Part shown: positions 1 through 64,000 of the stretch, one piece after another
How positions within the stretch are numbered: position 1 is the stretch's first letter
Layout of the letters: each line of letters begins with the position of its first letter
Source of the DNA: Hygrocybe punicea
Lineage: Eukaryota; Basidiomycota; Agaricomycetes; Agaricales; Hygrophoraceae
Direction: 5' to 3'
Assembly: GCA_963556145.1 (NCBI GenBank)
Contig: OY744463.1
Span: 434,001 to 498,000, forward strand
Length of the DNA stretch: 64,000 bases
Notes under the pieces: generated by a model
Told to the model about the DNA's origin: nothing
Seen by the model: only the letters and a program-made list of their open reading frames with translations
Databases searched by the model: none
Translations under genes and position numbers: made by a program

Positions 1-358
1 TACTAATGAGTGGGGGATGTGCCTCTATGCACCATACATAAACGGCTAGGTCTGGGCATTGCTAGTGAAGCCATAATAAATTATATAAAGGTAAGCATAT
101 ATGCTATTTGTGTCTGTTCACTAGCATGCGTAATGTGGAAAGGCATAGAATGGGTACTAATGAGTGTAGGTGTGCATTCATAGTCTTGCACTTAAATATC
201 TAAGTCCGTGGTCCGATGGTAAACCCATGACATTACACCCAAAAACACTTGGGGTCATGACACCGTGCCCACCCACACCCACACCATTTTCAACATCCAA
301 TACATGGCCTCCCCATGAATTTTGACCACGCACAGCTCATATAACCCCCCCGTGCCTC
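1..358. other. Unassigned window edge
   Basis: No gene is visible here. The motif TACTAATGAGT occurs twice, at 1 and near 154, each followed by a purine-rich stretch, which suggests a decayed direct repeat. The sequence may belong to a feature that starts before the window. Confidence 0.4.
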
Positions 359-1110
359 GTTCCCATTGAAAACAAGAGGCTGGAGGGTCCCAGCGCCTCA
401 CGCCGACATCTTTTCCCCCAACCCACCCCCCAGTTTTTCAACACCCAATACAAGTCTTCCCCTGCGGTTTTCGACCACCCCCAACTCAAGTACACCCCCG
501 TGTCTCCGTTTCCATTGGAAACAAGCTGTCGGGAGTCTCAGGACCTCGCGTTACCGTCTTCTGCCCATCCACCCCACCTCACTTTTTTCTACCAACAGGA
601 TACCTTCTCCGCACTGTTTGCGGCCATCCCCAGTTAGTGTTCACCTCCGGCGCCTCGTTTCCATTGAAAACAAGACATCGGGGGGTCTCAGGACCTCGCG
701 TTCCCGTCTTCTGCCCAACCAGCTCACCCCCTTTTTTCTACCAACAGGACACCTTCTCCCGCGCCGTTTGCGGCCATCCCTGGCTAGTGTACACCCCCCG
801 CGCCTCGTTTCCGTTGAAAGCGAGGTGTCAGGGGGTCTCAGGACCTCGCGTTCCCATCTTCTGCCCAACCAGCTCACCCTCTTTTTTCTACCAACAGGAC
901 ACCCCCTCCCGCGCCGTTTGCGGCCACCCCTGGCTAGTGTACACCCCCAGCGCCTCATTTCCATTGAAAACGAGACTTTGGGCAATGTCAGGACCTTGCG
1001 CTCCTGCCATCTGCCCAACCACTGCCACCCCACCTTTTTCAACCACCACGCCCTGTTTTTAACCACCCCCAGCTTGTTTCCATTGAAGACGAGAGGCTGG
1101 GGGGTCCTAG
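359..1110. repeat. Tandem array of ~150-bp units
   Basis: Five tandem copies start near 359, 508, 659, 809 and 959, and a shorter sixth starts near 1078. Each begins with a close variant of TTTCCATTGAAAAC. The period of about 150 bp is divisible by three and the units lack stop codons, so long open frames run through both strands by arithmetic alone. Neighbouring copies differ by scattered substitutions. Each unit also contains a pyrimidine tract ending in CTACCAACAG, which resembles a 3' splice site, but the remaining part (about 59 nt) would not keep a reading frame. I see no evidence that it is coding. Confidence 0.8.
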
Positions 1111-1204
1111 CGTGTTGCCCCGCCGTCTCTTGGCCAAACCCTATGTATAGCATTCTCTGTAGTATTAAATTAATTCATTTGTTTTTATTCTGTCCAAAAT
1201 CCGA

Positions 1205-1342
1205 GAAAACTAAGAATATAAGAGAAAACTAAGAACATATAAGAAGACATTAAGAATGTATAAGAAGAAATAAGACCAAGTAAGAAAAAGTAAGTGGAAG
1301 GACCTTCTTATTTCGTCTTATTTTGTCTTACCAAAATCTCGT
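1205..1342. repeat. TAAGA/TCTTA foldback stretch, left part
   Basis: Repeated TAAGA words on the left and GTCTTA words on the right can fold back on each other. The same words continue at 3871-3975, so the CACTA-like element appears to sit inside a pre-existing simple, palindromic stretch. Confidence 0.5.
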
Positions 1343-1809
1343 CACTGTGGGAAGACAGACGCCTGAATACCAGTGCCCAAAAACTCTTAAGTTCAGTGAG
1401 CGGCTGACTACTATTAATGGAAACCACTGATGAAATTCAGTGACGGTCGAGCACTGAAGGGCTCATTTCACCCTACTAAATATCAGTGCATGCACACTGG
1501 ATTTTCAATATTAATTTTGTACACAATCACTGGATTTTCAATGGCAACTTGCACTGAATTGTAGATACTTAGAGTGTTGTTTTATACATATCAATATCTA
1601 TTCCCCCATCCAAGTAGGTACATGAATGCATGCAACAAAGGCAAGTAGCAACAATTTGAGGCTGATTGAATGTCCGGAATTCCGATTTTGTGTTACAAAG
1701 AAGTATCTATGCTGCTTGCAGCGTGATGCCACCAGCAAAGCTCCAGAACGATCGCAGCCACAACAATCGCATCATCAGCAGCATATATGGGAGATGTATG
1801 CGCACCACG

Positions 1810-2784
1810 CTACCAACGACGCCGATGCCGATGACCTGGCGGTGGCATCCACCCATGTCCCATCATGGTCCCATCACCCTCGCACAAGAGAAAAGACGTA
1901 AACGAAGCCGTTGCCAAGTCCATGCAGGGTATAGGAAACAGAGGTGTTGAGCCAGGACATGAGATTAAGACCGAACACTGATAGAGCGAGAAACAACGAG
2001 AAACAACGAGCAAGTGGTATTCTGGAGCAAAAGAAAAGGTCGTGTCGAGCGTATAGTGCATCCATCTCTTTAAACAACCGTTGCATATTTTGCTGTTGAT
2101 TGATAGAAGGAATTTGTGACGCATATAATCATCCAAGTTTGTCAGATTTCCTCACTTGAGACCTGAGATACGCGACTGTCAACGCATTCTTTCCGCTCGC
2201 CGTCGAGCGCTCCGTCTTTTGGCAAGACTTGTCAAAGGTCAAGAGTCCCTTGGTGAACGTAGCGTCAACGCGATCGAAGTTGCTGTGGGCCATTCTGACG
2301 AGGTTGACAGTGGGTACGAGGACTTCTGCGAGATGCTTATTTATCTGTTGGCTTTGTGTGGACATGGGAGGCTTCAGTTCTTGGACAAGACTCAACACCT
2401 TGTCGTTGGAGGATCTGGATATTTGTGTTTATATATGCACGAAAAACAATAAGAATCGTACTCGTCTTGCATGAGGGCTGCGACAAGGGTTGTTTCCTCC
2501 TCCCATTCGAATAAGTCGTCAGCGTCATCATCTTCACCCTCGTCTTTTCCAAACACGTCGTGGATGTATTGATGGGAAGTGTCTTCGGCGCCATCGTCTT
2601 CTTCGTCATTGTTAAATAGCTTGTACGATAACCTGCCTTCGTCGGGAGTTGTGTGTATGTTCTTGAATGCGCGACAGGCAGGTTGTGCCCTCGCACGATT
2701 TAGTTTGTGTCTTGGGGTTAACTTGTACGCGAGCCTGAACGCTGTTCTGTTGCGAGCCATGAGTGCATGATGAAACAGTTTCAA
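1810..2784 (-). pseudogene. Coding-like remnants inside the CACTA-like element
   Basis: Several minus-strand open segments lie here in changing frames. One, at 2392-2784, is acidic (GEDDDADD) and another, at 2129-2398, is lysine- and serine-rich. I recognise no family. Their place inside the transposon suggests remains of an element-encoded protein. Confidence 0.3.
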
Positions 2785-3013
2785 ACTCAGCAGATTGTTT
2801 GCCCCACGCGCTCGGCCTGGGTGAGTCCAGCAACTTAGCCCTCCATTGGGTTGGGCTATGCATTGCTAATGCAACATACAGTGACACCTGTTGACCACAC
2901 TTCACTAGCACGATGAACACCCGGCCACAAAAACAATCCATGTCCAAGCTGAAACTGCGTCGTCTGACAGAGCACAACCAACAGTTGCGAGAGGATCTGT
3001 CAAGGCCATAGGA

Positions 3014-3615
3014 TTGCCGCATACCTCGCAATACTTATTGGTGGGCGTCGGACTGAAGTTATGCATTGTCTCCCTGTTCATCTGCCGTTATGGGGGCAAA
3101 ATGCGAATCTTGGGAGGAGGTGATGCAATCAGAACATCGTTTGTGATACAAAAAAGCCAAGAGACTGAACTTCGTGACAATTCTTGCATTTCAGTGCGTA
3201 TTCTGATTTATTTATTACATATTGTACACTGAGTCATGGATCTTGTGCAGTACGAATTACCTATGAGGGAACGTCCGGTTTAATTGTGACATCCCTCAAC
3301 TACGGAATTCTGGAGAAGATCCTCGAGTTTTGCCCGGAACAGAATGACTTTTGGGGAGTCTCACGAGGCAAAGAACTGCTCCTAGCCGTCATCACCCCTT
3401 TCAAGACAGACGGGCAGGACGCAGCAGTCAAGTGTGTCTCTTACAGATCCTGCAATGCAATGCTCGTCACAGACTTAAGAAATATCAAGTCGAGCATTGG
3501 TCGGGTGGAAGGAAGAAGGTGGCGGGGTTTAATTGATCGAGCTCTTGAGTTAGTTAGACCAAGGTTTGCTACTGATGAAGTGGACGATTTGGATATCGAC
3601 AAGTATGACAAGTAA
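3014..3615 (+). CDS. Transposon-encoded protein, C-terminal part
   Basis: An open plus-strand segment ends at the TAA at 3613-3615, about 255 bp before the right end of the element. It includes the stretches YGILEKILEF, VITPFKTDGQDAA and VTDLRNIKSSIGRVEGRRW, and an acidic end, DDLDIDKYDK. From general familiarity this resembles the C-terminal part of basidiomycete proteins that travel with Tnp2-type elements, but I cannot confirm that without a search. A likely intron lies near 3195-3260, and the frame just after it meets a stop, so the copy may be broken. Confidence 0.4.
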
Positions 3616-3870
3616 CTTTTTTTGGCGCAATCAATAGATATTCAGTGCTATTATATTACAATTCAGTGTTATTAGTCTCTGGACATTCAGTGAATATAGA
3701 AACAGTGCTCGATGCTGAAAATTCAGTGCTTGAAATTCTCGGTCACTGAATAACCAAGGATCTCGGTGTCACTGAAAAAGAAGTGACCGTCCATTCAGTG
3801 ACCAGATCACTGCTTTGACAGCCTCCAGTGCTCGGATCACTAGATACCAACGACCCGACTTCCCACAGTG

Positions 3871-4547
3871 TCGTCTTAATTCGTCTTAATCTGTCTTAAC
3901 TCACCACTAAGACAAATTAAGAACTTAGTAAGACGAACTAAGATGACCCTTGTTTTACTGATGCGTCTTACCTAGTAGCTTCGCAAACTAACTATACTAA
4001 CTAACTTTTGGCTAAACACCGTTGCGAAGCACGGGTATGTACCAACTAGTCATCATTTCGTCCACGTTTATAATCTCATGTCATTTCATCCACGTTTTCC
4101 CGAGTAGGCCGGCGGCGGCCCGCCCGCCTCAGTGACTAACTTGGGAATACGTACATAACCCTCCGACATCACTCTCAGTAAAAGTGAAAATTCGTGTGAA
4201 TGTCTAGTGTTGGTCGTGTCATAGTCGAAATCGACTAAACTTTGACTAAAGGGCGTTTTAATTAATTCTGCACGACTAACTATTGACTAGGTTAGTTGTG
4301 TGACAGTCATCTCAGTGGGCTACCGTCGTCAACGGAATACATGTGAAAGTCATGTAATAGTCCGTTAATAGTCGTACTTTTAGAAGTCAGACAGCAGTCA
4401 GGAATCAGGTATATTGAAATCCCACAATACAATGTAAGTTATTGTTAAATGGGGAGGAGGATGAGGGGAGGGGGCAATGAGGAAAAGGGGAGGGGGAGGG
4501 GGCCAGGGAACACCAGAGCAAGGAAAGAACAAACTGAAATTAGGCTT
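3871..4547. other. Repeat relics without a gene
   Basis: 3871-3975 is the right half of the TAAGA/TCTTA foldback stretch. An inverted pair, AGCTTCGCAA near 3978 and TTGCGAAGCA near 4022, could be the worn end of another mobile element. The rest, including a G-rich purine run at 4450-4510, shows no gene. Confidence 0.4.
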
Positions 4548-4589
4548 TCAACGTCTTCCGGAGCGCTTTCCTGACTTTGCGCTAAAAAA

Positions 4590-5290
4590 GAACCTGTTAG
4601 AGACCTTTTTTTTAACAAAAGAAATAAAATACATTGTGAAAAATCTTACGATGATGAACGTTGTGGTTCTGGACAAATAGAAGAGAGTTGGCATGAAATG
4701 ATTGGGCAGAAAGACAAGACTGACCTCTACCCACCAACCAATGCTGAGGCCACCAGTAAAATCGGCAAGGAGGCCAAGAATATGGTCGATTTCCCAATTG
4801 TGGGTAACACCCATAGGTCCATAGCCAGTGAGGTAGGGTGTTTTGTAGAGACCTGCATCGGATATGGCTATGTGGAGGACCTTGTACGCTGCGGAGTGCT
4901 GTGCCTGTACTGATAGGGATATATTGGACGGAGGGGGTATAACGGTTGCGAGAGTTGGGGCGGATAACTGGATGAGGGCGCAGTTCTTTCATACCAAGAG
5001 GATTTGGGAAGACTCAGAGGACTGGAGATCCCCGGCTTGATGGAACCAGACCGGAATGCCTTTGTCGGAGAGTTTCCTGACCCACCCAGACATGATTGGG
5101 GGGACGAGGGGAACCCAGGGTTCTGTAGAGTCTACTGTACCCACTGCATAGCGGGCTATGTGTTTGAGAGTGTCGCCCGAGTGATAGGCATCGATCTCGT
5201 CAGTCACATCGCGGCCGACAAAATGGAGAGTTGTGAGAGAACCGCCTGGATGGGCCGTAGAACTTAGTGAAAAATGGTCTGATGCTCGAG
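4590..5290 (-). pseudogene. Cytochrome b5-fused desaturase pseudogene
   Basis: Reading right to left, the sequence gives the cytochrome b5 haem motif HPGGSLTTLHFVGRDVTDEI, then AYHSGDTLK, then the linker MSGWVRKLSDKG. Further on come THNWEIDHILG, GGLSIGWWV and NHNVHH, the middle histidine box of membrane desaturases. This is the order seen in front-end desaturases such as fungal delta-8 sphingolipid desaturases. The copy is dead: an in-frame stop follows SSQILLV, the segment with the first membrane helices is missing between TGYGP and the second part, and everything after the NHNVHH box is absent, as is the N-terminus. Confidence 0.75.
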
Positions 5291-5643
5291 CATGCGGACA
5301 CACGAATATAAGTTGCGTGTCGGACTAAAGTTGTACTTTACCTTGACTAATTTTGATGGGAAATAGTTGCGGTACCTGAATGTAACAAACTTTGACGTTT
5401 TGCAGACTACAAGTTGACTATAATTGACCATGGGTCGACTTTGACCTGATTTCACATGACTTCACTTGAATATTCGTTTTTACTGAGCATCACTTACGAC
5501 AAACCCTCTCGACTTTCCAGCCTCGCCAACTATTAGCCAGTGGTCGTGTATGCAAGAGTGGGTGCGTTTTGCCCTATGGCCGGCCAGGTAATTAATGGTA
5601 TTTTGTCATAAACCGTCCAAGTTTTCTCACAGCTAATACACTC

Positions 5644-7342
5644 ATGGATACAGCGTCCTCGATCCTCTCTCCAATTCCCTTACGATATATACCTTTACAT
5701 TGCAGAATTCCTCCCCGATAACATCCTGCGGAACTTGCTCACCGTCCCCATTTTCTTCGATATCTCAATGAACGTCCGCTACAGAGAAGCCACTATCGGA
5801 TTGGATACGACTTTCGGAGAGGGAGCCAAAAATCTTCACCGGCTAAAGTGCGTTTCAGATTTTCCTTTGGCTGTGAGATCTCTCCAACCGTCTTTCCGAT
5901 CCTCACGAATAGGGATCCCTTCGTCGCAAAGCGTGTCCGTCGCTTGAACGTCCATCTGGAATTTGCAAGAGACATTATTACCCGTTCGAGGAGTAAACAA
6001 AGCATCCGAATTCTTTCTGCACCTAGCCGACGATCTCGTCCGTCATCACTCCCTGTTTCATTCGAGGAGACGGGACAAGATTTGATTGACGTCACCCTTG
6101 GCTTATCGAACGTCGTGTTTTTGCATCTCCGCATGCAGGAATCGCACCTGCACGACCATTCAGAACCCTTTTTCAATGCTGCGTGGAAAACCTTTGGCTC
6201 TAATTTGCGCGTCCTGTCATTAGAGGGCAACCTCAACTGCTTTCGAATACTTCTTTCATTGGACCCATTCGGTCAGCTGCAAGAACTGCGTTTGGAGATA
6301 TTTTGCACAGACAACACCCCAGCCGATACCACTGCAACGCTGTGCGACGTCATCGCGCCAGCTGTCAACAGATTCTGTCCCCTCCTTCGATCCTTGTCGA
6401 TTTCTTACTCCCAAGCGAAAAACTGGTACGGCAGCTCATGGCATCTGGATCTCTCCCATCTCTTCGTACACCTTGATCCGTTTCCCCTTCTCAAGAAACT
6501 CCAAGTGCACGTGCCGCATTGTAATCTGATTAGCTCCTTCGTACTCCCGCGTATGCTCCGCATCCACGCCAGCTCTCTCCGCCACGTCAGCCTCAAGCTG
6601 GATTCCGCCTACACGACGATCTCAACCCGACAGGACCGTTTTAAAGCGCTAATGGAGGCCTTCTTGTCCGACGAGATCATCTTTAAGAATCTAGAGACGT
6701 TTGAATTCCCGACATTGTCATTTCGTGGTAGTTTTGACGCAATGATGGTGTATTTGATGCGTTCGGCAGACACCCTGACCACCCTTACCGTGCTGGATCG
6801 CCCCTTGAGTTATCAAGAAGTCACCGTTATAGTGCGCATATTCTCTCATCGACACCCGAGCCGTGGCCTGCAAACGCTTTCTCTCTGGGTCCAGTTCTTA
6901 GAACCACGCCTTGTGAGCTCGTTGGCGACGAATCTTCCTGGATTGAAGAGACTCCACTTGGATTGTGACGTCTGGGGTGTTGAAGGCTTCGTGATGTCGA
7001 ATAAATATGGACATCAGGTATTGGTAAGAGCTTATTTTTGTTAATATTTTTTCACTTTTTTTTTCCATATCCAAGCCTTTGATATTTTTTTTTACACTTT
7101 GGCAGGATAGATTCTGGCAAATATTGATTCAGCAGCAAGGTTTGCACGAGTGGAATCTGAGCGAATTGGCCGTGCGGTCGGCCAGAGCGCACCGTGCTTC
7201 CGAATTGCTTCTTCGCGAATTGAACCTGGTGATCACCTGTTGCGTACCGACGCTCAGGTCACAGTTGGTCTCGGACGAGCACGACCCGTTCCTCCTCAGG
7301 TTGTTGGATCGATCGCGAAAGAGTGCAAAGGCGGGCGAATAA
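5644..7342 (+). CDS. F-box/leucine-rich repeat-like protein
   Basis: An F-box-like start, PYDIYLYIAEFLPDNILRNLL, is followed by a long leucine-rich region with motifs such as LRVLSLEGNLN, FPLLKKLQVHVP and LPGLKRLHLD. Such proteins usually act as substrate adaptors of SCF ubiquitin ligases. Model: exon 1 ends at 5847, an intron spans 5848-5912, exon 2 is 5913-7023, an intron spans 7024-7105, and exon 3 is 7106-7342, ending at TAA. Exons 2 and 3 join in frame (370 and 79 codons). The start is unsettled. The only good ATG (5644) reads in a different frame from the F-box, so either one base is missing near 5680 or a first exon lies upstream. The family belongs to the expanded, fast-evolving F-box sets of Agaricomycetes. 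Confidence 0.7.
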
Positions 7343-7633
7343 GTATAAACAGGGGGTGAGTGCTGCCCGCCCACAATGCAGGGGATTCTCTATTATTGTA
7401 GGTCGAGGATAATACAAGTATTGTTTTCACTTGAGTGGAACTTCTACTACATTTGATGGACGGCCCTCTTGAGATTTTTGTTCAGCGAGGAAAAGGTATA
7501 TTCTATATCAATGGGGCCCTAACATGCAAGACGCTGCGCTCTCCAGCTTTACACTATCCAAATTTCTACAACTCGCAACCCTTAACCCAACACGGCATAG
7601 TCAGCCAGCAAATTTCCCTTATATGACTACGAT

Positions 7634-9165
7634 TCAACACCGGTTCGAACAGCCTAATGACTGAACTTCCGTCCCTCGACTAGCGCGCCACGTCTCAGGA
7701 CCCTGCGTGCATGTGCATGAATCAGTTCCCCCCTCCCTCTCGATCCAGACGCCCAAAAAATAAAAGAAATAAAAAAGAACTAACCACGCGATTTTTTATT
7801 CTCTGGTTCTTGATTCGGCGGGTAAACCATTCATACGAAGTCGAATTGGTTTCAAAGTTCTTTTCGGGCGTTTTCGCAGCTGTCTCTGCAATCTTCGTGC
7901 TCTCGTCGACAAGAGCTCGAAGCTGGATGGAATCCCCGGGTCGTGTGAAGAACACGAGAGACCATCTGTCGAATTTAGATTGTTCGCCTGGCGGCGGACT
8001 GGGAAGACGCGCGGGGGGGTGTGAAGCTACGTGGGCGCAACGAAGGCTAACCAAATTGACTTACATGACGCGGTGCACATTGGACCTCAGGATCCCACCA
8101 CTGAAAATGGCCATTGCGTCTCCAAGGTTGCAAATAGCATGCCCAGGAATTGGCTAAGCAATAAGCGAGGGAAAAAAACACTTCAGTTTTGACTTGGCCT
8201 TTTGATATATACTTGTTTGGTTATCTACCTTGACGTATTGCCACGAATCGGTCCCAGGAACCAATACTTGCAGGCCCCCAAGACGATTATGGAGAAACGA
8301 CTGTGTCAAATTGTTGCCTAGTGGTCAGCAAACAAACGTTCCCGCACTGACGTTCTGTACCAAAAAAAAAAGGGCTCACCAGAGATCCAAAATCCGTGTG
8401 GGCACCAATCGCAGTCGGAGAAACGTTGTCAGGTTTAGGTGGACTTCTGATACACCTCGCCTCGCTCCCGCTATACTCCTCCAACGTGTGTCTTCTGGCC
8501 AACGCACCATCCGGCAACCCAAGTCTGGTATTGAACACGTCCAGCAACGTCGCGTTCACCGCGAATGACTTGCGCACAAATGGCACAATCGTAGATTCCA
8601 TTCGCGCTTTCACCGTGGATGGATAGTCCCGACGAGCCTGCTTGGGCCACGCCACTGCGTCGTCTTTGGCAACGTTGATGAATTCGACTGTGTCAAGCGC
8701 GCCTGTCTCGTCTGTGGCGTTTGCCCCTAGTGCCTTGTATCTGCCGAATCAAAAAAAAAAAAAAAAAAAGGTTTCATTCAACACTTGTTTAGTTAGAGAC
8801 TTGTAGAAGGAAAAAAAAGGCTTGCCCAAACGACATCCCGTCATCGCCTTGTTCATATTTCATCTTCTCCTCAAGAGGCAGTCGCATAGTCTCGGCTCCC
8901 ATTTCGAACATTTCACTCACTTCGTAATCGACTCCATGATTCTTCAGACTGCACAGAAAAGCGGTCGGTGTTTAATGCAAGTGCATTCATACGGTGGACA
9001 CCGAAAGAGGGAGCACACGCACTACCAGAAACCTAGTTCTGTCGCTGCATTCCAGAGCTTGTCGATTTCCTGCTCATCACCGGCTTTGATCAAGACATAG
9101 TCAATGATCAGCAGCGGATGTGTGGCAACATCATCGGGGAATGGAGGCAATGTGATACCGGGCAT
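7634..9165 (-). CDS. 2-oxoglutarate/Fe(II)-dependent oxygenase
   Basis: Seven exons (9023-9165, 8826-8948, 8380-8740, 8229-8300, 8065-8153, 7788-7998, 7634-7702) give a 355-residue protein, a normal size for the isopenicillin N synthase-like family. The iron ligands are visible: the HxD of AHTDFGSL and the distal histidine of SNVHRV. The arginine that binds 2-oxoglutarate is probably in the RWSLVFFTRP stretch. The N-terminus carries LGFWYLKNHGVD, typical of the family's N-terminal domain. The substrate is unknown; relatives hydroxylate or desaturate small molecules in the cytosol. The start ATG at 9165 gives the usual N-terminus. The second intron (8741-8825) must use a GC donor (see findings). 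No pathway partners lie next to it. Confidence 0.88.
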
Positions 9166-11720
9166 CTCGATACTTGACGCAAGGTGAGTACCGTCTAACC
9201 TCAGTTTTTGTACGGTCCTGCATCGATCACGATATGATCCGTTTTACAACAACATAATCAGACCGATATTGCGGGGTCTTGCAAATTCCGCACAATGGCC
9301 ACGAGTGCTGAGTCGTCAAAATCAGCCCGTGCCAAGGAGAACAACGCGGAGGTATACATAGGAGTACATGACGGTACCTTATTCAAAATGTAGGGTTCCA
9401 ACGTGGTGACTGGTTGTACACTTCCACAAGCCATGCAACAAAGGAAACATATCGCAGACACAGGACGTTCTTTGCTAATTGGGGTCACGGTTGTAGCGGC
9501 TGTGGGGATGCCAAAATCTTCGTTGGAAAACCCGAGGGCCACAAGGCGGCGTATACGATGTAGCCTACAGTATATGACAGTAAGAACTGGGGGAATGCGT
9601 GGCCTCTTGACTATTAAGTGCTGAACAAGCGAGGGAGTGTGCTGACGTGTGCATGTCTTGGAAAACGTTGAATCCCTAAAATTCAATTGCGTGCTTCCAA
9701 TCATGGAATTGTGCCTCGGCTTCGGCTTCGAGCGTCAGCAAAGCGTCCAAAGTGCAAAACATGTCAAGCAACGGCGAACGTATCGAAGAGTCCAAAGGGG
9801 CCATAAAAGTACAATTCAGATCGCTTCTGTACTTAAAATGTCACTTCCGTGATCATAAGTAGACAGGAATCCGACGGAGAGAAAAGGCAGTGATTCACCA
9901 GGTCTGGGCTCCAGGAGACACTTGATTATCATTAAATCAGGTCGCTTCTCCACACCTGATACGTCATCCCATTGCTGATCCTCGAACCGCAACCACAACA
10001 CCAAAAAACCCTCGTTGGTCGAAAATGAATCGGAAAGGGCAACCGAAAGCCGCGGGGGTTGGATACGCGGTAATCAGACCACTTACATCCTGAGGTCTCG
10101 AAAATAACGAAAATAACACCAGCATAGGGGAAAGGACATGAGGATCGTCGGCAAGGCAAAAATTCGAAGCCCTTCCCATCATTGGACCACGGGATGTTCC
10201 AGAGATGATTCCTAGGCTCGCGGAGGTTCGATATGAATGATCGGTGATGCGAGAAGGTCGCCTTCAAGTTGGGATTCGCATCTCTGGAAATGGTCGTTGA
10301 ACTTCCTGTTTCTTTGAGTACAATGGTATTCCTTCCATCACTCCCTCCGTCTCAAGAGAAGAGAAAACAACTACTTCGGTTGGAAAAGCCTCCAGCCAGA
10401 CGTGTCAAGGTAAGCGACCAGTGAATCCGAGGGCGGACAGGCGGGAATGAGAGTGTGTGCCCGTAATACAGCTTCCCATATCTGGTAGCGACAAGGATAG
10501 TATCAGGATGATCGGTTTGTTCGCAGCCTGCGAGGAATTCCGGAATTCCTTCCCAGTGAAAGTTAAATCCGAGCGAACATGTCTTTCCATGGAAATGAGA
10601 GCATCCAGACGAAGCTTCGGTTTGCGTTTCTGTGGTGAGAGGGATACCTTTGATGCATGGGAAGCGCATGAAAGCAGTCCATGTCTTGCAGGCCTATTGA
10701 TTTATGGCCGTTCGAGTCATGGTGGCAAAAGAGCGGACACATGTTCGCAAAATCGCCGCCGAGCCTGTTCGGTAAGTTTTCTGATGTAGAGTGCGGCGAA
10801 CATCTTGAGAAGCAGTTTGGGCAAGTCCACGAGAACTGATCCTCGCAAAGCCACCTTCGGAAACGTCTCTAGCGGGATTGAGGCGGTGATATCATCAACA
10901 TCACTGTGGAGTACCCGCCCAGCTGATAGTTGGATAGGCGGGATGGTTGATAGGCGAGGACACCGATAGCCACTACGGTCCTTTACCTCCGCCTCTTTCG
11001 GCTAGTGCCATACGATATGCCACCGAAGCTGTACCACCCCACTGGAGAATCAACGTTGTGGAAAACCACGGGGTGAAATAGTCGGGGTGCCAAGGATCTT
11101 CGCGAAGCGGACGGGCCGTCTACATGCTCATCAGAAGGTAAGTGGTGTAGGTTGCTTCATAGACAGCCTTTTCCGCGGTCTCTGTGTTGGGTTCTGACAC
11201 ATTCTTGATTACTTCGACAACAGATGGTGGTAGCAGCCATGAGTGATTTTGTTATGGACCATGTAAGACCAACCACGTGATTCCAGTTGATCTCGAATTC
11301 GTCAGGTTCGCCGATCGTAGAGTCACGGTTGCAGAAATATCCTTCCAAAGAAGACATTCGATTCACTTGAGACGAACGCTGTAACAGAAGAAGGTCCACG
11401 AGTTCGAAGATCAAAGAAGTACGTTGTGGTCTCAACCTCTACAGTAGAGGTTCTGGGTCGCAGTGTCATAGAGCAACGAACTGTAGCAAGAAAAGTTGGA
11501 ACACCACGACGACGAGCACCACGACGAGCACCTATAGCACGTAGCGTTAGATGAACACACGGCGATTCAAAGATAACCATAGCCAAAGGAAATCTGATTT
11601 GAAGCAAATTTGATTTTGCCTCCCTGCTGACTTGCGACTGCCTCTGCACTATCTTCAGGACTAGGGACCACCATTGGACCAAGATGAGGTTACCTGGAAG
11701 ATGAGGCCATGCCACAGCCG
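9166..11720 (-). other. Unassigned coding-like segments
   Basis: Several minus-strand open segments (about 9258-9704, 9932-10267, 10352-10669, 11157-11435 and 11323-11715) could be exons of one or more worn genes. They contain ordinary protein-like stretches such as RYGKLYYGHTLSF and DEFEINWNHVVGLTW, but I recognise no family and could not build a consistent exon chain. Confidence 0.25.
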
Positions 11721-14700
11721 CAGTAGCTTATCGTAGCCGTCTAATGGAGCTATCAGACGGAATGGAATGGCAAAACTGTACGACAACCTTTGCCTATCGA
11801 TTATTGGATAAATTATATGATCCTGTGTTCAACTCATCTTTTGAAATCAACACCAGGATCTAGTGATATAAGTGCTCCAACTCACCACGCATCCTAGACT
11901 GCTCAGCACATGGAGGTTGTAGTCACTGCCGCATTGATTGTCGCTGTTTATGCTTGTGGCTTGTTTATGCTTGTTGTCCAATAGCCTCTGCCGGTCACCG
12001 GTCACCCCGGCGACGGGTTGGTTTGAGCCTGATGTGAAAGTGGAGTATGTTCCGTGCCGGTCGTTGGAATTGCTGGGGTAATAATGTGAAGACGTCTTGT
12101 CCGCCGCGAAGCTTCCCTCAGCTGAGCACGAGTACCACACGAGTCCTGCTCGGCTACCCGTCGCCACCGTCCTCTATTCCGTTGAGCGCTCCATCGTCAT
12201 AACAGTGGAACCATGCATGCACGCACCGCCAACAAAATAACGCTGCTAATTTGGTGAAAGCCGTTAAACCCGGACGGTCGCAGGACCAACAATGCCAAAT
12301 CCTTTGAATCATCACGCGAGTACCGTATAGGTTTCACGGCACCATTAGAAGTTGGACGAGAACAACGACAACACAAACTGGCAATAGTTTTCAGCTCAAA
12401 CTTTGGATCTGATAATTCTGTTCAAGATCGCAGATTGCATGGGCCAGCATGCAGCATGGCGGATATCATGATGTCCAATAACTTGTATGTCTTTTCATGC
12501 TTGCTCCTGTCTCACGTGAAGTATGCCTGAATTTACAGTGTTGAAGCGTCGTCGGCAACCACGACGACCATAATGCCGACACCGGGTCCATATGCGTTCT
12601 TACGAGAATCCACGAGATCACCATGTTACCGAGGTGCCACCGCAAGGCACTACTATTCTTAAAACAAGTCGTGGCTGTAAAAGGAAATGTACGATGTGGA
12701 GAAGACCCGTGAATTCCAGCGGCTAAAGCCTGCTGACAACGGAAATTTGGCGGAGACCCGTCCCCAACCGCACAGTTCTGATCACGTGGAATTTACGGCG
12801 CGTCGCCGAATGTATAAGGTGAAGTGAAGTATGCGGTTGCCCATCCGAATATCGGTGCCTCTCCTTCCCTCTTCCGCCCTAATATGACCCCCGAAGTCGA
12901 CATCCCAAGAACCTATGGCGCTCTCCTCCTAGGCGGATTCGTAGCCTTCTGGCAAGTTCCAGTGCACGCTTACTGCGCGAACTTACTCATCCATGTCGAT
13001 TTAGTCTCTCAGGGATCGTATGCATGCAATCTATCATTTATTTCAAGATGTATCCCACGGATATGCGCACCATCAGAATATTGGTATGCCCTTGCTACCT
13101 TTAATTTTCCGGCTTCAATTCACGGTGCCCCACAGGTCGTGACAATTGGGTCTTTAGTCTCTTACTTGAGAGATATTCTAAAGTTTTGACCATTCAATAA
13201 TATCAAGGTCCCTTGATATCTGCCATACCTCTCTCGTATGTGCAGCACTTTGGCATTACCTGATCGCGCATTTTGGAGATCAAACGACGGTTGCCGGCAT
13301 TTCCTGGTACGGTGGTTTCCATGCGTTTTGACTGAACTTGTCAACTAAACCACCACTCATAGGACTTTGGCGGTTCGTTGCACCTAATTTCACGTTCCTC
13401 AGCAGCTGACTCCAAGAATCAGGCTACAGTTGCCATTACGGTAGGTCGATAAGTCTACCGGGACATTTAAATGGCTCAAGCTTTCAATAGGCCATTGTCA
13501 CGTTCCTAGTTCATTGGTATGTATTCCACCGAGTGGCCAACCAACATAACTCTCACCTATCCTGTTGCAGCTTTTTTATTTATCGGATTTCAAAACGTGC
13601 GTGAACTCTGATATCGTTTTTCGTTCGTACTCATTTATTTTGGAATAGTAAGCAGGAATAATTGGTATATAATTTGTCCCATCGTAAGATTCATTTGTGG
13701 TCAGTTTGTTTCGGGTTCTCTAAGCTTCCATTTCTCAGACTCTCCTCGCACTTTTGCGGCTATGTAAGTGTGCTCAAGATACCACTCATCACACTTTCTT
13801 ACCTACATTCTGTTGTGCTTAGGTGTGGCTTTCGGTATGCCTTTCTCGAAATTCCTTCCCTGATCGATTATTGATCATTATCGAACCTAGCGACGGTGTC
13901 AAAGATGTTCGTCGCCATTCAACGTTAAACCGTACTGCAATGCTAACGGTCTCCTCTGGTTCCAGGATCTTGCTAAAGTCCTTCGTCGTATTCGTGAAAA
14001 AATTTCGAGTGTGTAAATTTTCTTGTGAAGCTGGAATTCCTAGTTAAAGGCTTCGCAGTGGTCTTGCACACTAGGCCTATCCCTGTCATCTGCTCTGGAC
14101 TTCCTCATTATGGCATCCCTCTGCTACTACCTCCAAAGCAACCACGTCGACCCGGAGTATTCAAGGTACCCTGGCTTTTCCTGACGCTCCGGCCCTTGTC
14201 ATTGATGTGTTGCCATCAGAATGAATCATATCATCGACTCTCTCATACTATATACCCTTGAAAATAGCTCCCTCACTTGGTCAGTACTTTAGGAGCACTG
14301 TCTCGGACTGAAAAGCTCACAAGACCGCCACACACAGTATTGCTACGATTACATCCATGATTTGCGTACGTCACACCGAACTTACCACGGAAAGGTCGTT
14401 ATATTCTTATTCAATTGTCAGTGGCTTGCTATGCCCCATAATCTGGTTTACCTGGGGTTGCATTTTATCATCTGTAAATGTAAATGTTTCTGTCCTTGTC
14501 ACCCCGTCCAGGACGCTGACACGCCCCGCGTTCCAGTATACGCAAATTCATTATTGGCAACGTCCGTATTGCGATTTGTCTCAGGTGTATGTTATACCCT
14601 TCCAACAATATATTGTCCATTGCAGACTCAATACCCGCAAACAACTGCAACGACGTACCTTCGGGCTCAGCTCCGCTCCGTCTCTCCCCGTTCTATTTCA

Positions 14701-17040
14701 ACACGACTTGTACAGTCCAAACCGTACCCACTTCTCCGTGAGTTTTCACCCCACTCCCACCCTACCACCCCATTTCGTACGTTGACTCTGTAACGCGCCA
14801 CATCGTCCCCAGCGTCCACCGGATTTGCCACAGTTCAGTGCAAACGCAGTGGTGTGTGATCCCACAGAACTGCCATCACCATGTGGACCTGATCCGTCCT
14901 TCTAGTTGATAGAGAAAGTCGTGCAGAGTGTAGTTGATCCAGAGGCATCACCAATCGAAGGCGCACACTTACCATATGCATGATGGTCACCACGGGAGCG
15001 CGGACGTGGAGGCTGTGTGTGTATCTTATCGTTGTCCTACTAGTACTATCCTGCTATATGCTTGTAAAACGTCCTTTCACCACGGATGACCCACATGCTG
15101 TACATATGATGAGATCAGCTGTGGGTAGCAATGGAACCTGTGGTGGGCTCAAAATTCCGCCGGGCGACCGAGGTCAACTGGTGTTCCCACTGGCAATCAA
15201 ACTACGTACCTTTCTTTTCCAGTTCTTCAACAGCAAAATTCAATCAGCAAAAAGTCCCTGATCCCACCATCAAGTCGAAAACAAGGGCGCAATATATTTT
15301 AGAGAATAAGCTTACTGATTGACAGCTGCAGGGGACAAGCCATCACCGCGTCAGTGCTTGAAGATCTCAAGTGCGGCGAGGGTTTTTAGCCCCATGAGGT
15401 CTGGACTGTAAAATTCTTGGACTGTCAGCAACTGCCAGCATCGAAACCGATGGGTGCCTTCGATGTTCTGTCTTGTTCCATGCAGTACTTCTCACCTTTT
15501 CTCTGAATGTTGATCCTTCTCGTTATCAGAGTGCCGTTCTTCCAAGGCACTGCTGATGTGGGTCATCTCGATAACCTGGCATCCGAGTCGAACCCCCCAT
15601 AAAGTTGTGAACAAGCTTCCTAAGGGCAGCGTGAGTGCTTAAAAGAAGTCTCTTGCGTGCTGACGACTACTACGACCGCCAGGAACTGATGAGTCAAGAT
15701 ATTGATCACGTCTTTGATATCACGCTGGCACTGGCGTTGATGTACTTCGAAAAACAGACTCTACACAGGTTCACTGCTACGTGCGGGTTGTACCGCCCAG
15801 ATCAGTTGTGTGACTTGACGAAAACCTGGCACGAACAATGAGATATTGTTTGGCACTCGGACAAAAAACTGGGACCAGAAAGCACGGTGGAGAAAGGCAA
15901 AGCTTATATATTGTCGCCGGTTCTACAATCGGATACTCGCTATTATGCGAGTTCTCCGTACCAGTAGGCACTGCCGCAGAGGTCTTGGATCAGCTCAGGG
16001 AAGACGATGAGAAATCCGGGGAAGATACTAGTAGGTCATACTTACGCATACGAACTCTTTATGACTAAACGATGCATTCTTAGAATATAAAGCCAGAGCT
16101 TCTGAGAGTAGGGCGGCTTTGAGACAAAATGATATTGCAAGGTGTGCAATAAATCATTTTTCGTTTGATGGTCTTATAGTGGCGGATGGTTGATCCCAAT
16201 ATGATTTTCGGCCTCTGCAAGGCTAATCGATATCTAATCGATGCTGTCCTCTCCTGCATTTTCCGGTGCCTGAGGTCACTCAGCAAGTATAGCAACCGCA
16301 TTCTGTGCAAATCTCGGCCGCACTGGCATACACTCGCGCTACTGTATACTCTTCTCTGCCTCTTTTGCTCATCAGTTGGCTAGCCACAGTCGACCCTAAA
16401 TCGATGCCATTGGCAACTCACTGGCCGATCTACGCAATGTCCTTGTGCCTACCGCAGGTTTCTTGATTCCGTGGCAGAGATGGTCAGTACTACTTCAAAT
16501 ACGCTCTCAGCGCAAGACTTATTTTCTCAATTCCATCCTATTGGTGAGTTGTATTTTGAGATAGGTTTATTCGTTATCAGTTTCTCACGGGCTGGCTCGC
16601 AGACATGTTTGACAGTCACCGAACTCGTTCTTGCTCGAAAGCAGCAGTGACTAAATTCTGCTCTCACGTCATTCACTGTCGGAATATACACAAGAAATCT
16701 GCGGCTCATGATCGTTGCTTACTCTAGGAGCTCGAGTGAAACAAGCGGTCCTGTGCGTTTGCTAACGCCGGTGTGTGCTGCGAGTACAGTGTCCTCGACC
16801 TTCGTCGTCACGCGCGCATGGGAAGGTAGAACGCTGCTTGTGTTCGAGTCAACTTTTAGAATAGTGGTTCAGGTGCAGTACAAATGGATGTGTACGGACA
16901 GTTGTCTACAATAGAAGCTAATATGAAGGAAGTATGTTGTCGGGATGACGAAGATGGCAAAGTTGGTCAGAATTCTTCTGTGTCAGTTCCGAAAATTTCT
17001 AACCTTGGGAGTCCTGGGAGCCAATCACTTCATTGCGATT
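11721..17040. other. Gene-poor stretch
   Basis: I see no gene I can support in these 5.3 kb. Short open segments occur by chance (for example 12824-13189 and 14357-14785), without recognisable motifs or convincing splice chains. No long repeats or transposon ends are evident. Confidence 0.4.
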
Positions 17041-20000
17041 CTACTTTTGGGTCTTTCGCCTTTTCCTCTTTGCTCCCCTGTTTGCTTTCCTGATTGGTGT
17101 TGTTGGAAGAGCCCAATCACTATCGATGGTTTCGGAATCAGAAGCACTAGACCAATGTCCGCCACTGAAATAAATTATTTAAATAAAGAATCGTGAAGGG
17201 AGAAGTGGGATGATCGAACCTTGCTGGCGAATTTCCACCGCTTGAAGGACTACTGAAATAAATTATTTAAATGAAGAATTGCGATTCTACTTTGCTCTTT
17301 TCTTGCCCTTACGTTTGTGCCCTTTTCTTGCCTTTGCGTTGAACATGAGTCCAATCATCGGCAGTCGAACTGGCAGTCACACTGCCTTGGGAATCAGTTG
17401 GGGATTGAGGGCTGAAATGAAAAATTAAATGAAAAATAATGAGGGGGAAGAAGCGGAACGGTCGAACGGAGTTCCCTCGTCACTAGACGAATGTGCGCTG
17501 AAATAAATTATTTAAATAAAGAATCGTGAAGGGAGAAGTGGGATGATCGAACCTTGCTAGCTCCAAATTTCCACCGCTTGAAGGACCACTGAAATAAATT
17601 ATTTAAATAAAGAATCGTGAAAGGAGACGTGGGATGGTCGAACCTTGGTGGGCGTCGTGGGCCAGTAGCGGGATCAGTGGGGTGGGAAGTAAAACTGGCT
17701 CCGGTAATAGAACTGGCTGGGGAAATAGAACTGGCTCCGGAATCAGTTGGGGACTGAGGACTGAAAAGAAAAATTAAAAGAAAAATAATGAGGAGGAGAA
17801 GCGGAACGGTCGAACGGAGTTCTCTCGTCAGGAGAAGTGGGGTGATCGAACCTTGCTCCATCACTTGAAGGACCACAGAAATAAATTAGTTAAATGAAGA
17901 ATCGTGAAAGGAGACGTGGGATGGTCGAACCGTGTTGACGTGACTGGGCGCTGAAAACCAGTACTAGTGCGATGACTAGTACAAATTAAATAAACAATCG
18001 GGAAATAAGTGAAGAATCACGCAGGTAATGGTTAGATGGTTGAACCTTCCACGGCCGCGGTAATCGGTAGTACCAACGTTGCGCCGAGTGCTGAAATGAT
18101 AAATTAAATGAAGTATCGTGAAAAGAGGAGTGGGACATTAGTGAAGGGTCGTGAAGGGAAAAGTAAGATGGCCGAACCCCCTAAAAAAATCATCCCTGGT
18201 GCTTGAAGGAGTACCATGAGTATTTGGCCCACTGGGGCGGCTGAAATAATAAATTAAATAATAAAATAAGTGAAGAATCACGCAGGGAAAGGTTAGATGG
18301 TTGAACCTCGCGGAATAGGTAGTAGTAGTAGTAGTGCCATCACCGTAGTTGAAAACGCGAGTGCTGAAATGATAAATTAAATGAAGTATCGTGAAAAGAG
18401 GAGTGGGACATTAGTGAAGGGTCGTGAAGGGAAAAGTAAGATGGCCGAACCCAAAAAAACCACCGGGGCTTGAAGGACCCCCTGTAGTACCATGAGTACT
18501 TGGCCCACTGGGGCGGCTGAAATAATAAATTAAATAATAAAATAAGTGAAGAATCACGCAGGGAATGGTTAGATGGTTGAACCTCGTGGAATAGGTAGTA
18601 GTAGTAGTACCATCACCGTAGTTGAAAACGCGAGGAGGAGTAGCACTGAAATGACACATTAGTGAAGGGTCGTGAAGGGAAAAGTAAGATTGCCGAACCC
18701 CCTAAAAAAAGCATCCCTGGTGCTTGAAGGACCCCCTGTAGTACCATGAGTATTTGGCCTGGTGTGGCTGAAATAATAAATTAAATAATAAAATAAGTGA
18801 AGAATCACGCAGGGAAAGGTTAGATGGTTGAACCTCTGGTAATAGGTATTACCAAGAACGTGGCTGTAAGTGTCACCAGGGCTGAAATGATAAATTAAAT
18901 GAAGTATCGTGAAAAGAGGAGTGGGACATTAGTGAAGGGTCGTGAAGGGAAAAGTAAGATGGCCGAACCCAAAAAAACCACCGGGGCTTGAAGGACCCCC
19001 TGTAGGATGAGCATTTGGCCCACTGGTGTGGCTGAAATAATAAATTAAATAATAAAATAAGTGAAGAATCACGCAGGGAATGGTTAGATGGTTGAATGGT
19101 GGATACCTTCTAAAATACTGATCACGATGAACCTCGTTGAAAGTGTCACCAGCGCTGAAATGATAAATTAAATGAAGTATCGTGAAAAGAGGAGTGGGAC
19201 ATTAGTGAAGGGTCGTGAAGGGAAAAGTAAGATGGCCGAACCCAAAAAAACCATCTCCTGGAGGACCTTGAGGACCTTGCCCACTGGTGTGCCTGAAATA
19301 ATAAATTAAATAATAAAATAAGTGAAGAATCACGCAGGGAAAGGTTAGATGGTTGAATGGTGGATACCTTCCACGATACGTATTGTTCTGATTATCAACA
19401 CTGTTGAATGTGCTACCGGTAGTGCTGAAATGATAAATTAAATGAAGTATCGTGAAAAGAGGACTGGGATGCACGGACTTTACATTAGTAGCACTGAAAT
19501 AACACATTAGTGAAGGGGTCGTGAAGGGAAGAGTAAGATGGTCGAACCCCCGAAAAAAACCGAGTGGAAGACTCTGTCGAGTATTTGGCCCACTGGTGTG
19601 GCTGAAATGAATTGGCCCACTGGTGTGGCTGAAATGAATAAAGCATCTTAAAGGGGAAAGTAATATGACTGAACGGATGACTATTCCAGGTTGGCCCTTC
19701 GACGGGGCTGAAACAATACATTAAACGAAGAATCTTGAAGGGGGAAGTGGTTGAATGGTGGATACCTTCCATACGTATTGTTCTGATCACCACGAACGTC
19801 GTTGAAAGTGGAAAAGCTAGCGCTGAAATGATAAATTAAACGAAGTATCGTGAAAAGAGGAGTGGGATGGACGGACTCTACATTATCAGCACTGAAATGA
19901 CACATTAGTGAAGGGTCGTGAAGGGAAAAGTAAGATGGCCGAACCCCTCAAAAAAACCACGTCTGATTAGGGGGTGATCCTGCCAGCCGCTGTAACGAAG

Positions 20001-20252
20001 AATAAAGCAAAGAGTCATGACTAAGAAGTTAAACGCAGTACTTATTGCTTCCACTTGGTGGTCTGGAACGAGAGACATTAGTAAAGAATCGTAACCTGAA
20101 AGCAAAATGCCATACCCGCCAAGTGCACCGGGGCCATGCTCTCTACGGAGCAGATTTGCTGGAGTTCCCACAGGAGTGAAAGGAAGTGGGGCAGCTCGTC
20201 CAGATACGGTCACAAGAAAGACGATGTAAGCGCCTAAAATTCGTCCACGCAT
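17041..20252 (-). CDS. Secreted low-complexity protein, 27-exon repeat gene
   Basis: No known family. Exons in transcript order: 20116-20252, 20042-20062, 19945-19989, 19877-19891, 19766-19822, 19675-19707, 19548-19628, 19479-19493, 19368-19424, 19242-19292, 19107-19154, 18969-19031, 18834-18881, 18699-18767, 18583-18645, 18451-18516, 18307-18363, 18178-18240, 18046-18090, 17931-17963, 17816-17863, 17644-17760, 17553-17588, 17468-17497, 17313-17411, 17220-17252, 17041-17164. They total 1554 nt (517 residues) with no in-frame stop, and every intron is in phase 2. The protein starts with a likely signal peptide (MRGRILGAYIVFLVTVSGRA), then a dibasic LLRRE, then alternating Gly/Ser/Thr/Pro/Asn-rich blocks. 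One block type ends in FFxG, the other carries FNxxxG and Tyr. The tail is basic (AKRKRRKTQK). Least certain are exons 7, 20, 21 and 25-27, where other splice sites also keep the frame. A cell-wall, matrix or effector role is speculation. Confidence 0.82.
17165..19944 (-). repeat. Array of near-identical introns and exon modules
   Basis: Read on the minus strand, the introns begin GTTCGRCCATC or GTTCAACCATC and end TTTATTTCAG, TTATTTCAG or TCATTTCAG. Classes: 87 nt (18091-18177, 18364-18450, 18882-18968, 19155-19241; all four read as identical), 66 nt (18241-18306, 18517-18582, 18768-18833; one variable site), 75 nt (19032-19106, 19293-19367), 51-54 nt (18646-18698, 19425-19478, 19494-19547, 19823-19876, 19892-19944) and 55-56 nt (17165-17219, 17412-17467, 17498-17552, 17589-17643, 17761-17815). 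Two of the last group (17165 and 17498) are identical. Confidence 0.9.
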
Positions 20253-20467
20253 GATGAAGTGGTTGTGTAGTTTGAGGAGAAAAAGTCTGAGGGCCGCCCC
20301 GGTAAGTAAAATGCTCGAAAGCAAGGACAAGGGGGGACTGACAGTGGGTAGTGACGGTAATGAGAACAGCGAAGAGCCGACCAGCAGCTAGTGTAAATGA
20401 CAGCCTGAGTTGTATCGAAGCCTTGAGACCGACCTGCGGTTTGAAGGGATGTTTGAGAGGTGAGGTG

Positions 20468-20480
20468 CTCTTTTTAAAGT
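20468..20480 (-). promoter_or_regulatory. TATA-like box of the 27-exon gene
   Basis: On the minus strand the sequence reads CTTTAAAAAGAG about 220 bp before the start codon at 20252. It is the only A/T-rich core-promoter-like word I see in this interval. The assignment rests on position and composition alone. Confidence 0.35.
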
Positions 20481-20498
20481 TGTAATCGCAGAGCTCCC

Positions 20499-20611
20499 TC
20501 ATGATTGTAAATACCAGGCTCATCATTGTAAATACCAGGCTCATCATTGTAAATACCAGGCTCATCATTGTAAATATCAGGTCTCCCTCTCCCTCATCAT
20601 TGTAAATACCA
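20499..20611. repeat. 21-bp tandem repeat upstream of the 27-exon gene
   Basis: Four adjacent copies of a 21-bp unit (CATCATTGTAAATACCAGGCT with small variants) occupy 20500-20583. A further partial copy follows at about 20594-20610. The block lies just upstream of the TATA-like box, where it could change promoter strength or spacing. Confidence 0.8.
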
Positions 20612-22025
20612 AGTGGTATCTCCTAACCGAATTTCTTCCAATATCAATGATGGAAAGCTGCTCTAAAACGTGTAGTGTACACCTCTCTATCAATATACAT
20701 AATGTCTATTACTAGTACTATATGTGTCTTTTCGTACTATCATATAGAAACAGGCTCCTATCATTAGTGTGAGTACAGTACATATCGCCTTCGGCAGTGC
20801 TTTCCATATATCAATGATATATCAAGTATGCAAATCATTAAAAACCCCGCCATTTCAAGCGAAACATGATAGTATGATCATGATACATTGCCACCAGCAC
20901 GGCTGTCCACCCTTAGAACAGCGCCGAGGGACATAGGGGAAGGGCTTCAACTTGAACACCATCCGAGATACTAGACTAACCTTGCAGAACTGGTGAGCGC
21001 CTCATAAACATTCAACTTCCCTTTCTTAACCGGAAGGTCCCCATCACCAGTGCTCAAGCGTTCAAGCGCTCAAGATATGTGGTCTTGCGTCCTGGTGACA
21101 TGTCCGCCGTCGGCGCGGAATTCTACCGAGGATGGGCCAGACCAACGCACAACGTACGGAAACCTATCGCGCACACACATCTTGCGGCGGTATACAGGGG
21201 GTGAGCACAGCAACTTGACGGTACCCGCCATACTCACGGCAGCAGCCGCGGCTAACGTCAATCCAACGCAGCACCCACCTACGCCCACACCCACTAGGGC
21301 CACGGGAACGTCCAAAGCGGTTCAGGAATGCATGCACTCCGTGTCGTCTCAAAGCAAACTTTATGTGGGGATGCCTCTCACTCCCTTTTCCATAACCAAG
21401 GTCTTCCGGAATGGCGCAGGCGATTATCGTAAGACCTTCGGCATATCAATATGAGTGTCGACATGTCAGCTTCAAGGCAGAGAACAAGACGACGACGGCA
21501 GTGGGAAACGGAACGCCGGCGGAAGCGAGTGAGCGAGTGAATTTGGGAATCTGTGGACGAGAATCACGAGATAACACGGCTCACGTCGCCGTTGCAGGCC
21601 AGCGCTCAGCTGCCAATCGTGCCTATGATAGATAAATCCGTCCAATTTAGACCGGAAAGATGCCACTGGCATGTAGGTGAGGACCATGTAGTGTGCAAAC
21701 GCCAATCCTACGCGACTTGGACGCATTCACTCAGGCAACGCTCCAACCCCACAGTCACGAACAATGCGGCTACAGTTGGTTGCAACTTCATCCAAGGCGA
21801 ATGTTAGGCCTAGGTATAGGCCTACACACACCGGAATTGGCAAGCAGCTTCAAACAAGCTCGAGCTCATCATAGGCGACCCCATCGGGCATAACTCACAT
21901 ACATTGCAGCTTGGTTAGTTGTCATTGTTTTTTGAACCGTGTTACAACTGTTACTAATGTACATCTGACAGCAGCAGCCACACATTTGAGTAGGAACGAC
22001 TCAATTCGAGATTCATAATGGTAGC
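20612..22025. other. No supported gene
   Basis: A/T-rich sequence at 20620-20880 is followed by open segments on both strands at 21050-21900. One minus-strand segment (21070-21315) encodes a hydrophobic alanine-rich stretch, but it lacks a credible start and splice context. I call nothing here. Confidence 0.35.
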
Positions 22026-22032
22026 GAGAAAA

Positions 22033-23131
22033 TCACTCACTCCACATATCCACAGGTCCCATTGTGTAGAAACTGCTGAGCGATCGGATTTGCGAGCACG
22101 CAGCTCTAGCTTTGATCTCCCAATGTTTCAAGTTCGCACGACACTGGCATGTACCGCACTCACGAATCATGTCGTCCGTGTCTGCGAATATCGCGGTGAT
22201 GTCCGAGAGTGCACATGGGCCTGCCCACCGATGCGGGCAGCAATCAACGCGTATATAGTTGGCCAGGTGCACAGGGCACAGGGGCACCCAACTTTCCTCT
22301 GTGTTGGAGTGGTTCTTTCGCGAAATATATCTCTTGCATGGCTCGGCTCCACCTATTGGAAAAGTGGAACTGGGGGGGAAAAAAAAAAGGCCCGTGTAAG
22401 CAGACTCGGATAAGTGTGAAACCACTGGCACAATAAAGCATTTAACGTTTAACGCTTACCCAGCCCGGTATCTCGCAGGTTCTACTCTCGAACTTTGAGG
22501 TATCTATCTTCAACACTCCTTCCGCAGCAGGATCCATGAGGTCTCGGTGTCTGTGGCGGGAAGCATACACCAAGATCTGCAAAAGGATGGTACTTGATCA
22601 AATCTCAGACTGTCACAAAACAAAACAAAAAAATCGTTCAACGTTTTCTTTCGAATCCTTGAATTTCTTTTTTTCTTTTCTTCTTCTAGTTCTTTCACTT
22701 ACTTGATGTAAAACTTGCAAGTCTGAATCACCGCATGGAAAAAATACTTTTCCTGCTGCCTCCGCTAATCCAATGAGCAGATCGATAACCACTGCCAGAT
22801 TCGGGGGAGGTCGTGGGTAGACTCGGATATATAGGTCGAGGACCGCAGCAGTTTCAGTGAAGGTCCACGACCTCATTTTGCGTTGAGAACGCTTGGCCTC
22901 CTGCGAAAGCCTCGGAATGCACCTCCAAGTTCCTGCGATGGACCTGAAAGAGGTTGCATCGGAGTCACTCGCTGAGACTGTGAGATATGCACGGGCGTTG
23001 AGTTCATGACCATGGTTACAAGCTATGTATAACTTGAACGACCTACAACGCGAGGAGACTGTGCGGGAACTTGAACTATCCGGGTCGTCTTGCATTGGCG
23101 GTTGCTGGGATAAGTCGAGACAAGCGCTCAA
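22033..23131 (-). pseudogene. BTB/POZ-like family gene, probably decayed
   Basis: The parts resemble an Agaricomycete BTB/POZ family: TETAAVLDLYIRVYPRPPPN followed by VIDLLIGLAEAA, then, after an intron (GTAAGT...TTTTGCAG), ILVYASRHRDLMDPAAEGVL. A further exon has paired cysteines (RECGTCQCRANLKHWEIKA). The N-terminal half of the domain is unrecognisable. Around LAEAA the family-like residues EKYFFHA appear in a different frame from the rest, so at least one frameshift is likely. I therefore call it a pseudogene. A weakly conserved working gene with unusual exons remains possible. Confidence 0.5.
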
Positions 23132-23393
23132 GTCTCCTATAGGTCACGGCAACCTCATGAGATTCTCACCACGGAGATCATGACGTTTGCGTACAAAGGA
23201 GAGGACAAGCTACCGGGCAATACGCCACTACACTACGGCGAACCAGAAACGATGTTCTCAAAAAAAAAAGTATCAAAGATCAAGAAGTCTGTAACCAATC
23301 CGAGTCAAAGGTCCAAAATGGCCCAGGAGTGTTCGTTGGTAGAAACAAGACATGCCAAGCGTGCAGAGGAACATTTCAATGAACAATCTTCTG

Positions 23394-24393
23394 TTAGAAT
23401 GTAACCACGGCTCCGCCAGCAAGGGCGGCCAGAAACATGACGGTGACGGCGCCGGCATTCAAGATGGTGAATGCGAATCGGGGACTAGAGGACGAGCTGA
23501 AAGCACTGCCGGTGGCGGAAGAAGCCTGGGTGGTGGAAGAAGACGTTGGTGGAGCAGAGCTGGTGGTCAATGGGGTAGACGTCGTCGGTGTGGTGCTGAC
23601 AGTCGACACGATGGTGCCAGTTCTGGTAGCGAGAATGTTAATTAGTGCACGTTCACAGCGAGTTCTCCAAAATATTCTTACCCAGATTGAATTCTGGCGG
23701 AGTGAAGTATTAGTGCACATCGACGGCGAGATCTGAGGATGGTTTCTTACCCAGTGCCAGTGCCAGTGCTGGTTCCCGACTTGGATAATGACGACGACGA
23801 CCCCGAAGAGGACGAAGATGACGTAGGACCAATGGCAAAGTCACCGGAGGTAGCGTAAACATTTGTGATGTTACTGGAGCGGGGAATGAGTTGATTCTGG
23901 TACCAACAAGAACTTGTGAAAACTGACCCAATGTCCACTGCTTCCAGAGTATACCCATCCCTAGGGCGAAATCAGTTTCCCTTCACCAATCGAGTCAACG
24001 TAACAAAAGTCACCTACCCCACAGGAACAACGGGATACTCAATCGTCAGTGAACCAATGGAAGTATCCACATTGTTGGCAATGGCGAACGAATTATGGAA
24101 CACTTCATTCACCAGCTCCAAACTGAACTAGTAATTCGGACACGATGTGGTCAGCCTCGTGCGACTACTGCAGAAACGATTTCATTTACTAACAGTGGAC
24201 GGGTCGCCAGAAGTGCTGGTCCAATTGACAGAAGAGGTACCGCCTGAAGTTACTCCGGAAGGCGTAAGGATTGTGAACGCGGAAACCAATGTTGTGGTGC
24301 AGGCGAGGAAGCTGGCGAGAGACCAAATGATGACGTTGAGACATTGGCCCTCTCGTGAGCACCCTTCACTCCTCACCTAATTGCAGAAAACAT
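23394..24393 (-). CDS. KRE9/KNH-like GPI-anchored surface protein
   Basis: Five exons (24377-24393, 24194-24311, 24018-24127, 23751-23960, 23394-23622) encode 227 residues. A signal peptide, MFSAISFLACTTTLVSA, precedes a KRE9/KNH1-type domain (FTILTPSGVTSGGTSSVNW, SLELVNEVFHNSFAIANNVD, IGSLTIEYPVV). A Ser/Thr-rich stalk follows (TSSSSSSGSSSSLSKSGTST), then a hydrophobic C-terminus (AGAVTVMFLAALAGGAVVTF), which suggests a GPI anchor. Family members sit in the wall or membrane and are linked to beta-1,6-glucan synthesis, though this function is not shown for every homologue. The start is fixed by the 17-nt first exon, which alone completes the signal peptide. An optional 12-nt exon (23682-23693) with good splice sites would add four residues to the stalk without changing frame. 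Confidence 0.85.
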
Positions 24394-25194
24394 CTCGGTC
24401 GTTGGACGGTACTTTTGGATGATTTTGTAAAGAAAAGGTGAGGGGAAGAGAAAAACGGGGCGAGGGCAAAGGAACAAGCAGGAACCTTACGAAATTTTAA
24501 TTTTCGGGAGCAAGCAATGGTAAATAAGCGCTCTACTCCGCCACTGAGACTGTCACGGTTGAAGGTGTTGATGCGTGTACCCACGTCTTCAAATAACGTT
24601 GCTTATCATGTCTGGCGGTGAGCGATGTGGCTATTTTTGAATATATTGACCCACTGCCTTGAGGCATCGTTATTCGCAACAAACCGCTGTGACCGCTGAC
24701 GATGGTACTTGTTTAGTCTGGCGCGATTTCTCCTAGCCCCTAAGATATACCACGTCTTCCCCACTGAATCCTCAGAGACGCTCGGTGTTCTGAATGTTTT
24801 TTTCCAGGCTTCAATGTCATTAGCATGGAAGAACAGACATTACCTCAGGCAAGAATTCCTAACTTACATCTCAACCGAGAAGCTATCATAATCCATCGAT
24901 ATTTCATGGAGCATGACGCGTGACGACTACTGGACGGACCGTCGTTGCAGCATTATGGTTCCTCCACCTTACAGCAAATGGTGTTCTTCAATCATTAACC
25001 TCGTCATGTATGTACGCTACGCATTTCCAAGAATCGTCCTGGAAGCCAATCTCCCTTGCTGAAACAACACAATATCAACGCGACAGAGGAACAACATGAA
25101 ATTGATAAAGAGTGAAATTTGTCAGTGCATTATACAGAAATGTGCTATCCAGTTGACTGCGATGCTTGATGTGACAGTACAAGATCCAATCACA
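24394..25194. other. Upstream region and unassigned sequence
   Basis: This covers the likely promoter of the KRE9-like gene and about 600 bp without a recognisable feature. An open segment at 24709-24891 shows no family motif. Confidence 0.35.
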
Positions 25195-25541
25195 CTTCAA
25201 CACTCAACACCGTCAACAACCTCGGGGTCCTCCACGCTCGTCAAGGCCGTCTCGATGATGCGGAGCTAATGTACAACCGGGCGCTGGCCGGAAAGGAGAA
25301 GGCACCGAATCACACTTCCACACTTCGCACCGTCAACAACCTCAGGATCCTGTACAAAATTCAAGGCCATCTCGAAGATGCAGAGCGAATGTACATCCGG
25401 GCGCTGGCTGGTTATGAGGAAGCATTGGGACCGAATCACACTTCCACACTTCGCACCGTCAACGACCTCGGGAACCTGTACAAAGATAAAGGCCGTCTCG
25501 AAGATGCACAGAGAATGTACAAACGGGCTCGAGGGTCTTAA
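25195..25541 (+). pseudogene. Tetratricopeptide-repeat fragment
   Basis: About three 42-residue TPR units of the kinesin-light-chain-like type are visible: GRLEDAQRMYKRA, GHLEDAERMYIRALAGYEEA and NHTSTLRTVNNL. The first unit lies in another frame. There is no start, effector or nucleotide-binding domain. It is a detached piece of the NLR-type gene family whose larger remnant lies at 25796-28690 on the opposite strand. Confidence 0.75.
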
Positions 25542-25795
25542 TACGCATCACCAATGTTGGGTTTCCTGCAATCAATCGAGGCCGCCTAGCAGAAGCAGAG
25601 GACATAACTACACCCTGTCGCCGCGCTATCTTATACACCAAAATGATCCTTGCTATTTAGAACTTTCGCATTCCGAGAATACTTTATTTGAATGATCACT
25701 TTAGTGGTGTATGAAGTTTGATTTTATTCACTCAGACTCAGAATTACATGTACTACTGTAGTATCGGAATTCCAAGCCGCTTTACTGCAACCTGG

Positions 25796-28690
25796 TTAAT
25801 GCAAGTCCTCGGTGACAAACGCCGATAATTGGGCCAGTCCCAATGCCTGCTCATAGCCGGCCAGCGCCCGGTTGCACATTCGTTCCGCATCTTCGAGACG
25901 GCCTTGATCTCCGTACAGTTGTTGACGGTGTTGAGTGTGGAAGTGTGATTCAGTCCTAATGCCTTCTAGTGCCCTGTTGAACATTCGTTCCGCATCTTCG
26001 AGACGGCCTTGATCAGCGTGGAGGAGCCCGAGGTTGTTGACGGTGCCGAGTGTGGAAGTGTGATTCTGTCCCAATGCCTGCTCATAACCGGCTAGCGCCC
26101 GGTTGTACATTCGCTCCGCATCTTCGAGACGGCCTTGATCTCTGTACAGGACCCCGAGGTTGTTGACGGTGCGAAGTGTGGAAGTGTGATTGGGGCCCAA
26201 TGCCTTCTCCGTTCCGGCCAGTGCCCGGTTGCACATCCGCTCTGCGTCTTCATAACGCCCACATTCAGCAGGGCCTCTTGACGAATTGTGTGGTCATTAT
26301 GCTGTGTAGAATCCCAGTAATGTTCTAAGTGCGATATTGCAGTGGCAAGAAATGTGGATTGCGAATCTTGGTCGCGAAGCCACTCCGACACCATTGAATG
26401 AAGCGATACGAGAATTTCATCATTGCGGCGCGAGAATCGAACCAGTGACATCTCCTGCATCTGCACGACGGCGTCTTCAAATTTCGAGTGATTCCAGTGG
26501 CCATCGTCGTGAAAAATAGACATCGGCGAGGCGACATCGGCGTAACCAATGAACAGTTTTTCGCTAATGCTGACAGGGTGGAAGAATGCAAAAAGTGTCA
26601 AAACATCCCCTAACTTGGCTGCGCGTCTTTCACCAACCTCAAGCAGCGGTAGTGACATTTCCCATGTAGTCAATAGACTGAGAGAAATCTCATTCTGCGT
26701 GTCAGGAAGCGTACGGCGATAAAGCCAGATGCGTGGCGTATCTTGCATGATGCTTCGCTTCCGTTCTTCCCACTCATCCACAAACTGTCTTAGACTGAGT
26801 GCTCGTCTTGAAATGTACGCTCGAGCTTGGTCGATGGCCAATGGGAGATATCCAAGTCATCAGAATCTTCTGTGCAAAAGCGAGTTCCTCGGTATCGGCC
26901 TCTAGAGAGCCAAGCAGAAGCTGTAGGCCCTCCTCCTCCGCCATACAATCAAGTTCGATCGGCTGACCGAGTTCCTTGGAACCAGCATGGCGACTGGTAA
27001 CCAGAATAGCGCCGCAGTGACCATCCGGGAAAAAAATTCATATCGTCTCATCAGCCATGACTCGCTCCAGCGCGAAAGAACATCCTTGACTAATGTGACC
27101 GCGGCATGAGGAATATCCAACGCTCGGTCCGGTAGCAGTCATTTGGCGATGACCTCCATCGAACTATAGAGTGCATTCCGAGAAGAAGCATCAAGCCAGA
27201 ATATTGCTCTAAATTTTCCTGAGTCCTGGCAATATTCAAAGCGCAAGTTGGCTCTTGCCTGCCCCGCCCATTCCAAGCAATATGACAATCAATTGAGAGG
27301 AAGTGGTAGTGGAATGTTCAAAGAACCTTTCGAGGCGACTAAGTAAAACCTTTCGTGCGACAAATTGGGGAACTTGCAGACGAGGGACATCATCAAAGGT
27401 CTATAATTATTGAGAATTTGTGTCAGATATTCCGTTGAGCAGGAGCGACCTTGCTGTGTAAAAGGCCTTCTGAACCACCTTTGCACAACAACGGAGGAAA
27501 ATGAACCTCATGAAACGCGGATAGTGCAAAATTCTCTGCATACCTTGGTCGACTGGAGATGACTCGTCCTCAATTCCGTCAAGCAACATCTCCATCGCAT
27601 ACAAAAGCTTTTTGTACCCAGGATCGCCTCTGGTTGAGAATTTCGCCATGCCAATGTGGTCGGCATAAATAGACTCGCGATTTTCACGGGCATCACCAAT
27701 GATCGCGGAATCCCCAGACACAACCTGATCAATCAATATCAGATATCCACTCAACTAGTTGGCATGAACGTGATATATATACCTTTCCTACACCTGTCAT
27801 AGCCAGCTCCTCTACAAAAGACCAGACTGCGAACGTGCGCTTATCCAAAAGGCGGCTGAAACTTTCCCTGATTCGGTCGAGGACTTGAGAATCCCTCTCA
27901 AGGTCTCGGACCAGATTCTCGTTCGCATTGTGCAAAGCCACGCTTGCAATTAAGGCTACCACCTTCGCTAGCGAAGTCATTCCGCTCCCTCTATGGGGGG
28001 TGCCCAGAAAAATTACGCCTCGTGTAGCGGGCAAGATGCGCCCGAGATGAGGTTTGGTACCCCGAACCTGGTGCGAATAATCAAGTGCCTGTCACAGTAA
28101 TCTGTTAGGGGGAACATTCATTCTGGGACGACACGAGTTTAAATGACACACATCTTTAACTAGTAGTCCACCAAGAGAGTGTGCAACAAAAATTATGGGG
28201 CGATCCCGCTAAATGGATAGAATTTGAACCATTCCCTTTAAGATAACACTAAACTCACGGCCTCCTGCCTCCTTTCTCGCGAGAGTTCATTTAACAGATT
28301 TAGGGAGTGGTCGAATAGAGTGCTCAGAGACGCGCGGCCCATAAATTTGACGACATTGGCGTCGTATCCAAACGTCAGGACACGGGTGTGAGATAAGGAC
28401 TCCTCCTTCGACAGAAGCTCCTCGGGCCAACATACGTCGTCCTTGGTCCAAGTCTTCCGACGATGGCCGCGTAATCCGTGCACAAATACGATGCTAGACT
28501 CAATAACTTCGGTGCCTTTTATGATGGGTCATTAGACTAGAACTCACTCGGCCACGATGGGAGCTATACCCTCGAAGAGAGTTTCACAGCCAACAGGATG
28601 AGAAGTCGTCGACATCAAGCTGGACGTGCTTTGAACTGCTGGTGCTTCAGACGGCTGCATCCATGTAAGAACCTTGAAAATTTTATCCAT
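25796..28690 (-). pseudogene. Alpha/beta-hydrolase-NB-ARC-TPR NLR pseudogene
   Basis: From right to left the domains are: an alpha/beta-hydrolase-like head (IVFVHGLRGHRRKTWTKDD, then the nucleophile motif VAHSLGG, then FLGTPHRGSG); a linker (RLQVPQFVARK); an NB-ARC core with P-loop GMGGAGKSQLAL; a winged-helix-like region; and TPR units (GRLEDAERMYNRALAGYEQA). This is the layout of fungal NLR-like proteins thought to sense non-self. The head is intact over five exons. The NB-ARC part is dead: an extra T breaks the frame after the P-loop, a TGA follows MEVIAK, and further frame changes occur near 27060 and 26850. The TPR units also shift frame. The start ATG is at 28690. The head is nearly duplicated in inverse orientation at 63017-64000. 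Confidence 0.85.
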
Positions 28691-30979
28691 TATTGCAGCT
28701 TAGACGTGGAACAGTGATGACAGTCGACAACGAGGGCAACGTGCCCACGGTACCCTGGGCGCCGCCGGGAGCTGTCGTGAGAGTGGACAGGAATAAGGTA
28801 CTGAACCTTAACCTAGATTTAGGGCGCTAATAGTTCAGCTCCTTTCTTTGCATGAACTCTTCCAAAGGCGCATTAAAATAGCAGTCTTTTGGCGGTTTGC
28901 AACCGTTGCGCCCCTTCAAGCGTGTCCTTTGTTTATTGACCGCAGGATCGGCCAAAGTGAGTGTTTTTATTCTGGTTGGTCTTGACTGTCTTGTCAATCC
29001 CAATGAGTAGCATTCACAACCAACACACGCACGCCTCAGGCTTTGGGCCCGGGGCTGCAATCGAACGCATCCGTATACACCTGCCAGGAGAAGACGGGCA
29101 CTTTATGATGAATCTTCCAGGGCAATCCCTTTCCAAGGACGGCAAAGGCCATAGCACACCAATCTTCCCGCCAACTCTCTTTCCACGTTGCGCTCAAAAT
29201 CAACGAATGAGTATATTCCAGTAAAGAAAAAGGACCGACAAACTTTGCTGCAATGTCCCGAACGTGTTGATCATGGGTGCTGTCTGGAGTGGTCAGCGGC
29301 GTACCCGCGAGTGGGCTCCTGCGTACGTGGGTATCAACGTCCGGCTGTGCGGCACAGGATGGGGCTTATGCCTTCGCCGTTCTGTGCACCAATCCTGTTA
29401 CGTTTACCATTCGCTTCACGTCGCCACGCCATAGTTGTGTTGTACAAACCATCCATTTTCGTCACTCTACGCGTATATTGAAGCGTGCTGCCTTCACCGG
29501 GTACGGACATGAGTGTTCTGGCAGAGTTGTCGTTTGGTCACAGCAGTCAGCGCCATCTGTATGACCACTATCATTGCCATACCTTAGCTCCAGTGAATCC
29601 GGCGCTAGCGTCATGCGTTGTCCGCCTGCATCGTTGTCGGTGGATGCATGATGTGGGGGCATTGTCGTCATTGGTTCCTGGGTGCTGTGGTCGCCAGGTG
29701 AGGCGAGATCGATTTGTCCTAGCCAATGGTTCGCGTCTTTTAACAGCGGAGTGGTGTAAGGCGTCTTCCTCATACCTGGATGTGTAGACGGTGTAGGCTG
29801 TGGCGAGTCGTGCGGTGGCGGTATGGGCCTTCCAATGGCGTCCAGTCCTATGTAGCTCGCGGCTTCACGTCGCCGACTTCTTGCAGCTTCGTTGTTGTGG
29901 GTTGGCATCTAGAATCTATGGAACACAAAACTATTCTCAGAAAATGGAAACCAAATGAATAATAGAGCAGCGCGTTCTGCAGTGCACTACCATCACGGTC
30001 AAATTTCCCAGTTCTTCGGCCCTCCATTGCCACCTCACACCACCCAGACTCGCTTCAGCATTCACACTGAAGAGCACGCTAGTGCGAAGATTGTGGCCGA
30101 TGTATCTTCCCAAACACCAAATTGCATTTCAGTGCACGAAGTTGTCACTTGTACATTTGGCCATCAAGGTGACATTGTCACTCACACCTAAGGCAGGTCT
30201 TCTATGAAGGTTTTTGAGGCCTGCAAGACGGGGTAATTATGTCACAGGAAACCCGTCTTGCAGACTAGCCTCGCGTGATCAATCTAAAAGTATATCAGAC
30301 CTTGACAAAAAAACATATCAAAAACATACCAGAACCGGACAAAAAACATCTCGAGAACTTGACCAGAATATCTCAGTCAGAAGCTCTTACCCTCCTGAAA
30401 GAGGGTAGTCTGCAAGACTACTTTCCCATTACATAAATTCCTGGTCTTGTTGACCCGAGAAGTGCTTGGCATACACACTGTTCTGTTGGATCCCCCATAC
30501 TCCAGTATTAGGACCCCCCCTGCACACTGATGAGCAGATGGCGGCAGATGCAGCTTCCCCGCACTTACTAGACAATTGGTTCCCTAGCACCCAATCGCAT
30601 CGTGTAATTCTCATTGCACTTCTAACTTGCCCCTTGACATGAAGGGATAAAACACATTACCGATCGAAAGTTGCTTCATGTAGATCCTACAGAAAGAAAC
30701 CCAAGCCCGAAACGAAAAAGATGATTGAACGCATCACTTCAGAAATTCAAATTTTCTGGACATCCAGACCACAAAATCTATTTGGTTCCAAAATCTAGTC
30801 AGTCGAATGACCAATAGCATTAAAATGCACGTAGGGCATCACTCTAAGAAAATGATGTCGCCCAAGGGCAGCTGCAGCCGGGTCCAGAACGCGAAGCTAA
30901 GCTAGTACAGCAATCCTGCCTAACCTCGACTAATAAATCTGTCGGCCAACTTTCAGAACAGCATTGACTAAATGCGAAA
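28691..30979. other. Unassigned region with small inverted repeats
   Basis: 28691-28840 is shared with 63017-63123 as the edge of the NLR duplication. Both strands of 29200-29960 are open over long stretches (minus 29462-29908, plus 29277-29564) without family motifs. An inverted pair, CTGCAAGACGGG near 30224 and CCCGTCTTGCAG near 30252, forms a short hairpin, with a third copy of the word near 30410. No gene is called. Confidence 0.35.
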
Positions 30980-31889
30980 TTATGATACCTCATCAAATGG
31001 CCTGGTATCGTTAAAACAGCTCTCCCAGACCTCGTTGACGGCTCGCTCAGCCGATGCTTCGTTTGGACAAGCAGGGTTGGCCATTACGGAAAGCACGGCC
31101 CGTCTACGCACACAGGTCTTGGGGAGGTGGAGGGTGGGCAAGTAGATCAGGGAATGGAGATGTTGGGGAATGGAGCACAAGTTAACGTACCTGGTGTTGT
31201 TTAGAGAACGCCACAAATCCCCTCCTCAACTCCCGAGTGAATTTGCAGTCACCGCTGAGACTATTCGCACGAATCTTCACATCTCATGTGTGAACTGGGC
31301 TCCCAAATGGATAGAGCCGCCAGGGGGGTAGAGAGGGGTAAGGGGAGGTGAAAACTCACTTCGCTGCATGCATGGTGCCGCAAGTTGCTCCAATCCACCT
31401 TGAACTTGCAATGGTCGTACATGTGCACCAGCTCGTGGACAAGCGTGTTTTCCATGTGGCCCTTGCTGAAAAACCGGCCGGCACAAAGCACGATGGCGCC
31501 GGCTTCGGGACTGAACCCTCCCGAATGCGTGTAGTCGCATGGGGCACACAGAATGTTGGCAGGCGAAACAGTGCAGCCCGACAGGCGCAGATGCTTCAAC
31601 ATAAACACCACGGAGGGGCCTGTATAGAAAAGAAAACATTGTTAGATGACCCAAGACACAGAGAAAACGCCGTTGACGGTGTACGGCAGCAGCACGAACT
31701 GTAATGCATGAGATTGGTTTTCCATTTTTCGCAGGTTCGACCGTGAAACTCTTGCATGTCCCGCATTCGATCTTCTTCTGATACACCAAGACCAGTGATC
31801 AGCGCGACTTTTCGACGCCATCTCTCGAATGAACCGTTTTTTGGAGGATTAGGAGAGTCGGCGGAGGGAACGCCCTCGGTGGGGTTCAT
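30980..31889 (-). CDS. ATP23: Mitochondrial inner-membrane protease ATP23
   Basis: Four exons (31700-31889, 31360-31619, 31191-31274, 30980-31117) give 223 residues, close to the size of yeast Atp23. The M76 zinc-protease signature [16 protein letters not shown] is complete, and the cysteine-rich surroundings ([12 protein letters not shown]) are typical. The yeast protein matures the ATP synthase subunit Atp6 and helps assemble the F0 sector in the intermembrane space; that role is inferred here from family. The ATG at 31889 is the first that leaves a normal N-terminus and no extra domain. The C-terminus [12 protein letters not shown] fits the family ending. Confidence 0.93.
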
Positions 31890-33599
31890 ACTTGAAGTGG
31901 TAAAATCCAAGTTCACACGCCTGCTTTCCAATTGCTTCACCTCCAAACGCTTCAACCTGGTATCTCTGCTGCCACGAAGGCTATAGAAACGTGGTGCAGT
32001 TCATGGTTATTTTTACCACAAGTATTGTAAGCAACCTGGTTCAAGTTAACCTCCTTCTGTCCGTGGCTGAACACGGGTTTTTCTACTCGACCTTGACCTT
32101 TTTCAAGTCTAATATGAAACTGAAATAGAAATCCCAAAGCTGGGTCAACTGACCACTGCACGCCCTAACCAGGATCGTACGAGCTCGACTTTTTTCTTTT
32201 TATCTTTCGGAGTCGTTCAGGTAACCATTTACGATTCACCACAAATCAAAAACAAATCCTTCTGACGTATGTTTTCAGCATTAAGGCGATAACGGGCTTG
32301 TCGGTCGTTTTCCTATCGTCTCAACGAAATGAATCATTTCGGTGATGATTGTGAACACCAGGGTTCCTGACCGTCTTGACTTCACCACCCAACTCACCAT
32401 ACCATACCGTAAGTCAGGTAAGTAAGGGTGCCCCTGGTCCTTTCGATCCTGCCTAACTACCACCCCGCGAAGGCCGTCCCTCCCAATTTTTTCTATAAGT
32501 TCCGCTTGCCTGTGTTTATGTCCCCTTCGTTTCGCAATCCGACTGGGACTGGCGTCATCCCTGAGGTCGTGGAAACTCAAATGAGAAACGGACGTGCCTG
32601 ACAGGGAGGAATCTCGCGTCTTTTAGGCTTCAGCAAAATACTTATCTGTACTTATTAAAAACGCACTAGCTTGCGACAGCTTACGACACATCTGAGGGCA
32701 CTTGCCGACGCCGACGGACCTGAAGAAGTTCCGTACATTCTAATTCTGGTCGTCGACGATCACACCGAACAGAACAACATTGTAATCCTCGATTTCTTGC
32801 TCGTCGTTGAAATAAGGTCTCAACTTGAATTTTGAAAGGCAAGACGGCGTTCCATGTCTTGCGCTTCACGACCGTCGTCTTTTCCTAGATATTTGTGCCC
32901 GTGGTGCGGGATCATTCATTTGCGACCGTTTTTGATTGCGCAGCAATTTTCCAGGGATCTGCGTTTGATGCGTCTTTTGATGATGATAGCCTGTTTCATC
33001 TCTCCTATTTCTTGAGAAGCCGGACTCACATATTTGGCTTAGCTCACCGATTATCATCTGACACTTGGTAAGGAATCGGGGATCTAGTGGGTGTGCCTCC
33101 CCACGGTTATATCTTTGGCATTCGGTGGCGGCATCGGGTGGCATCGCAGCGGTTGAGCGGCGTGCAATCGCGCCCAACGTCGTTATTTTTCTTTAAGTTG
33201 TAGTACATTGAATAACGTCTTTTGATCGCCCTAGGTTTGGAGCGCATGACCATTCCGTGGCCCTCTCCCTTGAAGGTTGTTTCAACAGAAAATCCCACCA
33301 CAATGATAAGTGGTCAGCGGTAGCCAGCCGTTCGTTCTATTGTCAATAGCCGTCACTACCTCCGCAAGGTTTCCCGTGATAGTACCATGCTGTATACTCC
33401 AAGATCCGGTTAGCACCATTCCGCTCTCTCAATTCCAGGCCGGTATACAATATTGTTCAGCCCCCCGCAAGTAACCGCTGCAATTCACCACATTATTTTT
33501 ATTATTTTTCGGCAGACTCCGCCACACTTGAGACTAGTCAGAGGTGCTAAGAAACGTTCTAGCTGAGGCTTACTTACTTGGTGTCTTTTTGTCAAATGT
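31890..33599. other. Intergenic region without supported gene
   Basis: Minus-strand open segments at 32281-32580 and 32866-33177 are basic and show no recognisable domain. I found no chain of exons. The first few hundred bases are probably the ATP23 promoter. Confidence 0.35.
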
Positions 33600-34893
33600 T
33601 TACAGTTTTGACGGGTTGCTCCACATTGGCGCACGTTTCTGTGTGATTCATGAGCATACCGTGTGTCAGCAGTCGATAACTGGCGTACCTGTGTGAACGC
33701 TTTGAGTCCTTCCTAGAAAATGACTCTAGCCATAATGATAATAAATACCGGAAGGAACGTACCTTGATATTGGCACCTTTGTAGGTACGGCTTGTTTCAG
33801 GCGCCCATATGTGTGTTAGCACTGTCTCTTCAAACTTGTGTGCCAAGAGGAGGCCCTTCTTGGTGCTTTGCACAGCATCTGGAGAGTTCTGGACGATCTG
33901 CTTAGCGACCTGGATAGCAACGGGCAGAACTTGTGCTTTCGAAACCACAGTGTTCACGCTGCCAGTGCAGTAGATAGGCGTAAATTTAAGTATATAGCCT
34001 TCGAAACGTGTCAGCAGGATGTGCTTCGAATCACTCACAAGCGGAACCTATTTTTGGCCTCGGTTGCGCTGATTGTATTGCCCAAGAGTAACAATTCTGA
34101 AGCAAGCTATATTTAGAAGAGGCGTTGGGATGACCGGAACAACATATATTTCGAGTGGAGCGCGCAGCTAGTACCTGGTGCCCTGCGACATTCGCTAGCC
34201 TGGGAATAGCTGTGAAGTGACATTGAGGAGTCAGGAACTCTAAATTTCGATTGAATTGAACACGCATGCATACACGCGAATACATACCTCCTTGTATGGC
34301 AATGACGCCACGCTTGACTTCGGGCAAGGCAAACTTGGCGTCTTCGCTAGCGATGACGATGTCACAATTCAGGACCATCTCGACTCCGCCGCCGTATGCA
34401 CCACCATTCACCGCAGCGATTATCGGTTTGGATGAGGTGTGACGGCGAGAAACCGATCCGAAGCCGTGCGTATTTGCAGCTAATTCTTCTTGCTCGCTCG
34501 CCTGACCGTGCTGCTGATTATGGTCCCACCTGTAAATGGTTATCAATAAGGCTATTACAGGGGGGCGGGGACGGAATATATTTGCAAACGGACTCTTTCA
34601 GATCTGCGCCCGCACAGAAAAAGCGTCCCGCTCCTGTTAGTATGGCAACCCTAAAATAAATGTTTCTTGGAGACGACAGGATCCAGCACACACAAAAAGG
34701 AGTATTTTGCTAACCACAAACTTGGCTCGTTATCGAACCAATTCAATAAATTCCCCAGATCCCGCGCAAGTGTTGGGCTCATGGCATTGTACGCTTCCGG
34801 TCTATTCATTGTTAAGAGTAACACATGGTCGTCTGGGAAGGAAATCGCGAGCTGATTAGAGTGAGAGGGCGGTCGAGGGGTGCTCGTGTCCAT
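33600..34893 (-). CDS. Enoyl-CoA hydratase/isomerase family protein
   Basis: Eight exons (34715-34893, 34594-34650, 34288-34529, 34175-34209, 34039-34106, 33763-33958, 33689-33712, 33600-33638) give 279 residues, the usual length for a crotonase-fold enzyme. Visible signatures are [12 protein letters not shown], the oxyanion-hole stretches [12 protein letters not shown] and [19 protein letters not shown], and [10 protein letters not shown]. The last exon (39 nt) gives the family-like tail [12 protein letters not shown]. Such enzymes hydrate enoyl-CoA esters in beta-oxidation, or act in branched-chain amino acid breakdown. No clear peroxisomal SKL tail is present (it ends SKL only if one reads PSKL as such), so location is open: the literal last three residues are S-K-L, which is a valid type 1 signal, and peroxisomal import is therefore plausible. 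Confidence 0.9.
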
Positions 34894-37050
34894 GGGGAGT
34901 TGACGATGAAACGGCTGACGACGGTATTGAAGGGCACATAACGACCACCACGATCGGAGCGAACCTGAGTTGCCCAGGCAGTCCGTGCCGGTTCGGTACA
35001 GCGGTTCGGAGTCCGATGAGTTTTCTCAACGCCCTGAGTGTTGCCTGGACCTGAGTACTGTCGTCATACGATCAGAATTTGTATACAAAAGCGTATTCGA
35101 TTCGTGGATCCCGATTAATACATTAATACAAAAAGCAATTTATGGTAGATGATTGCTGAGTGGTGACGGTGGGGGGCTATACAAGAAAAATTATGAACGG
35201 ACCTCCTTTCCATACAACGCGGGCGCGCTCGACGTCAAAAAATCATATCGGACCAAAAAGCACCCCGTACTAACTAAAATGGGCTATACACATATCGCTG
35301 AGCAACGACCGAACGAAAACAATGCGACGGCGAAAACTCGAATGAGGGCGTGGGCGCGCCAAGACAAGAGAGAAACGACTAGAACAAAGACGCGTCAGAA
35401 AACGTAAGTTGGGTAACAAAAACCAAAACGACGGACAATCCATTCATCTGAAAGGACAATTCGGCGCATGGCTTCCGCGCCAACCGCAATGGCAGCACTG
35501 CGGCGAACTGTGGTTTACGCGGGTGTTTCCGGTGTTGGTGAGATTGTAGGGTAACGATGCGTGTAGAATGATAGGCATCGACAAGAAACTGGGATGGTGG
35601 TATGACGACGGGCGCGTCGCGATCATGGCGGATGGGGACGACGAAGCCATCGAGGAGAGCGCAGAGTACATTGTAAAAAATGAGGATGGGTAAGGTGGAG
35701 GCAAAAGCGGGATGAGAAAGGCTGCTGTGTTCGTCGTCAGCGGAGCGGAACTGGTCTGAGGAATGAAAAATATGCAGGCTTTTTATCTGTTTCTGCCACT
35801 TCGGCATAGATCGGCATCCAACAGGAATAACCGACCCGAAGTTCAGGAAGCATCTGGTGGCGTTTCCCTCTCTCTCTGAGTAGGTCCCGTGCCACTCTCC
35901 CTTCGCTCCAAACCAAAATCCCGGTTGATATGACAAGTCCCCCAACTTTATAAATCTGAAACAAATTGTATCAATTAGTTTATTTATTTATTTGTTACCA
36001 AAAAAGGCAAAGCGGACGCTGATTACCTTTGGCTCTTCAGGGAAAGAAAAAAGGGGGGAGTGGGGTAGCAGTTCGGGCTTTGTTTTCTTCCCTCTCAGTC
36101 AGACCTCGGAAAGCACAAAGGGAGGGATATCCACGCTAGTGCGATATGCGATGCGACGCGCGAGAACAATGCCTGCGAAAACTTTCCCATGGCTATGCCA
36201 TGTTTGGGGATGGACTCGGGAGGGTGATCTGCGTGAATACCGTTTTGCCGCGTCTCGATAAAGCCCTCCCTCCCTCCATAAGACCGCGAAGGAGGGAAAA
36301 GAATCCAACGAGGGGGATATCATCAGCGGGGCCCACGCTGGCCGCTCTCTTGGCAATGAATTCATGAAAGAAGTTTCGAACTGTGAAACAATAATTCAGC
36401 ACAAAGACGTCTCTAGTCTGGGAAATGGGCACTCGCAATAATTGCTGTTCTTTTGCCAGACTAGGATTTGCCAAGCGACCAGCCAGCCAGCCAGCCGACC
36501 ATCATGGCAGTCTGCCATGCATGGCACCAATTTGTCGCTCACAACACGATATATTGCGCGCAACCTGGTGCCAAGGCGATGAACTTGCAGCTGACTGCCA
36601 TGGTCGGAGTTCACAAGACAAAAGGTCTTTTTGGTCCAAAATAAATAAACAATAAAAAACCTTGGTTTGGCCAAAAAAGCCATTTGGCGCCGTCATTCGG
36701 GTACCATAGTTACCTCGAGAACATTAGCTACTAACAGCAGTGGCCGCCACTTCGTCAATGAGGTGTTCTTTCGCCGGGGAAAAAAAAAAAACTCGAGAAT
36801 CTGGACCAGCCAGTCCGTCCTGGTCGGAGGGCCTAATGCGCCGTCATTCTCAATGCCCAATGGGCAAGGACGCCACCTGTTCCTGTGCGCTTACTACTTG
36901 CTGCGAAGTTGTTAGACCTGACAGCTTAAAAGCTTGAAACGCTGTGATACCCTCCCATGATGTACAGACACGCATAACGTACAATAACCGTCTTCGCTCC
37001 CCTCGGCCCTGTACCTTTCATCATGTCCTGGGTCGTGGTTCCAGCTCGCG
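34894..37050. other. Region with one unassigned open frame
   Basis: The longest candidate is a minus-strand frame at 35379-35945 (188 codons), which has a hydrophobic segment (LPILIFYNVLCALLDGFVV) but no recognised motif and no supporting splice pattern. Promoter sequence of the hydratase gene lies at the left. I see nothing else to support. Confidence 0.3.
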
Positions 37051-39148
37051 TTACATCTTCTTCCGAGTCGGCGCCTGGCTATACCACTCGGGAACCTCGT
37101 GTGCCTTCGGCACAGCTTTCCTTCTGATCTCCTTGACCTCCCTCTCCTCCTCTGCTTCCTTCTCCCTCCTCTTCTCCTCCATTGCCCTCTCAATTTCCTT
37201 CTGTTTTTCCCTTATCATCTCGTCGAACTTCTGCCTCTCCTTTGCCCTATCATCAGTGCACAGTTGAAAAGGGATGGGCTGCACCGGGTTCTTATCCTTG
37301 CGAGAAGCCAAAAATTCTGCTTGCTGCGCTGCGTGAAGTAACTTGAAGTCAGGCACCTGATGTCGGTTATGATGAAGTCTGTTCCGTCCAGTCGAGACCT
37401 CCGTCTCTTTCTTCTCCAATTCAATTTTACGAGCCTCGATCCGCGCATCCAATTGGAATGTGAACTGCACCGGTTTTATGGTGGGGTTTGTGCGGGCCAA
37501 ATTTGGATTCTAAATATTCAGAAACGGGCATGGCATGGCATGGCATGGCATGGCATGGCGTGGGGCAGATGGATGAATGTTGGATCAACAACCAAAAACA
37601 CGTTTCCACAACCTGAAATGGTCACGTACCGGAGCTTCAGCATACGGCATGGGTCTAGACCCTACCACTCTGCTTCCCTGACGGGGCAGAATATTCTCTG
37701 ACCGGCTTAATGACGGCTGCGATAACTCGTTATCATCTTTCGTTTTGCCTCTGACCGCCCGACGAGATCCTCGAACATCGGTCTTCGTTTTCTCTCGGCG
37801 GCCAACACCACTCGAGTGCAAGCTGGAACCCGAGCTAGAGCTAGAACCGATCACGTTATCTCGCGCAGATGGTCGCAAAGCCGCGGCATCAAATGCTGCA
37901 TCGTTCACTTTGCCTTTCTTGCACGGTTGCTTTGGAGATGACGTTGAATCGGGAGAAGCTCTTTTCTTGGAAAGCCGCATGGGAGATTTTGATGGCGCTG
38001 TCTGGTTTTGAACTGGACCACCAGACATTGGTTTGTGTTCGCCACGGGAGAGTTCAACCAGTGTTAATGACCCTGATGAGGCGTCCACCGTTGGACAGTT
38101 ATGCGTTCCCTTCGGAAGTTGTGGGCAATGCCTGTCGAATATTTTTTGTTCGGAGTTGAAATGCCTGCAATGTTGTTAGGGTCGGCGCTCGCAGAGTAGT
38201 GTGAAACGCCAATGACAAACTTACCCAAATGAGGTCATTAGTTTTTGGCCTTCTCCATCTGCAACAGCTCCACCAGCCGGAAAACCTTTATTTTGGTTCA
38301 ACCTGAACTGGCTTGCATCCCGGTGAACGACTACTTCCTCTGGGGCGAGCTGCGCATTATGCACGATTTCTTCTATTAGACGCCCGGGCTCTGATTTTCG
38401 AGAAGCTGCCATTATGGCTCGGGTCAGGCGGGACTTAGGTAACTTATCGAGAGGCTTTGAGATGCCACCCTCTGTGATGACAGTCTGATCCAACAAATTA
38501 GCTGTGATTATGACAGTTAGGAGACGGCCTGGCCTGGTGACTCACGCGTTTGGCGGGCTTCTTCACATTTGCAGGCTGCACAGCCCGTGGAGCTATCCCA
38601 GAACGATGCTCGGGATTGAGTAATGACACGTCCACCATGTTGGCAGGTGAATTTGGTCGTTCGGCGATTGCAAGGGGCTCTTTCTGGTAATGTCCAGATG
38701 AGCCTCCACCCATTAATGCTGTGGCATCGGTTGCGATGGTGGGTTTGGGTCTGGCCCTTCCGATTGTGCGCGCGGTAGGTTGGTACTTGGCAATTTGTGT
38801 TGGGACTGTCGTTGTATGCGTCTCGTTTAGCGCGACTTGTGTTTCGGGAAGTTTTGGCAATGTTTTCGAAGGAGACGACGGTCCGCCGACATCTGCAGCA
38901 GCAGTACTAGCCTCAGACCTCGGTTTTGGTCTGGGTGTCAGTTGACTGAGAGTTAGTGGCTCGTGCGTATGTTCGATCTTTTCGGGAGCCAGGGTTACGA
39001 CACTGTCATCTGCACCGCGGAGAAAGTCGTCATCATTATTTGCCAGTAGAAAGTCGCTGTAGGTTGCTGCGAGGGGGATCTGGAACGAGGAGTCAGAGAG
39101 ATCCGGAAGATGTCGGGAGCTCAGTTCCGCGGTGGGCGGACGTGGCAT
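37051..39148 (-). CDS. TPX2-domain microtubule-associated protein
   Basis: Four exons (38546-39148, 38225-38484, 37630-38164, 37051-37509) give 618 residues. The N-terminal two thirds are disordered and rich in Ser, Pro and Lys. The last 150 residues carry the TPX2 C-terminal domain: KPVQFTFQLDARIEARK, VPDFKLLHAAQQAEFLASRK, FDEMIREKQKEIERA and VPKAHEVPEWYSQAP. Proteins of this group bind microtubules and help spindle assembly. Within exon 4 a 45-nt stretch (GTCTCG...ACATCAG) begins with GT and ends with AG just before VPDFK. Splicing it out would give 603 residues and bring the two family motifs together. The third intron contains a GCATG-type pentamer repeat (37527-37560). Confidence 0.87.
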
Positions 39149-40571
39149 CGTATCTTGAGAGGTTTGATCCGGATTTCTATGTTGAACCTTTATTCTGCAA
39201 AATGTTTAACCTGGGGTTTTCAAGGTAGCTGTATACAAGGTTTTGGACCGAGTACGGAGTGGTTGTGTAAAGCTGGCCGTGTGAACAAACTCGACACGCG
39301 TCAACATCACATGACCGTGACTTTGTCCAAGTCCTTGCAAGGTTCCCTCCTCTTGCGAGCTTTCACGACCTCCCGCTTAACCGTTGCGCGTACCCGGTCA
39401 TTGCGTTGAATAAACTCGATATTCTCCGCCGTTGTCGGATTTTCTTGACGAGATGGGACATTTCACATTTCCTTTTCCGCAATCATGGCCGAAAGTAACC
39501 ACCCTGCACCAAGATCAATTTGGATGGCTTCGGTGACCTTTTAATTGTGTCGCCTATTTGCGGACTTAGACCTCCATCTCGAATGTCAGAATCTCTCCCA
39601 TACAATTCAAAAAGTACGTGTTTGATATATTGTAGTTGCCAAGTTGAATCTAAACAACAAACTGCTTCACACCAGGTGTCGAATGTATCCTTTGCAGGGA
39701 TTGATATTGTTCCTACTACACCGTGCGTGTGACCTATTAATAACCCCCCAATCTTGCATCCAATCCAGACCCGGGAACGTGTTGGATTTCCACGCCTCTT
39801 TGTGACCTAGCCCCAACTCCTTGCTATCGCCTGCCTCTCCTTCGATCTTCTTATGCGTCTAGACACCTGGAAGCAACTTCTACAAACCCACAATTCGTGA
39901 TCGCCGTGATGCTGAACTCCTGTTTAAGGTTATCTATTATAATAATCCCCTTGGAAGCAAGGTCCTTCACATTCTGGCATTTTCTCGAACACCACACCTC
40001 TTTTGCCTTCTATTCTGGGACCGTACTGCGCACATCGTGTCACATCATAACCCAAGCTTTCAAAAATCCGACGCTTGGTCATACATGATTCAAGTTCATC
40101 TGAAGAGGATCTGCATTGCCATATGTGTCCTATCCGAGTCTTGATTCTTCTTCTCTTCCCCCTGGTCATTGCAATTCAAGCCCGGCCCTCACCCGGTGCT
40201 AACTTAAAAGGAACACCTCAGCCCCTGCAACAGAATTGTTTTACTGACTGATCCGTGTCGTGTACACCTTTTCAGGATCTTCGGATTGCCAAGTACATCG
40301 CTTTTTGCAACGAGGACCAAATCTAGGGTGCGAATTTTATTTATATAAGAATTGTTGGTAGCCCCTTCGCTTGGAAAAGATGGTTATCCCCCTTTGTTCT
40401 CATTGAAAGCGAAGTCCATCGCTTTTGGGTCTCGAATGAATTCTACACATGGATCTGCAACTTGTTGCCGGTAACCGGTAACCGGTGGGCTGGTGACCGT
40501 GTAAAGATGTGCTCCGAATAGGATAGTGAGGGTTGATCGAATTGACATGGGCTGATTTTGCTCAACCATCA
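39149..40571. other. Intergenic region
   Basis: The left few hundred bases are the probable promoter of the TPX2-domain gene; the rest lies beyond the 3' end of the NIF3-like gene. Only short chance open frames are seen, without recognisable motifs. Confidence 0.4.
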
Positions 40572-41959
40572 TTAAAATTCGCCTTGAATGATCTGTAGTG
40601 GATGCCTGTCCTGCTGACTGACATGGACTTCGATACGGGTTGCACTGTCCGAGTCGTGGGCAAGCTCTTGCCGGAGCTTGGATGCCAGAATTGGGAGGTA
40701 TCCCCGTTCAGTGTTTGTGTGACCACCTTGCCAGGTTTAGTTTTTTTTTTTTTTGAGTTTGCCAAGTCAGGGCAGAAAAGAAAAAAAGAGACAATTCAGT
40801 GAATTAGTTCTGCCTTGAACGAGCTCCCTTACAAACTCACATAGAATGACATGCGTGCCAGCAGCCACCGCTGCAAGGACTTCATGCTGAGAAGAAAGTC
40901 AAAAGTAACTCGGTCAATATGAGGGCGTCAAAAAAGCGGGCGGGTAACGTACATGAGACATCTCGCCAGTGAAATAGACGTCGGCTGGAAGGCCGATGAG
41001 CATCGATCCCCCCGAACCGGCGCATATAGCCACGGTGCGAATGCCTTGAGCAGCGTGATTTTTGGCATACCCTACTTGAACTGCGTGGGCCATATGACCG
41101 TGACGGGAGATAGGTATTCGCCGTGGCAAAAGCATACATTAATAATAAAAATGGAGCAAAGAAATTTGTAAGACATCAGTGATGAAGAGGCATAAAAAAA
41201 AATTGACAGACTCTGCGAAAGCCCTAGATACTTCATAATCCTTTTCTCCAGCTCCCGCATGTCAATCGGTTCTTTCAAGGTGACCAGCCTCCCTTCACCC
41301 CCCTCAGTCTTCCCATTTGGATCGAGTTTCTCTTGACCGAGTATGCGAATGTCCCCATCATCACTCTTTCCCTTCCCCCCCAGGCCCAACACGCCTTCTG
41401 CAAGCCAATCATTCACTCCACCCCACACAGAGTCCATGGCGGTGTGTGGACTGTATACTGAGATACCCTGCGTCACACATCGCAGCAGAGATGATTGCAA
41501 AGGATTTGCGAGGGTAAAGGACGTGAGGGGCTTGAAAATCGGGGGATGATATGAGACGATGAGGGAAGTGGGAGACGGCGTGGAGGTGAGTGCCTCGGTG
41601 AGGACTTCGGGGGTGAGGCTGGTGAAGATTATATTTTATATGAGTTGTGAAAAAGCGCCTTCCGTCGAGCAGAGAACATACTCGATTGTAAGAAGAACAC
41701 GGTTCGCGCCCGGCTTTTGGTAGGGAGATTCTACGTATACGTCGCCAATTTCAGTACGGGGAACATGTTAGAAATTTTATTAGTACGGCGCACCTAGCAA
41801 TAAACCGACCTAGAACTTGAATTGTGAGCAATATGTATTATTAGTATCCTCACCCGGAGGACTGGGAGCATGGCTTACATTGTCCCATTTTCCTGCAAGG
41901 CGCAGGGGTGCGATTCGCTCCATCGCTTTGCACACAGTTTTGACCAGCGGCACGGACAT
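40572..41959 (-). CDS. NIF3-like dinuclear metal protein
   Basis: Seven exons (41879-41959, 41794-41809, 41682-41730, 41212-41618, 40953-41080, 40841-40886, 40572-40726) give 293 residues. Family landmarks appear in order: the N-terminal LAGKWDNVGLLLE, the metal-site stretches SYHPPIFKP and SPHTAMD, the C-terminal AICAGSGGSMLIGLPADVYF, TGEMSHHEVLAA and CGHTNTERGYL. Relatives (YbgI, NIF3L1, yeast Nif3) bind two metal ions; GTP cyclohydrolase or other hydrolase activity has been proposed, but the substrate in fungi is not settled. A 16-nt exon (41794-41809) carries the end of the WDNVGLLLE motif, and the total stays in frame only with it. Confidence 0.9.
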
Positions 41960-42089
41960 GAGAGTTCAGCAGAAAAGACTTTACAAGGTGATAAGCCAAA
42001 CAAAAACAAGTATACTGATACGTCCCAACTAAATAAAAAAAACAATAATCTGTCCGAAATATTATTACACAGAAAGTCCCTCCAAAAAA

Positions 42090-43288
42090 TTACAGGCGTA
42101 TGACCCCGTTCGAGTCCATCCCCTTCCCGTTCCTTGGGGACGTCAGAGGGGGACCACCACCCTCCCCCAACTCAACGTCATTCCCGCTAAGCGAAATCAA
42201 AGATTCACGCTCGCCATTTGAAGCTGGGACCGATCCTTGCTCCGAGTCAATGCGTCGCCTTCTAGGACTGGACAGATCGTCGTAATCATCCACGTTCCCT
42301 ACCGGTGACGGTCCGTCAGTCCTGCTCATCCACTGATGGCTGTGCGGATTCGTCTCCCGATTCTGGTTCCTACTACCCACATTCCCAGCCGTTCCACCAG
42401 AGCGAGCGCCCTGAAGGCTGTTATAGAATGCGCGCAAAACCTCGCCCAGGATGTCCCACGTAGCGCTCGCATGATATTTTAGCGAGGTCCACGAGAAATG
42501 TGGGATCTGGTTGAACCCAGAGAGCTTGAGAATGACTCGGTTGTATAGAGTTCCTAGGAGTAAGTAGAGCATGAGGATGATGACGATGGTTAGGACGATT
42601 ACGGCGATGGGCGAGGATAACCAGCCCTTTTCGGAGGTCGGGCAAGCAGACTGTAAATATAATGCGAGTTGTGATGAGGTAGGGGGAGTTGGAATGTTTT
42701 ACTAACGAGTGTCCTCCATTCCAAGAAAAAGGAACATGCGTCTTCATCCTGAGGGGGTAGCTGGGCTATCAGTGTGGGGAGCCCGGATCCGGATCCTGAG
42801 GCGTAACGATCGCAGATAAACTGAATTGTAGTGGAGCCCGTGAGTCGATTGTCTGTTGAACAAGTGGAGCCAGATGTCATCTGAAGCACTGGACTTGAGC
42901 CGCGCATAGCCAGAGTAGTGTTCACAACACTACGTCAACAAAAAAAAAAAAAAAAAAAGAAACGTTAAGAGTTGCAGATCGCTGGAGAATAACGCTTACC
43001 CAAGGGAAAAATCCCCATGATCTAGACGGATGAAGCCTCCGACGTCGGCCGGGTTGGGGACATTGAGAGCCCAAGTTTCGTGTGCAACACCTCTGCATAC
43101 GTTGAGGATAAATTCATGTCCCCCGAGCGATTTGAGTTCGTAGTCGTTCCTGAATAGCGATCATCTTGGATGTTGGTTCAATCATTGACATTGTGAAAAA
43201 CGGAAAAAAATGCCTACGGCCTGCTGAGGGGATTCAGGTCGTAATAATACCCATTGTGGTGGATGGTGCAAGCTTTTTCTTCTGACAT
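42090..43288 (-). CDS. MRH-domain (mannose-6-phosphate receptor-like/ATG27-like) membrane protein
   Basis: Four exons (43218-43288, 43000-43149, 42707-42929, 42090-42650) give 334 residues. The luminal part reads ACTIHHNGYYYDLNPL, FILNVCRGVAHETWAL, GGFIRLDHGDFSLG, TIQFICDRYASG and CSFFLEWRTLSACP, the cysteine pattern of mannose-6-phosphate receptor homology domains. One transmembrane helix follows (IAVIVLTIVIILMLYLLLG), then a cytosolic tail of about 140 residues rich in Ser, Asn and Arg. Such proteins recycle between Golgi and endosome, and ATG27 also serves autophagy. From the best ATG (43288) there is no signal peptide, which is odd for this topology. A first exon may be missed, or the gene may be truncated. 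It is transcribed divergently from the complex I gene, 104 bp between start codons. Confidence 0.78.
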
Positions 43289-43392
43289 CTTGTAAGGGGT
43301 TTGCCCTCACTGGAGGAGAGTCGACGTCGTGTGCGACAAGTTCCAACCCGGCAACTGCCGACCGAATTCTGGTCCCGTAGACGCTACTCACC

Positions 43393-45608
43393 ATGGCCTC
43401 TGCCCTATTGCGTCGCCAACTGCCACAGGCGGCAAGGCGAATATTTTGCCGTCACATCTCATCAACCCCCGTATTCCATCAAGCAAGTCCTGTAGAAGGA
43501 ACTGCGAACCGAGTCGTAAAGAATGCCTTCGACACCCACATCGTCGAAGACTTGCAGGGCATGAGTGCAGCGGAAATCCTAAGCGAGAGCGGGGCAAGGA
43601 ACGATGCAAAGATGAGGCACTTTACTGGTGGGTTTAATCCTTCCTTGTATCGTGAACTCCAAACCCGATGATTGACGGTATGGTCACAGTCAACTTTGGG
43701 TGAGCTGTACCGATTCGTAAACCTGCCTTGTCCATTTGAGCTCACCATTGTTTCGAAAGTCCACAACATCCCGCGGCACACGGTGTGCTCCGGATGATTC
43801 TTGAGATGAACGGCGAAGAAATATTGCGTGCAGATCCGGTACGTTTCTCGTCTGCCCAACTCAATGTAAGATGCCCTGATTTCTCTGTGCTGCACACAGC
43901 ACATTGGTCTTCTCCACCGTGGAACAGAGAAACTCATCGAGTACAAAACATACATTCAAGCATTACCATACTTTGATCGACTCGACTACGTCTCCATGAG
44001 TAAACGGCTTTCCATACCAATACCATTCTTACCACTAACTCACACCATCGTAGTGACGAACGAGCAGTGTTACTCTCTCGCAGTTGAGAAACTACTCAAC
44101 ATCGAGGTTCCAGAACGTGCTAAATGGATACGGACAATGTTTGGCGAGATTACCCGCATTCTCAACCGCAAGTTTCTTTTTACTATTGCTGCAAATTTTG
44201 TTTGAATTGGGGTTATATATTTGCCCCTTTTAGATCTGATGGCGGTTCTCACGCACACCATGGATGTCGGCGCCCTAACACCGTTTCTGTGGGGTTTTGA
44301 AGAGCGAGAAAAACTCATGGAGTTCTACGAGCGTGTCTCCGGGGCACGGCTGCATTCTGCCTACGTCCGTCCCGGTGGGGTCGCGTTCGACCTCCCTCAT
44401 GGCTTGCTAGAGGACATCTTCAAGTGGGCAACGCAGTTCAGCAGCAGGGTAGACGAGATCGAAGAGGTCGTCACCGGGAACAGAATCTGGCAACACCGGA
44501 CAATTGGCGTGGGGAAAGTAACGGCGAAGCAGGCGCTGGATTACAGTTTTTCGGGCGTCATGTTGAGGGGGAGTGGGATACCGTGGGATTTGAGAAAGGT
44601 TGCGCCCTATGATAAGTATGGCGAGGTCAAGTTTTTTTCTTCACCCAGTGTGTGTGTGAAGGCTTGGATTATTTCAGTTGACTCTTGCATGGTGATCTAG
44701 GTCGAGTTTGAAGTGCCAGTTGGGAAAAATGGCGACTCGTATGATCGATATCTGTGCCGAGTGCAGGAATTCAGAGAGAGTCTGCATATCATCCACCAAG
44801 TACATTTTGAAAAATCTATTTTTTTCCAACTATCAGAAATTCGTTGCTCACGCACCGTTGTCCAGTGCTTGAACAAGATGCCGACAGGTGCTATCAAAGT
44901 CGACGATCACAAGCTCGTACCTCCTCCTCGTGCATCAATGAAGGAGAGCATGGAGTCCCTGATCCATCATTTCAAGGTCTGTTACTCTGTGGAGTTCATC
45001 AAGACAAAAAAATATGCAAATGACAATCTCGCAGATCTTTAGCGAAGGATATTCGGTTCCGCCGGGAGAGACATACAGTGCTATCGAGGCTCCCAAAGGC
45101 GAAATGGCTGTTTATCTCGTTTCGTTGCGTAGCCATCTTCTTCTCAATGACATCCATTTCTGATTATTTTTTTTCAACATTAGGGATGGTACCAATCGTC
45201 CATACCGATGCAGTATCCGTGCCCCCGGCTTCGCACATCTCGCTGGAGCTGATTTCATGATGAGACGTGAGCATTTTTCTTGACGTGTGTATGTGTGTGT
45301 GTATCCATTTCTGATGATCATATTATTGACTCTTTCAGATGTTGCGTATTTTTTTCTTTCTTACTTTACGAGCGGTGCCAGGTTTCTGACGATGTAACAT
45401 TCATTAGCATATGCTGGCAGATGCTGTTACGATTATAGGAACAATGGTGAGCAATTATCAGGTGCAGTCTCCCAACGTTGTTGACTTGCGATATAGGATC
45501 TCGTGTTCGGGTATGTTTTTGTTCTTCTGTTTTTCGTTTACTCTTGTATTTCATCGGTGAAACTGATTGTTTTTCCGGTTGCTGTGGTGTAGTGAGGTCG
45601 ACAGATAG
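43393..45608 (+). CDS. Complex I 49-kDa subunit (NADH:ubiquinone oxidoreductase)
   Basis: Fourteen exons: 43393-43627, 43690-43699, 43760-43838, 43900-43999, 44054-44167, 44234-44625, 44701-44799, 44866-44976, 45035-45123, 45184-45266, 45339-45340, 45408-45446, 45497-45510, 45593-45608. The total is 1383 nt, 460 residues. The N-terminus ([18 protein letters not shown]) looks like a mitochondrial presequence. The mature protein shows [15 protein letters not shown], the quinone-pocket region [50 protein letters not shown] and the C-terminal [19 protein letters not shown]. It forms part of the quinone-binding module of the peripheral arm. Exons of 10, 2, 14 and 16 nt are required, and the fifth intron (44168-44233) has a GC donor. 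The gene is intact. The neighbouring start at 43288 points the other way. Confidence 0.95.
45339..45340 (+). other. Two-nucleotide microexon of the complex I gene
   Basis: The exon before it ends ATGATGAGAC at 45266 and the exon after it starts CATATGCTGGCA at 45408. A single intron 45267-45407 would shift the frame and destroy the C-terminus. Inserting AT, between TCTTTCAG on its left and GTTGCG on its right, restores the codons for R-H-H-M-L-A-D, which fits the R-x-H-M-L-A-D pattern of the family. The flanking introns are 72 nt and 67 nt, normal for this gene. Confidence 0.75.
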
Positions 45609-45820
45609 ATAGATAGACGTGAGGCTGAATAAACTCCCGGGTTTCACGTGACTTTGCACTCTCGTATGATCCGAGTTGATTTGGAATTTGCTACCGTGAA
45701 TTCGAAAGTGCCGCCATGTTCCAGCAGGAACGAGATTTGTGAGAAAAGTCATGACAGTCACGCTTTTGCTTTTGCAATTGTGTCATCCTTTGCAATTGCT
45801 GACGGTGCTTAGACCCGCCG

Positions 45821-45828
45821 TATAAAAG
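45821..45828 (+). promoter_or_regulatory. TATA box of the glutaredoxin gene
   Basis: TATAAAAG lies 71 bp before the ATG at 45892. It almost touches an earlier in-frame ATG at 45829, which would then lie upstream of, or too close to, the start of transcription. Confidence 0.55.
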
Positions 45829-45891
45829 ATGGGCAGTCTTTTGTCACGCAGTGTTTCGTCCTCCCATCCAACCGCTCGCCAACAGCAAAAA

Positions 45892-46520
45892 ATGTCTGCC
45901 AGAAAGCTCGTAGAGGTCAGCTGTAAAAACTTACTTGTTTTTGTTTGCGTTGTGCTGAACACGAGTCTCGCAGACTGCCATAGCGGATAACTCTGTGACC
46001 ATCTTCTCAAAGACATATTGCCCTTATTGCAGGAGAACAAAGAGTCTCTTCCAATCAGAGTTTTCGGATGTCCCAGTAAAGGTTTACGAGTACGTTCCGT
46101 CTCTCCCCTTCACCTTCGGCGCTCACCTCGTTTTGTTGTGTCTCCGAAGACTTGACAAGAGGGATGACGGAGCTTCCATACAGAACTACCTCAGGGAGAA
46201 AACCGGCCAGAATACAGTGCCGAATATCTTCATCAGTATGTAGTTCTTCTACTCGCTTTGTCTGGCCATCTCACCCATTGACACCAGACCAGAAACATGT
46301 AGGAGGTGAGCTTCCGCAAAGCCCACCCATATATTTTTTTCAATTAGACAAATTGCTGTTCGTTTTAGGATGCGACGACGTGATGTCGCTCAACAGACGG
46401 GGCGTCCTTGCCAAGCTCGTAGACCCGTAAGTGTGCTGCTATATCTCCCATCGAAGATATGTTTTCTTGATGTGTTTTTCGCATTTGATGCCATGTAGAT
46501 CCATCTCGCCTCGTTTGTAG
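45892..46520 (+). CDS. Dithiol glutaredoxin
   Basis: Six exons (45892-45915, 45974-46089, 46150-46235, 46288-46305, 46369-46426, 46499-46520) give 107 residues, a classical glutaredoxin size. The active site is KTYCPYCRRTK, the cis-proline loop TVPNIFI, and the glutathione-binding end HVGGCDDV. The enzyme reduces disulfides and glutathione mixed disulfides, probably in the cytosol. I chose the ATG at 45892 because a TATA box sits 71 bp upstream. An in-frame ATG at 45829 would add 21 residues (MGSLLSRSVSSSHPTARQQQK) that look like a mitochondrial presequence, but it lies immediately after the TATA box. A 60-nt intron falls inside the helix after VKVYE. Confidence 0.92.
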
Positions 46521-46862
46521 TAGTGGCACCTGGCGGGGAAGTTTTGACTTCAATGGATGGACGTCAAGAATGAATCTGTTATGTGGAGTCTGCTTACATT
46601 TAGAGCTTCGTCATTGCGGCCTGGTGTGGGCCTAGACTTTAAACTATACACACTGGATTGGTCATTGAGCTAAGAAATAAGCTCGGCTGGGATGGAGGAA
46701 ACTCGTACCCTAGAAATAGACTCTGTGCAAACACTGCAAAAGAGTTTGCTCCAGGAGTCTAGAACACTCCGAGTCAATGCTTTATATAACGCAGTCCTCA
46801 TCGTGCAGCCTAGCAAAGTCCATCCAAGTTACTACCAGGCGCTACAACGCAGCAATATTAAT

Positions 46863-47951
46863 ATGACCACTGGAACCAACCGTATCGCCATAATCGGCGC
46901 TGGCTCTGTCGGCTCCACCTGCGCCTATGCCCTTCTCCTTCGGCGCATCTCCGCTGAGATCCTCCTTATCGACATCGACGCCTCTCTCCTTCACGCCCAA
47001 GTCCAAGACCTCTCTGACGCCGCCTTCCTCAGCAACACCAGCATCCGCGCCTCCACCCTCGCCGAAGCCGGCCAATGCGACATCATCGTCATCACTGCCG
47101 GCGCTAAGCAGCGCGAGGGCGAGTCGCGCCGTGGTCTGATTGATCGCAATTACAGGATCCTCGAGAGCGTAATACGCGAGATGACCCCGATTAGACAGGA
47201 TGCGGTGCTCCTGCTGGTGTCGAACCCGGTCGACGTGTTGACGTATTTTGCGCAGAGGATGAGTGGGCTGCCGAAACTCCAGGTTATTGGCTCTGGGACG
47301 TTCTTGGATTCGACGAGATTGAGAAATGCGTTGGCTGAACAGGTTCAGGTGAACATCATATCCGAATAATTTTCAGAGTTACCAGTCCGAAGGGTTGGTG
47401 TTGATGGATGGGGGAGTTCAAATTCGTTCTGTAAAACTTACTAGTACTCTCAATCATAGGTCGCAGATACAGCCGTACACGCCTACGTCCTGGGCGAACA
47501 TGGAGACTCCCAATTCGTCCGTCCCTTCTCTTACTCCTCACTACCACAATTCTGACTACTCTACCAGGTCGCTTGGTCTACAGCCACCATCGGCGGCTCT
47601 CCAGTCCAAACGCTCCTCCCTCCCTCCTCTCCCTCCCTCCCCACCCTCGCCGACTCCACAAAAGCAAAAGCATACTCCATCATCGCCGCCAAAGGCGCGA
47701 CCTCGTTCGGCATCGCCACCGTCGTATCCTCCGTCTGCGAGTCTATTCTCTTCGATCAGCGGCATATCAGACCAGTGAGCCATTGGGTGGACAGTCTGGG
47801 CTGTTGTATCAGTCTTCCAGCAGTGCTCGGGCGTGGAGGGGTACAAAGGACCATTGAGATGTCATTGAGTGGTGAGGAGGGGGAGGCGTTGAAGAGGAGC
47901 GCAGAAGAAATAAAGAAGTGTATGGACGAGATGGGGAGCCTGGGGAGGTAA
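46863..47951 (+). CDS. L-lactate dehydrogenase
   Basis: Three exons (46863-47348, 47460-47516, 47568-47951) give 308 residues, the normal length. The NAD-binding glycine motif GAGSVGSTCAYALLL, the acidic strand-end residue in LLIDID, the mobile-loop stretch TAGAKQREGESR, SNPVDVLTY and the catalytic histidine motif VLGEHGDSQF are all present. The enzyme interconverts pyruvate and lactate with NADH; the GAKQREGESR loop favours lactate over malate dehydrogenase. The upstream frame stays open to 46692, but ATG 46863 starts exactly at the usual N-terminus. Lactate dehydrogenases of this NAD type are patchy in fungi, so its history is worth checking; GC content is high at third positions compared with the flanks. 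Confidence 0.92.
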
Positions 47952-48332
47952 TTGGGGCACTTCCAAGGTATACGGTCAAGATCCGTAACCATGTAAAGAT
48001 TGTATACGACCATTGACAATATTGGACATGTTCAAGTTCTACGATCCGCTAGAATCTTTACAAAAGAAAGCTATCACAAATGTATGCTTTGAGGACCAAT
48101 CAAGACTTTTAATAAGAGGGCCGAAATGTAGCGCAGTTATCTCGTCGTGTTGCGATCCGGAATAGCGGATATGGACATACATCACCCTGATCGTCAGCCT
48201 CGCTGTTAGCTTCAACTAATTTGCTGTCAAACAATATTTGGTCCACAGAAGGTACACATATATTATAAGGTGGTTTCTCCAGGTGAAGTAGCCTGTCAGA
48301 TGGTCGTAAGCAAATTGGTTGGTTCTCATGAT
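47952..48332. other. Intergenic spacer
   Basis: This separates two convergent genes, lactate dehydrogenase and the NACHT-ankyrin gene. I see no gene or repeat in it. Confidence 0.5.
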
Positions 48333-51300
48333 TTATATACGCACTCCATTGGTGAGCAGCAGTTGGACAATTGCATCATGACCTCGGAGCGATGCCGCTT
48401 GCAGGGCGTTGCCATATTCTCCCCCTTGCGCATTGACATCTGCACCCTGTTCCAGCAGCAGTTGGACCACTGCATTGTGGCCTTTGACCGATGCCGCTTG
48501 CAGGGCGTTGCCATATTCTCCCCCTTGCGCATTGATGTCTGCACCCTGTTCCAGCAGCAGTTGCACCACTGCATAGTAGCCTCTGGACGATGCCGCTTGC
48601 AGGGCGTTGCCATATTCTCCCCCTTGCGCATTGATGTCTGCACCCTGTTCCAGCAGCAGTTGCACCACTGCATTGTGGCCTCTGGACGATGCCGCTTGCA
48701 GGGCGTTGTCATAATATCCCCCTTGCGCATTGACATCTGCACCCTGTTCCAGCAGCAGTTGGACCACTGCATTGTAGCCTTCGACCGATGCCGCTTGCAG
48801 GGCATTGCCATATTCTCCCCCTTGCGCATTGATGTCTGCACCCTGTTCCAGCAGCAGTTGCACCACTGCATTGTAGCCTTCGACCGATGCCGCTTGCAGG
48901 GCGTTGCCATATTGTCCCCCTTGCGCATTGATGTCTGCACCCTGTTCCAGCAGCAGTTGGACCACTGCATTGTGGCCTTTGACCGATGCCGCTTGCAGGG
49001 CGTTGCCATATTCTCCCCCTTGCGCATTGATGTCTGCACCCTGTTCCAGCAGCAGTTGCACCACTGCATAGTAGCCTCTGGACGATGCCGCTTGCAGGGC
49101 GTTGCCATATTCTCCCCCTTGCGCATTGATGTCTGCACCCTGTTCCAGCAGCAGTTGCACCACTGCATTGTGGCCTCTGGACGATGCCGCTTGCAGGGCG
49201 TTGTCATAATATCCCCCTTGCGCATTGACATCTGCACCCTGTTCCAGCAGCAGTTGGACCACTGCATTGTAGCCTTCGACCGATGCCGCTTGCAGGGCGT
49301 TGCCATATTGTCCCCCTTGCGCATTGATGTCTGCACCCTGTTCCAGCAGCAGTTGCACCACTGCATTGTAGCCTCTGGACGATGCCGCTTGCAGGGCGTT
49401 GCCATAATGTCCCCCTTGCGCATTGACATCTGCACCCTGTTCCAGCAGCAGTTGGACCACTGCATTGTAGCCTCCGAACGATGCTGCTTGCAGGGCGCTG
49501 CCATATTTTCCCCCTTGTGCATTGATGTCTGCACCTTTTTCCAGCAGCAGTTGCACCACTGCATAGTAGCCTCTGGACGATGCCGCTTGCAGGGCGTTGC
49601 CATATTCTCCCCCTTGCGCATTGATGTCTGCACCCTGTTCCAGCAGCAGTTGCACCACTGCATTGTGGCCTCCGAACGATGCCGCTTGCAGGGCGTTGCC
49701 ATACCATCCCCCTTGCGCATTGATGTCTGCACCCTGTTCCAGCAGCAGTTGGACCACTGCATTGTAGCCTCCGAACGATGCCGCTTGCAGGGCGTTACCA
49801 TACCATCCTCCTTGCGCATTGATGTCTGCACCCTGTTCCAGCAGCAGTTGGACGACTGCATGGTGGCCTTCGACCGATGCCGCTTGCAGGGCGTTGCCAT
49901 GAAATCGCCCTTGCGCATTGATGTCTGCACCCTGTTCCAGCAGCAGTTGGACGACTGCATGGTGGCCTTCGACCGATGCCGCTTGCAGGGCATTGCCATA
50001 TTCTCCCCCTTGCGCATTGATGTCTGCACCCTGTTCCAGCAGCAGTTGCACCACTGCATTGTGGCCTCTGTACGATGCCGCTTGCAGGGCGTTGCCATAA
50101 TATCCCCCTTGCGCATTGATGTCTGCACCCTGTTCCAGCAGCAGTTGGACGACTGCATGGTGGCCTTCGACCAATGCCGCTTGCAGGGCGTTGCCATACC
50201 ATCCCCCTTGCGCATTGATGTCTGCACCCTGTTCCAGCAGCAGTTGGACCACTGCATCGTGGCCTTTGACCGATGCCGCTTGCAGGGCGTTGCCATATTG
50301 TCCCCCTTGCGCATTGATGTCTGCACCCTGTTCCAGCAGCAGTTGCACCACTGCATTGTAGCCTCTGGACGATGCCGCTTGCAGGGCGTTGCCATAATGT
50401 CCCCCTTGCGCATTGACATCTGCACCCTGTTCCAGCAGCAGTTGGACCACTGCATTGTAGCCTCCGAACGATGCTGCTTGCAGGGCGCTGCCATATTTTC
50501 CCCCTTGTGCATTGATGTCTGCACCTTTTTCCAGCAGCAGTTTGACCATGGCATCGTGGCCTCCAGACGAAGACCCTCGCATTGTGTCGACATCCGATAT
50601 AAGGCAAAGTAGCCACTGTATTATTCCTTCCAGCCCGACGAACGATGCATAGTAAAGTGGCGAAGGAATATCAGAGGATGGATCATTCAAGTCTTCGTTC
50701 GAAAATTTATCCAGGTTGTAAAGTCGATTGCAGTTAATATATCTATAGCTGCAAGGATGAAAAAGGGACCTCATCAATTCTTGTAGAGTAGAATTGGAAT
50801 TGTGCTCAGATCGAGCATGTTGACTCCAATACTTGGCGGCGTAGCGGGCAAGTGGAAAACGTCCGATGGTACTCGAACTTAAGCAGTCATGTGTGTCAAA
50901 CTGCAGGAGGTAGGCCAGACATGCCTGAGCTATGAATGTATCCGCGGTTGTCTTGCTGAACCTGTATCGTGAAGCAACGCTGTTTCGAATGCGATCCGAT
51001 ATCAAATACTCTTTGACGGAGAAATGAGCCAGCCTGAGCAGTCGTCCTCGGCGGTCGTCCACCCACATGTTGCCGTCATCACCTTCGTCGTCTTGTTTGG
51101 TGCCTGAACTTATGGTCACCATACAAGAGCAGATGGTCAATATATCCTGCGGATCTGCCAGCCGTAGATCTGGGTCAAATCGGGGACTGCCCTTAAGATC
51201 GACAGCGACAACTTCCGCAACTTCTTCCACCGTTACCGGACGTGCAGAGAATGCAAGCAGCTGTAGCACTTTGAAAGCATCTTCACTGTAATCGTCATCA

Positions 51301-53013
51301 ATGTTCAAGAGGATTCGTTCGTAAGTCTCGTCCAGGGTCTTCGGCAAAGACTTCAGAGCTTTCCGAAGTTGGTCGAGCTTTAGGCACTTTCGTAATACGT
51401 CCAATTGGCAGACAACCCATCGGAACCTGGAGAAACATGTCAGTGTCAATGTTCGAACGGCGTAAACCGAGATCACTTTACATCCCACATGCCCCCTCCA
51501 TGAGTGCTGTCTCGATCTCCTCATGTACCTTGCTTGGCCATCTTCGCAGTTTAGGATCATTTTGAAGCCGTTCTCGAACATGAATTCGAATGTCGTCGTC
51601 GACAATCACACTCTGGATATCAATTTGGCATGAAACGTGAGGCTTGAGAGCATCCTCGATGTCTCGCTCCTTTCGGCTGGTCACGAGTAGGTGAAGTTTG
51701 CCCAGCCTCCAATCAACAATTTTTTCAATCAAGCACATAAGCTCGTCTCGCTCGTTGCATTCGTCCAGGGCGTCAAGAATGATATAAGAATGCTGAAAGC
51801 AGTCGAGAAGAGCTTTAAGGGTCATAACAAGGCTGTCTGAAGTGGGCTGCCGTTCCCCATTGTGATATTGAGAATACAGTGACAGCAAGGCTTCGGGAGA
51901 GGTCATGCGTTGAGAACAGAGCTGTGTAATCAGTGATCGGAGGAGATTGTCACATCGCTGTTTCTCTTTGTCGTTGAAATCGAAGTAGAAATAGGCAATC
52001 GCTCGCGATGGATCCAACCGGCAATGGCACAAGACATCCTCGACGATGGTTGAGCTATACAGATAATAGTCAGCGTCCAGTTACGAACGATCGTGCCATT
52101 AAGCTGCTTGCTTCAGAATAGTTTTCCCACACCCCGCTGTCATTATCAGTCAGGTCGATGAGAGCCGCACCATTTATGAGAGGACTAACGAATGCCGTGA
52201 AGCCAGATGAACGCATTCGGAGTGTCTTTCCACTCCTTAAATTGTTCCCCTCCTATGAACCATATTCCGGTCCCTGGCTGTCGCTTCTGGCAGGAAATGT
52301 TATGGTTGGAAGAAGGGTCGGGTGCTGCAAGCCATCGATAGATCTTTTGGCGACGTTCATCTGCAATGGGATTGAGTTTCTTATGTTCAGATGAGGAGAC
52401 ATCCACGATGTCATACATGCCTAGGTTGGTCGACTCCAGTGACTGTCCCAAGGATACAACGCTATCTTGCATTGCCATCATCACCGTTCTGAAGAAACCA
52501 CTGTAACAGAACTCCTCTCAAGAACCTATGCTTACTCACGTCTGATCTGCAGTCAATGCGAGATTCAATGACACCTTCGTCCTCTCTAGGCTATCAAGAG
52601 TCTTCTTCACATCGCCTTCCTTGAGTGGCCAAGTTAGTGCTTTTCCGATGGCCTTCCATCCGCTTGCAGGCTCCAATCTCATCTTGAGGTTGGCAAGTTC
52701 GGCCTTACACTTGTCAAGCTGTCCGTTCGGTCGAATAAGTAGTTCCAGTGTCGCCAGCTGTGCCTTTGCATTTTGGGTCTCTGCGAGTTTGACGAGGCGA
52801 TCGAGGACATCACGGAGGCTAATCAGCTCGTCTGTGATCTTCAAGAGATCCTTGGGGGCATTCTTTACCCTAGTTCGATAGTCGTAACATATCGAAATAA
52901 TTGCTCCGGCGAGTTGAACCACGCCGATAATGCTGGCTGGGGGTTGACAAGGATAAGTAGTATTCCTGATGATCGCAGAATGGTAACCTGCCTGTCATGC
53001 TGAGTGGATCCAT
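48333..53013 (-). CDS. NACHT-ankyrin NLR-like protein
   Basis: Six exons (52988-53013, 52540-52932, 52190-52488, 52112-52136, 51482-52054, 48333-51426) total 4410 nt, 1469 residues. The N-terminal domain (MDPLSMTGSIIGVVQLAGAI, then TDELISLRDVLDRLV) is of the helical type common in fungal NLRs. The NACHT core follows: WLHGIPGCGKTIL (P-loop), a likely Walker B YIILDALDEC, and LLVTSRKE (sensor region). Then come a winged-helix stretch and about 23 ankyrin repeats of 33 residues (unit like NAVVQLLLEQGADINAQGG). Such proteins are held to detect non-self and trigger cell death. The P-loop is split onto a 25-nt exon whose 3' intron has a GC donor. The gene is intact and in frame. The long open frames on the other strand of the ankyrin part are artefacts of the 99-bp period. 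Confidence 0.93.
48360..50590 (-). repeat. 99-bp ankyrin-coding tandem array
   Basis: About 23 copies of a 99-bp unit lie in the last exon of the NLR gene. Most copies differ at only a few sites, clustered at the same three or four codons. A block of about ten units seems to recur: the series around 50520-50270 (KYGSALQAASFGG, HYGNALQAASSRG, QYGNALQAAS) reappears around 49530-49270. This suggests homogenisation and segmental duplication. Confidence 0.9.
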
Positions 53014-55483
53014 TGTGTTGAATCAATAGGTTTACAGCCAGACTTCAACGGAATATGCGGGGAATCTTGGGAGCTGGCAAGCCAATGGCGGCTATGGCCA
53101 CAGCTTGAGTGGGCGCTTGTCATGGGATTTGGCGGTGCAACTGTCCGCAATGTTTCCGCCACGGTCTCCCACAACCATCAGGGTTTCCGCATCTCGAGCA
53201 ATCGCACCTATGGTTGTATTCACTGTAATGTTCGACTGTCGAATGGATATACTTCAACTCAACGGTTTGCCAGCCGTTTGTTGTCGCATCCATTGGCTCA
53301 AGGACGAGGACTGCCGAAAGGACCAGGGGGCGCCAGGCCTTGTTCACCGCCTTTGGATCGTTGGGAAACTTGAATGCACTGTCGCACGATCTCCAGAACG
53401 GCGTGTAGCACCCTCTGACTTGCTGGAGAGAATTCTTTGAAGACTACAAGGCGCACTCCCACTCTCAAGTCGTGACGGTCCTCGAGCTATCCTGTCCTTT
53501 TCCACCAATCCATCTCTTAAGCGACTGCGAGATGTTCGTCATTGCAAAATCTTACTCCTCCGGCTGGGGTCAATCTGATATTTCACAGTCACAAATTCCC
53601 TGCTCTCGAGATTTGGTCTGACTGGGGCCTACACCATACCCCCTTTTGCGCTCGATTGCCTTTGTACATGTCGAGATGTCCAGGTTCAAATCCATCGGGC
53701 GCGCATGGCCTGAATCGACTTCGAAAATGTGGAATTGGTTGTTCATCTCCATACGGCATTTCTCCAGAACCAAGCACAGGAAACACGCAACAAGCGCCCG
53801 TCGCCTGACTCCACACTCTCTTTATCATGCCGCCATTTCGTTGAGGAAGACGTTTCGGCCCTCCTGTCCCTGCCTGGAACAACCTCTTTCGAATTTGCGG
53901 TTCCCTCGCAATACTTTCGGCGATGCCTCTTGCTGTCTGCCTCGCCATAAACTGCACGGACTGGTTTGGGTCCCACACACAAGTCTTTATCTGGAATAAC
54001 AACCTCAACATCGGTGTGCATTCAGCTTCATCTTTATAACACCATGCCGCTCCCTTGTGGTAGCGATTGGAATGGAACAGGACAGATACAAGCGACATAA
54101 CTCGAGCCCCCGATTTCCACTGTGTTGAAATCCCATACTGACGATGATCTGTGCTACATTATGTCTCTGGCTTTGTTCTCAAACACCTGATCTCCTATGC
54201 CTCAGGAAGCATTTCTATCGTTGCAGCGGAAGCCGCTTGCGATTCCGATCTTGATATCCTCCCTTTCATAGCGAACCACATTCGATTAGGGTTTACTCGC
54301 TGCAACGGTCACGCAGCCACCTGTGTTGGAGCCGTCTAAAACGAATTGACTTCGAGTGGCCCACTGGCCCACTTCTCGTACGCACACCCGTATTTCCATC
54401 GGCGTTGAAAGTGTATTTGATTGATTCTTGTGAGTCTTACGCTTCGTTTTGCTGTAATCTCCAACAGTTGTGGCACGATGCTAGGTATCCGCCAGAATTC
54501 CTTTCTTTTTTCTCAATTATATGGCTTACCTCTTCTGATATAGTGCGTTGCCAACGACGTATCATGCTTGTTCTTGACCAGAAATCCACAATTGCAGACC
54601 TCGCCGTCGTATGATTCCGGCTCCTGTCATCTGCGGTTTCATGCGAGAAACTTGGGGTTGCTTGTCGGCACAACACTGTCGCCATTATCGGCGAGCGAGT
54701 ATCGTGCGCAAGTCAGAATTTCACGAGTGGGTAGACCACTGTCCGATCGCTGTGTTGCCTCGTTGCGACAATGTCTGCGTGCCTGTTCGGTGCTAAGTCG
54801 GGTGCGCTGGCATTCACATTGGCGTGAGTGCGTGGGTGCGGCCGAACGTCGCCACCGCCCGCCCAATCGTGATTGGGACGTCTGTTTTGGTGGCGTAGCG
54901 TGGCTTTCACTTGGGCAGGCTTGATTGGGGTGGGCATGGGGGTGGGGGTGCACTAGCCGTTATTGGGCTTTGTTGGGCATATTTCTTGCCTTTCGTACCT
55001 GGCTTGGGGCGAAGATGAGGCGAAAAGATTGGGCAATTAGTTATCGCATATATTTATTAATTGAGACGAATAAAAAAACACATAAATTGCAATATCCTTG
55101 TGTAAACCTCCAGGTCTCGTCTCTAGTAGCGTTGGTGACTGTTTCAACGAAACGGGTATTCGTTTTCCGCCGGTACAACCCCTCGGACCCGTATCCCACT
55201 AACAGCGGTTCAGGTGTTGGATTTGGGCAAGAAAACTTGAAATAAAAAATGCTCAGTACACTGCATTGTTGGTGCGAGGCAGGACAAGTGCGAGCATTCA
55301 GATAAGTGGGGATGGAGGGGCGATGCTGGAGCTTGTCGGAACGTTGAAGTCATATTGAAGACCGAGTTTTTGCGACACCCTTCTGAAGTCTTAACATCTT
55401 GATGCGCAAGGTGAGCAGAGTTAATGCGTCATACGTGCCGGCCATGTAAGACACGGAATAATATACATAGGCAAGTTCACTTT
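53014..55483. other. Region without supported gene
   Basis: This is the probable NLR promoter followed by about 2 kb in which both strands show moderate open frames (for example minus 53589-54098 and plus 54568-54924), with no recognisable motif, consistent splice chain or transposon end. Confidence 0.35.
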
Positions 55484-56278
55484 TCAATCGACTTTGATGG
55501 TGCCATCAATGATGTACAGCAACCCGTTCGAGGCCTACCCAAATAATGGCTGTCAGAAATGAAGAATGACAGAGAAAACAAGATTGAATGCACACCTCCT
55601 TCATGCCAACGATGCGGATGTCGTCATCCAGGACGACGTGGCTCCAATCCGGCATTCCAGCGTCACCGTCAATTCGTTTGACGGTGATACTTCTTCCAGC
55701 AAGGAGCGTAGGGTATCTGGGCAATGAGAAGGAAACCGGAGCGTCCTGTGATGGAGGGTGCACATTTCAGGGGGGCGAAGCATAAGATAGTGAATGGATT
55801 CTCATTGCGTACCGGGATGATGTGGGCGGAAATCCAGCGTTCGACATTTTGTCGTGATCTATTCTCGAACTCTTGCTCAGTGATCTCAATCTCATTTCCC
55901 CCGGGTCCACGAGCACGTCCCTGGTGTCTACCAGCCGTGTGCCCCGTGCTTTTTCAGTAATCGGCTCCTAGAAGACAGAGCGAGTACTCACGGCTTCCTT
56001 GGGAGCGCCATAACGGCATGATTTGTAGGTACCAACAACGTTGTCGCTGCCCCCGCTGCCTGGAAGCGTGCACTCAACTCGGTCTCTCGTGCGTATGAGA
56101 AGAATATGGACAAGGATGATTCAATTGTGAGCAGGTCGTAAAGTGTGGACCCCGAGTTTGGCCCAGTCAGCGGTACGAACTCGCTGGTGTCCGAGGTGCT
56201 CGCTCCAGGCATATTCATGACTAGTTGCTCGGCCTGAGAGACAGACACAAGCAGAGGAATAACGTAGAGGAGGCGCAT
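55484..56278 (-). CDS. Secreted fasciclin (FAS1)-domain protein
   Basis: Four exons (55992-56278, 55813-55927, 55596-55745, 55484-55534) give 200 residues. A signal peptide (MRLLYVIPLLVSVSQA) leads into one FAS1 domain. The H1 box is TTLLVPTNHAVMALPRKP, the middle carries EFENRSRQNVERWISAHIIP, and the end ASNGLLYIIDGTIKVD is the H2-like strand of the domain. Fungal FAS1 proteins are secreted or wall-bound and linked to adhesion or wall integrity. The exon 1/2 join was set by the acceptor GGCTGGTAG, which yields KPHQGRARG in frame; the next AG downstream would break the frame. A PIF/Harbinger element begins 25 bp upstream of the ATG, so the native promoter is displaced by about 3.1 kb. Confidence 0.85.
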
Positions 56279-56444
56279 AGTGATAATGAAGATGGGCGTC
56301 TAAGAGCTCGTTCGGCTACCCCAAATTAGATCCACATCGCCTTGGAAGTGAGGAATATGCCGGTTTATGTTAGGCGGAGATTCAAACTTATGGCAGGCAG
56401 CACTTGTATCTAATCGATATGATTCCTCGTTGAGAGTCTCTCTC

Positions 56445-57814
56445 ATGGACCACCAACAACGACTTGAAATGCGGCGACGCATTCACCGTATCATCCTCCT
56501 TGTTGTTAGTATCATCTTGAGTGCTACCGCCGGCATCATAGAAACGGTATATTCTCGGCACCAGTATCACACATCTGCCCTCTCCGGTTATGCCTGGGTC
56601 CTCGAACTGCTCACCGGCCACCCAGAACGCATCCGGTGTGAATTAGGCATGCATAAACATGTCTTCCTTGCCATCATAGATGAGCTTCGTGAACTTGGAT
56701 ACGGAGATTCTCGTTCTGTCACCCTGGAAGAGCAACTGGCGATTTTCCTATACATTTCTGTCACTGGATTGTCGATCCGGCATGCAGGTGAACGTTTCCA
56801 ACATGCAAACGAGACGATGTCAAGGTAAGTTGCCATTCTGATTATAAAAAAAAGATCTCAAGCCTTTTTGGCAGATATTTCCGCAAAATGCTAAATATAT
56901 TCTCTTCTGCACCCCTCTATACACGACATGTTCGTCAACCGAAAGCACAGGACCATGTTCCTTCCAAGATACGCCAAAACCCCAAGTTTTACCCATATTT
57001 TAAGGATGCAGTAGGAGCCTTGGACGGCTCTCACATCCACAGCGCCCCACAAGCATCCGAGCGAGCATTCCACCGCAACCGCAAAGGCTTCCTCTCTCAA
57101 AACTGTTTATTTGGTTGTTCCTTCGATTTAAAGTTCATCTATTCGCTCACTGGCTGGGAAGGCGCCACAACGGATGCCCGGTTGTTTGAAGACGCAACAA
57201 CCCACGATCTACATATCCCACCTGGTAAATACTTCTTAGGCGATGGAGGTTTCCCAGCACATCCATCCCTACTCATTCCATATCGCCATGAGCGATATCA
57301 CCTTGCCGAATGGGGTCGGTCTCGTCTTCGGTAGTTTATTTTTACTTTTAACTGTATATGATACTAATGTTGCTAAATTAGACCTACAAATAAACGGGAG
57401 CTCTTCAATCTTCGACATTCATCGGCCCGCAACGTTATCGAGCGGATCTTTGGCGTTCTGAAACGCCGTTTCCGCATCCTCCTCATTGCACCTGAGTACA
57501 ACATGGATATTCAAGCTCGAATCCCATCAGCCCTCTGTGTGATCCACAATTGCATCCGTGAACATGATCCTGAAGAAGGACCGCTTGAAAGCAACACTTT
57601 CCTCGATCGCGCACACTTTGCCGCAGACGCTGGTGTTGGAGGGGCAGATGAACCTGTGGAGACATTACATGACCAGCGCCGCGAAAATATTGCAGACGCT
57701 ATGTGGGCAGACTATCAACGCGTGCTCGCAGAGAGGCAATTGGCAGGAGACGAGCCACTATCTACTGAGAGCGAATTCTCATGTGTCTCGGATTCGGCAG
57801 AGGAAGAGGAATAG
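56445..57814 (+). CDS. Harbinger transposase (HARBI1-like DDE nuclease)
   Basis: Three exons (56445-56824, 56875-57330, 57382-57814) give 422 residues. The acidic triad is in place: D in GALDGSHI, D in FLGDGGFP, E in NVIERIFGVLKRRFRIL. An N-terminal helical region (EEQLAIFLYISVTGLSIRHA) is typical of the DDE_4 superfamily. The enzyme cuts the element at its ends, together with the Myb-like partner. ATG 56445 was chosen as the first methionine that precedes the conserved part. A hydrophobic stretch after the start (RIILLVVSIILSATAGII) is unusual for a nuclear enzyme. The acidic tail (DSAEEEE) ends at TAG. Confidence 0.93.
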
Positions 57815-58114
57815 TCATCTGCCTATATACAATCGTGCGCATAGTCTTTCTCATTGCCGCTCTATGTTTCTTTTTTTCTGCCGTTATGCTTCTTTTTTTC
57901 CGCCGCTATGCTTCTTTTTTTCTGCCGCTATGTTTCTTTCTTTCTGCTGCTGTTTCTTTGTCTGTTTTTTTTCTTTTCTGCCGCTGTTTTTTTTGCTTCT
58001 CAAAATTAATGGAGATGTCTGTCAAACAAATCACATAAACTGAGAAAAAAAGTACACGGTGGGAGATACACGACAAGATACACAGTACAAGATACAAGCT
58101 ATGGGTATAATGAC
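57815..58114. other. Spacer between the two Harbinger genes
   Basis: This 300-bp convergent intergenic stretch has several TTCTGCCGCTATG/TTTCTTTTT copies (about 57870-57990), a short pyrimidine-rich repeat on the plus strand. It probably holds both 3' untranslated regions. Confidence 0.5.
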
Positions 58115-59300
58115 CTACGGATGTTTGGCAAGGTAGTCCGCAATCCACTGACGCCGGAAGTCCTCATCCTTAATCATGACAAACGTAGTTGCAGCCGACA
58201 TGTTGTCCGTAAATAACGAAGCAAGCGCTATTTTTTGTTCCATTGATAGGTCCAGAACTTCTTCGAGCATCTGCAGTGCTTGGAGTCGCCGTGCCTCCCG
58301 TGGATCCTCCATATTGATGTTAATCGACTTCTCAAGAGTCTCCGTGAGGCGATTGATGGACCCTTGCATGCCATGAATGGCCGTTGCAGGGGTCACTCGA
58401 CTTGACTTTGAGCCAGAGGTGTCAGCTTTGCTTCGCTGGGACCTTTTCGATGTTTCCGAGATGAGTGAGACTTGTGAGTTATTAGCCGATAACCCCTCTT
58501 GAAGGGCATCAAGCTTGCGTTTGCTGCTGTTTATTGATGATGGGGGGGTGAGAAGGGGGCCTTCTATATCCTCATCCTCGTCCACCAGATCCACCACACA
58601 GGATGATCCACCCTCCTTGTCCTTGTGAGTATCAGAAGAAGAAGTTGTGGCAGGCCGGAAGACACGAGAACCTCGTGGTGCATTCATTGGGATGATTGTC
58701 TGCATTTTATCGTAGTAGATCCACCCTTTGTTGCGGAATGGCCGCATGATAGGCTGTAAAGATGATGAATAAGAAGACTCCAAATGAGTTTTAAGGGAAT
58801 TAATACCTTGTTCGTCGTGTAGGTATTCCAAACATCCTGGGCAGCTGCACCGTCTATTCCAGCACCAGCTGCATTGTCCCAGTGAAACCCTGATGTGCCT
58901 CGATACGTTTCAATCGCTTGGTACGTCTGCTTCAGCTGTGGAATATGTCAGGAATGTTTCAACTGACGTGTTTGTTACTTACCCCAGACCATTTCGTCTT
59001 GATTGTCTTGGCAGTCTTGACCAGGCCCCGGTTTAGAAGAGGTGCAATATGTTTAGCTGCATTATTGAAGGAGGCGGCCTTGAAGTTCCCCCCATCTCCT
59101 GCCTCTGCCCGGTGCTCAACCAGATAATCAACCAGTGCAGTGGTCTCTGCCTCGGTCCAGACAGTTACTTCCTTTTTCTCCGTTGCAGGGAGGGCAGCCA
59201 TGAGGATGGTGGTAAGTTGAGAGAAGAGAGCAGCGATGGCCACTACGCCAGTCCAGACACGCCGCCTTTGCTGTAATCGATGGCTGGTTGATTCCGCCAT
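58115..59300 (-). CDS. Harbinger Myb/SANT-like DNA-binding protein
   Basis: Three exons (58983-59300, 58807-58935, 58115-58753) give 361 residues. The SANT-like domain reads VTVWTEAETTALVDYLVEHR, AAKHIAPLLNRGLVKTAKTI and KTKWSGLKQTYQAIETYRG. A serine-rich acidic middle (VDLVDEDEDIEG) and a C-terminal helical segment (AIHGMQGSINRLTETLEKSI) follow. In Harbinger systems this protein brings the nuclease to the nucleus and the element ends. The ATG at 59300 lies only about 12 bp inside the right terminal repeat, so the repeat probably contains its promoter. Confidence 0.92.
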
Positions 59301-59739
59301 GAAGGTTTGAATAGTTTGAATCTCCGCCTAACATAAACCGGCATATTCCTCACTTCCAAGGCGATGTGGATCTAATTTGGGGTAGCCGAACGAGCTCTAA
59401 CAAATACGCTTCAACAAAGCTCTATTTCAAGGCGTTTACCGCGACAGTGCTCTTATCGGACCCATCTCGAAAGAAACCATCCCTGTAACGATGTCCACTA
59501 TCCGATCCTAGGCGTGGAACTGAACCATCACCTGAATGCATCGGTCCCCTGACAATGTCTTTTATTATGGCGATGGGGAAGTTGATGAACGTCTGCGTTG
59601 CGGCCGCTGCCCCCTCTTTGCCAGTGCAATAGCCCTATAGCCGTTCTGCCAGATTGATCAGTGGTTCTGGCCGTAAGCAACGTCTTCGAATCCACAATCT
59701 CAATCTGACTCATTGTAAATGACTTCGCTTTTCTCCCAG

Positions 59740-60175
59740 CCTCCCTCCAACCGCCGGCTCCAACGCGTATGCGCATTACGGCAGACTTCTCATCTGGAGA
59801 AGTGTGGAGTCCCTTCAGTCTCCCGTTCTGGGGAAGACAGCCGGTCTTCCTGGTCTCAAAATGTACATCCCCTCGATGTTGGCATTATCGGTACTGGACC
59901 TGGTGGTCTACGCTGCCATGATCTTGCAGTCGCTCGGGATCTTGGAGGCGTCGGGTCGCACTGGCGGACGTCTCTTTACATACTATTTTTCTGAGAAAAG
60001 CACGATTCTTAGGTGAGTTTTCCAAATCATATCCTCGCTAGTGCAGCGACCACGATAACGTCGCGCCGCTACAGACCAACATCATGAACTGTCCTTTCCA
60101 TCTCTTCCTGTCCAAACAACTCAACCCCGACAGCTTCCACCCCGCCAAACACCTCATCAAGTTTATTTTCGCGAA
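59740..60175 (+). pseudogene. L-amino-acid/amine oxidase fragment
   Basis: The flavin-binding start of a flavoprotein amine oxidase is recognisable in pieces: VGIIGTGPGGL in one frame and YAAMILQSLGILEASGRTGGRLFTYYFSEKS in a second. The two overlap where the dinucleotide-binding glycines should lead into the helix, so the frame is broken. Upstream, GKTAGLPGLKMYIPS fits the leader of such enzymes. After an intron-like gap, KQLNPDSFHPAKHLIKFIFANDNTFF follows. The rest of the enzyme is missing. Confidence 0.7.
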
Positions 60176-61344
60176 TGACAACACGTTTTTTCCTGTAAAA
60201 CTACATCCGAACTGGTATTTTCACTCTCCCCGCTCTCGAACACCGTCGCCTGGCTTCAAGTGGCATAACATAGGCCGGTAGCCCCCCCTGTACTGGTTCC
60301 AGCCGACTGTTGCTGTAGTTAGTACGTGGAACCAACTGGATAATAAAATGTGCTGATTGCCATTTCTGTCTAACTTGCTGCTGTAAATTCGTCCGGAACA
60401 TGTTGTATCATAATTGTAAATAACCATTAATATTATCGCCATGTTTCCACCACTTGCATTCCCGTCCACAGCCATTTACGGGGTCAGGGCCTCCGACCAA
60501 GGAACTCTTTGAATTGAGCAGCATGCATGGTTGACGTTGACGTGGTGATGGACTCGGAAGTGCGTACTGTACTTGTTTGCTTTTACTTCGAGATTGTATC
60601 CCTTGACCGCCGATTCCGTGCGGCCGTAAATTCGAGATACTGGGTAAAATGTTAAATCGTTAGATTCTCTGCTAGAAGGGTGTGTGGTCAATATTACTTA
60701 CTATACATTACGTTAATATGGCTCTGCGTCTCCATCGCTAATGTATACGAAGAACCATCTTGGTTTTTGCTGTGTGTACTAGACGCAGACGCAGTAAGGG
60801 AGGTTCTTGGGATTGAGGCAGCCGAAGTGACAGCCGTTTCGTCGTTATGGTGGCGTCGCGGTGCTAACGAGTAGGGCGGGCTGGCCGCTGGGCATTACCG
60901 ACGTCGGGAACTATAATCGTTAATCTTCTCCTGAACCCTGACGGCAGAAACCGACGAGGCATGCAACATTCGACTGGATAATATAGTTTCTGCATCCTGG
61001 ACGATGATATAACATGCTGTTGCCTCATCTCCAGGGTGGAACGTGGCAAAGATTCACTGGCAACACTGGCAAGCATTCGTACGAAGTTCTCTTGGTTGAG
61101 GTCGAGTTCCGAAATGTCCAGAGCCAGAAGAGAACGTTCACAGTCAAATTGACAGAGGGCAGGAACATTCTCCTTAGCCGGCTTCAAATAAAGCCGATCC
61201 CTGAGTCCCTCAAGAGTCTCCAAGCGCAGGATGGACGAAAGTACCTCCAGTAATTATTTGTATGACAAATAATCATGTCCAGAAGAAAGGAAAGTTGGTC
61301 AGGTAAATGGTGTTGAACACACGACACAGTACCATCCATAGGCA
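60176..61344. other. Region with one unassigned minus-strand frame
   Basis: A minus-strand open frame at 60864-61223 (119 codons, with LETLEGLRDRLYLKPAKENV) may be a last exon of an unrecognised gene. Its upstream part is unclear. Otherwise nothing is supported. Confidence 0.3.
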
Positions 61345-62499
61345 TCACTTGAAGTCGACAAAATTCAAAACACCAACCAATATGCAAAGAATTGCAAATG
61401 CCCCTGTCATGTAGCCTGCATATAAACACTCATGTTTCAGTGTCTCGCTCGGGCTCGGGGATTGGACATTACCTGCGATTGTAAACGCAGTGGCCACGTC
61501 ATGCGTAAAGTGTGCATACAGAACACCAGTAATAGCCGTAGAGGCAACACCAGTTACAACAACGACGGCGATGCGAGAAGTTTGCCATTGCTCGGTAAAC
61601 TGGATACCCCTTTCGGGCGAATCAGTGAGGCATGCCATGAAGTCCAAGCGACCTCTGAACAACTCAGGGTGACGGAGATAGTATCGAAGTCGGAGGGTTT
61701 TCGAGATGCTGGGATCCGGCAAGATTTGCTGAGGGTAGACGTGGAATGGTGTGACGTCTGACTGATTTGTGGGTGTCAGCGTTTACGAGGTACCTTGAGT
61801 AAGCACGCCACTGACAGGAACCATAGCCATTGCTCTGAAGATGGACACGCTGTCAGTGTCGTCTGATGCAGTCCCATAGGTAAAGCATGACATACTTGAG
61901 ACCCTTCATTGAAAACAACTTTCTCCAAACCGTCCGAAGTTCATCGTACTTCTTTCTCAGCTCTTTCAACAGTTTCTCATCATCCCAGTAATTCTTGATC
62001 GGAAGAACTGATCGAGCGTTTCCTCTGAATACCGTTAGGTGGAAGGTATGCCATCGGGGTTGCTGACGATGAATTGGTGGCGGCAGTCCTGCAGCAACAG
62101 CGGCATTCACAAAAGGATGTGTCCGAGTCCTTGAAGGCCATGCAACCGGAGCCGATGGAGTATGAACAGCGTCGCCAGCAGTGGGGTTGTTTGCCGGCGG
62201 TAGTCCTACGGCGACAGCTGCATTGAGATAAGGATATATCCTTGAAGGCCATGCCGAATAATGTGAAGCTTGGTTGTTGTCATAGTTATCGCGGCTCGCC
62301 ATGAGATATGGATCCATTCTGGAAGACCATATACGATGAGATGAGGGATAATGATCATACTCCCAGCTTGCAGATGATGAATACTGAGAAAACACGTAAT
62401 AATGAGCAGGGAGAGCAACCTTTACCGATTGTACTGCGCAGATGCACAAGCAGGTTGCAGTGGAGATATAAAGTGCACAGCAGGCGGCGATTGTAACAT
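61345..62499 (-). CDS. Hypothetical two-helix membrane protein
   Basis: Five exons (62426-62499, 61896-62366, 61794-61834, 61473-61757, 61345-61415) give 313 residues. The N-terminal third is proline- and tyrosine-rich, with three loose repeats (SSRMDPYLMAS; AWPSRIYPYLNAAVAVGLPP; AWPSRTRTHPFVNAAVAAGL). The middle contains a charged helix (DDEKLLKELRKKYDELRTVW). The C-terminal part has RLDFMACLTDSPERGIQF and two hydrophobic segments (IAVVVVTGVASTAITGVLYA; YMTGAFAILCILVGVLNFV). I know no function. The third intron is only 36 nt, at the lower limit for fungi. Total coding length is divisible by three. Confidence 0.75.
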
Positions 62500-63016
62500 C
62501 CTGCTCCAGGAAGTTAGAGTGGAAAGAGAATAACCTCAGATGAAAGCAACTTACGAAAACGTGCAGCTTTCGCCCAACTTTTAACCAGCTTCTAGGATGA
62601 TTGGAGAGCCCTCTTCGCGGGTTTGATGGATTCTAGGTGTGGTTTATGTACAGTATCTCGGTAAAAGTGAGCAGGTACCAAGGTAGTAGGCGCTGGCGTA
62701 CGAAAGCACCACCAGCCGTCTCCACAATGACGCTGTCCGTGGTGTTCGGAGCGCCCATTGGCTGTGAGAGTCAGGCTCGACGAAAGGAGTGCCTGAGTAC
62801 AGACAGGAGAAGGACAGTTGGATTGCAATATTAATGCCACCGGCCAACTGGGGGGACGTTCAACTCATGAGGTTGGGGACAAACGGACCGATGCAGGACT
62901 TGAACCCACAGCACAACAGTGACAATACAAACGACCAACGAGGCGCACATGGCTCTTACGCCGGTTATTGTGAAGAGTGGACATTGACTGGAGTCGAATC
63001 CTTGAAAGAAAGTGAG
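62500..63016. other. Intergenic region
   Basis: No gene is seen. The left part is probably the promoter of the two-helix membrane protein. Confidence 0.4.
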
Positions 63017-64000
63017 CCTGAGCGCCCTAAATCTAGGTTAAGGTTCAATGTTCAACGTTAGCTGCCGTGCCTTATTCCTGATTCCGAGTACACGTCGACT
63101 GTCATCACGTCCAAGCTGTAAAAATGGATCGAATCTTCCGGGTTTTTCGAACAGGTGAAGCAGCGGCGTCCAACCCAACGTCAACGACATCTCATCCTGT
63201 TGGCTGTGAAACTCTCTTCGACGGTGTGGCACCCGTCGTCGCCGAGTGAGTTCTAATCCAATAGCCCATCAAGGCACCGAACGTGCTGATTTGCTGAGTC
63301 TAGCATCGTATTTGTGCACGGATTACGCGGCCATCGTCGGAAAACTTGGACAAAGGACGATGTATGTTGGCCCGAGGAGTTTCTGTCGAAGGAGGAGGCG
63401 TTATCTCACACCCGTGTCCTGACGTTTGGATACGACGCCAACGTTGTCCAACTTATGGGCCGCGCGTCTCTGAACACTCTGTTCGACCACTCCCTAAATC
63501 TGTTAAATGAACTATCGCGAGAAAGGAGGCAGGATGCTGTGAGTTTAGTGTTATCTTTAAGGAAATGATTCAAATTCTATTCATTTAGCGAGATCGCCCG
63601 CTCGTTTTTGTTGCACACTCTCTCGGTGGACTACTAGTTAAAGATGTATGTCATTAAACTCGTGTCGTTCCCGAATGATCGCCTAACACATGGCTGTGGC
63701 AGGCACTCGATTATTCGCACCAAGTTCGGGCTACCAAACCTCACCTCGGGCGCATCTTGCCGGCTACGCGAGGCGTAATTTTCCTCGGCACTCCTCACCG
63801 AGGGAGCGGAATGACTTCGCTAGCGAAGGTGGTGGCTTCTATTGCAAGGGTATCTTTGTACAATGCGAATGAGAATCTGATCCGAGACCTTGAGAGGGAC
63901 TCTCAAGTCCTCGACCGAGTCAGGGACAATTTCAGCCGCATTTTGGATAAGCGCATGTTTGCAGTCTGGTCTTTTGTAGAGGAGCTGGCTATGACAGGTG
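63017..64000 (+). repeat. Inverted duplicate of the NLR head at 28.8-27.8 kb
   Basis: From AGCGCCCTAAATCTAGGTTA at about 63016 onward the sequence follows, in reverse complement, the stretch from about 28830 downward. It covers the upstream region, start codon, exons, introns and splice sites. Differences are scattered substitutions plus small indels in the first exon. The match continues to the window edge. Confidence 0.88.
63124..64000 (+). CDS. Alpha/beta-hydrolase NLR-like protein, 5' part
   Basis: The gene is cut by the window edge. Exons are 63124-63245, 63304-63538, 63589-63645 and 63703-64000+. The encoded head starts MDRIFRVF, contains a serine-hydrolase-like fold (HGLRGHRRKTWTKDDVCWPE, VAHSLGGLLVKDALDYSHQ, GVIFLGTPHRGSGM) and runs as far as WSFVEELAMTG. 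The GHSLGG-type nucleophile elbow appears as AHSLGG. In fungi such SesB/DUF676-like heads precede NB-ARC or NACHT domains with TPR repeats, as in the copy at 28 kb. Unlike that copy, nothing here is broken within the window. Confidence 0.85.

Follow-up and report, generated by a model that had tools for sequence, protein, structure and literature searches.

A 27-exon predicted gene of Hygrocybe punicea with near-identical introns and diverging exons

Introduction

How can the introns of a single gene become nearly identical to one another while the exons between them differ? This question is raised by a 3.2-kb locus on the minus strand of a window of Hygrocybe punicea DNA, the window being the whole stretch of 64,000 nucleotides that was analysed (contig OY744463.1, positions 434,001 to 498,000). 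An earlier note, made from the letters alone, had read the locus as a gene built from duplicated exon-intron modules. The origin of new spliceosomal introns is described as still debated in the available text of PMC3443670.

Results

Gene structure

From an ATG at 20252 to a stop ending at 17041, one frame passes through 27 predicted exons (Table 1), the splice model being built from the repeat alignment, the reading frame and the match to a motif described below. All 26 introns of the model lie in phase 2 and the lengths of all 25 internal exons (12-117 nt) are divisible by three, with intron lengths spread over all three mod-3 classes. As the borders are in phase 2 throughout, the reading frame survives the gain, loss or skipping of any internal exon. 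The minus-strand frame, its phase-2 introns and its exons in multiples of three could be reconstructed as the earlier note had given them, and its four identical 87-nt and two identical 55-nt introns proved exact. Its length of 517 codons was not reproduced, our model giving the nearby value of 513 codons, or 509 if GT-AG borders are imposed on 26 of 26 introns; of its range of 15-117 nt for internal exons the upper bound stands, and the lower falls to the 12 nt of exon 21 in the GT-AG model. The size limit of micro-exons is 36 nt, and eight of the 25 internal exons are of this size or smaller while 17 are larger. A period of 273 bp (4.8 copies) is detected within the gene by TRF. YTRAY-like branch sites are found in 20 of the 26 introns, 14-19 nt from the 3' border, as a raw count. 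The usual donor consensus is GTRNGT, although the donors of this genome may differ from it; the donors GTTCGG and GTCCGT, present in predicted introns, deviate from this consensus, which counts against the explanation favoured below.

Table 1. Positions of the predicted gene and its parts within the window.
Feature	Position	Strand	Basis
Whole predicted coding region, 27 exons and 26 introns, 509-513 codons	17041..20252	-	repeat alignment, frame, motif match
4 x 21-bp repeat 5' of the start codon	20498..20581	-	TRF
Exon 1, hydrophobic signal-peptide-like leader, RR at residues 36-37	20116..20252	-	hydropathy; RR by eye
Motif copy 1, FFE / GADNV / DASFSTFNDVRGDQNNTYG, exons 3-5 with introns 3 and 4, cut twice (slashes) 15 nt apart	19766..19989	-	42.2 bits
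Motif copy 2, exons 7-9, cut at the same two places	19368..19628	-	12.2 bits
Motif copy 3, exons 10-11, shortened, mini-exon lost by intron fusion	19107..19292	-	6.6 bits
Alternating units exon B / 87-nt (once 53-nt) intron / exon A / 66-75-nt intron, exons 10-19	18046..19292	-	TRF period 273
Intron 10, 87 nt, identical to introns 12, 16 and 18	19155..19241	-	
Intron 12, 87 nt, identical copy	18882..18968	-	
Intron 16, 87 nt, identical copy	18364..18450	-	
Intron 18, 87 nt, identical copy	18091..18177	-	
Two identical 66-nt introns	18833-18768, 18306-18241	-	
Intron 20, usual acceptor lost (TTTCTG; sister introns TTTCAG)	17864..17930	-	sequence; 509-codon model takes next AG
Exon 21, 12 nt with next AG as acceptor of intron 20	17863..17852	-	
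Intron 21, 91 nt, second fusion, remnant of an exon-24-like exon inside	17761..17851	-	
Two identical 55-nt introns	17552-17498, 17219-17165	-	
Intron 25, copy of the gene end including TAG and following bases, then 3' half of a repeat intron; GTAAGG donor	17253..17312	-	
Exon 27, terminal, basic tail	17041..17164	-	

Intron families and common descent

Two near-identical intron types alternate in the central part of the gene, introns 10, 12, 16 and 18 (87 nt) and introns 9, 11, 13, 15 and 17 (66/75 nt), the latter with 0-2 differences per 66-75 sites; intron 14, of 53 nt, is the exception in this series. Kinship was assessed by aligning each intron to eleven of the gene's introns, with itself and its exact copies excluded, and comparing the outcome with 300 shuffles of the same intron. 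Better alignments than with any of their own 300 shuffles were obtained for 25 of the 26 introns (z 3.4 for intron 1 and 4.2-11.2 for introns 3-26), the exception being intron 2, whose z of 1.9 was reached by 11 of 300 shuffles, while 60 control GT..AG segments from the window gave a z of at most 2.2. Introns 3-26 are thus clearly of single-founder descent, and intron 1 probably derives from the same founder.

No relatives of the gene or its introns were found elsewhere in the 92-Mb genome with the whole gene, one 87-nt intron or a 35-nt pattern in which three mismatches at most were allowed as query, in a search that skips very common words, and at the sensitivity used the gene is single-copy in the assembly. 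Introner-like elements in the published sense were rejected as a source, as in these searches the related introns match their own locus only. RNA structure found no support as a cause of the intron identity: fold z ranged from -0.7 to 1.7 among the six introns that were folded, and exact antiparallel matches between introns are at most 12 nt long, e.g. within intron 26. Nor is a second haplotype seen, one 3-kb stretch of the window being likewise single-copy, and the assembly looks haploid or collapsed.

Intron fusions and a copied gene end

The 87-nt intron is composed of the first 43 nt of intron 3 (43/43) and the last 45 nt of the intron-4/-8 type (44/45; 1-base overlap). Compared to the 122 nt of intron 3, exon 4 and intron 4 together, it lacks 35 nt, and these had contained a 15-nt mini-exon with both its splice sites. 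A similar composition is seen in intron 21, which matches intron 23 at 20 of 21 positions, then the end of exon 24 at 14 of 15, and continues with a 55-nt intron-24-like part (three differences). Two fusion events would accordingly have taken out exons, and fusion is presumably the direction of change. Intron 25 aligns to the gene end with a score of 65, the best of 500 shuffles reaching 46. Its GTAAGG donor would excise the copied stop with phase 2 kept, while retention of the intron would terminate the protein there. Phase 2 is kept by both fusions and by the intron over the copied stop, which counts for the explanation that we favour.

Divergence of exons and introns

Exons 11 and 13 are each preceded by an identical 87-nt intron. 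They differ at 16 of 48 sites against 2 of 153 in the introns before and after them (Fisher p 1.3e-9), and at about 3 of 10 silent sites (p 0.0016 against the same 2/153), while in exons 12, 14, 16 and 18, 10 of 72 columns are variable, again against 2/153 (p 2.6e-4), all these p-values being optimistic since the copies are related by descent and hence not independent. The variable columns of exons 12, 14, 16 and 18 fall on codon positions 1, 2 and 3 in the numbers 6, 3 and 1; nine of the ten certainly change an amino acid, and the remaining one falls within a codon whose amino acid changes. Among these four exons pN exceeds pS in all six pairs, in one of them by a small margin. For the whole set of B exons pS is at least equal to pN in 5 of 15 pairs, all five involving exon 7; the same holds for 7 of 21 pairs of A exons, which have no overall excess of amino-acid change. 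Exons 15 and 17 are close to each other.

The claim that exons vary more than introns therefore holds for the central units (exons 11/13 and 12/14/16/18), though not for every pair, exons 15/17 being the exception. Duplication of exon-intron modules, also proposed earlier, is supported by the recurrence of related introns with their neighbouring exons, and homogenisation of the introns by their identity or near-identity next to silent exon sites that are more diverged. Diversifying selection fares less evenly: nearly all changes in exons 12/14/16/18 are non-silent, but the A exons have also diverged at silent sites, more so than the introns. As the sole cause it is ruled out by the silent-site divergence of exons 11/13 above that of the introns; homogenisation of the introns is required too. 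We conclude, from this comparison of sites, that the introns appear to be homogenised and the exons to be diverging. Selection for change is likely in the B exons and may or may not act on the A exons.

A motif shared with other loci of the genome

The exons encode copies of a motif of about 26 residues, GFFxGAxNVxxxxSTFNxVxxDQNNTYG, which decay along the chain, and the same motif occurs at 15 other loci of the genome, near an in-frame Met. A search of the same genome at the protein level yielded weak matches outside the locus (E 0.0045, 0.37, 0.37 and 0.76), three of which share the start M-x-F-F-x-x-A-x-x-V-x-A-x-x-[SG]-T-F-N-x-V-x-G-D-Q; the fourth (C35:1521926, E 0.755) is without the motif and was dropped. 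Two more searches, with peptides from two of the matched loci, enlarged the set to 15 loci. A profile was made from 14 of the 15, with the gene in the window excluded and with L043, L051 (second, different repeat) and L048 (near-copy of L047) left out. This profile matches residues 65-90 of the spliced product at 42.2 bits (i-E 2.2e-12 among 1004 sequences), a value with a mild circularity, as three of the 14 members and both query peptides were first found via the product of the window gene and the profile is not wholly independent of it. Further matches lie at residues 127-153 (12.2 bits) and 175-184 (6.6 bits). Without splicing, 23.2 bits is the highest value among the three frames, and 1000 shuffles yield at most 5.7 bits, so that copies after the second are as single matches not above chance (6.6 against 5.7 bits). 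Splicing across introns 3 and 4 restores the motif (42.2 against 23.2 bits), which supports the splice model. These two introns are homologous and cut the motif 15 nt apart with its length unchanged, while at the other loci the motif is uninterrupted in 15 of 15 cases, a count obtained by a six-frame search, in which uninterrupted copies are more easily found. Inspection by eye of introns 3, 4, 7 and 8 revealed no target-site duplication.

NLR-type domains were found by Pfam at four of eight motif loci scanned, the other four being without a domain: NPHP3_N at L049, L050 and L056, NACHT above the cut-off at L056, and NB-ARC at L057. The scan covered eight of the 15 loci, with frames picked by length and by eye, and at L049, L050 and L056 the domain frames are separate frames downstream of the motif. 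A 70-residue motif peptide used as query in the protein search gave no candidate, and a literature search with the motif strings gave no matching paper. The letters of the motif may be those of a published motif group, NLR05/08/22/29/44, which we take as a lead; the study of basidiomycete NLR N-terminal motifs is reportedly that of Wojciechowski and co-workers. PMC9815663, in its available text, describes short motifs at the N-termini of NLRs, this group being largely basidiomycete-specific and likely of a beta-arch fold, and proposes that such short N-termini form amyloid-like signalling folds. Like the motifs of this group, that of Hygrocybe is short, lies at predicted N-termini and precedes NACHT/NB-ARC-type domains at the four loci given above; in contrast, the window gene carries several copies, behind a signal-peptide-like leader and without a nucleotide-binding domain. 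Motif-bearing exons, with decaying copies, are new here in such a gene.

Some motif loci have features of their own. The motif proteins L041/L042 (G000:C40) and L044/L043 (G000:C35) share a second conserved stretch, GDTFNGPIYGSNVGGRGNTN, L041 and L042 lying about 2.9 kb apart on C40. At L052 (G000:C3:7103844-7103963) a motif-like N-terminus precedes, in a different frame, a long hydrophobic segment and a region rich in threonine, membrane-protein-like in appearance.

The predicted product

The 11-residue Kyte-Doolittle mean of the product has its maximum of 2.47 at residues 5-15 and stays at or below 0.61 from residue 31 on. An N-terminus of this hydrophobicity fits the signal peptide read earlier, the dibasic site (RR, read by eye) is present as well, and the product is probably exported. 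From residue 26 on it consists to 52% of G, S, T and P; it has no cysteine and ends in a basic tail. No Pfam family was found for it, NACHT and NB-ARC included, nor for two of the motif proteins. A protein search with the spliced product, as the earlier note had proposed, gave no match at E <=1 among the 8000 candidates with most shared words that were scored; as a 27-exon gene is seldom predicted whole, this null result is weak evidence of absence. Fungal proteins are included in the collection searched: a control with a dehydrogenase frame of the window gave 2169 matches, 120 of them listed, and the first listed match to bear an organism name (row 56) is from Piloderma croceum (77% identity over 61% of the query). 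Taken together with the motif and the NLR content, this would point to a basidiomycete.

Other repeats in the window

Further repeats occur in the same window. An NLR-type gene at 48336-52080 on the minus strand combines NPHP3_N (51481-52080) with a long ankyrin-repeat frame, a 99-bp unit being present in 22.3 copies, the 91% matches among which indicate a recent expansion. A 126-bp TPR-like unit forms two oppositely oriented arrays within 25188-26856, one at 25188-25528 and one at 25966-26251, of which the latter lies in a frame that has a sub-threshold match to DUF7779, and at 490-1045 a 150-bp repeat (3.7 copies) is contained in an open frame without a Pfam match.

Discussion

Comparison with known systems

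As far as the published texts were available, MaSp2 of Argiope is the nearest published architecture, and the SSSGP genes of the Hessian fly show the nearest evolutionary pattern. In MaSp2 two near-identical intron types alternate, as they do here, in a unit of two exons and two introns; the authors, who also cite a flagelliform spidroin, state in the available text that they know of no further eukaryotic gene whose introns alternate and are homogenised (PMC9779670). However, the coding units of MaSp2 are homogenised too (average identity 93.5% in the MaSp2.2 paralogues; PMC9779670), whereas the exons here diverge (16/48 in exons 11/13), the organism is another and silk motifs are absent. No fungal case of such alternating homogenised introns was found among the literature matches listed. 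The SSSGP genes encode small secreted proteins with conserved introns and flanks and a variable mature coding part, one family having about 35 introns in about 950 coding bases (PMC2955719, available text). The conserved introns and the variable coding part are alike in both systems, so that this pattern is not unprecedented, but the comparison is there between genes of a family and here between modules of one gene.

Other systems share single traits. The bicycle genes of aphids have many small exons, nearly all in phase 2, and secreted products, yet form a large insect family with CYC motifs (PMC9168663, available text), while the present gene, with 26 of 26 introns in phase 2 and exons of 12-117 nt, lacks both cysteine and CYC. 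Small symmetrical exons and secreted products also characterise the schistosome MEGs; all internal exons are symmetrical here as well, but most (17/25) exceed 36 nt, and the near-identical introns present here are not described in the available text of PMC4350168. Introner-like elements place many near-identical spliceosomal introns in a fungal genome, across many unrelated genes (PMC4457414, available text); the predicted introns here are likewise identical in three groups, but copies were found in this one gene only. The SP7 effector, with one conserved intron before its repeats (PMC11333574, available text), was set aside as a different build.

Competing explanations

In our view, held with moderate confidence and based on sequence comparison, the locus is probably a real spliced protein-coding gene that has grown by intragenic exon-intron duplication, with introns homogenised and exons diverging, and that encodes a probably exported repeat-built protein. 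The array with its 273-bp period could also be read as an unspliced non-coding satellite, but such an array is absent elsewhere in the genome at the searches made, the motif match depends on splicing and the frame is kept throughout, which makes this reading extremely improbable. A formerly functional repeat gene that decays as a pseudogene, its constraint gone, would account for the lost acceptor of intron 20, the fused introns and the fading motif copies. Nevertheless, a single frame still runs through 27 exons, the indels in exons come in threes, the copied stop sits inside an intron with a good donor, and all but one of the ten variable columns in exons 12/14/16/18 change an amino acid with certainty; we regard such decay as quite improbable.

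The small symmetric exons, the hydrophobic leader, the basic tail and the exon variation above that of the introns also recall a micro-exon effector, i.e. a gene which, like schistosome MEGs or aphid bicycle genes, produces many secreted variants by skipping frame-neutral exons and targets another organism. This appears unlikely, as just 8 of 25 internal exons are within 36 nt, no alternative transcripts are known, the product is without cysteine and hence without a CYC motif, and the gene is single-copy in the assembly at the sensitivity used. Finally, intron copies may have been inserted into the coding sequence of the same gene, by reverse splicing or similar, alongside module duplication. 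Insertion is the simplest reading of the twice-cut motif, with the homologous introns 3 and 4 lying 15 nt apart in a motif of unchanged length that is uninterrupted at all 15 other loci. Yet the six-frame search is biased to uninterrupted copies, target-site duplications were not seen by eye at introns 3, 4, 7 and 8, and duplication followed or accompanied by deletion could imitate the pattern; gene-confined insertion is for us rather unlikely.

A proposed mechanism

For the favoured explanation, that of a duplicating spliced gene, the following course may be envisaged. Unequal crossing-over and gene conversion between introns would keep the introns alike and let modules come and go, with the exons free, or selected, to differ. 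With phase-2 borders each internal exon would be a frame-neutral cassette, and the near-identical introns would offer many sites for unequal exchange, so that copying or losing modules would carry little risk. Motifs strung between flexible linkers would make up the product, which would be exported and either self-sticking or binding a partner. The most likely mechanism, though doubtful taken by itself, is that this exported protein is multivalent, its motif copies attaching to one another or to a partner by beta-rich contacts; module turnover, and perhaps exon skipping, would tune how many copies there are and what sequence they have. It would be a rather long shot that the founder intron spread only inside its own gene, partly by insertion into uninterrupted coding sequence (by reverse splicing into its own transcript or similar), and that the resulting lattice of identical introns now acts as a recombination scaffold which diversifies exons with an immune-receptor-type motif in an exported protein.

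Significance

The 3.2-kb gene holds two dozen related introns together with intermediates, i.e. intact introns, introns fused over a lost exon and one containing a copied stop. These intermediates make the gain, fusion and loss of introns readable step by step, and testable in strains. Among the literature matches listed, and going by their available text, the gene is the first from a fungus to parallel spider silk in its alternating homogenised introns, while its exons have gone the opposite way. In addition, a motif found ahead of NLR domains at other loci here follows a likely export signal and would thereby be put to a new use.
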